A stretch of DNA of 64,000 bases from Ricordea florida (Eukaryota > Cnidaria > Anthozoa > Corallimorpharia > Ricordeidae): NCBI GenBank assembly GCA_949710005.1, contig OX453287.1, positions 22,607,285 through 22,671,284 of the forward strand, in the 5' to 3' direction. The translations under genes and the position numbers were made by a program. Positions 1 to 64,000 of this stretch are shown piece by piece. A model generated the notes under the pieces. That model saw only the letters and a list, made by a program, of their open reading frames with translations, ran no database searches and was not told the origin of the DNA. The stretch's first letter is position 1. The number at the start of each line of letters is the position of its first letter.

Positions 1-1724
1 AGCTCATGTTTGATGTGATTATCTAACAATAAGGATTTGAATTGATCACTAACGTATTCACCCCCATTGTCAGATCGTAATCGTTTGACTGTACCAAAGG
101 GTGCAGTATCAGCCAAGAACTGCTTCATTGCTGTGATGGCATCACTCTTGTTCTTTAGGAAATATACCCCAAAGGCACCAGAAAAATCGTCCACAAAAAC
201 CATTGCATAATTGTGACCATCCCTTGACCCTGGTGTGACAGGACCTGCTAAGTCAGTGTGTACTAACTCCAGAGGTGCAGTTGCACGACTATCTGGCTCT
301 CTATTTCGAAACTGTGACATCTTTCCCTTTACACAAGTGTCACATTCAGGCTTACCCTTGGGCTTTGTTGTTATTTTCATCCCCTCAACAACATTTTCTA
401 GTTTAAAAACATCATGCACGTTGCAATGCCCCAATATTTTGTGCCAAGTTTCCGCACTGTGCGCACCATTACTGGAATCGGCATAGTTGAGGTAATACAA
501 CTTCCCATATTTCTTCATAGCAAATTTGGTGTCACCTGGTGTACTTAGCTCAGCAGAATCTGGTGTCAAGTGTATGGAATTTCCCCTATAAACGGCAGAT
601 TGAACAGAAAATATGTTCTGTTTATAACTAGGTATATATAAAGCGTCTTCAAGAAAGACTTCATAGGGAACACCCCCTACATCATGCAGAGTAACTTGTG
701 CCCTGCCCCTGGCAGACACAACACCACATGCCCTACTGCCATCAGCTAACTCTATGTAATGATTTTCGGGTTTGAAATCATCATCAAAATGTAAAAACTT
801 GGACTTATCATTGAGAATATGAGCAGTAGCTCCTGTATCTACTAATAAGGAATTTTCTCTTGTTACGTTAAGAGAGTCCACAGTCACTTTGAACGCAAAT
901 GAAGCGCCCCTCTTATCGTCACTCACGGTTTTCGCTGTGTCCTTCTTGCGACAAACATCTGTGTTGTGTGTCTTGGACTTGCAGTGTCTGCACCATCGGT
1001 GATTAATCTTCTTCCTTTGTTCCTTTATGCGACATTCACTTGATTTGTGACCAGGTTGACCGCAGGAGTAACATGTTATATGTCCGTTCGATGCTGAATG
1101 TTTCTGTTTACAGTTCATAACATTGTCCTCTCCAATTTGTGGCGGCATATGAGATCTTTCGGTCTCTTCATAACTCCTAAGGGCTACTTTGAATTCTTGA
1201 AACTGAATCTTGTCGTCGCGCTGCGAAACAATGGCGGAAAAGGTTTTGTATTCCACAGGTAATCCTTTCAGTACCATGGCAATCAAAAGGCTGTCGCTCA
1301 CTGTCTCCCCGGCGGATTTGAGCGATGCAGCTGCTGTTTCAGCACGTAGAACATAATCTGTTATGCATTCGTCTTGGGCTTTCTGCAGTGAAGTTAGTTC
1401 TGTATACAATGCAAGAACACGTGGTTTGCTTTTTCCCATGTAATGGTTCCTCAATATTTGGAGGGCTCTTCTGCCATCGTCCCTCGCATCCCTCATAATT
1501 AAGGACAGGCTTCGATCGTCCAGGTACTGGATCAGTTGAGCGAAGGCATCAATGTTCTTTTCCGTTTCTGTGTCATCTAGCTCACCTTCGGCTAGGAGAA
1601 CATCGTACAACTTTTGAAGTCTCATAAGTCCCAGGAATTTTACTTCCCAAAGTTCGTATTTCGTAACATCACCGTCGAACATGAGCCTTCTGCTGGGCCC
1701 ATAACCTGTTGCAAGCGTGGCCAT
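1..1724 (-). CDS. Copia-type retrotransposon Gag-Pol, 5' part, cut by window edge
   Basis: Reading the minus strand from ATG at 1724, the frame stays open for 574 codons to the window edge with no stop or frameshift; I translated it throughout. In order: a Gag region of about 200 residues (UBN2/DUF4219-like); a CCHC zinc knuckle (CYSCGQPGHKSSEC, about residues 218-231); a second Cys/His cluster; a protease motif DTGATAH (about residue 295); a GAG-pre-integrase HHCC module (WHKILGHC ... CDTCVKG); and the start of the integrase core with HTDLAGP, VDDFSG and RSDNGGEYV. The order protease then integrase, with integrase apparently ahead of reverse transcriptase, is Ty1/Copia. Reverse transcriptase and RNase H should lie left of base 1. 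The intact frame suggests a young or recently mobile copy. I am confident of the family but not of the lineage. Confidence 0.93.
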   Translation of the reverse strand, partial: MATLATGYGPSRRLMFDGDVTKYELWEVKFLGLMRLQKLYDVLLAEGELDDTETEKNIDAFAQLIQYLDDRSLSLIMRDARDDGRRALQILRNHYMGKSKPRVLALYTELTSLQKAQDECITDYVLRAETAAASLKSAGETVSDSLLIAMVLKGLPVEYKTFSAIVSQRDDKIQFQEFKVALRSYEETERSHMPPQIGEDNVMNCKQKHSASNGHITCYSCGQPGHKSSECRIKEQRKKINHRWCRHCKSKTHNTDVCRKKDTAKTVSDDKRGASFAFKVTVDSLNVTRENSLLVDTGATAHILNDKSKFLHFDDDFKPENHYIELADGSRACGVVSARGRAQVTLHDVGGVPYEVFLEDALYIPSYKQNIFSVQSAVYRGNSIHLTPDSAELSTPGDTKFAMKKYGKLYYLNYADSSNGAHSAETWHKILGHCNVHDVFKLENVVEGMKITTKPKGKPECDTCVKGKMSQFRNREPDSRATAPLELVHTDLAGPVTPGSRDGHNYAMVFVDDFSGAFGVYFLKNKSDAITAMKQFLADTAPFGTVKRLRSDNGGEYVSDQFKSLLLDNHIKHE

Positions 1725-1759
1725 TTGTTCTTCGGTGGATTGAAGACTCCAAGATCAAC

Positions 1760-1938
1760 TGTAACCAAACATTTATTATTCTTCTTTCACTGACATTCGC
1801 ACACACTAGAAGTTACACGTGGCTATGAAATATATACATGGTGGCTGATGCAATACAGCCTCGATTTAATGTTAACTTGAATGACATTTCCTGTACGTAA
1901 ATACTTCCGCTTTATGTAAGTTGGGTTTGCATCCAACA
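1760..1938 (-). repeat. Probable 5' LTR of the Copia element
   Basis: On the element (minus) strand this stretch starts TGTTGGATGC and ends GTTTGGTTACA, the TG...CA form of an LTR. It lies 35 bp upstream of the Gag-Pol ATG. Inside are a TATA-like TATATATTTCATA near 1828-1842 and a polyadenylation-like AATAATAAATG near 1768-1780, in the expected order for U3-R. The partner LTR is outside the window, so both borders and the 179-bp length are inferred from termini alone. No convincing tRNA primer-binding site was recognised next to it. Confidence 0.55.
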
Positions 1939-3187
1939 TGATTAAATGCTCGGAGAAATTAGCTGCATAAAGCTACTCTAAAAATCCGAGGGTAAATAAA
2001 GTAATATATGTATGTATGTATGTATGCCATCTAAACTTCTGTATCCCTCCAGACTTTACTTTATTATTTATACTGTAGTTGAATTGTTAAGGGTGATTTA
2101 CAAGCAAATATTTCTTGTTTTCTAAGAATGAAACAACAGGGATAATTATAGCTCGCATATGAAGTATTCGGTGATGTAGAAATCTAGCCCACAGTTTCTC
2201 CGCCTTTAAACCTTAACCCTTTAAGCCCCAAATATCAATATTCATTTTCGTCTAACTGTTCTCAAATATTTGGTATGGCACTAATGAGGAGAATGTCTTT
2301 AAATATTAATACAACTCTGTTTTGGTGATCATTCTTGTTATTCTCAAAACATGAATGATTGATGAACAGTAATTGCAATGAGAAATTGGATGCTGGTCAC
2401 TACTGGGACTAGAAGTGTTAAGGGCTAGATTGAATCAATATCACACCATACTGTACTGTTTTGTACTTTGAAAACAAGACATTTTTGCATGTTTATCAAA
2501 CTCAGGTACACCCTGCCAAAATGAAGTACTGGTATGCATTCCAATGCAAAATGTTACCTCATTCAAATTGTCACTCAAGATTTTTTCTCACTGATTTGCC
2601 AAAACAATAAAAGTTAAACATTGGATTAGAAAAATAATAATAATAATAATAATAAGAAATAATACATAACTTTATTGGTGAAAACATTCATTGGTAATGT
2701 GTACTTTGTTAATTACATTTTTAAAAATTGGCATATACATGCTATAACAGCGAAAAAATAGTAAAGATACAACAATCATAATTATGAAAAACCCTAATAT
2801 TAGCCTAAGATGATAGATATCCCAATTTAATTCACTAAATAAAAATCTCCATAGTTCTATACCTATGATCCATAATTATAGTATATAGTCCATAACTAAT
2901 TAAAATCTAAAAAGTGTCAATCGGCGGACGCGACTTTATTAATAAAGAAACCCTAATATTAGCCTAAGATTAATAGATACCCTAATTTACTTCACTAGTT
3001 AAAATCTCCATAAATTTTATACCTATGATCTTTAACTATAAACTATAATCTATAACTAATAATAATGATAATAATAATAATAATAATAAATAAAATAATA
3101 ATAATAACTGTTTATCAAATCACCATTGCAGTTTTAAGAACTGAATTACAGGGATAAAACACAAGTTTCAAAAATTTACACAATGAT
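1939..3187. other. AT-rich non-coding DNA with microsatellites and a tandem duplication
   Basis: No gene is seen. There is a short (GTAT)n run near 2007-2026 and (AAT)n runs near 2630-2655 and 3060-3105. A block of about 159 bp beginning AAACCCTAATATTAGCC occurs twice in tandem (2789-2947 and 2948-3062), about 80% similar by eye. The segment near 2075-2150 resembles 13440-13540 (both contain CTGTAG-TGAATTGTT-AGGGT), so it is probably a small dispersed repeat. Confidence 0.6.
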
Positions 3188-3330
3188 ATGTATATGTTAT
3201 GGTTTAATTTTATTCTTCGTTCTAATTTTATTTTCTTTTGTTTCAAACTCATTATCATCAAATTAACGTAATCAAAACAAAAGAAAATCAACTTTGAACC
3301 AAGGATAAAATTGAACCACAACACACACAG
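3188..3330. mobile_element. Palindromic AT-rich MITE, family 1 (copy 1)
   Basis: An inverted repeat of about 140 bp: the left arm reads GTTATGGTTTAATTTTATTC and the right arm ends GATAAAATTGAACCACAAC, around a centre with CTCATTATCAT. The same element is recognisable at 18638-18782, 20135-20278, 26515-26655 and 41166-41303. There is no coding capacity. Foldback structure plus multiple copies means a non-autonomous DNA transposon. The superfamily is unknown because no target duplication was resolved. Confidence 0.75.
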
Positions 3331-3379
3331 GAAAAAATTTCAGAAAACCATCCATGTTTTTTTTCTTAATTCCCATTCT

Positions 3380-3925
3380 TGATGCAAAAACATTAATGGT
3401 TTTTATGAGGATTTTTTGTAAAAACAGGAAAAACATTAATGTGATTTTAAAAACAAAATTGGTTATCTAACAATAAACATGAAGAGAAGAGAAATCATGG
3501 ATGGTTTTACAGCAAAACCCATGAATGGGATTTACAGTAACTTTAGAACATTGTTGTCATTTACAAAAACCATGAATGTGTATTAACCTGAACCATTTTT
3601 GGTATCTTTATTTCCCATCAATGTGTATCTTACTAACCATTCATGAAAACGGTATTTCACATTATTGGTACAAAACACTAAGGATAAACCATTAATGTTA
3701 AGGTTAAAACCATCAATGTTCATAGTAATTCTAATCACATAAGTCATAAACCATTAATGTAACATTGAAAACACGAATGTTTTTCTGCAATGTTATTAAA
3801 AACCATTTGTGGACTTGAATCACTTCCCATTATTGGAATCTAACTTATACCAGTCATGAAAAAAGTTAAATCTAGACCATTAATGTTAAGATTAAAACCA
3901 TTAAATGTAATAATAATAAACCATC
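3380..3925. repeat. Degenerate cluster of CATTAATG palindromes, cluster 1
   Basis: About 550 bp of AT-rich DNA in which ACCATTAATGTT-like words recur in both orientations every 25-60 bp. Five exact copies of the 8-bp palindrome CATTAATG occur (near 3389, 3433, 3690, 3751 and 3879), plus many one-mismatch relatives (CATGAATG, CATCAATG). A second cluster lies at 11590-12095. There is no fixed period, so this is not an ordinary satellite. No reading frame is seen. Confidence 0.6.
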
Positions 3926-4030
3926 ACCAAAGTAAGATGTTTTGTTACATATCCATCATTTCCCATAAGTTCTCATTCCATGTTCCATGAGCCAAACACA
4001 CAATGGCATTCCAGGATACCTTGTCATAAG

Positions 4031-4678
4031 CTAAACGAGGATTTCAGAAGTGTTAGACTCCACTGTGGCAGGTGAACATGGCCTGCTACTTAAAGTTATT
4101 GTACTAGTATGGTTCTCAGAAAGATCACTACAGTGATCATTACCAGTATCACAGAGACTATCCTGGCCATTTACAGTGAGGATATCATAAAAAGATGAAG
4201 GTGAGGTAAATTCATCGATGCCTGAGTCATTTAAAGGGTCACTGGGTTCTTCCTCTCTGTTTGAAAACAAAATATTAAAGCTTAAGTTTATACTTAGCTT
4301 ACGGTATCTGAAGTAAAACCATATAAAATGATTTTGAATGTTGCCCGCCCAGGTTGCCCATGACACTTTATTACAAAAGCACATGATGCAGTATAGTTAT
4401 AATTGTACGAATAATAGGAGGCGAGCGCAAAATAAAAGGCATTTACATTATCGAGACGAGTATTATGATGTACAATCTCACCTTGTCAGCACAAGATCAG
4501 CAATTTCTTGTTGTTGATGCTGCCAGTGAGAATATTCCACGGACCGTGCAACTGCAGCACCATTACAGTTCGAACAGGGGCAATGTACATGTCTAGATTT
4601 CAACTGTGCACATTTGCAGCAGACGATGTCATCTCTCGTCCAAAGAACAGGCTCAATTCTTCGCCTTTTAGCTGCCAT
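4031..4678 (-). CDS. Two-exon gene for a 140-residue Cys-rich, acidic protein, unrecognised
   Basis: Exon 1 is 4678-4482 and exon 2 is 4256-4031 (stop TAG). The donor CAAG|GTGAG and acceptor TTTTCAAACAG|A are good, and the frame joins as ...LTR-EEEPSD. The start chosen is MAAKRRRIEP; an upstream in-frame Met at 4771 would add 31 residues. The N-terminal half has a Cys/His cluster (CCKCAQLKSRHVHCPCSNC, then H about 20 residues later) that could bind zinc. The C-terminal half is acidic and Ser/Thr-rich with no fold visible. Similar CPC-x2-C-x-G stretches occur, as I remember them, at the N-terminus of some cnidarian transposon-derived proteins, so a domesticated or truncated transposon gene is possible. 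The start lies about 290 bp head to head with the exon at 4964. I do not recognise a function. Confidence 0.5.
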
Positions 4679-4963
4679 AATTTTGAGAAGCTGAACCACG
4701 AACTCGACCCGCCACGACTGGCAAAACGCTAACGCCACATTTCCCGCGCAACGATTTCTCGCACCAATCATATCGATTCCTATTTACACTGCCGACCAAT
4801 CACATCGTAGTACCCGCAATGCTTCAGGCGAGGGCGAAGTGGGGGCCTCCGTTTTTGCGTCCGTCGTAGTGTTTGTCGCTTGTGGATCTTTTAGACTTTT
4901 ACACTTTTTGGTTGAGAAAAATAGACTTCGGTGCAGGAAACGAACGGAAAACCGTTTAACAAA

Positions 4964-5033
4964 ATGACTGTCCAGGAGGTTAAGGAAATTATAGAAAAAG
5001 AGTTAGATTCAGAAGTGGCACAAAAGTTCGAAG
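4964..5033 (+). CDS. Orphan first coding exon, possibly the start of a SAM-like domain
   Basis: ATG at 4964 in the context CAAAATGA opens a 23-codon frame (MTVQEVKEIIEKELDSEVAQ, then KFE) that ends at a near-perfect donor, GAAG|GTAAGACTT. The heptad-like spacing VQEVKEII...VAQKFE resembles the first helix of a sterile-alpha-motif domain. This is a weak family guess from a short segment. The Ty3 element is inserted 116 bp into the following intron. No convincing second exon was found before GINS4/IDE, so the rest of the gene is either unrecognised, distant or lost. The upstream 160 bp is GC-richer than its surroundings and could be a promoter shared with the gene at 4678. Confidence 0.4.
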
Positions 5034-5148
5034 GTAAGACTTTCCTTGAATAATCTTCGTGCCATTCTGCAGAGGTCGATTATGTTTCATAGCCTCCCGC
5101 TGTAATAAGGACTAATAAGTTTCAATTAGATTATTACCTAAACATATC

Positions 5149-5481
5149 TGAAGAATTCTCCTCGGTGTTGGACGGTTTTATTTATCACAACAACGATGTA
5201 GAAGCGAATCTACGGGAAAACGTACAGTAATATAAATACACTTAAAACAAAATAAAGCACGGCCGACATTGTACCAGCTGACAATGTACTTACAACTGTA
5301 ATAAAACGTCCTTTAGTCCTGAAGAGCTTCTTAATAAAACGATACCAAGGTATTAGTCAACAAAATGTCCGAGTATATCGACATGGTCTGCGGACGTTCC
5401 CTTAAGGGGTGAGTCCGTGGTGTGTTCAGTTGTGTAATGTCTCATGTTGGCCAGCGGTGTGCTGGTTCGACAAACTCTGCA
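5149..5481 (-). repeat. 3' LTR of the Ty3 element
   Basis: On the element strand it runs TGCAGAGTTTGTC ... GAATTCTTCA. It is the same as the 5' LTR at 10247-10581 except for CCTTTAG versus CCTTTTTAG near 5313-5319. It contains a TATA box, an AATAAA and the 13-nt self-complementary segment (5197-5209) described for the 5' LTR. Confidence 0.97.
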
Positions 5482-5490
5482 TCCCCCCCC
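5482..5490 (-). other. Polypurine tract of the Ty3 element
   Basis: Eight G followed by A on the element strand, directly against the 3' LTR. This is the position and composition expected for the RNase H-resistant primer of plus-strand DNA synthesis. Confidence 0.8.
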
Positions 5491-5519
5491 AGTCTGCAAG
5501 TTAACGAGCGGACTAAACA

Positions 5520-8500
5520 TTATATCCATTTGCCTGTTTCGGGTTCGAAGCGTTTCGGCGGCTGGCGAACGCGCCTAGGACGGGGGCTGCTTGCCTGTAG
5601 GCCATGTTGCGGGGTTGGTGGTCCCGATGTGGTTAGGTCGTTTCGCGCGTCAGGGTGCGCGTCAGAAGGGCTGTCATCTTCGGGGGGTAGTGCATGGGTG
5701 GGGCGGAGCGAGAGGTCCTCCAGAGTTGGTGGTATGTCTGGTTCTGCTGGAGTGGCGGGGGGAGTTGCACGCTGGTGACAACTGGAAGGGGGGTTAGCCG
5801 GTGCTATACATGGTGTGGCAGGCGTGTATGCCCGAAGGAAGCGGCGGTTGCGTGATGTGAGACGTCCCGACCCATCCACTTTGACTACATACTGATCATG
5901 TTCCTTTTTCTCTACGACCGTGCCGGATCTATCCCATTTGTTGGGGTGTGTCCCTTGCTGGTTCTGCAGGAAAACCTGCTCGCCCGTTGACAATGGACGG
6001 AGGGGTCGCGAGTGCTCCTTTAGTGTTTCCACTGTTCTGGACAGTCTTGTTCTGAGGGCTTCCTCTTTAGCTGCCCAAGCATTGCGCCACAGTGGGCGAA
6101 TGTTGGGGTTCGAGAACTTCTCCAGTCGATTAGCGAAGGAGAATGTATCGCGTAGCGGCCGTCCAAAGACGATTTCGGCTGGCGAGAGGCTACAGTCGGG
6201 ATCAGGGGTGTTGCGCAGCTGGAGCATGGCCCGCAGGAAGCCATCGTGGTTAAGGCTGCCTGATGGCCCGGTGTTGGACATCAAGAGGCGTTTTGCGGTT
6301 TTGACAGCTACCTCTGCCCTCCCATTGGACTGGGGAAAATGTGCGGAGGAGAGACGGTGTCGGATTCCCCATTGGCGGAGGAAGGTTTCTGTGCATCCCG
6401 TTGTGAACTCCGGGCCTCCGTCGGTGGATATCTCTGCGGGTACCCCGAACGTGGCAAAGAGTGCTCGGAGGTGGCGAAGCAGACCATTGGCGCCCGCGAG
6501 GTTGGTGCTTGATGGAGAGCTGAAGACTTCCACCCATCCTGAGAGGCGGTCCCCTACCGCGAGGTAGTGGTGGCCTCCATAATTGAAGAAATCAGCAAAC
6601 ACGGCTTCAAATGGCGTGGAAGGCGGTGGGGATGGTATTGGTGGGGTTGAGGTCTGTGAGGGTGCGTTTCGATTGCAATCAGTACATCTGTCCCTTGTTA
6701 TGCGGATGTCCTTTGTCATTCCTGGCCAGTAGACTATCATGCGTGCACGGTGTTCCATTGTCGAGGTTCCTTGGTGAGCTGCGTGTAGGTGCCGCAGGAC
6801 CTGTGGGCGGAGTGAAGGGGGGACCACTATCCGATCCTGGTACATGAGGACACCTTGCTCGACGTAGAGTGCCTCACGGATCGGCCAGAAGGCTGCGAGC
6901 TTGGGGTCCGATCGATCGATATCCTGCTGCCCCTGCTCAATCATACTGCGCAAGCGACTCAGCGATGGGTCCGCCTCTGTCTCCTGGGCGATGTCAGCCC
7001 ATGAGATGATGCCGAGCTGCTGGGCTTCACTGCGGATGGCGGACATCATGATGGTCTCTGGCGTGTCCACTGAGTCCTCTGAGACTGATGGCGATGGATG
7101 ACGTGATGTTGCATCGGCTGCATGGTTTAGCTTTCCAGGGAGGTGCGCAATGTCGAAGCGCCATGGAAGCGTGCGCTGCTTGAGTCTGAAAAGGCGTGAG
7201 TTCGATATCTCATCAAGTGTGCGGTCACCGAAGATCTTTGTGAGCGGCTTGTGATCGGTGACGACAACAAGGTTGTCACAGCCTTGCGTGAAATAGCGTG
7301 TCTGTTCTAGTCCCCAGGCGACGGCCAGAGCCTCACCCTCGATGGGAGCGTAACGTTGCTCAGCTGACGAGAGGAACCTTGATCCTGCTAGGGTAATCCG
7401 CCATCCTTCTGTACAGCAATCAGGGAGTCCCGATGGGCAGTTGCAGTGTTGCTGAAGCAAAAAATATCCTATCCCACGTCGGGACCAGTCAGGGCGGAGG
7501 CATGTGCGTCTTGTTATGTCGAATATCTCCACGCCCTGGCGAATGGCATCAACGATGGCTTGCTTTGACGCTTGGAACGCGTCCTCAAGTTCTGCAGACC
7601 ACGAGAATTTGTAGCGGGGGCTCAGAAACGGCTTGAATGGCGTCATGGTATCTCGTAGTTGGGCGTAGTTGGCCACCTGATTAACGAGGCCGAACCAGCT
7701 TCTGATGTCAGTGGTTGAGGTTGGAGACGGGAAGTCTCTTATGGCGTCTAAGTATTTCGGTAGCGGTTCGATGGCAGATTCAGATATCCTGAAACCCGCG
7801 AAGTCCGCACGTTTGCTGGCAAATTGGAATTTGTCAGGGTTTAGTACGATTCCGGCTTGACCAAGGTGGGTGAGTAAGTCGATCGTGCGCCACCAGTGCT
7901 GCTCTAGATCAGAATCATAATGAATCATGTCGTCCACGCAACGTTCCTTGCGGTCAAAGCTGGAGAGGATGGCATCGAAGCGGCGGTTGTAGCCGTCACC
8001 CGACGACAGGAATCCCTGGGGTGCTCTGGTGTAGCGCCACCGTCCAAACGGGGTGATGAACGTTGTCAAGTGCCGGTCAGACTCGCGTAAGGGGACACTA
8101 TGGTACCCGTTCCACGCGTCAGTCACCGTTTTCCAACTGTCTCTAGGTATTCTGCGCGCTGAATGGAAGGGCGACTCGGCGGCGAATGTCTCCCGTTGGC
8201 AGAACTTGTTCAGTGGTGATAGATCAACGGTGCGGCGTGGTGAGCCGTCATGCTTTCTGGTGACGACCATCCGGTGGCACCAGGTGACAGGCTCGCCGTA
8301 GGGCACCCTTTCGATGACTCCGAGTGCTTCGTCGCGCAGAAGGTCATCGTAGACCTGCTGCTGCCAATGGAGTGGCACAGCGGCTGGGGTGTGGCAAGCC
8401 TTTGGTGTCGCGTTGGGGTCGACATGTATTTCTATGGCTGGTCCATCCATGCACGGCAGTGTCTGGTGAGGGCAGGTGTTGAATGTTGAAGATGCGTATC

Positions 8501-10217
8501 TGTTAAGCAGCCATTGTTTCATCTGACCATTGTTCTCAGCCCGGCATTCAAAAGGGAGCTCCGACGGGCGGCTGGGTGCTTGTCTCCGTTGGGGACATGA
8601 GCAATGTTGGCCCGATACGTTACAGGATTCCCCTGTGTCTTGGGCGGTGGGGTTGCGTTGCGTGTTATAGTCGCGTGTGGGGAAGGTATGTGGCAGGATG
8701 CCCAGGCTGACGAGCGTGTCGTATGATAAATACATAGTATTCACGGCACGGCTGACATATACCATGGAGCGGCATGTGATTACCTCTCCGTCGTGGGTTC
8801 TGTATGTGATCTTGGCAAAGAACGCTCCCTCGATGGCGATGGGAGAGCGATTGGCCGCAGACATGCTGAGAGTGACGGGTGTCAGTATGTCTGGTGAAAA
8901 TCCGCAGGCTAGAAAGTCGGCAAATGACCACAGATCCGACTGCGCACCAGTGTCTGCAACGGCTGATACATCGGCGCGGGCCTTTGCTGTCACGCCTGGG
9001 ACGGTGGTGTGGTCAACCGCCTCGGACTCGGCGGTGATAGTGATATGCACTGTGGGTTGGGCTTTTAGACGCGCCCGCCGCCACTCGCCCTTCGTGAAGA
9101 CGTGGTGATCGAGTTTGATTGGCTTACGTCCATTGAAGCTGTGTGTTGGAAATTTCCGTCTTCGGTGCCGTCTGTTTCGTCGAGGAGATTTGACTGGAAT
9201 TGGTAGGAGCGCCGCAATCTGGGAGACCTGCTCTGACTCTCCATCAGCGTGAAATGCAGATGCGGAGGCCTGGGGCGTCCCTCGTGTTCGTTTGTTCCGG
9301 CGGCGAGTTCGGTAGCACAAAATGCACACCTGGTGGGGCTTTGTGTTCCAGCCCCGTGCTCCTTCCGTAAAGGTCTTGAATCGCTGCTGGCAATCCGGGC
9401 ACGTGGCTTCTTTTGCCTGGTCTACTAGGGACGGTGTAGGGTTTGGTGCTGCGGTGTTGGAGTTAAGCCGAGGATTCTGTTGGCGTCGGAATGAAGACAT
9501 AGCAGATAGGCTTGATGTTGGAAGTGCGTTTCGAGCCTTCTCTTTGGCCTCCACGAGGGAGATTACATCGTTCACCGCCGTCTGTGTGATGTCTCGTGTC
9601 CCGAGTACCTCACGGCGGATGTCAGGGTCGGCGATGCCGTTTAACAGGACGTCTCTAGACATGTGAGGTGTGTAGTCTACATGTTTTCCACATTCGCACT
9701 TCGTGGTAAATTCGCATGTCTCAGCTTTGCCTCGGACCCTCGCGGCGAAGGAACGGAATGGTTCATCGCGTTCCTGTTGAAGCTGAAGGAGCTCGGTTCT
9801 CAGGACGCCAGTTGCTATGGGGATGACTGCCAAGGAGCGCATGGTCTCCAAAAGCTGTGGCAGGTTGTCTGAGATGGCATCTGGGTTAGTCTTGAGTATA
9901 TTGTCTCCGAGCTGAGGGCCCGCGCACTGAAATAGCTGGGCCGGTGCGGTAGCATCAGTGATGCCTGATCCAGTGCGAAACACGTGCCAACGTCTTACGA
10001 ATACATTCCAGTCTTCTGTGGATACGCCGACGTCGATTTTTGGTCGTTCGAGCGCTGGCGCACGTGGGGTTTGCGTCGTGGCTGCTGGTTCGGCGCTAGG
10101 AGTCGGGGTTGTTTGATGAGCAAGCCCGTGGTTCTGTAGCAGGGCAATGGCCAGTGCTTCGGAGACGTCAGGTGTCGTAAACTCGCATGTTGGAACCGAA
10201 CAGCCTACAATAACCAT
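5520..10217 (-). CDS. Ty3/gypsy Gag-Pol polyprotein, 1565 residues, single frame
   Basis: One uninterrupted frame encodes Gag, protease, reverse transcriptase, RNase H and integrase in Ty3 order. Gag spans about residues 1-400. It has no CCHC knuckle but has a ribbon-like CPDC ... H-x3-CILC cluster (273-301). The protease motif ADTGAQ is near 421. Reverse transcriptase is about 605-870, with VDLSPLNKF, PQGFLSSGD and the catalytic CVDD (760-763), Cys replacing the usual Tyr/Phe. RNase H is about 905-1040 with PDWS, EGEALA and TDHKPL. Integrase is about 1130-1400: an H-x4-H/CTDC zinc module (1143-1179), then D1209, D1266 and E1302 of the D,D-35-E core. A GPY/F-like region follows (about 1428-1462). 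No chromodomain follows it, only a Pro-rich tail. Gag and Pol share one frame, with no visible frameshift. It belongs with the K02A2.6-like group common in marine invertebrates, judged from motif memory. Confidence 0.95.
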   Translation of the reverse strand: MVIVGCSVPTCEFTTPDVSEALAIALLQNHGLAHQTTPTPSAEPAATTQTPRAPALERPKIDVGVSTEDWNVFVRRWHVFRTGSGITDATAPAQLFQCAGPQLGDNILKTNPDAISDNLPQLLETMRSLAVIPIATGVLRTELLQLQQERDEPFRSFAARVRGKAETCEFTTKCECGKHVDYTPHMSRDVLLNGIADPDIRREVLGTRDITQTAVNDVISLVEAKEKARNALPTSSLSAMSSFRRQQNPRLNSNTAAPNPTPSLVDQAKEATCPDCQQRFKTFTEGARGWNTKPHQVCILCYRTRRRNKRTRGTPQASASAFHADGESEQVSQIAALLPIPVKSPRRNRRHRRRKFPTHSFNGRKPIKLDHHVFTKGEWRRARLKAQPTVHITITAESEAVDHTTVPGVTAKARADVSAVADTGAQSDLWSFADFLACGFSPDILTPVTLSMSAANRSPIAIEGAFFAKITYRTHDGEVITCRSMVYVSRAVNTMYLSYDTLVSLGILPHTFPTRDYNTQRNPTAQDTGESCNVSGQHCSCPQRRQAPSRPSELPFECRAENNGQMKQWLLNRYASSTFNTCPHQTLPCMDGPAIEIHVDPNATPKACHTPAAVPLHWQQQVYDDLLRDEALGVIERVPYGEPVTWCHRMVVTRKHDGSPRRTVDLSPLNKFCQRETFAAESPFHSARRIPRDSWKTVTDAWNGYHSVPLRESDRHLTTFITPFGRWRYTRAPQGFLSSGDGYNRRFDAILSSFDRKERCVDDMIHYDSDLEQHWWRTIDLLTHLGQAGIVLNPDKFQFASKRADFAGFRISESAIEPLPKYLDAIRDFPSPTSTTDIRSWFGLVNQVANYAQLRDTMTPFKPFLSPRYKFSWSAELEDAFQASKQAIVDAIRQGVEIFDITRRTCLRPDWSRRGIGYFLLQQHCNCPSGLPDCCTEGWRITLAGSRFLSSAEQRYAPIEGEALAVAWGLEQTRYFTQGCDNLVVVTDHKPLTKIFGDRTLDEISNSRLFRLKQRTLPWRFDIAHLPGKLNHAADATSRHPSPSVSEDSVDTPETIMMSAIRSEAQQLGIISWADIAQETEADPSLSRLRSMIEQGQQDIDRSDPKLAAFWPIREALYVEQGVLMYQDRIVVPPSLRPQVLRHLHAAHQGTSTMEHRARMIVYWPGMTKDIRITRDRCTDCNRNAPSQTSTPPIPSPPPSTPFEAVFADFFNYGGHHYLAVGDRLSGWVEVFSSPSSTNLAGANGLLRHLRALFATFGVPAEISTDGGPEFTTGCTETFLRQWGIRHRLSSAHFPQSNGRAEVAVKTAKRLLMSNTGPSGSLNHDGFLRAMLQLRNTPDPDCSLSPAEIVFGRPLRDTFSFANRLEKFSNPNIRPLWRNAWAAKEEALRTRLSRTVETLKEHSRPLRPLSTGEQVFLQNQQGTHPNKWDRSGTVVEKKEHDQYVVKVDGSGRLTSRNRRFLRAYTPATPCIAPANPPSSCHQRATPPATPAEPDIPPTLEDLSLRPTHALPPEDDSPSDAHPDARNDLTTSGPPTPQHGLQASSPRPRRVRQPPKRFEPETGKWI

Positions 10218-10233
10218 TGTTGAAGTTCCTTGT

Positions 10234-10246
10234 ATTCGCTTCTACA
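10234..10246 (-). promoter_or_regulatory. Atypical primer-binding site complementary to the element's own LTR
   Basis: The 13 nt directly after the 5' LTR read UGUAGAAGCGAAU in the element RNA. They do not begin with UGG, as a site for a tRNA CCA end would. They are the exact reverse complement of AUUCGCUUCUACA at 10307-10295 inside the LTR. That makes self-priming, as in Schizosaccharomyces Tf1, the simplest reading. Confidence 0.65.
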
Positions 10247-10581
10247 TGAAGAATTCTCCTCGGTGTTGGACGGTTTTATTTATCACAACAACGATGTAGA
10301 AGCGAATCTACGGGAAAACGTACAGTAATATAAATACACTTAAAACAAAATAAAGCACGGCCGACATTGTACCAGCTGACAATGTACTTACAACTGTAAT
10401 AAAACGTCCTTTTTAGTCCTGAAGAGCTTCTTAATAAAACGATACCAAGGTATTAGTCAACAAAATGTCCGAGTATATCGACATGGTCTGCGGACGTTCC
10501 CTTAAGGGGTGAGTCCGTGGTGTGTTCAGTTGTGTAATGTCTCATGTTGGCCAGCGGTGTGCTGGTTCGACAAACTCTGCA
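10247..10581 (-). repeat. 5' LTR of the Ty3 element
   Basis: 335 bp, TG...CA on the element strand. U3 runs from 10581 to about 10308. It ends with TATTTATA at 10336-10329. The predicted transcription start about 30 nt further on falls at about 10307. An AATAAA lies within TGATAAATAAAACC near 10285-10272. R therefore seems to start with AUUCGCUUCUACA, the stretch complementary to the primer-binding site. Confidence 0.95.
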
Positions 10582-11130
10582 ATATCATATACCTGATGGA
10601 ATTTTCACCGCTTTGTTTCGGCGAAAACTACTCACTGAGGTGTTTTATCCGTTTCATTGAAACTCATTTCGTTTTGGCGCGAAAATAAGAGATACTGGTA
10701 CTGTACGTCGAAAAAGTGCTGTAAAGTTAAGCTTATGCTTGTTTACAAAATTATTCAACCTTACATTCGATTACATCGAGTAGAAGCACTTTTCTCAGAG
10801 TTTTTTTTAACATTACATGAGTTAGGAATCATGCAGGACTTCCTGTCAGAAAGACGCAGTGCAGAAGTATCAAAGATGGCCGCCGCGTATGTTTAAGCTT
10901 ACCTGTTCGATGCAAAATGTTGTGTTATTTTTGTAAAAAACAAGCAGTGTTTTGAAAGAAAAACTATTTGAATCTCATTGCCATTAATTGTTACAAGAAA
11001 GTCACCTAAACATGAGTTTCAAGATAATGTACATGTACATATACTTTGCTATTCAGGAATTAAAGGCTCAATATAGTACATGGATTATGTGGCTATTTCT
11101 TTCTTTTCTGTTACAATAATTTTAATTAAC
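10582..11130. promoter_or_regulatory. Non-coding DNA with E2F-like and YY1-like sites
   Basis: TTTTGGCGCGAAAA at 10672-10685 is a full palindromic E2F/DP consensus. AAGATGGCCGCC at 10873-10884 matches the YY1 core. Both are typical of housekeeping or replication-gene promoters. No first exon was identified next to them: the ATG inside the YY1-like site gives only MAAAYV before a stop. Before the Ty3 insertion this block lay about 600 bp beyond the exon at 4964-5033. Confidence 0.35.
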
Positions 11131-11405
11131 AATTGTTCGCCGAAGGCGAAGTGATTCTCGGTGAATATTCACAGGGAATCACTGAGCCTGAGGCGAATAA
11201 TTGTTTTAGTATAAATACACAGGTGATTATTTCAAAAAAGTTAAAGAAAAGCATTTTACAACACGAAAAAGTTTTATTTCATCAAAAGCGCGCGAACGAC
11301 TGGCAGCCATTTTGTTCGTCGAGGTGATTATAGGCTGATAATCCGAGATAGCGAACCAACAAGAGCGCGCGATTTTGTATAATCACCTGAGTATTTATAC
11401 TAATA
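11131..11405. mobile_element. Composite palindromic MITE, family 2 (copy 1)
   Basis: Two nested palindromes. The first has arms AATTATTCGCC(GAAGGCGAAGTGATT) and GAATCACTGAGCC...GGCGAATAATT. The second is bounded by AGTATAAATACACAGGTGATTA and TAATCACCTGAGTATTTATACT (about 200 bp). Near-identical copies lie at 39960-40262 and 40408-40713. It is non-coding and a non-autonomous element by structure. Confidence 0.75.
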
Positions 11406-11589
11406 ATAATTGAAGTCATTGATTATTACTGACTTCAAATGCAATGCAGCATTTTCTCTGGTTATTAGCATGCCATAACAATGTCAGGTTTACTAGCATA
11501 TTATAACTCTTGATCCACACTTCTCTTGACATTTCACAGAATGTCTACAGATCGTGCGGTTTACCATTATAATTCCATTTGTGGAGTAA

Positions 11590-12095
11590 AAACAGTTATC
11601 ATTAATGTTTTCATGATACCAGTTATTCACATTAATGGAAAAGGTTTATTTACCAGCCACCAACCACCATGGATTTTTATAAATTCCTTTCAATGGAAAA
11701 AAGTAAAAACCCATAAATGGAAAGAGACCTTTTTTTCCCAACAATGTTTTTTTATTTAACTTCCATAGATGGTAATTTGGTTCTACCCATGCATGGAATT
11801 TAAAGTAAACACGAATGTATGGTTTTACCAAGAAAACATTAATGGGTTTCTTTTCATGGGAATTGAGGAGTTCCCAAGAGTAGTAATTTAAAATAACAAC
11901 AATGTTAAGCAACAAAAAGCCAATAATGTTTCTTCAGTTTCCCATTAATGTTTAAGGGACATTTTACATGGTGTTTAAATGGATATAACCATCTCTGGTA
12001 ATCTTACATTAACCATGAGTGGGATTTCCTATAAACATTAATGTAAATTGATAAAGAAAACATTAATGGTAGATGTCCAACTTTACCATTAATGT
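11590..12095. repeat. Degenerate cluster of CATTAATG palindromes, cluster 2
   Basis: Seven exact CATTAATG 8-mers (near 11600, 11630, 11846, 11943, 12034, 12060 and 12086) and many near matches such as CCATGGAT and CCATTTATG occur in a run of A/T-rich DNA. The composition is like cluster 1 at 3380-3925. There are no reading frames of interest. Similar clusters on both sides of the Ty3 element suggest one diffuse repeat domain. Confidence 0.6.
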
Positions 12096-12239
12096 TTTTT
12101 TCTCATGGGAATTTGAATATTCCCATTCAGTTTACCATTTATGTTTTTCTGGAATTTTTTCCTGTGACATACACACTATTAAAAATTTGTTAAAGTACTA
12201 TAAAACAGAGAGAACACATCTAGATGAAATTATTAGCAT

Positions 12240-12545
12240 TTACACACTGTTCCCTTGATTGAAGGTAATAAATGAGCCAGAACACTTCCTATGGCACATG
12301 TTCTTGCTATTACATGCCTTAGTATTACTGATAGTCTTTGTCCTGAGATTATAGCTGAGAGCATGGCCTCCACTACTAGTTAGTAAAAAATGATTTTGGT
12401 GACTAATGCTGTGTAATTTTTGCATGTATTTCATCTACAACTGAATCTGGCCACCTTAGGTGTTGAATACACTAGAATTTTAGAGATGATTTTGGCAGCA
12501 GAACTGGAATTTCCAGACTGTATGAGGTTTCTAAACCTAAAGCCC
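12240..12545 (+). other. Unassigned stretch with two protein-like open segments
   Basis: Plus-strand segments near 12271-12378 (contains LPMAHVLAITCLSITD) and near 12435-12560 (contains GVEYTRILEMILAAELEF, then a stop) look more protein-like than surrounding DNA. Neither has clear splice sites on both sides and I do not recognise them. They may be exons of an unrecognised gene or relics of one. Confidence 0.2.
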
Positions 12546-12692
12546 TCTGGGGAGGGGTAAAGATGTCTTACGGAGACGTACATTGTAAATTTAAATAAAA
12601 CGTGAGTTTGTAGAGTATGCATACAATTACAGGGCTGTCACCATAAGGGCCGGGTGCCGGGGAATCTACCCCTTTACTGAATTTGCCCCTAC

Positions 12693-12806
12693 CGCCTCAA
12701 GTTGAGCGAGCACTTCGGCTGCAGTTACTTCGATCTCTTCTTCGCTTTCATCACCATCCACCGTTTGTCCAGTCATTTGGAATTCCTCACTTTCGCTGTG
12801 AGCCAT
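12693..12806 (-). CDS. GINS4: First coding exon of GINS4 (Sld5), probable
   Basis: ATG at 12806 opens a 38-codon acidic exon ending at a GCG|GTAGGG donor. The end reads EEEIEVTAAEVLAQLEA, matching the start of the Sld5 helical domain in animals (acidic tail, then a xLTPAELIERLEQ-type helix that continues with W-[ML]-NEKFAPELL). Sld5 is a subunit of the GINS part of the CMG replicative helicase. A perfect E2F site lies 85 bp upstream, as expected for a replication gene. I did not find exon 2 to the left in the window, so the gene is either spread over a large intron or truncated. It lies head to head with IDE. Confidence 0.5.
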
Positions 12807-13236
12807 GTTGCTTCAGAAACAGTGGAAATCCAACTTATTTTATCGAGGAGAAAACAGGACGTCTACAGCATTCAGCCGCCATGTTGAACCTTTGGCGCGA
12901 AACTGTAGGGCTCGTATCCAGACTTCCTCTATCCTTAGAATCGGGGGCGGCTTATTCCCAAGTGATTCCCAAGTACGGTACGGCAAAATTTGGTTGCTTT
13001 ACGGTTGAATTTATAGCATTTGAAGAAAGCTTTTTCTGTTGGCAGTACACCAGGCAATATAACCTTTAATATGGTTTACGATCTCACACAGAACAGCCGT
13101 TCTCTGTGTTCTAGCGTCTGGGAAAGTTGAGGGTTTTTTTCAAGTTTGCTGACTCATTTCAATGGCAGTTTGTAGTGGCCTTCCAACTGAAAATTATTAT
13201 TAAATTATAAAGAAAGATTGGACTACATTTTCAAGG
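12807..13236. promoter_or_regulatory. Bidirectional promoter between GINS4 and IDE
   Basis: A 430-bp intergenic segment. TTTGGCGCGAAA at 12891-12902 is a perfect E2F palindrome. CCGCCATGTT at 12876-12885 matches the YY1 core. Both lie within 100 bp of the GINS4 start codon. No TATA box is evident on either side. The transcription start sites themselves cannot be fixed from sequence. Confidence 0.6.
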
Positions 13237-16200
13237 ATGGAAGGAGTAAGGAAAGTTTACGATGAGATTCTCAAATCACCTCGTGATGACCGATCTTATC
13301 GAGGCTTAATTTTGAATAACAATATGAAAGTGCTGTTGATCAGTGATTCCTTGACGGACAAAGCCGCCGCTGCATTAGATGTCCATATTGGTGAGTTTTA
13401 CTAACAGTCTTGGACTAGATTTCCGTACCATCCCGTACTTCATTGTGCATGCTGTAGCTGAATTGTTTAGGGTAATGCAAGTGCAAACTTGTCCTGTTTT
13501 CGAGGAACGAAACGAAACTACAGCTACAGCATGCATGTATAAAGAAGTATAAGTGGATGTTGTCATACGAAACCAAGCCCCATCTTAAAGTGACATGGTA
13601 TTTTCCTTATTTTGAAATTTAAACGTCATCGATAGAGTGTTAAAAGAGCTAAATCAAACAACAATTGAAAAGTGCGATCAAACTGTCGATCAAAACTCGC
13701 CACCAACTAATGGTCCAGCTGTTAACTCGGTGCCCAGTTTTCTGTCGGTTAACCCTCATCTATCAGTGTTTCTGCCACTGTACCTGCAAGTTCAGTTCAA
13801 ATGTTTGAATGTAAAATCGGAGAGATTGCAGAATAAAGGGCCACTTCATTTACATGTGTCGGAGGCTTTTCAAGAATGAGGCATATTACAATGGACTCCG
13901 TTGTTATTCACATGAAGTAAATGAAGTGGCAATGCATGTATTCTGTAGTGTAGCGGTAAAATCTTTATAAGCCCCACTATCAAGAAAGGAATTTTCCTTT
14001 CATATTGTTTAAGTAAGAATTTCAACACAGCTTATTACTGTATTGGGGATCATTCTCTTATATTCTCATTATATGTATTCCTTACTGTCCATTGATACGA
14101 TCCCTAGGAGAAATTTGAAGCTGGTCACAGTTCACCATCATCATTATCATCATCATCATTAAAGGCCTAATATCTGATTACATCTATCTTTATTATCCTT
14201 AAAACCATAGGTATCACAAGTATGTAAATAAATAATAATTATGAGTGATAAATATACAAAAATAAATAATTGCAATAGTCATTTATAAAATCAATAAAAT
14301 AACTGCACACTATTTGAATAAATACATACAGCTATCCTGAAATTGGCCGAACACTAAACACTATGTTTACAGTATCCAGCATTCAGCCCTTCCTGAGGCA
14401 GCTGCATATACATAAGTAATAATAAAAGTAAGATCTAATATCTAATTCTAGAAAAAAAAGCATTTTTACAATACTCAGCTAGTTAATTAACTTCAGTCCA
14501 TTCTTAGGTGATCCAATACTAACATTCTAAATTTATCCGAAGAAGGGGCTTGAACAATCTCTTCTGGGGGGTGGGGAATTCCAGTCTTTCACTGTTTTTG
14601 GGAAGAAAACTTTTAATATAAGACCTAGGACCAGTTAACATTTGAGTAAATGACTTACATAGTATGTTGCTTCCTTGTAGTCCTGATTGGTTGTTGTAGA
14701 TCGTTTGGCAGTGGAATAGCTATCTGATTATGAACTGCTTTTATATAAAACACATTAAGCCTGTTGGCAGTTCTTCTAGTTTCAAGGGTTTTTAGCACCG
14801 CTGTGCTAATTATAAATAGGCCCTCTTAAAATTGGGAAACAAACATTACAAACACAACAGTAGAACCTCGGTAACTCAAACTCGGAAAACTTTCACTCCC
14901 CTGGTAACACAACCTGAGTTTCAATTCCCTTGGATCTGACCCAACTTTTTAGTCATTGTTACTTGGTTAACTTAAACTCAGATAACTCAATAACCCTGCT
15001 AACTTGAACTAAATTGTGTTTCTCTTGATTGAGATTTACCCCGATAACTCAAATTTCTGGTTCCATATAACTTGCCACTAGTGTCGATTGAGATATGCCA
15101 TTAACTTTTTTTATCGTAGGATCAAATTCTAACACTAGAACAAAGACTGGAGCAATTTGATTTTAATTAGTGCAACAAACTTATTAACCGATCATAAGAG
15201 TTATACCACTTGCAGTGTGGCAAAGCAATAAGAACTTTATGGATAATAGAACAACACCAACACAAAAGGGAACATAAATTGAGTGTATTAAATAAACTAA
15301 GTTACATTCACAGTATTGCTTTGTTGTAAGAATGCATACTCATTACAGTTGTTACAACATGTATTAGTTTCTTGTGAAATAAGTTTAATTTGCACTGTAT
15401 TGTATACTGAAGTGATGAAAATTAATAAACTATTAATTACTAACCTGGAAGGTTGAATATTTTAATCCACCCCAATAATGCAAAACCCCGCTGTTAAACT
15501 CAAACAGTTTTTCATTTCCCTTCAGAGTTTGAATAACCGAGGTTCTACTGTACATATCAATAAATATTATGAAGCTCTTCTTCGCCATATCTCTTATCTT
15601 TAATGTTTGTTCCATAGGTCACATGAGTGATCCAGATGGGCTACCTGGACTAGCTCATTTTTGTGAACATATGTTATTCTTGGGTACCAGAAAGGTTTGT
15701 CTTAAGACCTCTGTAAATTACAATGAAAAAGCCAGTCTGAAGTACATTACATATAAGTTTGGGTAGAGAAAGGTGATTGGGTAGGCTTGTCCTAGAGATG
15801 TTAATCATTAATTACTTTTTATCATTGTGCAATTGCAAATTCTTTTTAGAAGATGATATTGCAAATTACTCAGCCCACCCTTCTCTTTACCCAAAACATC
15901 TACCCACAATCCCTTGTCACACCCCCCTTCAGAGTGCCGTGTCTGGATATTTTTGTTTAGTGAGAAACTGTTATCCATTGTTTTGGCTGGAAAGAACAGT
16001 GTAATAATTTGTTCTCTTTAAAAACTGAGGTTTTTTGCCTAAGTTGTCTTATTATAGCAAAATAATATTAGGGTCTGTTTATCTTTTTTGTACAATTGCA
16101 GTATTCATCAGAAAATGCTTTTACTCAGGTATGTTCAATGTTTATTGCTCAGTCTATGGTTTTGACAAGAACACTTTTTTCCTTACTCAAAGTAGAATCA

Positions 16201-19200
16201 TTTCCATTGTTAAAACTAGATTACTACTGAATATATCGCTAATCTTTGAAAGATCTTCAATTGATGACTTAGTGTACCTTTGTGAAAGGATTAAATTATA
16301 AGGTACTTGCCTTGACAGTGTTGGAAGTAATTTTTGTTTTTATAAGTTTATTTTTTTTATCTTAGTGACTTTTTTGTTAAAAAAGACCCTTGGGGTTTAC
16401 ACTTTTGTTTATGTTAAAAAATGAAAATTACTTGATTAGAAATAAAGTTTACTAAACAGGAATAATTATATTACTTGTTGCACTGGTTTTTTTGCACTTT
16501 TTACTCTATCTTATAATCACAAGTTTATAATATTCACAGTTCTTGAGTGAAAATGGTGGATCTTCCAATGCTTTTACTGGTTGTGAGCACACCAACTTTT
16601 TCTTTGACATCAAGCATGAGTGCTTACAAGATGCTTTGGACCGGTGAGTCATGCAAGAGGATGTATTTATACTATTAGCATTTTTAAGAACCTTCCACTT
16701 TTGGGATCGAAAGAGTAATTCTCCTTGCTGAGTGATATACACTTCTTTATATGTTAGTTGGGAGAGTTTGGAGTTCATCATCATTTATTTTTTGCCTCTT
16801 TTCTTAAAAGTAAAAACATCAATTAAAACTTGCATTAATGTATGGCGAGGTGACCTCTTGAAACCACCAGGCTTATATTTGAGGACACCTCGGACAATAA
16901 TGTTTACATAAATAATGCTATAAGTGTGCGTTTTGCCAATTCAGTAATTATTTTACTAAGAACTCCAGCAGTTTTTTCTTAAAGTTAGGAAAACTTGACA
17001 TAGAACTAAGTGATAGTAATAGGAAGGGAATTCCAAATCTTTGGTCCTTGGTAAAGAATAATTCGTCAAAATGGCTTTAATCTGTCTCAATGAACGCTAG
17101 TTCGGCAATGATGCTCTCTATAATTGTTGGCTGTTCTGGTGCCATAGCTATGAATATGTAGATGACCATGTAGCATTACAATAGTTGATATATTATAAGG
17201 ATGAATTAGCGAGTAGTACAAAGTGAGTTTAGTTTTTGAAGATAGATTTTATAGGCATTTGTTTCATAAATAGCTAATTTATGATCTTTCCAAGTGAGGT
17301 GCTTGTCAATGTATACTCCAAGAAATTTAGTTGAGTTTAATTGGTTCAGTATTCTTGACATTGATTAATAAAATCCTTAGGGGAGCATGGTTGGCGCAGT
17401 GGTGAGAGCGCTCGCCTTCCACCAATGTGGCGCGGGTTCGATTCCCGGACCCGGCGTCATATGTGGGCTGAGTTTGTTGGTTCTCTGCTCTGCTCCGAGA
17501 GTTTTTTCTCTAGGTACTCCGGTTTTCCCCTCTCCACAAAAACCAACATTTGATTTGATTTAATTTAATATGATTTGATTTCATTTCATTTGTGCTTTAC
17601 AGTGTCCCCAATTAGTACAGCAGTGCTAAATACAGTTGACACTCAAATAAAGTTCATTATTATTATTATTATTTCCTTGTTCATGAAATCAATTTGCTTA
17701 ACAATCAATGGACATTTTAGAAAAAATTGCATATTGGTCTCTTCTAGGATTTAAATTTTGATAAATTTTAAATTTGGCATAATTAAGAGTAAGTCCCAGC
17801 CTAGTGTTTTTGTTCCTTGCTGTGAGCTTTTAGGGTGACTGGTGCATGGTTTAAATTGACCAGTAAGAGCAGCTCTAAGCAATGTTAGAAAATAGCTTTC
17901 ACAGATTAAGTATACTATCAGTAAGCCTACTGTACAAAGTTACTCAAGGAAGGCGACCGTTCAGAGCAAAGGACTGAAATAGTTATTGATTCAGGTAGGT
18001 TTACATAGTAGAGACGTGCCCATTAACATTCGACCACATGCGTGTAACATTCGGATGCACAAGTTAACGGTTCAGTTCATTTGAGCAATAGGCACTACTC
18101 TACACCAACGGCTACTATTTTGGCTCACAGCACTTGTTGGAAAGCTATATAGAGGGTAAAAATATTTTACCTTAAATAAAGGAACTGCTTAGATTTTAGC
18201 TTGTACAAGTACACGGAACTGACATGACAGAGAACTTGCCTGGTCTCTGGTATGGGTCAGGTCTTGTTCAGTGCTAGAGAAGTTATATTCAGTACATTAA
18301 AACGTGTTTTCTAATTCTTTATGTTTAAGGTTTGCACAGTTCTTTTTGTGCCCGCTCTTTAATGCAGATGCAACAGAAAGAGAAGTAAATGCTGTCGACT
18401 CAGGTGATTCAGCCATGCATAATCATGTGATAAGAATCTATTATCGCCCTGACTAAAATATCATTTTCTTCTCACTCAATGATTAAACTTCCTTAATTTT
18501 TTTGGGGAAGGCCTTTTTCACAAATTAGTGCCACACATGTAGATGAAGGTCCTCTAGAAGACACCATAAAGAGAAAAGAATACAAAATGCTTTCCATTCC
18601 ATTGTGTATATATATCCATTTTTGGTACAAGTTAAATTCCTTGGATATATGTTGTAGCTCAATTTTTATCCGTGGTTTGAATTTTATTTTCCTTTGTTTT
18701 GGGGTATGGTAATGTATGATAAAGGGATTACCAGTAAAATAAAAGGAATAAAAATAATTTAAACCAAAAGTGAAATTAAACAAGACTTACCTGAAGTCAA
18801 TGTTTGATTGGAATTCTATCTTGTCGCCAGTTGGGAACAAAGGAGTTACATGTGAACATGCTAGCTAGTCAATCTTCACAGCTGAGCATGACCATGGTAC
18901 AAGGAACAAAGGAGTTAGGCTAGGAAAGGAACCCTCCTACAAAGGGAGGGGGGGGGGGCTATCAAATTCTACAGACATGTCTGAAACCTTAGATAAACTC
19001 TCTTTAACTGATGTCAGCCATTTTCACGCATCTGAGGAATGTGAAATGCATCCGGCCTGAAAATTGTCACAGCAAGCCTGGAGCTAACCACACAGAGAAG
19101 ACTCAATGAAATAGGGGAAATCCCTCACCGATAATTTGATTTGCACCAGGGAAATTATTATTTCTTCCCTGCAGGACTGCCGTTTTTCTGATAGAGGGAT

Positions 19201-21554
19201 TTTTTAACCACAACAGTTATACATGTATACTGCTAGATGCTGATTTTGTGCACTTAATTTGATGTCTGACTATTTCATTCAGCTTTGTTTATCTGTAGTG
19301 ATTGACCAAAGAATTTTACTCTTACAGGACAGGCACAGTTGGTTTCAATTTTTTATTCAATTGAAAATGGTTTTATCAATTTCTTATGATTGTAAATTAT
19401 AAGTTAATATTTTTTTTCCTTTTTTTGTAGAAAATTGTAAGAATTATTTGAATGATTCTTGGAGACTGAATCAGCTGGACAAGTCAACTGTGGATCCATC
19501 CCATCCGTATAGTAAATTTGGATCAGGTGATCAATGATATTATTGTTATTGTTTATATTAATTATTGCAATTTATTATTATTAGTTTTTTCACTCAACAA
19601 GCAACTGCAGTCAGAAGACAGTTCTACTTTTGAAATTTAATTATTCTTTTTTATTGCAGGCAACAAGTTGACTCTTGAGACAAGGCCAACAGAAAAGGGG
19701 CTTGATGTGCGAGATGAATTACTCAAATTCCATAATTCGTTCTACTCTGCTAATATTATGGGACTGGCTGTCCTTGGCAGAGGTAGTTTTATGAGGGGTT
19801 TTATTTAAGTGTAGAGCATCAGGAGGGTATCAGGATTTGTAACATGGGCATATGCTATTGAATGTTACAGTTGGAGAAAATTTACATTATATTTTTGTCC
19901 TTTTGGTTGAGTTGTTGAAAGCAGCTGGAGAAAGTCATCTTCATAGGTGATTAATTTGCCCATTGGATGGCATTTGATGAAACACGATATATATGGTTAA
20001 CCTGTATATAATGAAGTAGTCTGTGTGAAGAGACTGCTGCTTTATGTGATCTTAGCATAGAAATCCATCCCACTGTAAGGTGGCACACTCCAAGACTTAA
20101 TCATATAACACTGCATCTTTTTTGTGTAATGTACATGTTGTAGTTCAATTTTATCCGTGGTTTAAATTTTATTTTCTTTTGTTTCAAACTCATTATCATA
20201 CATTACCATACCAAAAAAAAAAAACAGAGGAAAGTAAAATTTAAACCAAGGGAAAAATTGAACCACAACATATACAAAAGGTACTTGCCTACTAATGTAT
20301 GTTAAACAAAAAATGTGACTTAGTAAAAGAAGATGTGTATTTTGTTTGATAACCAAACTTGACCTGTCAAATGACACAGACATGTATTATTTGTCTAATT
20401 TAACGTTTCCAGAAACAATCTGACCCTTTATGACTGGTGCACATTACTTTTACTTTAGAGGATTACCGGTATATTGAAGTTGTAAGTCTCAATTCTCATG
20501 ATCTGCTTTTGTTTTTTTGCATTTTTATTGGCTCAATTAAGAAGCAAAAAAATTAATTATTATATTTGAAGTGACAAAGAGACATGTTTAATCAGAAATT
20601 GTGATGAGTGGAGAATTGATTTGGTTAAGTTTGGTTTCAGAATCTCTTGATGATCTTACAAATCTTGTTGTGAAGCTGTTTTCTGATGTTGAAGATAAAA
20701 ATACACCTTTACCAGAGTTTCTTGAACATCCCTATGGAGATGATCAAGTTCAGGTATTATAGTTAAAAAAAAATTCATAACTAAATAAATGGAAATTATC
20801 TCTCAAATTTGTCAATAGTACACTGTCAGGACTTGGCATTATGAATTTTGCTGTGACGGTATACAGTACATGATTACTTTGCGGTATAACTGTAATTTTT
20901 AGCAGCAATAAATTATTGTGATCAGGCCTTTTAAAAAAAAACAGACTGGAACTGGATTTAAACCTGTGATGTTGGGAATACTGGTACAATGTGAGTTAAA
21001 CCAGCTAGCTGTCCAGGCTGGGATTAGATCACTAGTAGGTTAATTGCTCTCAGCGTAGACGACTGGTTTAGTTTAGAGGGTAAAGCATTACATTACTATC
21101 ACAAGATCATGATTCCAAGTCCCTTTCCAGCATGTCCTTTTTTTTCAGGCTTAATTTCTAAAAATTGTGTCAGTACTGTACTGGAAGAGTCAAATCTCCA
21201 ATCACATTTCCTGCCAGAGTGGGAATATATGATTCATTTCATATAATATACTCGTATTATTGATGTCACTAGGTATTTTATACAGTCATGTTAAACCAGT
21301 GTCTGAGTATGAAGTGTACTGATTCTGAAACAGAGTATCATTTAAACACACTATCCTTATCCTTTTCATTTCCCTATTTACCGGTACCAAGGTTGAATTC
21401 CGAGTTGTGCCAGTCAAGGATATAAGAAGTCTAAACTTATCATTTCCAATCCCAGATGTCAGTGAACACTACGATAGTAAGGTATGCACTAGAATTATCA
21501 CCCTGATAATGAAACTTGAAATTCAGTATTACAATGATATTTATCTGGTGTATA

Positions 21555-21642
<88 letters not shown>

Positions 21643-24477
21643 GTCTGTTTGTCTGTCTGTCTGTCTATATATATATATATATCTGGGAAAAAACTGTGCC
21701 CGAGGTCTTGCGCTGTACTCGAGGGCATAGTTTTTTCCCATACAGACCGACCTAGCTTAGTAAATAATTATATATACTTATTTATTGTTTGTGTAACGTT
21801 AATATTTTTAACAAGCTCTAATTGTTACAGCAAGGAAAAAGTAGGCCCCTGGGCTATATTGTAAAAAGCTGGACCGGTCATGTACACGTGATTAGCCAAT
21901 CAAATTTGAGGAGTTAAGATTCCAGCCTGCTCAGATGCTTGAGACAAAAAATAAATAACTGATATCTCTTGGTTTGTATTGCATTTACAGCCATGTCATT
22001 ACATTTCTCATCTTATTGGCCATGAAGGTCAAGGAAGTCTGCTCTCAGAGCTTAAGGCAAGAGGTCAGTTGGATTTGGTGTAAGGAGGGGTGCCCAATGG
22101 AAGAGGGAGCAGTGCCATATATGTAGAGACCTGTAAAACCATTTAGCACAAAATTTGTGGTTTTATTTAACAAAACCCAGAGACAGTTTTCAAACTCCAG
22201 TACAACTTGTGAGGTTTTGTTTGATGATATTAATAACAAGGCAGTAAATAGGGATAAGATAATCTTCTAGGGCAGATACCCAGAATGTCACTTTCTGTAG
22301 CACCAATCCATAGTTAAGTGCTAAGCTGAATTTACTGTTTAATCCCAGCTATAGTGCTAACCTGCATTTTAGAGATGTTGCACTGGTTTTCAATACTTCT
22401 TTCAAGGAAAAATTAGGGAAATATGACCAACATTATGTCCTTGAAAGTGACATAACCCTTTCACTCCCAGAAGTGATCAGTATTTAATTTCTCCTAACAA
22501 TGATACATCCTTTTCAAGCAAGTTGGTAATGAGAATTGATATCAACTTGATTCAGCACCAAATGTTCCAAACTCTCCAAACTACAATAATTATAAGGAAG
22601 TGTATCAACTCTTTAAAGAGAATTACTACACAGATCTTTGCATCAGGTTGTTATAGAAAAAAAAGCAACCTCATTTGGTCCTCTGGAAGGTGGACATGTT
22701 TGTTTGTTTGTTGTTTTGTTTTCTCACTTTGTGGCCCCTAAGGACATCAGTGACTTGAATTAAAATAGCTCTGGCTCACATGGAAATCTCTGTTCAACTA
22801 ATTTAAAGACTGTTATCTTAACAGGCTGGGTGAACAATCTGGTTGCTGGTGGGATGGAAGGAGCCAAGGGATTCATGTTTTTCATATGCAATATGGAGCT
22901 TACAACTGAAGGGCAAGGTTTGTGTAATTAATAACATTTATTGTTTATTTATCCCTTGCGTTTTACCAAGGAGAAAGATAAATTTGCCCATAATTGTTTT
23001 ATAGGGCAGAGAAGGTTTGGTTCATTTTTCATTTATACTAAAACCAAAACAAAAGAAATCAAAGAAAAACCAAAAAAAGGAAGAAAGAAAGTGAATGATA
23101 AAGTAAGTTACAAAACCATAAGAAAATAAGGAGACTAACCTTTCAAGCATTTTTTAGCTTAATTGTGCATTGTAGGAAAAGAGTGTCTATTTAAAATTTT
23201 ATAGTGTACATGTAAATTAACATTGTTTGATAGGAAAAAAACATTTGCAGGCTGGGGCAAAATATATTTGCATGTTTACATCAGACAAGCAAATTAATTT
23301 CACTACCAAGCCTCATTTTGAAATTGCAGATTTGCATAGTTTAAATTAATAGATTTCCAAGGTAGGAGATTTTAAAAGAATACCCAGGAACAAATGAGAA
23401 TGATCTTGCTCACAATTGAGGCTTGGGGGTTAAATTTGCTCTTGCAAAATAAATTTGCAAAAGGACTATTGAGGAAAGACAAATATTATCATTTCATTGT
23501 TTTGTTTTATGTATTTATTTGTATTTATTTTTTTTTCTGGGATGTTCTAATGGGGGTGCATGGCTATCCACCCAATCCATCCCACTGGGATCCATCCCTG
23601 ACTTATCACTCAGTTCAAAGTATCTCTTTAAATACTATTGTAAATATTGAAATTGGAGGACCATTGCTAGTTATTTTTTAACAATAAATGACTTATTGTA
23701 TTGTAAGAAATGTTAATCAAAATACCATGATATTATAATTAGAATGACCCATCGTTCAGTTATCAAGAGTCCCTAATTGGTAGAGGGTGTACCCTTGGCT
23801 AGAACTCGGGGTTACTAAAAGCAATCAATTGGTTGGTTGATTGTTTGTTTGTCTTTCTATTCAGATCATGTCTATGAAATTGTGACCTGTGTATTTCAAT
23901 ACCTTGCAATGTTGAGACAACAGGAACCACAAGAATGGGTCTTTAAAGAGTGCCAGGTATGCTGTTTATCATGTACTGGAGCCATATAGTGATGATCACA
24001 ATAACAACAACAACAACAAGAATACCGCATTTATGCATGTATAATGTGTAATTTTTTCGCAAAATTCACATTCAAAATTGCTGTGTGTACTATATATGAA
24101 TCCTTTCGTTTTAACAATAGCAATAATAATGACAAGGATATTAAGTAACACTTTTATGATAATAGCATTTACTATTATTTTTGTTATTATTATTATTATT
24201 GTTCTAAAATCTGAGTGGTGTAATATAATATATTAAACTTCCATTTGGCAGTCAAAAGAAATGACTCCTGGTTCTTGATGAAACCTAGCTCAATTGCTAT
24301 TTTGTGCGAGTCAGTTGTATCTGAGTTACAAGTTTACAAGTTTATTATTAACTTCTTATTGAACTATTACAATTTTAAAGGCTACAATATCCTGCAAATG
24401 GCAAATGCTAATCTAGGTGGTTAGTGTTTTATCTAAATATGTACAAAGAAGTATCTATCATCTCTCTCTCTCTCTCC

Positions 24478-24555
<78 letters not shown>

Positions 24556-27500
24556 CGACTCTTGCATAGAAAAATTAAATCACTTTTCTGTTGATGTTTT
24601 ACAACTCTAGGCCCTTGATGAGGTGAAATTCCGGTTTAAAGACAAGGAGAATCCGGTTTTGTATGCTTGCACCATGGCGCGCTGTCTCCATGTGAGTAAA
24701 TCACTCATTTATGACTGTAAAGTTAAATTTTCTCTCAGAAAATCAATCAAAACCAAATTTAAATTTCTGAATTTTGTGACACAGTGTAAATAATTTCAGA
24801 CAAATTATTTACTTCAAAGTCTTTAGTCATTCCAGGTAAATCAACAGCAGAGAATTGAGGAAATATGTACATTTAGTATATGGCTGGTTCTGTGAGTGAG
24901 CAAGATGAGGCAAACCATTTTTTTTTTTATTTATTTTATTTAGTCACTCACAAAACTTACACAACAGAACAAAAGGTGTTAATTAAATTATAAAATTAAT
25001 GTGACAAGGAACCCTAACGAAGCTTGAAGCTTATATTAATAGGCTTCCTTTACCTACTAATGAACTAAATTCATGGCTGAGTGCAGAGTGAGCAAGATCG
25101 AAAAATTAAACAACAAATCGGCTATCAATGAGATAATTCTGGGTTGTGATTGGCTACATGCACCCATGCAGGCAATGTCTGGCCTAACTTGCTGGCTTGG
25201 GATTACCTGTTTTGTCCCACGGGTCAATAAATACACAAAAAAAGAATACAGCCATCTTGACCTCACAATTGGTCAATATTGCGTGCGTATTTCACAGTAA
25301 TTTTTAATTTTGATGCTGATTTTGGTATTTCTTGGCTTTTACAGGATTTTCATGTTGAAGATGTTATTCAAGGCCAATATATAATGACGAATTTTAAACC
25401 TGATCTCATTAAGTTGATCCTAACATATCTCATGCCTCATAAAATCCGGTTAGTGTATTTTTGCGGTTGTGAACTTACGTGCTGCCTCCTTTATTCTAAA
25501 TTTTAACATTTCGTTTGTTGTACTTCATGCACTTATTTTTCATTCTTTGTAAACCGCTCTTATAGAATGACAATTGTTTCAAAGAAATTTGAAGGCAAAA
25601 CTGATCTCGTTGAAGAATGGTATGGAACAGCATACTCCATGAACAAGATATCCAAAGAGATCATTGAGGTAATGTTCATTATCACAGTACAGTACAGGAC
25701 TGTTCAGTATTTTCTCGAAGAATGGTCATACTGCATGATTTGATCCACAGATGAAAAAGTTAGAACCACACTGTATAGTAAAACAAACAGTACCACAGTA
25801 CAGTACTGTTCAGTAGCTTTACAAAGAATGGTCACATTGCATGGATTGATCCACAGATGAAAAAGTTAGAACCACATTGTACAGTAAAACAAACAGTACC
25901 ACTGTGAAATACTATGCACCAGTTTTCCAGAAATTGGGATCACTACATGCTGCAGAGATTTCGGTGATATTAAAATTTCTTCGCCAGATTTAGAGAGGTT
26001 GAAGAGTAACTGTTTTCTGTAACTTGTTTTCACAGGAGTGGAACAGTGTCTCTTTGAATTCAGCCTTTGCTCTGCCCAGAGAAAACGAGTTCATTCCAAC
26101 AGACTTCGAGATAAGAGAAAGACCACAAGATGTAAGCACAAAGCTTTAGTCGAACGTCGCTGTCTCGAACTCTCAAGCGGGGAGTTCAAGACAACGTTCA
26201 TCGTTTTCAAAAATCTCCGTTTTCACCTGTCCACACCAGAAAGGGAGCATTTTCAAAACGATGCGTTTTCAAATGTCTACACTTTGGAGAGCGTTTTTGA
26301 ATCGATGCGTTTTCGAGCGTTTTACTGTGGACGGAAGGCCAAAACGCATCGAAAAGTGTGCGAACGAAAACGTATTAGTGTGGACGGGGTCTTAGTCGCG
26401 TTTTTGTATACTTCTTTTACTTCGTGCTCATCCTGCTTCTAATTTCTTTTTCTGCTTTTTCAGGCTTCCTCAGTTCCTACTTTAATAAAGGTAGGTAAAG
26501 ACATTGCCTTTATATATGTTGTGGTTCAATTTTTCTTTGGTTCAAATTTTATTTTCCTTTGTTTGTTGGTGTGGTAATGTATGATAATCAGTTTGAGACA
26601 AAGGAAAATAAAATTTAAACGAAGGATAAAATTGAACCACAACATATACACCTGTAGAGCAAAAGCATTTATCGTTTTACACTTGAACTAAATACATGTG
26701 GTCAGTGCTATATTTATGATTCTTGTCTTAATGGAGATCTTTTGTGAAGTAAAGAAAGTGGTAGGTGTTAAGCCTGTGGAATTTGTGAAAGATGTATTTT
26801 TGGGCATTAACGAAGGCAAACTGGGAAAAACAAAATCGGAGTCCCCCCAATGGGAGTTGAAGCTACGACCTTCCGATTACAAGTTCGGACGCTCTGCCAC
26901 TGAGCTATAGGAAACTCATGAGAGCAAGGTCATTTGGCCAGTTTCATGGGACAAACATCCTGCATACTGCTAGGATTTGAATGTAAAAGTGAAAGGATTG
27001 TGAAATAATAAAGCTGGTATTGAACCTTGTAAAAGTACATCTCAGGTTTAAAAATGGTCCAGTGCTTCGTTGTAAGTTCCGCAATGGCATAAATCCAACT
27101 TTTGAATATCTTTTTTTGGTGTACTATTTTTTTTTTTTTTTGCTCAAACAGGACAACGCTCTTTTCAAAGTTTGGTTCAAGCAAGATGACTCTTTTCACC
27201 TCCCTAAAGCTTGTCTCCTGTTCGAAATCACAAGGTATGTTTGATTACCAGATTTTTGTCCCCCTACTCGAGTAGTAGTAGTATTCTCCTTCGCTCCTTC
27301 GCAACCGTATTCTACCTCGTCACGGAGCGCTTCTCACTGGGTTGTGACTGGAATGGATACTTTAAAATAAGGTGAGACATTTTGTGATACATATACAACA
27401 AAGGTTATCACAATGGCGAGACATATATTTTGGTCACGTTACATGGCAATATCTGTTGACCAGCTTTGCCGGATAAACAAAACTGCTTATGGAGAGAATA

Positions 27501-30500
27501 ACTGCTGGGTTAGACACTGATCTATATTGATTAGGGTTTTAGCACTAACTCGAAATGGTTAGCTTTCATACAAATTAATGTTATGGTGACACCATACCAA
27601 TGTCTCACCTTATTTTGAGATAACCTTTCTTGTATATGTGTCACGAAATGTCTCACCTTATTTTAAAGTATCCATTCTAGTCACAACCCTTCTCACTGGG
27701 AAGATGGAGCGTTGCGTGACGAGCCAGACAATGACTGCGAAGGAGACTAAAACTGGTAAAGAAACTCACCACTTTGTTTGTGTTATCTATTTATTATTAT
27801 TTTTTTATTTATTTATTTTTAGTCCGTTGGCTTATGTTGATCCCTGTCATTGCGATATGGCGCATCTGTTCGTTGAACTCTTAAAAGACTCTTTAAACGA
27901 ATATGCGTATGCAGCGGAGATTGCTGGGATACATTACAAGCTGGAAAACACCATGTATGGTGTATTTGTGAGTACTGTGAATTGTTTTTGTCGTTTGTTG
28001 TGTGCTGTTTGTTGGTAAAACCAAGACAGTTCGTTGTCGTAAATGGTTTGAACCCAGGAGTATCAGTAGTTGATTGTTGAGTTCAATCGTCCGAGTGTAT
28101 AAGTAGTTGTGAAAAGAAGTTTTGTTGGTGGCGTTGACTGACGTTTCGAGAACCTGAGCGGAAGTCATCATCAGAGTCAACTGGCATAAATACACGCAAC
28201 TCACTTGCCTCTGATAATTACTTCCGCTGAGGTTCTCGAAACGTCAGTCTAGATCAACAGCAGTTTTTCTCTCGGTTCAGCTCAGTTGGTACCAGTATTA
28301 GCGAGGTTGCAGGTTCGAATTCTGTTTCGGCGTGTTCTTTTTTTTTCGAGCTAGATCGCAATTGCTGAAAATCGCCTTAGCTAGCGCTAGTATTGCTACA
28401 TAACTTGCTACATAACTTGCTACATTACTTGCGATACGTAACTTGCGATACGTAACTTGCGATACGTAACTTGCGATACGTAACTTGCGATACGTAACTT
28501 GCGATACGTAACTTGCGAGACGTAGCTTGCGATACGTAACTTGCGATACGTAACTTGCTTCATAACTTGCTACATAACAAGATATTCTCCAAACCAGTAT
28601 CCAAGGACGTGTTTGGCAATCACTTTCTTAGTCCATGGAGAGTTGCAACTCTTAATTTTGATGCTGCGATTTTGTCGAATCGTACTGAAAAGTGTTTGAG
28701 TGGAATCGCTGTCTGCTTTGTTGGGCAAACTTAACACAACTTAAGATCATTTTTTCTATCTCTTTTCTGACTTTCTAGCTGAGTGTGAAAGGCTATAACC
28801 ACAAACAACCTGTTTTACTAAGGAAAATTGTGGAAAGAATGACAAACTTTCAAGTAGACCCCAAAAGATTCCCACTTATTAAAGAACGAGTAAGTAAGGT
28901 TTTGAACTGTAACGTAAACCAAACAGTACCCCAGTACAGTACTGTTCAGTAGCTTTCCAGAGAATGGTCACACTGCATGGTTTGATCCACAGATGAAAAA
29001 GTTGGAACCACACTGTATAGTAAAACAAACAATGCAAGAGTACAGTACTGTTCAGTAGCTTTACAAAGAATGGTCACACTGCATGGTTTGATCCACAAAT
29101 GAAAAAGGTAGAACCACACTGTATAGTAAAACAAATAGTACAACAATACAGTACTGTTCATTAGTTTTCCAATTAATGGTCATACTTGTTGGTTTGATAC
29201 ACACTGTGCAGTAAAACAAACAGTAACACAGGAAAGCACAGTATCAATTTCAGAATTGTTGTATATGCATGTTAACAACCTAACCAAGTGTACGTTGTAC
29301 AGTGCGAGATTGCCTTAAAGAACTTTGTTGCTGAACAACCTCATCAACACGCACTGTACTACACGTCATTTCTCTTGGAAGAGTTGGCCTGGCACAAGGA
29401 CGAGTTACTGGAAGCTCTAGAAGGTGGTTACCAAAGTTGCTTTACATAATTGTCTGACTGATTGAATGACTGACTGGAGGACTGACTGGAGGACTCACTG
29501 ACTGACTGACTGACTGACTGACTGATAGAGTGACTGACTGATAGAGTGACTTAGTGACTAACTGGCAGACTGATTGACTGGCCGATTGGCGGAATGACTG
29601 ACTGACTGGCTGAGCACCTTTTTTTAACTGACTGACTGACTCACAGTAATACTGGCTTATCGAGTGATTCAGTGATTTACTCACACACTGTCTGACCTGC
29701 TAACTCTTGATCGATTGAATTCCTGATCGATTGACTAATGGACTGACTAACTCACTAAGTGAGGGTCCCACTTAATGATCCGTTGATCGACTATTTAGGT
29801 GATCAGCAATTGATACTTTCTTATTGATTTTATTTTATTGATTGATTGACAGAGGTAACGATAGAGAAGTTAGTCGCATTTATCCCTGATCTGTTAGGAA
29901 GACTTCATATCGAGTGTTTACTTCACGGAAACTTAACAAAGGAGGTAGAACATTTTTTGTATTATTATCATTCTAGGCCTGGAATAAACCTTTTTTTTCC
30001 GGTGTGATTGTGACGAGGGCAAAGAGAAGGGACTCGTCGAAGTTGAGATATGTGGGAGGGAGGGGTAAAAATGATTTCCTCTGGTAACTGGGATTTTTAT
30101 CTGCCAGTCTTTCTCGTTTAAACCGAACTTTTTTCTCTATTTTTGTCATTTTCGGTCACTAGTCTCCTCCGTGCAAACATGGCGTGTTTGTTAAAGAATG
30201 TGGCGCGCATTTGTGCTGGGGAGCTGGGGGGGGGGGGGGGGGGGAAGGGGGTGGAAGCGTTGCGTGACATCCCAAAAACGGCTGCTAAATGGAGACTAGT
30301 CATTTATGTAATTAACAAAAAAAACAAAGGTATTTTTTACTGTTTCTAAGAGATCTTATTTATAGTTACTCAACAATGAAATAAGTGTATCTTTTGGTAA
30401 ACGTTTGATGCTTCGTGTGTTTTTCTTACCACTCGTAACTTACTGAAGCTGTAATTTTAGGAAGCTTTGGGAACCGTTGATGTCATGGAAGAAATTCTAA

Positions 30501-33500
30501 AAGGACACAGGAAGACCAAGCCGCTTCTACCACTTCAGTTAATTCGACACAGAGAGATTCAGTTACCCTCGGGTGGGTAATCAAACACAGACATTGGTTT
30601 CCATGATTGTTAGTCGCCTTATTGCTGTGCGTGGCTGGATAACGTTGCTCTTTGAATATCGTACCGGTATTCGCAACGTCATGCCTCTTTCGCTTAAATA
30701 TGACCAATTTGTAAACTTTTTGTTTGCCACTGAAGTTTACAGTTCTTTATTTTTGTTTGTTTGATTTTTTAGGAAGTTCATTTGTTTTTGAAGTGCAAAA
30801 TGAAGTGCACAACAGTTCCAGTTTGGAAGTTTATTATCAGGTACCAGACCCAAAAATCTTTGACATACATACATGTACTTAACTTTCAGTATTATACTTG
30901 ACTTTCGGGAGAATCACTTCCTCTCAGAAGCTGAGGTTTCTAGCGTTATCTTAGCGTGAAAGCGTCTTACGGTGGTAAAACTCACGTTTATCAAATTGTT
31001 TGATAAACCCATTGTTGTGTTTCAATCTTCCTCCGAGCAGCACCAGTTTCTACACGCTCGGGCAATTTCTTTGTTCTTTGAGAAAATTACTTGTGCTCAT
31101 TTATTTCAAATTGCATTCGAAACCATTTGATTAGCTATACAAACTAACCGCTCAATACTTTAACTACAAATTTCACACTTCAGAACTACTACCTGGTAAA
31201 AGGTCGGGGGCCTGTTGTTCGAAGGCCGATTAGCGCTAAGCCAGGGTTAAATTTTAACCTGGGTTTCTTTTCCCCTTGTTTAAAACCATTTTCTCCGATA
31301 ACTTTCCCTATTTTTTTTCAGAGCATACAATCATCAAATTGCATTCAAAAAGAATTCTACTGAATGTGCTTTTTAAGCGCTGATATCTGTATTTAAATTT
31401 CGCACAAACCCTGGTTTACATTAACCCTGCTTCGAACAACCCTGCCCGGGAGAAAAAAGAAACAAAGATTCACAAAAATCAAAATAGTATTAAAACGGAC
31501 GTGGATTTAGTACCTTGAAAGACACGTCAAAGCAATTATTTATTGGTAGCAATGGAATCATTTCTTTTATTTCAGTGTGATTTACAGGCCACAAAAAGTA
31601 ACGTTCTTTTGGAGTTGTTTAGTCAGATCATATCTGAGCCATGTTTTAACACTCTAAGGACACAGGAACAGTTAGGTTTGTTGGCTTATTATCTTTCTGG
31701 GAAAAGAAACTTTTCTTCCGGGGGTGGTTCAGGCTTCTCATTGTGAAAATGTTGTAGTTGTTTTATGTAGTTTTTGTGAATTGCGTTGCCAACAAGTTGT
31801 CTCAATAGCCTGGATTCCACGACTCTTCAAAACCTCAATGGTAGAACTCGGCTTTGTTTTTCTCGTGACAGAACTAAAAAATACATCTTTCACAAATTTT
31901 CCAGGCTCATAATATAAATTCCCTTCCCCCTCTCAAAGAAAAAAAAATCGCCTGATCGCAGGTTGCCATGTTCATTATTTCTCAACCCTTTCACTTTGAC
32001 ATTCAAATCCTAGGAGTATGCAGGATGTTTGGCCAGTGAAATTACTCAAATGGCCTTACTCCTGCGAGTTTCCAACAGCTCAGTGGTAGAGTGTGCCTGT
32101 CATAACGCTAAAAATGCTTCTTTCACAACAATTTGGATTCTTCGTGAAACTTGATCTGAGTATTTCTCTTTGCTCAACTGCCCTTTTAGAAACAAAACTG
32201 AGGTTGATGTTAAAACCCAGAGTTACGTTTTAAATGTACCCATATGGCTTGTGTTTTGTCCCTTTGTCCCAGGCTACATCGTATTCAGCGGGCCGAGGCG
32301 ATGTAATGGAGCTCAGGTTTGTCACACTAGTATTCTTCGTTCATTGGATTGAAAGCTTTTGTGATGAGTAAACGAAATCGTTCAGAAAAACATGTTTTAT
32401 GTTTGTTTCTCGTTTTTTTTTTCAGGGTCTTAGGTTCTTGATTCAATCTGAAAAGGAGCCTTCGCTGTTAGATTCACGTGTTGAGGTTTTTATGCAAGGA
32501 ATTGAGGTTGGTAACGATTGTAATGTTAACTTTCTTTTAAAAAACCTTTACTGAACATTTGCCTTTTTTGCAACTATCGTTAAAAGTCAAATCTTAGTTA
32601 ATCCTGGAATCGAAGCCCAGCGGCAAGCGACTTTCTATGTTTTAAATTTTTCTTTTGTTGATCAAACCATGTAGTATGAAAGCTACTGAACAGTACTGTA
32701 CTGTGGTACTATTTGTTTTACTATACATTGTGGTTCTAACTTTTTCATCTGTGGATTAAACCATGCAGTGTGACCATCTTTGGAAAGCTACTGAATGGTA
32801 TTGTTCTGTGGTACTGTTTGTTGTATTTAATATGGGTCCAGACTTTCAGTTCAGTGCCTGTGCCAAGTGAAATCATGTTTCTCACGCGATGTCTTCTGTT
32901 TCCAGGAATACATCAAATCAATGTCGGAAGAGGAATTTAAGAACCACGTAGATGCGTTGGCCGTTAAAAGACTGGACAAACCTAAGAAACTGTCTTCAGA
33001 ATGTCTTAAACACTGGAAGGAGATTTTGTCGCGACAGTACAATTTTGACAGAGGCAAGGAAAAAATTAAGTTTTTGGGGGTTGTCCTTGGAATCGTGTGA
33101 AATCTTTTTTTTTTCGGAATAAAAGTTGTAAGATGCAAATGAATATATGAAAGACCATACTCAGACCTGAACGGGATTCGAACCCATGACCTCTGCGATA
33201 CCGGAGCAGTACTCTACCAACTGAGCTATCAAGCCAACTGGGAGCTGGTCATGCTGTGAGTTCGTAATATACCCGTAGATGGAGAAGAACGATGCAAATG
33301 AATATATGAAAGACCATATATTTGAACTGCGGAGTAATATTTAATGACATAAATTGATCATCGCAGTTATGTACACAACTTAATCAGCCGTGATATTAAA
33401 GTTGTAAGGGCGCATTTTCAATTGAAGTTTATCCCTTGTTTCTACTTCTTGTTTCAAATACTTTCTAATGTTACAAGCGCATGCATCTATTGTGAAACCA

Positions 33501-35118
33501 CCTCCATTTTTTTACAGATAACATCGAAGTATCTTTCCTAAAGGGTGTGACGAAAGAAGAATTGCTGACTTTTTATCAGGTAGGTAGTGTTTTTGTTTCT
33601 TTCTTGTATTTCTGCATTGTAATGTAACAACCAACCGACACTTCCTTAGTTGGTTTCCAACATGCAGGAGCGTATCTGGGGGGAGGAGTCCCTGGGGTGC
33701 CCGTGACCCCCCTTTGTGAGGTAATTGTTTTGTGTCCCCAGAATTCGGGAGGCGAAAACACGCAAATCAGAAGAATCAACATGCCAAGAATCTTTTCCAG
33801 ATAGTTCTTGATAGTTATAGTAAAACCACGCGTGGATGTCGACATGCCAATCAGGTAATTACCCTGGGTGTGACACAGTGTGACACGGTGTGACCGCCCC
33901 ACCCCCTTTGAAAAATCCTAGCTACATCCCTGACATGTGGCTATTTACACGAAATTTTCATTTACATTTTTCCCGTTAAAGGATCTTCTAACTTTTGGCG
34001 CTCCAAGACGGCACAAACTGGCAGTTCATATTCTTTCCAAAAATAGTAAGTAGCATTTAACAAGTTGTATCTTTCATTGCAAGAACAGTTCTATCATTTC
34101 ACAAATACAGCAAGTATTTTTCGTCCAATTTGCGTTATTTAACCTTCTTCGTACACTAGAGGGTTTTAATGGACGAGACAGTCCACTTTGCCATGCTCGC
34201 ACAACACAATGTTTCCCCATTCTTGTGAATCAGCTTGCGCACGCTTTGATTTTCAAGCTGTTGTATATTGTTGTAAAGAGCTTAGTTTCTAAACTAGCTG
34301 GTGGGAAATTGAACACAGAAATAGGTTGTTTATTAAACTAGTTGATAATTGTAAGTTGTGCCACGGTAAGACAATGATAATAATGGTGATAATGATAATG
34401 AATTCATATAGCGCACTTTTCCATATGAATATGCTCAAAGGCGCTTTACACTTCTATTGGGTGAGATCGGACGTCAGCATTCCACTATCAGTCCATATAT
34501 GATCTCACCCACCCAACCCATGCATGAATTGTCAGATGAAACCAGACGTAGAGATAGACCACCACACCGGGAACTACGTCCCCTAGACTCTTTTCGAACA
34601 GTGTGTGGGTTCTTTAACGTCCCACAGATTATCAGGAACCAGTGTTGTGAGACGAGACCTACGGTTTATAGTCCTTATCCGAGAAGACTAGAAAGTCTAA
34701 CCATTTGCGCACGTCATTACAAGGCTGCACCTTCTCCTCAATTATTTTAAGACCCTGAGTGTTGATAACCGGGAATCTGACCTTTTGAACCTTAGCCCCT
34801 CGTCAAAGCAAAATGGTAAATTGGTTTTGGTTTATGCTGTACGCTAACTCTTGGATTTTCGCTGCCAACAGTGACCAAAACGGCCGATAGTGCTTCATTA
34901 AACAGCGTTGTCGAGACCGACACTACGGAGGATCGAAGAACTGATTTTCCATGCAAGGTATGTAGTCCTCAAGAGGAAAAGGGATTGTCAATCAGGGCTT
35001 CTGCCCAAGGGCGAGTTCCTTTGATACGATTCGGATTTGTGATTCGAGATCACTCAGATCTTGGTTCGACAACGAAAGCGACAAATCTTGTCCACAGTGG
35101 GTTCATAATCATAATGAT

Positions 35119-35149
<31 letters not shown>

Positions 35150-35685
35150 GTCGTCGTCATGATGATGATGATGATGATGATGATAATGTTTATGATTTGT
35201 ACTACGCATATTCTATGAAATAATAATCTGCGCATAACATCGGTTCCTTTGATGCTTCATGATCCGTGTGATCTCTTATCACAAATCAAATTCTGGATTA
35301 AGCCAAAGGAGAGTACCCCACGTTTTAAACCTTCCTTCGATCTTTCCTTGGCGTAGGCAAACAGAGTATTTAGAGAGTATTAGTTGAGGTACTTGACTCG
35401 ATTAGTTTTAACTATTATCAAGTTCCTTGCGCTCTTTTCAAACATTAACTTATAAGACATAATAATTATATGAATGTAATGTAACAATCTCGAGTGCTAA
35501 ATAAAGTGTTGTTGTTGTTGTTGTTGTTGTATTTTACCTGCATGGCCTCGTGGTAAATCGTGATTTCTTCTCTTTTTGTCTTGCAGCCCACAGTGATCAA
35601 GGACATAGCAGCGTTCAAGAGCAGTCTTCCCTTATTTCCTCTCGTTCCTCCCTATCACAACCAACCCACAAAATCCAAACTCTAG
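13237..35685 (+). CDS. IDE: Insulin-degrading enzyme (insulysin), M16 zinc metalloprotease, complete
   Basis: 32 coding exons give 980 residues (human 1019). Exons: 13237-13390, 15618-15694, 16102-16128, 16540-16643, 18330-18403, 19431-19526, 19660-19782, 20641-20753, 21392-21481, 21991-22063, 22825-22917, 23865-23956, 24611-24691, 25345-25448, 25566-25668, 26036-26131, 26464-26490, 27152-27234, 27823-27967, 28779-28889, 29303-29423, 29853-29944, 30461-30572, 30773-30840, 31576-31675, 32273-32316, 32426-32506, 32906-33053, 33518-33579, 33982-34045, 34872-34957, 35587-35685. All phases join. The inverted zinc motif is HFCEH (65-69) with E139 and zinc ligand E146 in EVNAVDSE. It cleaves insulin- and amyloid-like peptides inside a closed two-half chamber. 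The start corresponds to the internal human Met42 form, with no mitochondrial leader. It ends in SKL, a peroxisomal signal. Intron 28 uses a GC donor. Confidence 0.97.
14858..15550. mobile_element. Pogo/Tc1-like non-autonomous element in IDE intron 1
   Basis: Termini CAGTAGAACCTCGGTAACTC (left) and GGTTATTCAAACTC... read inward from the right form an imperfect inverted repeat about 690 bp apart. CAGTAGAACCTCG-type ends are typical of pogo/Tigger-like MITEs. No transposase frame is present. The right flank begins with TA; the left one does not match. Confidence 0.6.
17381..17672 (+). mobile_element. tRNA-derived SINE (family A), near full length
   Basis: It starts GGGAGCATGGTTGGCGCAGT, a tRNA-like head with A box (TGGCGCAGTGG) and B box (GGTTCGATTCC), followed by a body with GTTGGTTCTCTGCTCTGCTC. 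The 3' part ends GTCCCCAATTAGT...CAAATAAAGTTC and an (ATT)n tail. It lies in IDE intron 4, sense orientation. A solo 3' end of the same family is at 41716-41830. Confidence 0.8.
18638..18782. mobile_element. Palindromic MITE, family 1 (copy 2), IDE intron 5
   Basis: ATATGTTGTAGCTCAATTTT at the left and a decayed right arm (AATTTAAACC) around a TAATGTATGATAA centre. It is the most diverged copy. Confidence 0.6.
20135..20278. mobile_element. Palindromic MITE, family 1 (copy 3), IDE intron 7
   Basis: ACATGTTGTAGTTCAATTTT ... AAAAATTGAACCACAACATA; perfect foldback arms about 60 bp long with an A-run in the centre. Confidence 0.75.
21553..21683. repeat. (CTAT)n / (CTGT)n / (AT)n microsatellite, IDE intron 9
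   Basis: A long uninterrupted CTAT run followed by CTGT and AT repeats. The overlapping reading frames (polyISLY) are products of the repeat. Confidence 0.95.
21685..21960. mobile_element. Foldback element, family 3 (copy 1), IDE intron 9
   Basis: The left part GGGAAAAAACTGTGCCCGAG folds on GGGCATAGTTTTTTCCCATA. The right part carries GTAAAAAGCTGGACCGG and GATTAGCCAATCA. The same arrangement is at 41941-42270. It is non-coding. Confidence 0.65.
24462..24556. repeat. (CT)n microsatellite, IDE intron 12
   Basis: About 90 bp of nearly pure CT dinucleotide upstream of exon 13; it could extend the polypyrimidine context of that intron. Confidence 0.95.
25680..25930. repeat. ~106-bp dispersed satellite (block 1), IDE intron 15
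   Basis: Two to three degenerate units, minus orientation relative to the P450 block. Diagnostic words are GATCCACAGATGAAAAAGTT, AACAAACAGTACCAC and AGTACAGTACTGTTCAGTAG. Confidence 0.8.
26515..26655. mobile_element. Palindromic MITE, family 1 (copy 4), IDE intron 17
   Basis: ATATGTTGTGGTTCAATTTT ... AAAATTGAACCACAACATAT. The best-preserved foldback of the family; the arms are almost perfect inverted repeats. Confidence 0.8.
26780..27000 (-). mobile_element. tRNA-derived SINE (family E) in IDE intron 17
   Basis: On the minus strand a leader (CATTCAAATCCTAGCAGTAT) precedes a tRNA-like part with A box TAGCTCAGTGGCAGAGCG and a B-box-like CTTCAACTCCC. A deleted relative lies in plus orientation at 31985-32140. 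The cloverleaf is imperfect, so I treat it as a SINE and not a working tRNA gene. Confidence 0.6.
27255..27750. mobile_element. Nested foldback elements, IDE intron 18
   Basis: The outer arms share CTCCTTCGC / GCGAAGGAG and GGAGCG-TT contexts. Inside, 27342-27686 has about 65-bp inverted ends (TTGTGACTGGAATGGATACT ... GTATCCATTCTAGTCACAA). The word CTTCTCACTGGG occurs on both sides of the inner element and may contain its target duplication. Non-coding. Confidence 0.65.
28395..28580. repeat. 14-bp minisatellite (ACTTGCGATACGTA)n, IDE intron 19
   Basis: About a dozen units, with the outer units decayed to ACTTGCTACATA. Each unit contains the palindrome TACGTA. Confidence 0.9.
28910..29240. 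repeat. ~106-bp dispersed satellite (block 2), IDE intron 20
   Basis: Three to four units in the minus orientation, with the same diagnostic words as block 1. Confidence 0.85.
29455..29680. repeat. Degenerate (GACT)n tetranucleotide repeat, IDE intron 21
   Basis: CTGACTGACTGA runs interrupted by related words. The reading frame rich in SQSVSQSVS across it is a repeat product. Confidence 0.9.
30160..30300. mobile_element. Foldback element, family 4 (copy 1), IDE intron 22
   Basis: AGTCTCCTCCGTGCAAACAT opposes GGCTGCTAAATGGAGACTAG, with a 16-17 nt G run in the centre and GAAGCGTTGCGTGACATCCC at the right. Relatives are at 48245-48354 and in the right arm near 27705-27750. Confidence 0.6.
31206..31449. 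mobile_element. TIR element (GGGCCTGTTGTTCGAAG ends), IDE intron 24
   Basis: GGGGGCCTGTTGTTCGAAGG at the left and CTTCGAACAACCCTGCCCGG at the right, about 240 bp apart, with internal GGGTTAA/TTAACC pairs. A MITE. Confidence 0.75.
31985..32140 (+). mobile_element. Deleted SINE (family E), IDE intron 25
   Basis: It shares CATTCAAATCCTAG and GTATGCAGGATGTTTG, then CAGCTCAGTGGTAGAGTGTG, with 26780-27000 (opposite strand). Most of the tRNA-like body is missing. Confidence 0.55.
32690..32830. repeat. ~106-bp dispersed satellite (block 3), IDE intron 27
   Basis: About 1.3 units, plus orientation, opposite to blocks 1 and 2 of the same gene. Confidence 0.8.
33054..33055 (+). promoter_or_regulatory. 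Non-canonical GC splice donor of IDE intron 28
   Basis: Exon 28 ends AATTTTGACAGAG and the intron starts GCAAGG. Using this GC donor with the acceptor at 33517 keeps phase and yields [12 protein letters not shown], matching the conserved FDRDN segment of animal IDE. No GT donor nearby does so. Confidence 0.9.
33128..33400 (-). mobile_element. tRNA-derived SINE (family B), IDE intron 28
   Basis: On the minus strand GGCTTGATAGCTCAGTTGGT...GGTTCGAATCCCG is a tRNA-like head with A and B boxes at 33232-33160. It is flanked on both sides by GGTCTTTCATATATTCATTT. The body (TGATCATCGCAGTTATG) recurs at 58650-58810. The anticodon arm is imperfect. Confidence 0.65.
33665..33932. mobile_element. MITE with 5-bp target duplication, IDE intron 29
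   Basis: Ends CAGGAGCGTATCTGG and CCTAGCTACATCCCTG form imperfect inverted repeats. The word ACATG is repeated at 33660-33664 and 33933-33937. Non-coding. Confidence 0.65.
34440..34790 (-). mobile_element. SINE body (family C), IDE intron 30
   Basis: Contains GGGAACTACGTCCCCTAGAC and GTGTGGGTTCTTTAACGTCC, which are the reverse complement of words in the element at 56407-56700. There is no tRNA-like head here, so this is a truncated or related copy. Confidence 0.6.
35105..35185. repeat. (ATC)n / (ATG)n microsatellite, IDE intron 31
   Basis: A run of ATC turns into a run of GAT/ATG, giving an imperfect inverted repeat of about 80 bp. Confidence 0.95.
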
Positions 35686-35742
35686 ATTCTTCATCCAAAT
35701 CATATTTAATAGGGCTATGAGAATCGAGGTGCATTATATCGA

Positions 35743-35748
35743 AATAAA
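35743..35748 (+). terminator. Polyadenylation signal AATAAA of IDE
   Basis: A canonical hexamer 58 bp after the IDE stop codon; a short 3' UTR is implied. Confidence 0.65.
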
Positions 35749-36079
35749 ACAGCAATATCTGTATCGCTCCGTTTGTTCTTTCATTCCTCATGACGGTTCA
35801 CTTCATTGTTAGTAGGGAAGCTTCGTCTCTTTTTTCCAGGCAAGTGGCAGACATCTATCAGATTTGTCTCAGGGTTCAGTTGTACTGAAAAATGATTGGT
35901 TCAGAAAGGAACTTAATAACGGTGGGCACCCATACCTCTGGTTTCCCTTATCACATATAAATTTCTCGCCTTTTACGTAAGATTTCCGTGAAGGAGAACA
36001 AAGCTGAATGAGTCAAGAGACTAATTTTTTGTCGCCCTGTATTGTAGCGAGTCTCCACTAATAAGTGAAAACAGGAGCC

Positions 36080-36580
36080 GGCTCCTGGTGAAAATCAAGA
36101 GAAAATGAGGTAAGAGAACGTATCTTCCATACTGGGTTCTCTTACTATGATAAGGGGACAGAATCAAGAGAAATTAGGTAAGAGAACGTATCTTCCATAC
36201 TGGGTTCTCTTACTATGATAAGGGGACAGAATCAAGAGAAAATGAGGTAAGAGAACGTATCTTCCCTACTGTGTTTTCTTACTATGATAAGGGGACAGAA
36301 TCAAGAGAAAATGAGTTAAGAGAACGTATCTCTCATACTGGGTTCTCTTACTATCATAAGGGGACAGAATCTATTTTTAGATCCGAACACTATTTTAACT
36401 GACCAATGACGGAGGTCCTTCTCGTCACGTGGTTGTAATTTCAATGCCCCATGTGGAAAGCGCGCAGCCATGGAACAAGATATAAATAGATTCTGCGCTA
36501 AAAATAGATTCTGTCCCCTTATAGCAGACGGGGTTATGTTCTCTTTCCTCATTTTCTCTTGGTGAAAATACAACATAGGA
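36080..36580. mobile_element. Foldback element with internal ~69-bp tandem repeats
   Basis: The left end (GGTGAAAATCAAGAGAAAAT) is the inverted copy of the right end (ATTTTCTCTTGGTGAAAATAC by eye). From 36094 to about 36365 a unit of 68-69 bp (ATCAAGAGAAAATGAGGTAA...GATAAGGGGACAG) is repeated four times. GGGGACAGAATCTATTTTTA and its inverse sit on both sides of the centre. No gene in it. Confidence 0.75.
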
Positions 36581-38993
36581 GAAGGCGTTTCCTGTTCATC
36601 TTTCTTCACATGCTTGCGTCCCTGAGCAGCCCAGCCTTGGAAGCACGTTTCGTGCGGCTTTGTCATCGTCGGTTAGTACATATGATAGTCCTCCTACCCA
36701 CCCACCCTCGTGGGATTGAGTTTTGACACGCTGAACTAAATAATTAAAAAGGTATACACATGGGTTTATAAGAGCAGGTTATTTTTGTCTGCAGAAGAAG
36801 CGAATTGTTTTTCTTAAGTCGACACGATAGGGCAAGTTTCTGTACTTAGCTCATGCACTGTTTATTTTTGTTTCTAATCGCAAGTCCAACCTCCCCTCCC
36901 CCCCGGCACTCCCTCAACGAGAACAACGCAGTCCACGGGTGCAGGACCAGAGTTGAAGATTCAGTTATGAAAAGGTCTGCCACCGGTAGCGCCTAAACTT
37001 TTAACGAGCTAATTTAAATATTTTTAAAATTCTCAAAAATAGAAATGCTGTTAGAGAAATTCATTAGCCCCACCCCTCCCCCGCTCCCCACTTCCACTTC
37101 CAAGTTTGTTTTGTCACAAAGCCAGGTTACTCTCCAAAACAAACATGGCCGATGTTGGCACAGTTCGGTTAATTGTGCATCGGGTCAGTGAATCTACGTT
37201 GGTTATGCAAATGCATCAGGACGGACGAACATTTGCCATTGGGCGCTTGTTAGAGTTCCTCATGCTTGGCCAGCCATAAATAATGTATTGATGTTTGTGT
37301 TTTCCGCCTACGAAAGAAGATTTAGAGCGAAACATTTTCTCCGAGTGCCGACTGAATGATGGCGATAACGAGGCGATTTTCTCTGGGTGAATGAATCGAA
37401 ATGAAGCAAAAAACCCGGCGTTTAGCGACAGCTGTGGAGAATTGACTCAGCTGTGGCAGTTTTGACAAGAAGGAGTGTACTTATTGGTAAATATTCATTA
37501 TTTTCTTCTAGCCGTCAAACGATCGATCAGTCGCATTTTGAAATTCACCAGTAAACCAATCTCAAGTTTACCGACCATGCGAAATTAAGGTCACAAGTTG
37601 GGAACGTCAAGACGATATTGCGGCAGATAAAAGAGCAAAGAACTGAAATGTCAGAAGTAACAAAGCGTGAACTCAGTGAATTTTGCGTGAAATTAAGAAA
37701 ATTGAATGGTTGAATACTAGATTGAGCGTCTTTGATGGAATATGTTTGTTCAACCAGGTACAACCCTTTTTTTAACACAGACTCGAGTTTTTACTTCATC
37801 GAGTGAGATGTACGTAAGTTCGCATTTAAGATTCCAATGCAGAGAGTTTTTTATCAGGGATGCTTTTGTAGGCCAGAAATACTAGTGACGATTTATGCAT
37901 TCGAACTGGATAAATAAAGGTTAAAGCTGTAAAAGATGACGGGATTTGGATGACTAATAGTAATTTCATTCATGTTCTGTGACCACGATTTTACTCAGTC
38001 ATGACCTAATGTAAATTACTATTGAGTCTGAATATCCAGTTCAAATCTAATGTGATAAAGGCGATTGAAAATTCCGTTGTCATATGCAAACTGGAAGTCC
38101 ATTTGACACTTTCTCTCTCTTGAGCCAAATTTTAGCAAGACTTCTTATTGGAATATTGTGTACATATTTTGCGCAATTCCAATAGGCAAATGATAGGAGA
38201 TGTCGCTAATTTGTTTGAATGTAATAACATAAAAGATTAATCATATTACTTTTGTGCTGACTTTTGATTCTTATGCATTCTAATTGAGATGATGCAAGTA
38301 TGTCTTCAGACAAAGTTTTCACTTTGCTTGTTAATTAGTATATAAACAATGAAACGACAGAAAAACATGTGAACAAAACAACCTATTTAATTTGTTTTTT
38401 TTTCTTCCCCCCACCCCCTGTGCCCAGCAAATTTCTATCCTTTGGACAACACATGTATCTAGACTTTGCATTTCCAAACTACTGTTTTCAGTCAATGATT
38501 CATAGTTAATGTTGTTTCTGATCTCTTTGGCTGTTTTGAAATAAGTTTAGATTTTTGCAGTCATGGTATCATTGGAAGCACCAAGTAGAGTAGTTTGTTA
38601 CATTGAAATGATTAATATTTGATTACTGATAAGAGGCCCACCAGATACTTTGCATTTACTTGTGTCAAGACCTGTACAATTGCCATTTTGTTGACTTTTT
38701 ATATAGGTGAAATCAAAGAGGCTCTTACTTAATCTTTTCCAGCAGCTGTGGTTTTAGTGTGACTCAGAAAAGCACTATTAATTAATATTTACATGCTTGG
38801 TAGATGTACATGCATGACAATGAATGATAATTCTGATGAAAGGGAACAGTCAGACCCCCAAAAATTCAGTTTTTAAAATGAAAGGATTGAATAAACTGGA
38901 AAGAAGCTGACACTACATCTACAACCGATCACCGAAGAGTACGTACATGTACTTTATCACTTATTTTGAAATTTTCTCTTGCTCTATTTGCAG
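36581..38993. other. Intergenic DNA, with a 44-codon ORF at 37145-37279
   Basis: No recognised gene in about 2.4 kb. A short frame starting at 37145 in a YY1-like start context (AAACATGGCCGATG) gives 44 residues (start MADVGTVRLIVHRVS; AIGR near the end). The pattern weakly recalls the N-terminus of D-aminoacyl-tRNA deacylase, but no continuation was found. The missing first exon of the P450 gene should also lie here or further left. Confidence 0.3.
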
Positions 38994-41900
38994 CCATTGA
39001 GAGTTCATTGATGAGTGCTGTTCCTGGTCATGTTGGCTGGCCTGTAACTGGAGATAGAACAGTTGAGTTTGCTAAGAATCCCAATGAGTTTATTCAAAGC
39101 AAGATCAAGTCGTATGGCTCCAGGGTATTCCAGGTCCGAGCCCTTAACAAGCCGCATGTCTTTGTTGGGTCAAACCAAGGCGTTAAAGAGATTCTTGAAG
39201 GTATTGCCCCATTTAATTTATCAGATGAATATGTAGATTAAAGTCAGGAGCCAAATCAAATTTTGAACTTTTGAACTATTCTCTTACCTGATACAACGAT
39301 TTGTTTTATCTCACTCCATTTGTTTTATTTCATTCCACAGACAAGTCAGACTTTTTAGATATGGGTTACAGAGACTTTGGTCATATGTACAGTTTGTATG
39401 GTGATTTGGTGATATTTAACAATGACGACGAGGCAATACGGCTCAGAGAAATCCTTCACAAAGTTTTCAGACCAGAGGAAGTGGCGCGCTACTTTGGCGA
39501 AGTTGAGATCATTGCTTCTAGATTGCTTAGTTGTCTTGACGACAAAGATTTTGTTGTTCCGTATAAACTGTTCAAGCAGCTGACCACTCAGATATGTTTA
39601 CGACTGTTTTTAGGACTGGATTTCTACACAGCAGAGGAGGAAGCCAGATCTATCGTGGATCTTACAATCACTCATTGGCATGGTAAGGTGGTTGTAAATA
39701 CACACTGAGACAGTCTTGTTCAGAAGTGATCATTGAATAAAACTGTCTCTTAATTGAAAATTTGATCACAGCTCAGTTTTAACTCAATTTCTTTAGCATG
39801 TACGATAAAGCCTTAAAACTGAACAGGCTGGAACAGGATTTGATCCTACTACCTACTCCTAAGCAACCAAGACTGATTATCAAGTGCCACACTGACCTTC
39901 AGTATCTTTTTTTTTTCCTTGATAATTATTTTGGTAATTTTAATTTGATTTCAGGATTATTTAACAATTATTCACAGAAGACAAAGTGATTATCAAGGAA
40001 TATTCACCGAGATGAATTCGTGGTGAATATTCATTGATAATCACTGAGCCTGAGGCAAATGATTGTTTTAGTATATATACGTAGGTGATTATTTCAAAAA
40101 AGAAAAAACATTATACGACACAAAAAAATTTTTTTCATCAAAGGCGCGCGAACGACTTGCAGCCATTTTGTTCGTCAAGGTGATTATCGGCTGATAATCC
40201 GAGACAGCGAACCAATCAGAGTACGCGGTTTTGTATAATCACCTGAGAATTTCTACTAATAATAGTTTATTGCTGTTAGTTTCTCTCTTTTCCTTCTTTT
40301 CTATTATATTCTAGATATTGTTAATGTACAACTGATAGTGGCCAACTGGAAAGCCTTTTGCCACTTTGACCACTATGCACTCTAATCTCCTTACTGTTCT
40401 TTTTTATTTAACAATTATTCGCCGAAGGCGAAGTGATTATCGAGGAATATTCACCGAGACGAAGTCGAGGTGAATATTCACCGATAATCACTGAGCCTGA
40501 GGCGAATAATTGTTTTAGTATAAATACGTAGGTGATTATTTCAAAAAAGAAAAGAAAAACCATTCTACAACACGAACAAATTTTATTTCATCAAAGGCGC
40601 GCGAACGACTGGCAGCCATTTTGTTCGTCGAGGTGATTATCGGCTGATAATCCGAGATAGCGAACCAATGAGAGCGCGCGGTTTTGTATAATCACCTGAG
40701 TATTTCTACTAAATTGCATTATTTAGTTACCTTTTTGTTCGTCATGTTTTCACTGATCAATGTATTTAATGAGTGCAAAGCAATAAAGTTGAAGTTGAAG
40801 TGAATACTGGTACAATGTTCTACCATGTCAGGTAAACCAGCTGTCCATGCTGAAAGCCAATAATCCTGTTCACCATCTTACAGACTCTATTTCCTTCCAA
40901 CCTGGTCTTTTTTCAGACTAAATTACAGTCGCTAGAAATTGCATTCTTAAGGGTCAAATTTTCTATTTCATGGCTCCAGTGTACAGCTATCACAGAATGC
41001 TTTAGTGTGGAGTTCAACTTTACAGCCATGTCTCCTTTCTTTGAATTTAAAGGTCTTATCTCAGTACCACTAAGCATCAGCCTTTATGGTTACAAGTCTA
41101 GTTACAGCAAGGCAGTGACTGCAAAGGTGAATAATTTGGTACATGTACATGTTAAGATTCCAAGCTCATATATGTTATGGTTCATTTTTATCCTTGGTTT
41201 TAATTTGATTTTCCTTTGTTTCAAACTCATTATCATAGATTACCATACCAAAAAACAAGGAAATGTAAAATTTAAACCAAGGAAAAAATTGATTTACAAC
41301 ATATAAATATTAAGTTTTAAAGTGTAATATAGTACTAAGCCTTATAGTATAAAAATTTTCTTAGTTTGAATAGTGTAAATTTCTGGCTTTTTATATATGT
41401 TTCAGTAGTTAAGGTTACTGTAAACCTTCACGGGTGTCCTTAGCCAAGAAAATTATTACCACGCTGTCTTAAATCCAACCACAGCAAATTATATACAAAT
41501 GTAAAGGTTATAGAATGCTCTATTCGATTAGAATTGTTTCTCTTCAATTTATTTTTAATTGTAATGCGAGCACAACCTAAAAGCGAGAAACGATCGACAT
41601 CCCTTTGAGCGAATTTATTGGGTATCAAACTTGACCACATAAACAAAACTACTGCATTATATCATTCACTAGGCATTCACTAGGCACCCTTGACGGTTTA
41701 CGGTAACCTTAAGCGTAATTATAGTTTTAAACATGTCCCCAATTAGTGCCAAGAGGTGCTAGAACATTTAGACACTTTAATAAAGTCTGTTTATGTATTA
41801 TGTACGTATGTATCCAATGTGAAATGTGCAAGTGCCTCTGAGTGTCTTTATCCATAGCTTGTCCACATTCCATCTACCAAGTACCATATTTGGAAAATCA

Positions 41901-44900
41901 AAAGAAACCAAATGAACCAATCAAACTTGCTTCAGTAAATATATGTTATTTACCGGGCGGGAGGTCCGTATGGGAAAAAACTGTGCCCGAGGTCTTGAGT
42001 ACGGCCCGAGGCCGAAGGCCGAGGGCCATACTCAAGACCAAGGGCACAGTTTTTTCTCATACGGACCGACCTACACCGGTAAATAACTTATTTATTTTTT
42101 CTGTTTGTTTGCTTTTTTTCGCAACAATTTCAATTTGCCGCGAATAGCGTGGATACAAATCCGGACCGTGGTCCGTATCGTAAAAAGCTGGACCGGTTAC
42201 GAGCGCGCGATTAGCCAATCAGATTCGAGGATTTGGGAGTCCGGCCCGATGAGATTCAGGAGAAAAAAATAATAGTATGTATTTACACTGTGGACACATC
42301 GCGAATGCATATTGTTTACAGTTTACCACACAAGCAAGACTGTTACAACAAGCACAAAGACTGGGGAAAGGAGTTTCCAAATATGGTACTTGAGAAATAT
42401 TGAATCTTGGCAAGCTGTGAATGCGTGTCATATATTTCAAGTCGTATTGGTTTCTGGTAGTACATTTTACAGTACATTTTTATGTGTAAGACTTTGGAGA
42501 AATGTGAATATAAGTGCATACAGAGGATTGTTTGGACATGTATATGCCTTTGCCACTTGTTAAAAAAAAAACAAAGAATTTGTACTTGTTTGAAATTTTC
42601 TATTGTTTTTCTAATGTAGGACCAAGAGTAAGACTGCAACAGTGATACTGTTAATTTGAATTTAAGCCACTGCAGAAATCATAAGTGAAACAGTTATTTA
42701 AAAAAAACATAATAATTTTCAGTACAAGTGGGGCTTTGATCTATGGCATGGTCCAGTAACGGTGACGACTGTGGTGATGATGGGTAATTGATTTTATACT
42801 TATTGTATGTTTTTTTAATTAGAAATACTACAGATATCTTGTGAAATTGCCACTCTGTGTCAGCTCATGAGTAAGTTACAGCACCTTGATTTACTTTTAA
42901 CAACTCAGTTTCAAAATCAGTGAGGCAAAAATATTGGGATTGGGCTTTTCAAATAGAAGAGTAGATAGTTAATTCAAAAGTAACAAAATAACAATTGATT
43001 TTTGTTTGGGAATTCTGAGAGAAGCTCAGTATTTTTGGCTAATTGATTTTGAAACTGAGTTGTTAAAAATAAATTAAGGTGCTGCGATACTCCTGAGCTA
43101 ACATACGATGGCAATTTCACAAGGTATTCGTAGTATTTCTCACTGAACAACATATAGTATCAATTATCTATCAGCACCACAGTTGCCATCATCTACTGGA
43201 CTATATGCCAGTTACGTTTTGCAATCCTACACAGATGAAAGGGCAACTTTTTCTGAAAACGAAGGTTGTACTTTTTTCAATTACAGAATGATCTTCTGAG
43301 TATTGTTCATAAACGACTCGTGGAAGAGAAAGATGGGTAAGTCAGGAATTGTATCCTTGGTTGTCACCATAACAATTAAACTTAATGGAAATAGGGACAA
43401 GTTAAATGGTAGAGAAAGTTGCAGTCCTTGCAGGGCATGCATAAAAACAAAACTGATTAGAGGTTATATACTGTAATAAACTACTAAAGAGTACTGCAGT
43501 GTGCAGTGCAGAGTGTGGTTCTAACTTATTTATTTGTTGTGTTTGGGTTGGTGTTTGGAAAGCTACTGAACAATACTGTACTGTGGTACTGTTTGTTTTA
43601 CTACACAGTGTGGTTCTAACTTTTTCATCTGTGAATCAAACCATGCAGTGTGACCATTCTTTGTAAAGCTACTGAACAGTACTGTACTGTGGTACGTACT
43701 GTTTGTTTTACTACACAGTGTGGTTCTAACTTTTTCATCTGTGAATCAAACCATGCAGTGTGACCATTCTTTGTAAAGCTACTGAACAGTACTGTACTGT
43801 GGTACGTACTGTTTGTTTTACTATACAGTGTGGTTCTAACTTTTTCATCTGTGGATCAAACCATGCAGTGTGACCATTCTTTGTAAAGCTACTGAACAGT
43901 ACTGTACTGTGGTACTGTTTGTTTTACTATACAGTGTGGTTCTAACTTTTTCATCTGTGGATCAAACCATGCAGTGTGACTATTTGGAAATTACTTGTTT
44001 CATGGCACAGAGTGGTTCAAATGTTTTAATGCTACACAGTGTGAACTTTTCGTTTTACTTGCAACAATACTGTAAGTAAACTTGCAATTTTTTTTTCCAG
44101 GCTGTTGAGGGTCATGAGACAAGCAGAATTCAAATCAAAAGCAGAAACCGCTAACCACGTATTGCTGTTTATATCTGCTCTTGTGCCTAAGGCATTATCA
44201 TCTCTTTTAACATCTTTTTGTATTGAACTTGCAAAGCCACACAATGTGAGTATTGATTAATTAAAATGTTAACTTTCTTATCATAATTCTCACTGCAGAG
44301 CTCTAACATTTTCATCTGAGGTTGAAGCCAAGAACTTTGACCATTCTTTGTAATAATATTATTAAAATAATGATGATGGTGGTAAGTAATGGTAATTGAA
44401 CTGAGTGGAGTGCAATTTGGTCTGAAATTATACGCGTGATTTATCGAACAAGCGCGCAGCGCGAGTTCAATTTGAAATCACAAGTATGATGTCAGACCAA
44501 AATTGCACAACACGAAGTTCAATTACCACTTTATTACACTCATTTTGAAATCACAGTTTTTTGTCAATACTACTTATTTATTTATCCACTCCAGGTAGCC
44601 CAGTTTTTGAAGAAGAGTAACTTTTAAAAATGATGCGATTTAGAGCAAAAAAATGGTGCAATTTGGGAATAAATCACACTGCTATGAGCCAATCAAATTG
44701 CAAGGATCACCTGTGATTTCAAAATGGATGTAATAAAAAATATAATGCAACTCATAAAATTGGAAAGCTACGGAACAGTACTGTGTTATTGTGATACTGG
44801 TTGTTTTATTCAGTGTGGTTCTAACTTTCCAAACCATGCATTGTGACCATTATTTGAAAAGCTACTGAACAGTACTGTACTGTGGTACTGTTTGTTTTAC

Positions 44901-44994
44901 TATACAATGTGGTTCTAACGTTTACATTTAGAGACCAAGCCATGCAGTGTGATCCTTTTGAGCCTTAACCCTTTCACTCCCAAGGGGTCTCCAT

Positions 44995-45026
<32 letters not shown>

Positions 45027-45108
45027 ATAAAATCTATAAAGTCACTCTTGGGAGTGAAAGGGTTAAGGGAGATAGTTTTTAACCCTTTCACTCCCAAGGG
45101 GTCTCCAT

Positions 45109-45153
<45 letters not shown>

Positions 45154-47659
45154 AGTCACTCTTGGGAGTGAAAGGGTTAAGTCCTTATGGGCCACAAGGC
45201 ACAAAGAGGATAGGTGACTGATTAGTACCGTATGATGGTACTGTTTGTTTTATGTTTTGCTTGTGGCCCAAGAGTTTTGATCTGTGGATCAAAACATATC
45301 TTAGGACTATTCTTTTTGCATCTCTTTTTCTTCAGCGTGAAAAGCGACTAAAAGCGGCTCAAGATGATAGATACCTGGAAAATGTCTTGTTGGAAATAAA
45401 GCGACTGTGGCCACCCTTCTTGGGAGGACGACGACTTGCCAGGAAGGTAAAGCGAGTGTTTGTAAATCTAAGGAGGTACTTTAACTGGGGTAGCCTAAGG
45501 ATTCTATAGTCCCAGCGGCACATCCCCACCCAGAAATTCCTGGCGTTCCCCCTTCCCCTACCCTTCCTCCCTCCCCTGGATGACACTCACTTAACAGTGA
45601 TCATTTTGAGAGGCATCCACCACATTGTGCCACTTTCATGGTTAACACAGTGACGTTGAGTGAGTTCATGTGCTGATTCCTTGTTCTACCAACAGGAAGT
45701 GATCATAGACGGTTATAAAATACCTGAGGGGTACTACTTGGGGTTTTTGACCAGAGCGGCAAATTGCGATCCAAGGATATTTCCTGAGGCAGAGACTTTT
45801 CTCCCAGAACGATGGGATTCCTGGTGCGTGATTACGACTGTAACATTGATTTTGTAGATTTAAACTTTCCTTCTCGAGAATGAAACTTCAAAGCCTACTT
45901 TCGTACACGAGCCTTCAAGCCCACACGGCCGGAGCTTATCCAGATTTATTAGCACGAAGCACCTGGGAGTGTTGTTACCCCCTACCCCCCCCCACCCCCC
46001 TGGATGGGATGCTAGTCCAACACAAAGTTACACCCAGCATTATATCGCCGGTACCCATTTAAAACATCTGGGTGGAGAGACAGTGTGTTTCTTGTCTATG
46101 GAAACAACACAGTGCTATCGTTAAGGCTCGAACTCTGGAGCTCCTGCTCGGAAGTCCGGCACACTAACCACTACACTACCGTGTCTCCGCTCTGAGTCGA
46201 ATCATATACTGAAGGGTGGTTACTTTGAGTCACAGGATGTTGTTTTTTAAAAGATTCAACATTTGAACTCCCAGACACAAGTTGCAGCGTAGAGTGGCAG
46301 GGATTTCTTGCCCGTATGAATCATTGAATTCCACGCTTAATCCCCTGTCATTCCTATCAGCCAATGCTGTTGCTATGGTAATGATTTTGACCTCAAGTCA
46401 TATGAAAATTTTTGTAGTTTATTAGTTTTGATTATTTCCGGTTATTTAACTAGTAATGTAAAGTGCCAAGGGCAATCAGTGGTTTGTGCTTTATAAACAA
46501 ATGTTGTTGTTGTTGTTGTTGTTGTGTCCAGTCAGTGGTAAGACCAACCTGCCAATTAATCACTGGTTTCGTGCGTCAGTTGATTGGTCGACGCTGTTAT
46601 GACGAGTATGACACGATGTAGACTTGACACGTGACTGGTTGGTATGTGTTTACTTGCAGCAATCAGTTGGACCGCGAACGCGTCTGGACGTTTGGATCGG
46701 GGCCTCGGATGTGTGTAGGGCACAAGTTAATTCACAGAATCGTCAAGGTATGTGACGCTCAGGTGACAGCGTCTCACCTTGTAGTTGATGCATGTTCTAC
46801 CACTGTAAACTGAAAGGGCAGCTGACGTTTCCAGTGTCAGCGCTACGTAAAGGCTCCCCTCTTAGGGACCATTCATTTTTTATGAGGGAGGGGGGCTTGG
46901 TGTGATACGGGGAGTACCACAAAAAAATTGCATGACCCCCCTCACCTTGCCAATTTTTTCACATGACCCCCCCCCCCAATCAAAACAAAGAACAGTCGAT
47001 GTCGGATTAAAAAATGACATAAACGTATTGCTAAAATATAAAAATATTTCACGTGACCCCCCCCCCCCCCAAAAAAAAAAAAAAAAATCCCACCAGCCCC
47101 CTCTCCCTCGTAAAAAATGAACGGACGCTTATCTTACGGTGGTACAGCTCTTATTTTTCAACTTGCAGAACCAGTTTCTTTAGAGACTAACTCCTGCGTG
47201 CCTTTAGGTCAGGCTTTGCCGTGCCTTAAAACAAGGTTCAGTGGCCTCAGCCTTATGGCAAGCCATTTTACCAAAAACGTGGCAACTGCACTGGAGAATT
47301 GTTAGTCTATAACGAATTAAATGGTCAAACACTCCTTGACACACATTGAAACGATCTCAAAACTTCAAACCTAGCCTTAATAATATTGCTCTCGCTGGGA
47401 TTAGCGCAAAGTCTACTTTCAGAGTTTCATACGTGATTATCACTCACTATCTTATTTGTTGTATGGCGTGATAATCACCACGGGTGTTTTGATTTGTTCC
47501 CAGCTTCTTGCCAAGCATCTTCTCCAGGTGTATGATTGGAGCCTGGTACCGGGACAAGATCTTACTTACAAATGGCTGCCCGTGTCTCGTCCCAAACAGG
47601 ACGTACAAGTAGTGTTCACGAAAAACATGAAATTCAGGGATCATATGTTTGGGCTCTAA
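38994..47659 (+). CDS. Cytochrome P450 with atypical I-helix, first exon not found
   Basis: Nine exons: 38994-39200, 39341-39682, 41026-41126, 43287-43336, 44101-44245, 45336-45446, 45696-45823, 46660-46747, 47504-47659. Phases join to about 441 residues ending LFG-like HMFGL. Visible are VPGHVGWPVTGDR near the start, helix K ExxR in LEIKRLWPP, FLPERW of the PERF region and the heme loop FGSGPRMCVG with the Cys thiolate ligand. The I-helix segment (ANHVLLFISALVPKALSSLL) lacks the (A/G)Gx(D/E)T(T/S) motif. The N-terminal PG-GWP-GD pattern and the missing Thr recall CYP74-clan oxylipin enzymes, while the C-terminus (YDWSLVPGQDL...RPKQDV) recalls CYP26/CYP120. The family is therefore left open. 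Exon 1 begins mid-codon after an acceptor, so an upstream exon is needed, unless translation starts at the internal Met (39012). Confidence 0.9.
39960..40262. mobile_element. Composite palindromic MITE, family 2 (copy 2), P450 intron 2
   Basis: Same architecture as 11131-11405: a GTGATTATCAAGGAATATTC stem, AGTATATATACGTAGGTGATT, and a right end TAATCACCTGAGAATTTCTA. More diverged than copy 3. Confidence 0.75.
40408..40713. mobile_element. Composite palindromic MITE, family 2 (copy 3), P450 intron 2
   Basis: Best-preserved copy; CAATTATTCGCCGAAGGCGA at the left, GAGCGCGCGGTTTTGTATAA and TCACCTGAGTATTT at the right. It lies 145 bp from copy 2 in the same orientation. Confidence 0.8.
41166..41303. 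mobile_element. Palindromic MITE, family 1 (copy 5), P450 intron 3
   Basis: TATATGTTATGGTTCATTTT ... AAAAATTGATTTACAACATA, same centre as the other copies. Confidence 0.75.
41409..41712. mobile_element. TIR element, about 300 bp, P450 intron 3
   Basis: AAGGTTACTGTAAACCTTCA at the left and TTGACGGTTTACGGTAACCT at the right are inverted repeats (about 25 bp with CGGGTG/CACCC). No frame of interest. Confidence 0.75.
41716..41830 (+). mobile_element. 3' tail of SINE family A
   Basis: GTCCCCAATTAGTGCCAAGA ... TTAATAAAGTCTG matches the 3' end of the element at 17381-17672; there is no tRNA head. Confidence 0.6.
41941..42270. mobile_element. Foldback element, family 3 (copy 2), P450 intron 3
   Basis: A strong hairpin between GGTCCGTATGGGAAAAAACT and GTTTTTTCTCATACGGACCG, with GAGGCCGAAGGCCGAGGGCC near the loop. 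The right part shares GTAAAAAGCTGGACCGG and GATTAGCCAATCAGATTC with copy 1 at 21685. Confidence 0.75.
43490..44000. repeat. ~106-bp dispersed satellite (block 4, five units), P450 intron 4
   Basis: Head-to-tail units with start-to-start distances 110, 110 and 106 bp (43621, 43731, 43841, 43947). The middle units are nearly identical, which implies recent tandem duplication. A GTAC insertion marks two units. Confidence 0.92.
44395..44735. mobile_element. Probable MITE, P450 intron 5
   Basis: GGTAATTGAACTGAGTGGAG on the left answers CGAAGTTCAATTACC at 44513-44527, with GTGCAATTT and AAATTGCAC inverted pairs and a later GAGCCAATCAAATTGC. The ends are not resolved. Confidence 0.5.
44760..45310. 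repeat. ~106-bp satellite (block 5) interrupted by two 102-bp TIR elements
   Basis: Satellite words occur at 44760-44960 and again at 45220-45300 (TACTGTTTGTTTTATG, GATCTGTGGATCAAA). Between them two almost identical 102-bp elements (44965-45066 and 45079-45180) have perfect 20-bp inverted ends TTAACCCTTTCACTCCCAAG. They differ from each other at one base that I can see. Confidence 0.85.
45945..46195 (-). mobile_element. tRNA-derived SINE (family D), P450 intron 7
   Basis: On the minus strand a tRNA-like head (GACACGGTAGTGTAGTGGTT ... B-box-like GTTCGAGCC) is followed by a body with CCACCCAGATGTTTTAAATG. A closer relative is at 58290-58630. Confidence 0.6.
46850..47110. repeat. Low-complexity C-rich stretch, P450 intron 8
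   Basis: Repeated ATGACCCCCC / GTGACCCCCC words and long C and A runs; probably a decayed element. No coding content. Confidence 0.6.
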
Positions 47660-50600
47660 TAAAGACCATGATATGCAGAGTTCATTTGTAAATATTTTAT
47701 ACTTATTGACTGAAGTGAAGGGCCATACAGGAACATATTTTGCTCGAGGCCATGACGTTCGGACCGACCGCCGCTGTTTCTCTTTCTTTGACCCGAAATT
47801 GAAATGACGCTGTAACTGTTCACCAGTATGCGAGAGCGTGATCTGTAATGCCTAACATTTGTGTACTGCTTTCAGGATTTTTCATTTTCTCGTGTGCTAA
47901 ACTCGTTAATCAACACCAACCTAAATCCCTTGCAAGATTTAACACATTCTTGTTTCTTCTTTCTTTGTTGAATACGTTTTGATATATACACGTCTGTAAC
48001 TTTGTTTTTTACGACTTCACTTTCCGAGTCGGTTATTTGGTTTTTTTGTTGTGGTTGTTCCAGCCTTGTCCATCTATTGTTGCATTACTATTCTCAATAA
48101 ATCTGTCATCACAACCTCTCTCACTTTCATTTATTTGTATTCCCGCATATATTGTCCTTTTTCGACACTTTCCAATCAGCCCCTAGCTAAGAGGACCTTA
48201 CCATTCAACCAAAACTCTGGTTTTAGATTTCGGAAATTTCCTTTGCCGCAGCCGCTATTAGGATCGTCACGCAACGCTTCTCCCCAAGTTGGGGGGGGGG
48301 GGGTGGGGTGGGGGAAGCGTTGCGTGACAATCCCAATAACGGCTGCGGAGGAGACTACATTGTGCGGTACTTTGCAGATTGACGAGCCGGGTTCAAGTTC
48401 CCACGCGTTCCCATACCTTCTGCGCCATTCTCAAACAAAGAGAGCCAAAATGGAAACAAATAAATTGAACACAACAGGTCTTCCTTCTTAAAAGGCAGGG
48501 CTATAAACACCTTTCTCAAACGGCTAACGAGAAAGAGCGCGGCAGAAAAAGAGACACTTGCTCTGAGTATTATTTGTCTCACTGGAAAAAAAGTACCTTG
48601 GAATTGCTCATAAACTGAAAACAACACTCACTGTTTAATAAACACAATTATTACTATTTTATTACTATTGACAAATAAAATTACCACTGCTCTACAATTA
48701 CATAAACGTAAAAGATCCTAACCCCACCCCCCCCCCCTCCTCTAAATTGAAAAAACCGAAAGTGCGACACCGCAAAGAACACCTCATCCAGCGGTTACAC
48801 AGACCAGAAGTGTAAGAGACCACGCCCGCCAGCACGCATGCCTCTCGAATACAACCACTGGCAAGTATTGCGCTTTAGTGAGGAGTCTAAGCCGGTCGAT
48901 TTGCAATGGAATTTCAAGTAAACTTTCCTGTTTCAAGTCTCCACACAAGAGCTTATCGCTATATTATTAATAAAACTATCAACGGGTGTTAAAGAAACGG
49001 TCCGAGTTTTTTTTTTCAACCAGAAATGCAGGGCGCGTCACTAGAAGTTCCGGCAATTGTTTCTGTTTGAAAAGCCACTGTTTATAGAATAGAAACACCG
49101 CGATGAGAAAAGAGAAAAGAGGACAAAATGCACAAGCCCCGTGTGTTATTTCCTTAGCAGACAACAATGATAGTTATTCATTAGAGAGAAACTAAACAGC
49201 AGAGTACTTAAGGCACGAGAATCTAAGCAATGATCACTCTGTCCACACTAAAAGAAGCACTCGGAATTTGGTGGTAAGGTGGAGTTAAGTGACTGGATAG
49301 GCCCGAAAAGAGTGCACACAAGTATTACCCTTATCTTTTCGCTACAAACACGTGCGCACAATTCGAATAGATAACTAAACCTTCTAGTATTCTAATTAAA
49401 CGATTCTCCTGCGTTTCTGATTTTTGAATAACTATTTCCGCGCGATCAGTTCCTTAGATCTCACAACCTACTCGGTGACAATGTTGAAAGGAGAAAACTG
49501 TTTATCCCTGAAGCTGCAGAATGGATGTTCAAACGAGAATACTAAGCGAGTGATCAGTTTCTTAGTTCTCATGACCTGTAAGGGGATTTCACTACAAATA
49601 TTAGGAGATGATACTTACTGATCAAGGAGCGAAAACCATTTGATCTAATAGCGCGCTCAGTGATGCGATTCCTGATTAAATGCGATACGAAAATATACCA
49701 AACGAATTCATGGTATTGTTATATTTAAATTAATTTCGTAGTTTCAACGTTGTGTATTCCCGTTTTTAATCCAAATAACAAGTATTAAAAATAATACCAA
49801 AAATTATATATGATTTAGATTATTAAATGTTTGTAACAAAAATGACAAGAAACTTACACCAAACTATTCGCCCACACCTCAAGGCTTAACAGAATATAGA
49901 AAAAAAAAAAAAAATTAAACAGTTTAGAGCGGTCCAAAACGCCACGTTGACAAAAAAAAACAATATTTTAAAAAATGTCCAATAAACCTGTCCAAAAAAT
50001 ATCCAGAATTAACTCCAAAGAAAATGTAGTCACATAAGCTTGCTTAATTCAAGCATCTTGAAAGTCTGTTGTGACAGTAACGCGTCATGCCAACTGGTCA
50101 CGCAAACACGCTGCAGTGTGTGATGACAGGGTCCTTTGTTCTGCAAAAACTATCTTCCTTTTACAATGCTATGAGATATCACACGACTAATATATGGCAA
50201 ACTTTTGATTTCCGTATTATAAAACGTTACTACCACCATTTTGTTTACACTTCTTTCCAACAAACAACGTAGGTCACTACTGAAAGAAAGTTTCATGACA
50301 TGATTCCATAAACTATTTCTCAGGCAAAATCCATGGTACAATCGGGATTCTTTGTTTGTATCATTGTGTTTTACGATTTCAGGATGCATTTCTTAGTCTC
50401 TAAGTGTTCACGTTCTCCTTTTTAGTATATTCTAATGTGTCAGCTAAATTAGTAAAATTGCAACCATGATACCAGTTTAAAAATAATTCAAGGAAATTAC
50501 CCAATGCTAAACGGAATCATAATTTTCGTACACTTTGAGGAACATTCGCGCGTCCAAGAGAGCTGCCCCACATCAACTGTGAAAGATCCATACATTAAGA

Positions 50601-50901
50601 TTTCAAATCGGATTTCACGGTGAAAAAATCTTCCGGCTATTTCACGATCACGTGACTACCGAAGGCATAGGAGCAGCGACTGCAGTTCCAGTTTTGTACC
50701 GTTTTAGTATCGTTAAAACTACTCCGCTAATACTCGATGGAATATTTTACAAGGGTCCTATTTCCATGGCATAATTATAGCATTTGCGCGTGTCTCTCTT
50801 CAGGCAGAATAGAAAACCGCTGAATGGACTATCTCGGGCGCAAAACTGAGCGATTTGTAAATCGGTTTGTCATTTCTCGTTTATCTAACCCCACTCTGTT
50901 A
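47660..50901. other. Intergenic DNA between convergent P450 and SLCO genes
   Basis: An AATAAA overlaps the P450 stop region (47658-47663) and another lies near 48095. At 48245-48354 is a foldback element (family 4 copy 2): GCCGCAGCCGCTATTAGG pairs with AATAACGGCTGCGG and GTCACGCAACGCTTC with GAAGCGTTGCGTGAC, with a G-rich loop. The remaining 2.5 kb shows no gene that I can support. Confidence 0.6.
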
Positions 50902-53900
50902 TCAAATTGAAGATTCAAATTGACTGACTGGTAAAAGATTACTTCGACTCTCTTCGCCGAGAATTTGAAACGAAAGAGTCACAGAATCGTCACCATTGTT
51001 ATACCGCGCAATACCAGGGACTGGAGACGAGGTATCGCGGTCAGCTTGGGGAGGACTCTGGGAACACTGCTGTTGTCTTCTAACCTCAAGGCCTGGGACA
51101 GGTGTTTGAGGAGGACTGAGGCGAGACTGGGAGTGAGATAGTGGGTCTCCGTCCGCACGCGGTTCGCCTGCGTTTGCTTTACAATAGAACCACGAACCAA
51201 AATAAAAGATTGTGGATAGCACTGAAAATACAATAAAAACGGCTCCTGATAAGATATAAAACCCACCTTTAAACTCTTTAAAATCTGAATATCAAATAAG
51301 CTACAACTTTTTGTTTTTAAACATAAATTGCTTCTTCCACTAGCCTTCCTCCAAAAACGTTCTTTGAGCTTGGTCACGCATTCTTCAATTTGTGTGGCAC
51401 GTGACAAAGTGTAAAGAACGTCTCTTCAGGAGACACCCGAACAATAGCAAGTCCGCTGGTAAAATGCTATAAAAGGTAACGTAAACGTAATGGCAGGGTG
51501 GGTGGAAGGGAAATATCACTGCATTTCTCTGCGTGCCCTGGGTACAGTGCGCACACTGTGTACAGTGCGCACACTGTGTACAGTGCTCACATTGTGTACA
51601 GTGCTCACACTGTGTACAGTGCTCACACTGTGTACAGTGCTCACACTGTGTACAGTGCTCACACTGTGTACAGTGCGCACACTGTGTACAGTGCGCACAC
51701 TGTGTAATGTGCGCACACTGTGTACAGTGCGCACACTGTGTACAGTGCTCACACTGTGTACAGTGCTCACACTGTGTACAGTGCTCACACTGTGTACAGT
51801 GCTCACACTGTGTACAGTGCTCACACTGTGTACAGTGCGCACACTGTGTACAGTGCGCACACTGTGTACAGTGCGCACACTGTGTACAGTGCGCACACTG
51901 TGTACAGTGCGCACACTGTGTACAGTGCGCACACTGTGTACAGTGCTCACACTGTGTACAGTGCTCACACTGTGTACAGTGCGCACACTGTGTACAGTGC
52001 GCACACTGTGTACAGTGCTCAGTCTGTGTACAGTGCGCACACTGTGTACAGTGCTCACACTGTGTACAGTGCTCACACTGTGTACAGTGCTCACACTGTG
52101 TACAGTGCGCACACTGTGTACAGTGCGCACACTGTGTACAGTGCGCACACTGTGTACAGTGCGCACACTGTGTACAGTGCGCACACTGTGTACAGTGCTC
52201 ACACTGTGTACAGTGCGCACACTGTGTACAGTGCGCACACTGTGTACAGTGCGCACACTGTGTACAGTGCGCACACTGTGTACAGTGCGCACACTGTGTA
52301 CAGTGCTCACACTGTGTACAGTGCGCACACTGTGTACAGTGCGCACACTGTGTACAGTGCGCACACTGTGTACAGTGCTCACACTGTGTACAGTGCTCAC
52401 ACTGTGTACAGTGCTCACACTGTGTACAGTGCTCACACTGTGTACAGTGCTCACACTGTGTACAGTGCTCACACTGTGTACAGTGCTCACACTGTGTACA
52501 GTGCGCACACTGTGTACAGTGCGCACACTGTGTACAGTGCGCACACTGTGTACAGTGCGCACACTGTGTACAGTGCGCACACTGTGTACAGTGCTCACAC
52601 TGTGTACAGTGCTCACACTGTGTACAGTGCGCACACTGTGTACAGTGCGCACACTGTGTACAGTGCGCACACTGTGTACAGTGCGCACACTGTGTACAGT
52701 GCGCACACTGTGTACAGTGCTCACACTGTGTACAGTGCTCACACTGTGTACAGTGCTCACACTGTGTACAGTGCTCACACTGTGTACAGTGCTCACACTG
52801 TGTACAGTGCGCACACTGTGTACAGTGCGCACACTGTGTACAGTGCGCACACTGTGTACAGTGCGCACACTGTGTACAGTGCTCACACTGTGTACAGTGC
52901 TCACACTGTGTACAGTGCTCACACTGTGTACAGTGCTCACACTGTGTACAGTGCTCACACTGTGTACAGTGCGCACACTGTGTACAGTGCGCACACTGTG
53001 TACAGTGCGCACACTGTGTACAGTGCGCACACTGTGTACAGTGCGCACACTGTGTACAGTGCGCACACTGTGTACAGTGCGCACACTGTGTACAGTGCTC
53101 ACACTGTGTACATTGCTCACACTGTGTACAGTGCGCACACTGTGTACAGTGCGCACACTGTGTACAGTGCTCACACTGTGTACAGTGCTCACACTGTGTA
53201 CAGTGCTCACACTGTGTACAGTGCTCACACTGTGTACAGTGCGCACACTGTGTACAGTGCTCACACTGTGTACAGTGCTCACACTGTGTACAGTGCGCAC
53301 ACTGTGTACAGTGCGCACACTGTGTACAGTGCTCACACTGTGTACAGTGCGCACACTGTGTACAGTGCGCACACTGTGTACAGTGCTTAGTCTGTGTACA
53401 GTGCGCACACTGTGTACAGTGCTCACACTGTGTACAGTGCGCACACTGTGTACAGTGCGCACACTGTGTACAGTGAGCACACTGTGTACAGTGCGCACAC
53501 TGTGTACAGTGCGCACACTGTGTACAGTGCGCACACTGTGTACAGTGCGCACACTGTGTACAGTGCTCACACTGTGTACAGTGCGCACACTGTGTACAGT
53601 GCGCACACTGTGTACAGTGCGCACACTGTGTACAGTGCGCACACTGTGTACAGTGCTCACACTGCGTACAGTGCGCACACTGTGTACAGTGCGCACACTG
53701 TGTACAGTGCGCACACTGTGTACAGTGCGCACACTGTGTACAGTGCTCACACTGTGTACAGTGCTCACACTGTGTACAGTGCGCACACTGTGTACAGTGC
53801 GCACACTGTGTACAGTGCGCACACTGTGTACAGTGCGCACACTGTGTACAGTGCTCACACTGTGTACAGTGCGCACACTGTGTACAGTGCGCACACTGTG

Positions 53901-56900
53901 TACAGTGCTCACACTGTGTACAGTGCTCACACTGTGTACAGTGCTCACACTGTGTACAGTGCTCACACTGTGTACAGTGCTCACACTGTGTACAGTGCTC
54001 ACACTGTGTACAGTGCTCACACTGTGTACAGTGCTCACACTGTGTACAGTGCGCACACTGTGTACAGTGCTCACACTGTGTACAGTGCTCACACTGTGTA
54101 CAGTGCTCACACTGTGTACAGTGCTCACACTGTGTACAGTGCTCACACTGTGTACAGTGCTCACACTGTGTACAGTGCTCACACTGTGTACAGTGCGCAC
54201 ACTGTGTACAGTGCTCACACTGTGTACAGTGCGCACACTGTGTACAGTGCGCACACTGTGTACAGTGCTCACACTGTGTACAGTGCGCACACTGTGTACA
54301 GTGCGCACACTGTGTACAGTGCGCACACTGTGTACAGTGCTCACACTGTGTACAGTGCTCACACTGTGTACAGTGCTCACACTGTGTACAGTGCTCACAC
54401 TGTGTACAGTGCGCACACTGTGTACAGTGCTCACACTGTGTACAGTGCTCACACTGTGTACAGTGCGCACACTGTGTACAGTGCGCACACTGTGTACAGT
54501 GCTCACACTGTGTACAGTGCGCACACTGTGTACAGTGCGCACACTGTGTACAGTGCTTAGTCTGTGTACAGTGCGCACACTGTGTACAGTGCTCACACTG
54601 TGTACAGTGCGCACACTGTGTACAGTGCGCACACTGTGTACAGTGAGCACACTGTGTACAGTGCGCACACTGTGTACAGTGCGCACACTGTGTACAGTGC
54701 GCACACTGTGTACAGTGCGCACACTGTGTACAGTGCTCACACTGTGTACAGTGCGCACACTGTGTACAGTGCGCACACTGTGTACAGTGCGCACACTGTG
54801 TACAGTGCGCACACTGTGTACAGTGCTCACACTGTGTACAGTGCGCACACTGTGTACAGTGCGCACACTGTGTACAGTGCGCACACTGTGTACAGTGCTC
54901 ACACTGTGTACAGTGCTCACACTGTGTACAGTGCTCACACTGTGTACAGTGCTCACACTGTGTACAGTGCTCACACTGTGTACAGTGCTCACACTGTGTA
55001 CAGTGCTCACACTGTGTACAGTGCGCACACTGTGTACAGTGCTCACACTGTGTACAGTGCTCACACTGTGTACAGTGCTCACACTGTGTAGTGCTCACAC
55101 TGTGTACAGTGCTCACACTGTGTACAGTGCTCACACTGTGTACAGTGCTCACACTGTGTACAGTGCTCACACTGTGTACAGTGCTCACACTGTGTACATT
55201 GCTCACACTGTGTACAGTGCGCACACTGTGTACAGTGCGCACACTGTGTACAGTGCTCACACTGTGTACAGTGCTCACACTGTGTACAGTGCTCACACTG
55301 TGTACAGTGCGCACACTGTGTACAGTGCGCACACTGTGTACAGTGCTCACACTGTGTACAGTGCGCACACTGTGTACAGTGCGCACACTGTGTACAGTGC
55401 TCACACTGTGTACAGTGCGCACACTGTGTACAGTGCGCACACTGTGTACAGTGCTTAGTCTGTGTACAGTGCGCACACTGTGTACAGTGCTCACACTGTG
55501 TACAGTGCTCACACTGTGTACAGTGCGCACACTGTGTACAGTGTGCACACTGTGTACAGTGCTCAGTCTGTGTACAGTGCGCACACTGTGTACAGTGCTC
55601 ACACTGTGTACAGTGCTCACACTGTGTACAGTGCTCACACTGTGTACAGTGCTCACACTGTGTACAGTGCTCACACTGTGTACAGTGCTCACACTGTGTA
55701 CAGTGCTCACACTGTGTACAGTGCTCACACTGTGTACAGTGCTCACAGTGTACAGTGCTCACACTGTGTACAGTGCGCACACTGTGTACAGTGCTCACAC
55801 TGTGTACAGTGCTCACACTGTGTACAGTGCGCACACTTTGTACAGTGCGCACACTGTGTACAGTGCTCACACTGTGTACAGTGCGCACACTGTGTACAGT
55901 GCGCACACTGTGTACAGTGCTCAGTCTGTGTACAGTGCGCACACTGTGTACAGTGCTCACACTGTGTACAGTGCTCACACTGTGTACAGTGCTCACACTG
56001 TGTACAGTGCTCACACTGTGTACAGTGCTCAGTCTGTGTACAGTGTGCACACTGTGTACAGTGCTCACACTGTGTACAGTGCTCACACTGTGTACAGTGC
56101 GCACACTGTGTACAGTGCTCACACTGTGTACAGTGCTCAGTCTGTGTACAGTGTGCACACTGTGTACAGTGCTCACACTGTGTACAGTGCTCACACTGTG
56201 TACAGTGCTCACACTGTGTACAGTGCGCACACTTTGTACAGTGCGCACACTGTGTACAGTGCTCACACTGTGTACAGTGCGCACACTGTGTACAGTGCTC
56301 ACACTGTGTACAGTGCGCACACTGTGTACAGTGCTCACACTGTGTACAGTGCTCAGTCTGTTTAAGATACTCCATCGTGGTCCCCAAGATTTTCAAGCCT
56401 TGAGACCGACCGGTTAGCTCAGTTGGCAGAGCACCGGACTATCGTGCGGAAGGTCACTGGTTTGAACCTTGGCCGGACCATCACCCAGGGTATCTAAATT
56501 ACTGAGGAGAAAGTGCTGCCTTTGCAATGATATCTATAAAATGGTTAGACTTTCTAGTCTTCTCGAACAAGGAAGACAAACCCTTGTTCGTACTACTTAG
56601 TGGGACGCTAAAGAACCCACACACTGTTTGCGAAGATTAAGTGACGTAGTTCCCGTCTACTGGGTTTCCTCGCTACCTTCACTAGTGCTGCGACATTATT
56701 ATACGTAAACGTGTAATGACACATTTAAAAATTAAAAAATAATAAATACTAATAGTATATCAATTATATGCACTCTTGGGCCATAGGTATTTTGGTTTAA
56801 TTCGATCTATTTTCATTCACTGATTTTTCGGTGGCCTCAGTATACTTTCATTGGGGATTGAAATCCGAAAGCTAAGTTTTAGTTTGTCTGTTTAGTATAT

Positions 56901-59900
56901 CAATGTTCAGTTCTTGCACGCTCACATACTACTTATAAACCGAGAGTGAGGTCACCACATGGAAATCTAAGACCGAAGGCTTGCTGTATTGACCGAGCGA
57001 TAGCGAGGTTAATACATCAAGGCCGAGGTCTGAGATTTCCTTGTAATGACCGAACGGACGAGTTAATAAGTTATTTGTTATATTGCCTTTTTAGCACTAG
57101 AAAAAAAAAAGCTAGAAGGGTTTCTCAATATCCGCTTGCGCTCGCAAAAGGTCATCAAAATCATGTTCACTGAACCGAAACTAACCCGACCATGCGATCG
57201 ACACCAGAAGTGACAGAAGAAACAGTTTCTTTGAAAATGAGACAACATTTGTCAATATCAAAAAAAAAATTTTCGGAAAAATTTTCATAATGCCCGGTCA
57301 TTACAAAAAAATATTGCCCGCTCAACAGCCAATCAGAGCGCGCGTTGTAGCCATATACTAAACTACATAAGAACAACGGAACAAATCTTCCCTGCTTTTA
57401 TTGTTTTTCTTAAACAATAGTTCTTACCTTGAAAGAACAGCCCTGCAGCGACCAGGAGATAGCTAAGCAGCTCATTGTTGTATTCTAAACAGCTACCAAC
57501 ACCACTACAAGTCTCCTCCCACAAGATACAGGTCTTATCGATAAAGGCACCAAACATGACAGGTCCAGGCAATGAGCCGAACATGCATAAAAACAGCCAC
57601 TGAAGACCAAGGGCGTAGGTCCGCTGATTATCCGGCACGCACCTAATACGGCATATATTGCACGGTTAGACTATAAGTTTGAGTAGGTAAGGTGACCCGA
57701 ACCAAGTTGAGTATTTAACTCGTAAGAACAAAGACGAGTAGTCATATAAGTCTTCACTTTTCAGGCCAAATCACAACTACTGAAGATTGCGTTAATACTG
57801 TAAGTCAAGTCATCAGCTGAAGAAATGTTAAACGTGCAGAGTGCAACCATCGAGTTATGGACGCAAGCAGGAGGTTGCTGAGCATGAAAGAAGCACAAGA
57901 GATGCTAGAGGTACAGCCATGAGCATCTCTAGCTTCTTGAGTGCTTAGCAAACCTCCCATCTTTACAATCTGGCTTCAGCATGCAACCCATGGGCAAATA
58001 GATTGTGCGTATTAGCCAATCATAACGCGCGCTTTCCCAAAGCTATGTTATAATACGTTTTTAACCGTAGAGCAAAATACATTATTTATTTCCTATATAC
58101 TCGATTTTTTGACAACATTCTTTTCATGGGCATCTATAAACCACTTGTTCTCCGAATCCCGGCGTAGACAGGCTATGGAGTATCACACAAGTTCAAGTCC
58201 CAATTCCAGCCTATTCTTCGCGGGTTTAAATCCCGTTTCAGCCTATCCTTTTTCACACAAGCCATAAAAACCTTAAAAGCCGGTGCTTATCCCGGTTTCT
58301 GTAGCATGAAGCACCTGGGAGTATTGTTACTCCCCCCTGAATAGGATGCCAGTCCAACCCAAAGTTACCCCCAACATTGTATCGCTGGTACCCATTTATA
58401 CACCTGGGTGGAGAGAGACAGTGTGGAGTTAAGTTTCTTGTCTAAGGAGACAACACAAGTTACTGCGAGCCTTACATCCCTAGTAACCATTTATATACCT
58501 GGGTGGAGAGAGACAGAGTGGAGTTAAGTTTCTTGTCTCATGAAGGAACAATGCCAAAACTAGGGCTCGAACACCACATCTCCTATTTGGAAGTCCGACA
58601 CGCTAACCACTACACTACCGTGTCTCAAACGATTTAACACTGCAAGTGAATATATATGAAAGACCATATATTTGAACTGCCGAGTAATATGTAAAGACAT
58701 TGATTGATCATCCCGTTCAGGCCTAAGTTTTTTTCAGGCTTCAATTTCACAGCTGCTTAAGTTGTGCACATAACTGCGATGATCAATTAATGTCATTACA
58801 GATTTAACATTATCACACGCACCTTAATATGACAGTCTTGTTGGGTGTGGCGTTCATGAAGTTGAAGATAAGAAGCACCACAGCACCGAACAGAAATGGA
58901 ATCAAGTTTTTACAATCGCGATCACAGGTGCCCCTCTTTGCTGTTCCGTAATGGCGGCCATCCTCAACGGAAGAGATGCAACGACAGTTATCATAACTCT
59001 GGAAAAGGAGGAAGTGAAACGATTTCAGTCATTTTAAGAATTAACAAATCGAATGTGGTTTAGCGTTGTCTGTACTCTTATCGACAGCGAGTACGCGTCA
59101 TCACAGTGGTCAAAATGTTGTGGACTCTCGAGGCACAGCCGAGTGAGTCCACAACAAATTTTGGCTCAAATATTTCGCTCGGAGTCATGACGTACTTATT
59201 TTTTCGAGTCACAACAAGAATTTCGTAATTCATCGAAAAACGTGACTTATTTTCTCATTTCTGTTGTTCAGCGTTTTGTTTTTTTTTTACTTCGCAACAA
59301 AGTCGAACAAGTGCACCAGGGCCGGACGGCTTTTTCCAGACCGGCTCACGTCAACCCGTCCGGCCCTGCACACATCAGCTTTTACTATAGTTTTCTATTG
59401 GATTGCGCGAGCAGGGTTGGATGGGTTATATGATAAATTCAGTTATTTTGCGCAGTTTCCCGGCTGAATAAAATAGCTGAACCACAAAAACATTGACTAC
59501 CGAGAAGGACCTTCAAAAGTGGGCGGTAGAAAGTCTTTTTTTACCATATTTGAGGCGCCCTGCCCGGGTCGAGTAGTACAATGACCGGTGTGTGCAATGA
59601 CAGAGTGACATGTGATACTTAGTAGGGCCGGAGTGCAATGAACCATACCCAGTCCACCCCTCAGAAAGAAAAAGGCCAGGCCACAAGGCCGTAAGCCAAA
59701 ACTTCCTATAAAGTGCAATGGGATATAACTGGCAGTAGATGCGATGTCTGTGACACCATCCCGCGTCAGGTAAGTACGGTAGAACGTATGAAGTTTGACA
59801 TGTGTTACGTTGACTTTTAACGTCACGTGAAAACATGTTTTGTATCTGTGTGCGTTCAAGCGTAGGTGCAATCGACAGTACTCCCCGAGTTAAGCCTTGA

Positions 59901-62900
59901 GTCAAACAATTTGGTTATACACTTGTTTTTATTTCTAGAGTTAAACATTGAGTCATAAATGCGGTTTTACCTTTAAGCCTTTTAACTCTCATAGTCAATC
60001 TTTGGGTCTTACAATGTTTCTTATTTTCACGCCTTTCGCTTCCAGAGTACAACCTAGATGCATACACCAGTTATAGTCTGTGTAACACTTACCTCTAAAC
60101 TTCCATCGTTAATTCTCTCTGTGCATCCAGCGTGACAGGGCGAAAAATACGACAACTCATCAACGCCACAAACCGGATCATATACAGGGCTTTCACAGTG
60201 GCACAAAGAATTACAAAGCGCCGACCTGTTCAGCACACTACCAGATCTGTTAAAGCAAAAAATATGGCGCCGGTGAGAACAAAGTACGACCAATGACGCA
60301 GAGACTGCAGAGCGGATACTTGGTTGCAATTAATTATATATGGCAAGTCGGACAGAGCATAAATACAACCACCCCACGAGACGCAACACACTTGACTGTT
60401 AATGACTGCTAGGAGAGCATTACTATGAATGCTTCCCCGGGGGGGGGGGGGGGTGGTACTTCCATATAGTGGCTAATGGGGATATGCCACCGTTTGGGGA
60501 CACATTTTCACGACTGGATTCACTGTGATGAGGTTGCATTTTCAACAGAGTTTACCAGAACGGGGTCACACATTTTCAGAATTTCGGGGTAAGAAAATTC
60601 TAGCAAGTGGGGATTCAAAATGGTCTAAATTAAAAAGTTCAGAAAGTTGTTGTTTATCAAATGTAAAAATCAGCTCGCATTACATTCCGTTCTTGAAACC
60701 ACAACTGAAAATGTGTCAATTCATTTTAGGATGACTTAAAGGATTGATAAAGTAGACGCATAAATAGAAAGTGACTGGGATCGCAAAAATTGCATTTTCC
60801 TAAAAGTTACAAAGATGCGGTTTATAACTGGCCACAAAGTAGACTTTAATGGGGCAACAAAAATTAACCCAAACACCCCCCCCCCCCACCACCACCACCA
60901 CTACCACCCACCCCCACCCCTTCGGGAATGTTCTGTAAACGCCAACAACAGTTCTTCTAAAAACTACCTGCACTCGGACAATCAAACTCAACAAAAGACT
61001 ACAATCAAAATAGCCCATCCGTTAACAGTTGGTGTATGGCTGACTGACCTCGGCAAAAAAAAAAAAATCCACTACAGAGCTAAAAAATACAAAAGACGAC
61101 ACAAAAAACTACAGTTAAAAAGCCAATCCGTTACCTGTTGTTGTATGGTTGACTGATCCCGGCAATCAATGCGGTTTTACATCCGGGTATCAAGAAAGTC
61201 AAGACAGCCCACGTGCCGATAAATTGAAAGATAAAACAGTACTTTGCGGCCATCTTACACGAACGCCTCACATCCACTCTTTTGACAAGGTAACTTCCCA
61301 GGAAAATACCGCCCGCGGTACCTGGAATGATCACAATGCCTGACAGAATACCTGCACAAGACCAAGAAGCAAACTTGAACTGTTATCCACGAACTATTTA
61401 CTAAATTTCAACGACATTTAAATTCTACGTTCACATTGCAGCCAGGTGTACAATGAGACATAGTTTAATGCTAAGCTGGTTAAATAAATGAATATTAATT
61501 TTAAAATTAACATTCACCGACCGACGTTTCGACAGTCCTGCCTAGTGTTTTCCCCTGTCTCGTGGTTTGGCTGTACGACTCTACTTACTACCGTTTTGAA
61601 AAGCATAGTTAACAAAGTGTAAACTACATTTACTATCCCAGGCGCTTTTGAAAACAACTACAAAATCTCTGTACAGATCTAAAAATTGACTAAGTGAATT
61701 GTCTGGCCGGGATATGGGTTTTTACAGTTTTTGCAAACTGCACTAGAATTTACAATTGATAATGTAGATCGTTGAATTCATATAACCAACTTGTGAACAT
61801 ATGTTCACACCTATCAAGAGTCACTGGTACTTATTCATTCCCGCGAGCAACTATAGAGACACTACACAGCATATCTACGCATATTTCTGTCCAATACACA
61901 TACACTATATTAGCACTCACTTCAAGGCAATCATCAGAAAGACACGATAGAGCAGACCTGGACGCATTTGCACGTGTGTTCACCTATTCACACACAGTTC
62001 TTACGCATTATCTCGGGGCACAGCAGATGCACAGTACACGCATCTGCGCTTTCTACACGCGTTTTAACGTACCAGCTGTCGAGGAAGACTTGCCAAACTG
62101 CGATTGAATAAACTTAGAGACGAAAGGCCCGAGTCCAGTTGCAATAAGCGTCGTACAACAGAAAGCAAACGTGTTTAGAATGAACGTCTTGTTGGTGAGT
62201 ATGGCTTTAGTGGCAGGAATGATATCCTTCAGTCGTCCTCTTATGTGCTCGTCTCGGGGTGGCAGCAGTCCCTCCTTTATGGCGGCCATTCTTCTCTCTT
62301 GTGCACCAGGCATTTCCTTTGGATAACCGAGAAGGGCTATGGAGGTACAGAGCAAGAGCAGGCCCCCGAAAAAGTACCCTAGCCACCAGGCGCCGATCCA
62401 GCGGGGATCATCGGGTGTCAGGTCAACTCCAGGGGGCTACACAGAAACAAACAGTGGATTAAACTATTATTAAGAAACTGTACTGTTTGTTTTGCCCTAC
62501 AGTAGGGGTTCTAACTTATTCATCTGTGGATCAAACCATGCAGTGTGACCATTCTTTGGAAAGCTACTGAACAGTACTGTACTGTGGTACTGTTTGTTGT
62601 ACTATACAGTGTGGTTCTAACTTATTAATCTGTGGATCAAACCATGGAATGTGACCATTCTTTGTAAAGCTGAACAGTACTGTACTGTGGTACTGTTTGT
62701 TTTACTATACAGTGTGGTTCTAACTTTTTCTTCTGTGAATCAAGCCATTACATGTAGAGTGACCACTCTATGGAAAGCTACTGAACAGTGCTGCACTGCG
62801 GATACAGTGTGGTTCTGATTTTACATCTGAGGATCAAACCACGCAGTGTGGCAATGCTTTGGAAACTTACGGAACAGTAACGTAATATGTCGACTTTGAT

Positions 62901-63693
62901 CACGCAGTGTGACTGACTACCTCTCCCAATGAATTTGTCGACATCTCGAATGTCGGTTAATAAATATTAAAAGCTCAGTGCAATATTTCGAGCGCATGAA
63001 TTTTTTTCAACATCACACCTGATTGGTAACGAACGAAGAATCCTCTCCCCGCTTCCATCCCCCTCAAACACACACACGCGCACGCGCACTCACCCACCCT
63101 GAGAACCAAGTTTGATTGGCCCTTTACCTGAATCAGATCCACCCACACGTTGAGAAGCGACCCTCCAGCGACGTAACCAATCCCAGGGCCAAAAAACGTG
63201 GCCGTAAACCACACGCCCAGATACATGGGCGCAGCTTTGGGGTTTACATTCTCGTCAATATACGCTGGACCGAGCGTAAACAAGGGCGTTGTCCCTGCTC
63301 CAAGAAGAAGTTTGGCACCTATGAACACCAGCATGTACTTCCAAGCCGTGTAGCCCTTTGCTTCGGCGCAAATCTCTTCGTACGGTGGTTTTACGGTGGT
63401 ATTAAACAAACACAAGTCTCCAGTTTCCGTTTTGCTAAATTCAATAGGAGTATACTTTCCGACAAGCACGTGCGGCAGAGCGAACAGCAAGCACCCAAGG
63501 CTCGTAACCAGGGCCCCCAGGCCAAGCCATCTGGCCTTGTTTCTATGGCCACCGAAGTAACTAATGAAGATGATCAGCAACAGAGCGGATACGTCGTTAG
63601 CTGCCACTATCATTCCCGTCTGTTTGCTGGTCAGTTTGAAACGCTTTTCTAAAGACGTGAGGCCTGCTGCTGTTAAACCAGTGGCGATCATTC
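50902..63693 (-). CDS. Organic anion transporter (OATP/SLCO family), N-terminus outside window
   Basis: Seven exons on the minus strand: 63693-63128, 62436-62073, 61351-61135, 60246-60093, 58998-58823, 57642-57428, 51284-50902. Phases join for about 690 residues. The OATP signature DDPRWIGAWWLG is in the second exon. The Kazal-like extracellular loop 5 is in the fourth (C-x3-C-x-C, DPVCGVDELSYFSPCHAGC). TM-like segments include LLLIIFISYFGG, LLFALPHVLVG and FIFQFIGTWAVLTFLI, and the last exon gives TM12 (GAVFIVFSVLSTIFYFGSW) and a Ser/Pro-rich cytoplasmic tail. It should import amphipathic organic anions across the plasma membrane; it looks closest to SLCO4-type sequences. Codons before ...GMIATGL lie right of 63693 beyond the window. 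The last intron (57427-51285) holds the 18-bp satellite. The join to the final exon uses the acceptor GATATTCAG|A and is the least certain one. Confidence 0.93.
51541..56363. repeat. 18-bp satellite array, about 268 units, in the last SLCO intron
   Basis: The unit is GTACAGTGCGCACACTGT in phase with two main versions, GTGCGCAC and GTGCTCAC, intermixed along 4.8 kb. Rare versions are GCTCAGTCTG, GCTTAGTCTG, GTGAGCAC, GTGTGCAC, ACTTTGTAC, ACTGCGTAC and CATTGCTC. A 2-bp deletion near 55088 and a shorter unit near 55747 shift the phase. A block of 1170 bp (65 units) is duplicated: GCTTAG at 53385/54555 and GAGCAC at 53474/54644. Because 18 is a multiple of three and the unit has no stop, frames over 1000 codons are open on both strands; I do not regard them as genes. 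Confidence 0.98.
56407..56705 (+). mobile_element. tRNA-derived SINE (family C)
   Basis: The head ACCGGTTAGCTCAGTTGGCA...GGTTTGAACC is tRNA-like with degenerate A and B boxes. The body contains TGGTTAGACTTTCTAGTC, GGGACGCTAAAGAACCC and GTGACGTAGTTCCCG. It abuts the right edge of the 18-bp satellite (44 bp away). Confidence 0.75.
56706..57360. other. SLCO intron DNA with a probable MITE
   Basis: 56940-57310 contains GACCGAGCGATAGCGAGG, TAATGACCGAACGG and the inverse CCGGTCATTAC, then CAGCCAATCAGAGCGCGCG. The pairing TAATGACCG / CGGTCATTA suggests inverted ends. No coding content. Confidence 0.45.
57643..58822. other. SLCO intron with two SINE copies
   Basis: 58290-58630 is a family D SINE in minus orientation (tRNA-like head GACACGGTAGTGTAGTGGTT at 58624-58605 on the minus strand, with an internal duplicate of CACCTGGGTGGAGAGAGACA). 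58650-58810 is the body of SINE family B. A further GCCAATCATAACGCGCGC word lies near 58013. Confidence 0.6.
58999..60092. other. SLCO intron, probable repeats, no gene
   Basis: 59118-59165 is a small foldback (GTTGTGGACTC / GAGTCCACAAC). 59325-59365 has CAGGGCCGGACGG and CCGTCCGGCCCTG inverted words. The short frames there are not supported as genes. Confidence 0.5.
60247..61134. other. SLCO intron with homopolymer and CCA-rich runs
   Basis: A run of about 16 G lies near 60438-60455, and a C13/(CCA)n run near 60877-60920. No gene or recognisable element. Confidence 0.6.
61352..62072. other. SLCO intron, nothing recognised
   Basis: 720 bp of intron between the second and third visible exons. 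I see no gene, RNA or clear repeat in it. Confidence 0.5.
62470..62900. repeat. ~106-bp dispersed satellite (block 6), SLCO intron
   Basis: Three to four units, increasingly degenerate to the right (GTACTGTTTGTTTTACTATA, GGATCAAACCATGCAGTGTG). Same family as in IDE and P450 introns. Confidence 0.88.
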
Positions 63694-63699
63694 CTGGTG

Positions 63700-64000
63700 A
63701 GAAAAAAAAAATATCACTAGTATCCACTACCTCAGCAATCTTGGCATTTCAATTAATCTGATTGGCTCACTATCTCGGGATATACAACATTACTGATATC
63801 AACTCGGCAACCTTGGCATTTCAAGTAATCTGATTGGCTCACCATCTCAGGATATGTAACATTACTGTATATCAACTCGGCAACCTTGGCATTTCAAGTA
63901 ATCTGATTGGCTCACCATCTCGGGATATACAACATTACTGTATATCAACTCGGCAACCTTGGCATTTCAAGTAATCTGATTGGCTCACCATCTCGGGATA
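63700..64000. repeat. ~73-bp tandem repeat running off the window
   Basis: Unit ATCTCGGGATATACAACATT ... CTCGGCAACCTTGGCATTTC, then AAGTAATCTGATTGGCTCACC. Starts at 63772, 63844, 63917 and 63990, so four visible units. It lies in the intron just upstream of the first visible SLCO exon. Confidence 0.93.

Follow-up and report, generated by a model that had tools for sequence, protein, structure and literature searches.

The window, by which we mean the whole 64-kb stretch of cnidarian DNA analysed here, carries a Ty3-type LTR retrotransposon on its minus strand (10581-5149). Comparison of the LTRs, together with inspection of the sequence, delimited a 335-bp 5' LTR of the form TG...CA (TGCAGAG...TTCA; 10247..10581) and a 333-bp 3' LTR (5149..5481), flanked by the target site duplication GATAT at 10582..10586 on the 5' side and at 5144..5148 on the 3' side. 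Between them, the list of open reading frames and a Pfam scan identified a single gag-pol frame of 1565 aa (5520..10217) with reverse transcriptase (RT), RNase H, H2C2 zinc-binding and integrase core domains, and a polypurine tract, GGGGGGGGA, was read from the sequence at 5482..5490, all on the minus strand. The order of RT, RNase H and integrase, the TG...CA termini, the target site duplication of about 5 bp and the polypurine tract are those of Ty3/gypsy elements (Metaviridae). Since the two LTRs differ by 0 mismatches and 2 gap columns, the insertion is young. When the host genome (537.8 Mb in 48 contigs) was searched with a 201-nt query from the LTR end, 40 scored matches were obtained, 8 of which, including the window copy, span the entire query at 99-100%. 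The host is an animal, as the first-pass annotation of this locus had stated, and its remark that no chromodomain is visible also held: Pfam scans of the window protein (E 0.1) and of five relatives (E 1) returned neither a Chromo nor an SH3_Tf2-1 match. Elsewhere in the window, 51538-56355 is a 4.8-kb minisatellite of an 18-bp unit, CTGTGTACAGTGCTCACA, in ~268 copies with 96% matches, which is open in several frames on both strands, and a frame at 62975-63727 (minus strand) resembles by eye an organic anion transporter (SLCO) exon. A 21.4-kb contig of the same genome (C48; L110, L111), apparently of mitochondrial origin, holds cox1 as two matches separated by ~1.1 kb. Translated with table 4, the first part shares 93-94% identity with Anemonia, Zoanthus and Galatheanthemum, 92% with scleractinians and 91% with demosponges. 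These values point to a hexacorallian cnidarian as the most likely host. An intron in cox1 is known from hexacorals, and the split gene fits such an arrangement.

The primer binding site (PBS) of the window element, TGTAGAAGCGAAT (10234..10246, minus strand), is flush with the 5' LTR and begins with TGT. It is the exact reverse complement, over 13 nt, of ATTCGCTTCTACA (10307-10295), a block that stands 48 nt before the LTR end. A TATA-like box, TATTTATA (10329..10336), begins 29 nt upstream of 10307, and an AATAAA at 10275..10280, noted by eye, is likely the poly(A) signal. The absence of UGG next to the LTR, the 13-nt complementarity and the box had all been proposed by the first-pass annotation, and each was confirmed at its position. 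Among 20,000 dinucleotide shuffles of the window LTR, 0 contained a 13-nt match starting from the first base of the PBS, the best shuffle reaching 10. When the 93-nt leader was folded, as had been suggested, the expected hairpin formed, with the 13 pairs as its closing stem (-27.6 kcal/mol, z = -5.2), and 0/200 shuffled leaders were equally stable. A PBS without TGG implies that the CCA end of a mature tRNA would be unable to pair flush with the LTR edge.

RT searches of the same host genome identified three related families, B, C and G, in addition to the window family (A). Family B has an RT ~82% identical to that of the window element, an LTR ending in TACTTCA, and a PBS, TGAAGGAGTC, with the LTR partner GACTCCTTCA. 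The RTs of families C and G are both ~50% identical: C has an LTR ending in TATCTA and, in copy L042, the PBS TGACGAGAACACATAATA, which is complementary at 18/18 positions to that copy's own 3' LTR and at 17/18 to its own 5' LTR, while G has the PBS TGATAACAACGTGAA and the LTR partner TTCACGTTGTTATCA. Whereas the PBS of a tRNA-primed Ty3 element starts with TGG and is complementary to a tRNA 3' CCA end, the sites found here start with TGT in A and with TGA in B, C and G. The four families have unrelated sequences at both sites, and in each the PBS finds its complement, 10-18 nt long, in its own LTR; in a cross-match table the own-match runs are 13 (A), 10 (B), 12 and 16 (C) and 15 and 16 (G), against cross-family runs of at most 6. 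Eight of the first ten (cut-proximal) PBS positions vary among five tabulated sequences, and every cell remains Watson-Crick. A and B share identical short flanks (CGTAG before, TCGTT after) around very different primers. In 20,000 dinucleotide shuffles of each LTR, matches as long as the observed one arose 0 times for C (12 nt) and G (15 nt) and 10 times for B (10 nt), and by family the hairpin z is -6.2 (A), -2.6 (B), -6.6 (C) and -3.7 (G); for B, whose pair is only 10 nt long, 2/200 shuffled leaders fold as well. The same kind of change is visible within family A, where in copies L060 and L062 a C-to-T change in the primer is accompanied by G-to-A at the PBS base that pairs with it (confirmed at 13 nt for L060). 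The observed pairing is thus real and well beyond chance. Conserved, covarying pairing in related elements was among the tests that the first-pass annotation had named for its self-priming geometry, as known from Tf1, and compensatory change, both between families and within family A, supports that geometry.

Overall, the pairing is present in 35/40 clade copies examined (A, B, C and G, plus L069 and L071), a count made after excluding L063, L064 and L065, which are LTRs without a PBS. An alignment of the 14 family-A copies with a 5' junction (L001-L008, L058-L062 and L039, with L001 being the window copy) has all 13 pairs kept in 14/14. Pairing of 10 nt is kept in 7/9 family-B copies (L040, L100-L105), the two misses being a copy whose LTR deletion took out the primer (L098) and one with no 5' LTR at the fetched place (L099). 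Both family-C copies pair (L042, L048), as do 12/13 family-G copies over 13-16 nt (L070, L086, L087, L089-L097), the fetched place of the last, L088, being without element sequence. Two further clade members were counted as misses: L071, for which no pair of at least 10 nt was found, and L069 (H), whose 11-nt hairpin was rejected as a primer pair as it lies ~1.17 kb from the RT, against ~1.85 kb expected, and the 3' LTR is not in the fetched sequence. One family-A copy on contig C11 (L020/L061, ~17.767 Mb) has a deletion from just after the PBS to about element position 2260.

The same genome also contains Ty3 families of the conventional type. Families D, E1 and E2, with RTs 30-35% identical to that of the window element, resemble it in being Ty3 elements with long single open frames (1331-1387 aa). 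Unlike the window clade, they lack the cysteine motif described below and have a tRNA-type PBS, with TGGTGTCAGGAG directly after the LTR, a site that we take to resemble the 3' end of tRNA-Leu; their matches to their own LTRs are 3-4 nt, no better than in shuffles. A further candidate control, L066/L067, was set aside for want of a shared LTR. In an RT tree of Ty3 and host-genome elements, with no chromovirus included and its deep part limited by long branches, the six rows labelled as self-priming form one group (100/100) and the three tRNA-type rows another (100/100). The six include H53, which is the L069 element with no pair at the expected place, and two unlabelled rows also fall inside the self-priming group, one of them the L071 element.

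Taken together, these patterns suggest that a cnidarian Ty3-type element very probably primes reverse transcription with its own RNA. Transcription would start at or near 10307, and the first 13 nt of the RNA would loop back to pair with the PBS. Cleavage after nucleotide 13 (CA|T, at 10295/10294) by the RNase H of the element's RT would release an RNA 3' end, which would be extended into U5 and R. Later, the plus strand would copy the primer and so bring the PBS into agreement with the LTR at every cycle, which would explain the joint change of primer and PBS. LTR complementarity is present in four families, and that the PBS partner is the RNA 5' end is suggested by a TATA-like box in 2/4, from which the RNA start was inferred. 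In A and G this box starts 29 nt ahead of the pairing block, the distance that a transcript beginning with the block would show; B has a weak candidate only (TATCTTA, by eye) and C has none at the right distance.

One family-A insertion on contig C5 (~30.66-30.67 Mb; 5' LTR in L039, 3' LTR in L072, target site duplication ATCCA) carries what may be a trace of this process. Both of its LTRs contain the U5/PBS junction in inverted form, joined into R, with 25 nt identical in L072, and have lost 84 nt of U3/R, the TATA box among them. The 23-nt core of this scar occurs 13 times in the genome, 11 of these being the antisense of normal junctions and 2 being the LTRs of this insertion. Because the scar is present in both LTRs of an element with its own target site duplication, it either arose during reverse transcription or was carried through it. 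It has the appearance of a self-primer to which about ten nucleotides of minus-strand DNA had been added before template switching captured it; we consider this suggestive, because a quasi-palindrome switch at the DNA level that later passed through reverse transcription would give the same sequence. The left edge of the scar is ambiguous by 1 nt, for which reason its use as an exact marker of the RNA 5' end was dropped, and the U5 end of the insertion's 5' LTR is further altered. This copy is apparently interrupted by ~3.1 kb of other sequence between L039 and L019.

Quasi-palindrome template switching is known to yield inverted copies of this type, and the scar, with its ambiguous left edge, could be taken to indicate that the complementarity is an inverted repeat that spreads by template switching at the DNA level and has no role in priming. 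We consider this very improbable, as it leaves unexplained both the same register in four families and the absent tRNA-type site, and as both LTRs of a single insertion, bounded by a target site duplication of its own, carry the scar. A conserved hairpin may instead serve another purpose. Leader hairpins play packaging, dimerisation or masking roles in retroviruses, and a stable one is found in all four families here, so that it might function in RNA packaging, in dimerisation or in hiding a 5' poly(A) signal or start codon while some other RNA primes. Such a role would leave the elements without a primer, as none of the four families has TGG at the LTR edge, and would not require the pair to start exactly there, as it does in each; we therefore regard it as improbable, if the least so of the alternatives.

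As to what another priming RNA might be, half-tRNA primers occur in some copia lineages (PMC6317226), and a tRNA fragment of that kind, or another small host RNA, could in principle prime these elements, their match to the LTR having some other cause. Each family would then need its own RNA plus a coincidental copy of it in the LTR. Moreover, the sole tRNA gene found in the window, a tRNA-Thr, has at most 4 nt in common with the primers of any of the four families, and none of these primers is present in two mitochondrial pieces of the host, all of which makes a small-RNA primer highly unlikely. Self-priming thus remains, in our assessment, by far the most probable reading of the conserved pair.

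Self-priming has been described for the Tf1/sushi chromoviruses of fungi, vertebrates and non-seed plants (PMC7175516, PMC10085805, PMC4600332), while in Tcn1 of non-seed plants and in TAR copia elements it is predicted (PMC6317226, PMC7175516, PMC10085805, PMC4600332). In Tf1, the primer is the first 11 nt of the RNA, released by RNase H cleavage within a three-duplex "pretzel" leader (PMC7175516, PMC10085805). The window clade resembles Tf1/sushi in having a PBS complementary to a stretch of the 5' LTR that is presumed to be where the RNA begins, and the window element shares with Tf1 a single long open frame and an RNase H capable in principle of releasing the primer; it most likely works like members of that group. 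The clade differs from Tf1/sushi in giving no chromodomain or SH3_Tf2-1 match, in a primer of 10-18 nt against 11 nt in Tf1, in an extra CxC...CC motif in RNase H, and in having no third duplex above chance: pairing of post-PBS sequence with the LTR was as low in energy in 140 (A), 346 (B), 231 (C) and 81 (G) of 500 shuffles, in a test of duplex energies only, with no pseudoknot model. Given this result and the lack of a chromodomain match, we do not assign the element to Tf1/sushi. The TAR-type elements of plants have a similar predicted LTR-derived self-primer, but are Ty1/copia rather than Ty3 (PMC6317226), and the dictyostelid Skipper chromoviruses are described as having neither a tRNA site nor LTR complementarity (PMC5006619). 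Within the titles and abstract openings surveyed, in a collection short of most subscription papers, self-priming is not described in any non-chromovirus Ty3 lineage of animals. Mollusc and annelid Gypsy surveys name many new clades, and in their accessible portions PBS terms are absent (mollusc) or general only (annelid), so that the window lineage may already have a name there (PMC6238403, PMC8220671).

The clade is also marked by its protein. An HCxCx6CCxxGW insertion in the RNase H domain, HCNCPSGLPDCCTEGW in the window element (residues 924-939; 7401..7448, minus strand), is common to families A, B, C and G (G being row C2) and absent from D, E1 and E2, two relatives of these, the L074 element and Ty3. 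Its four cysteines are invariant in the 16 and in the 26 aligned rows of two alignments, and a motif scan of 240 listed homologs, the best 120 of each of two protein searches, found CxC...CC in 232/233 evaluable proteins, 7 being not evaluable. A structure model of RT-RNase H was too poor for use (mean pLDDT 54.5). The RT active site, usually a YxDD-type motif, reads C[VI]DD at residues 760-763 of the window frame, and a crude scan found CVDD or CIDD in 191/240 of the listed homologs. As RNase H frees the Tf1 primer (PMC7175516), a putative link between the cysteine insertion and self-primer release is attractive. Homologs of the clade's protein are found in Nematostella vectensis, Actinostola, Diadema antillarum, Mytilus edulis, Festucalex cinctus and Synaphobranchus kaupii, and in two symbiont metagenome-assembled genomes (MAGs) that likely carry host DNA. 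Scans of viral contigs found no relative of the clade, and a scan of genome contigs found one, from a tubeworm-symbiont MAG, that starts inside the coding region and has no readable LTR. Beyond the host genome, where the clade is represented by proteins or LTR-less DNA only, self-priming is predicted.

Dependence on tRNA has been described as a hallmark of LTR retroelements that makes them vulnerable to tRNA fragments directed against them (PMC7472051). If a Ty3 lineage without the chromodomain of the known group has escaped this dependence, this would, if true, mean that the switch in priming is repeatable. More tentatively, and with somewhat less than even confidence, we propose that a non-chromovirus Ty3 clade spread across marine animals (cnidarians, sea urchin, mussel and fishes) acquired self-priming on its own, separately from Tf1/sushi, using a simpler leader of one hairpin, and that its RNase H gained a cysteine-rich insertion that would help to cut the primer, so that one priming switch and one RNase H innovation would mark the whole clade. 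The presence of self-primed and tRNA-primed families in one genome makes a matched comparison possible. The RNase H insertion would serve as a testable molecular correlate, and the covariation of primer and PBS as a readable record of the copying step.
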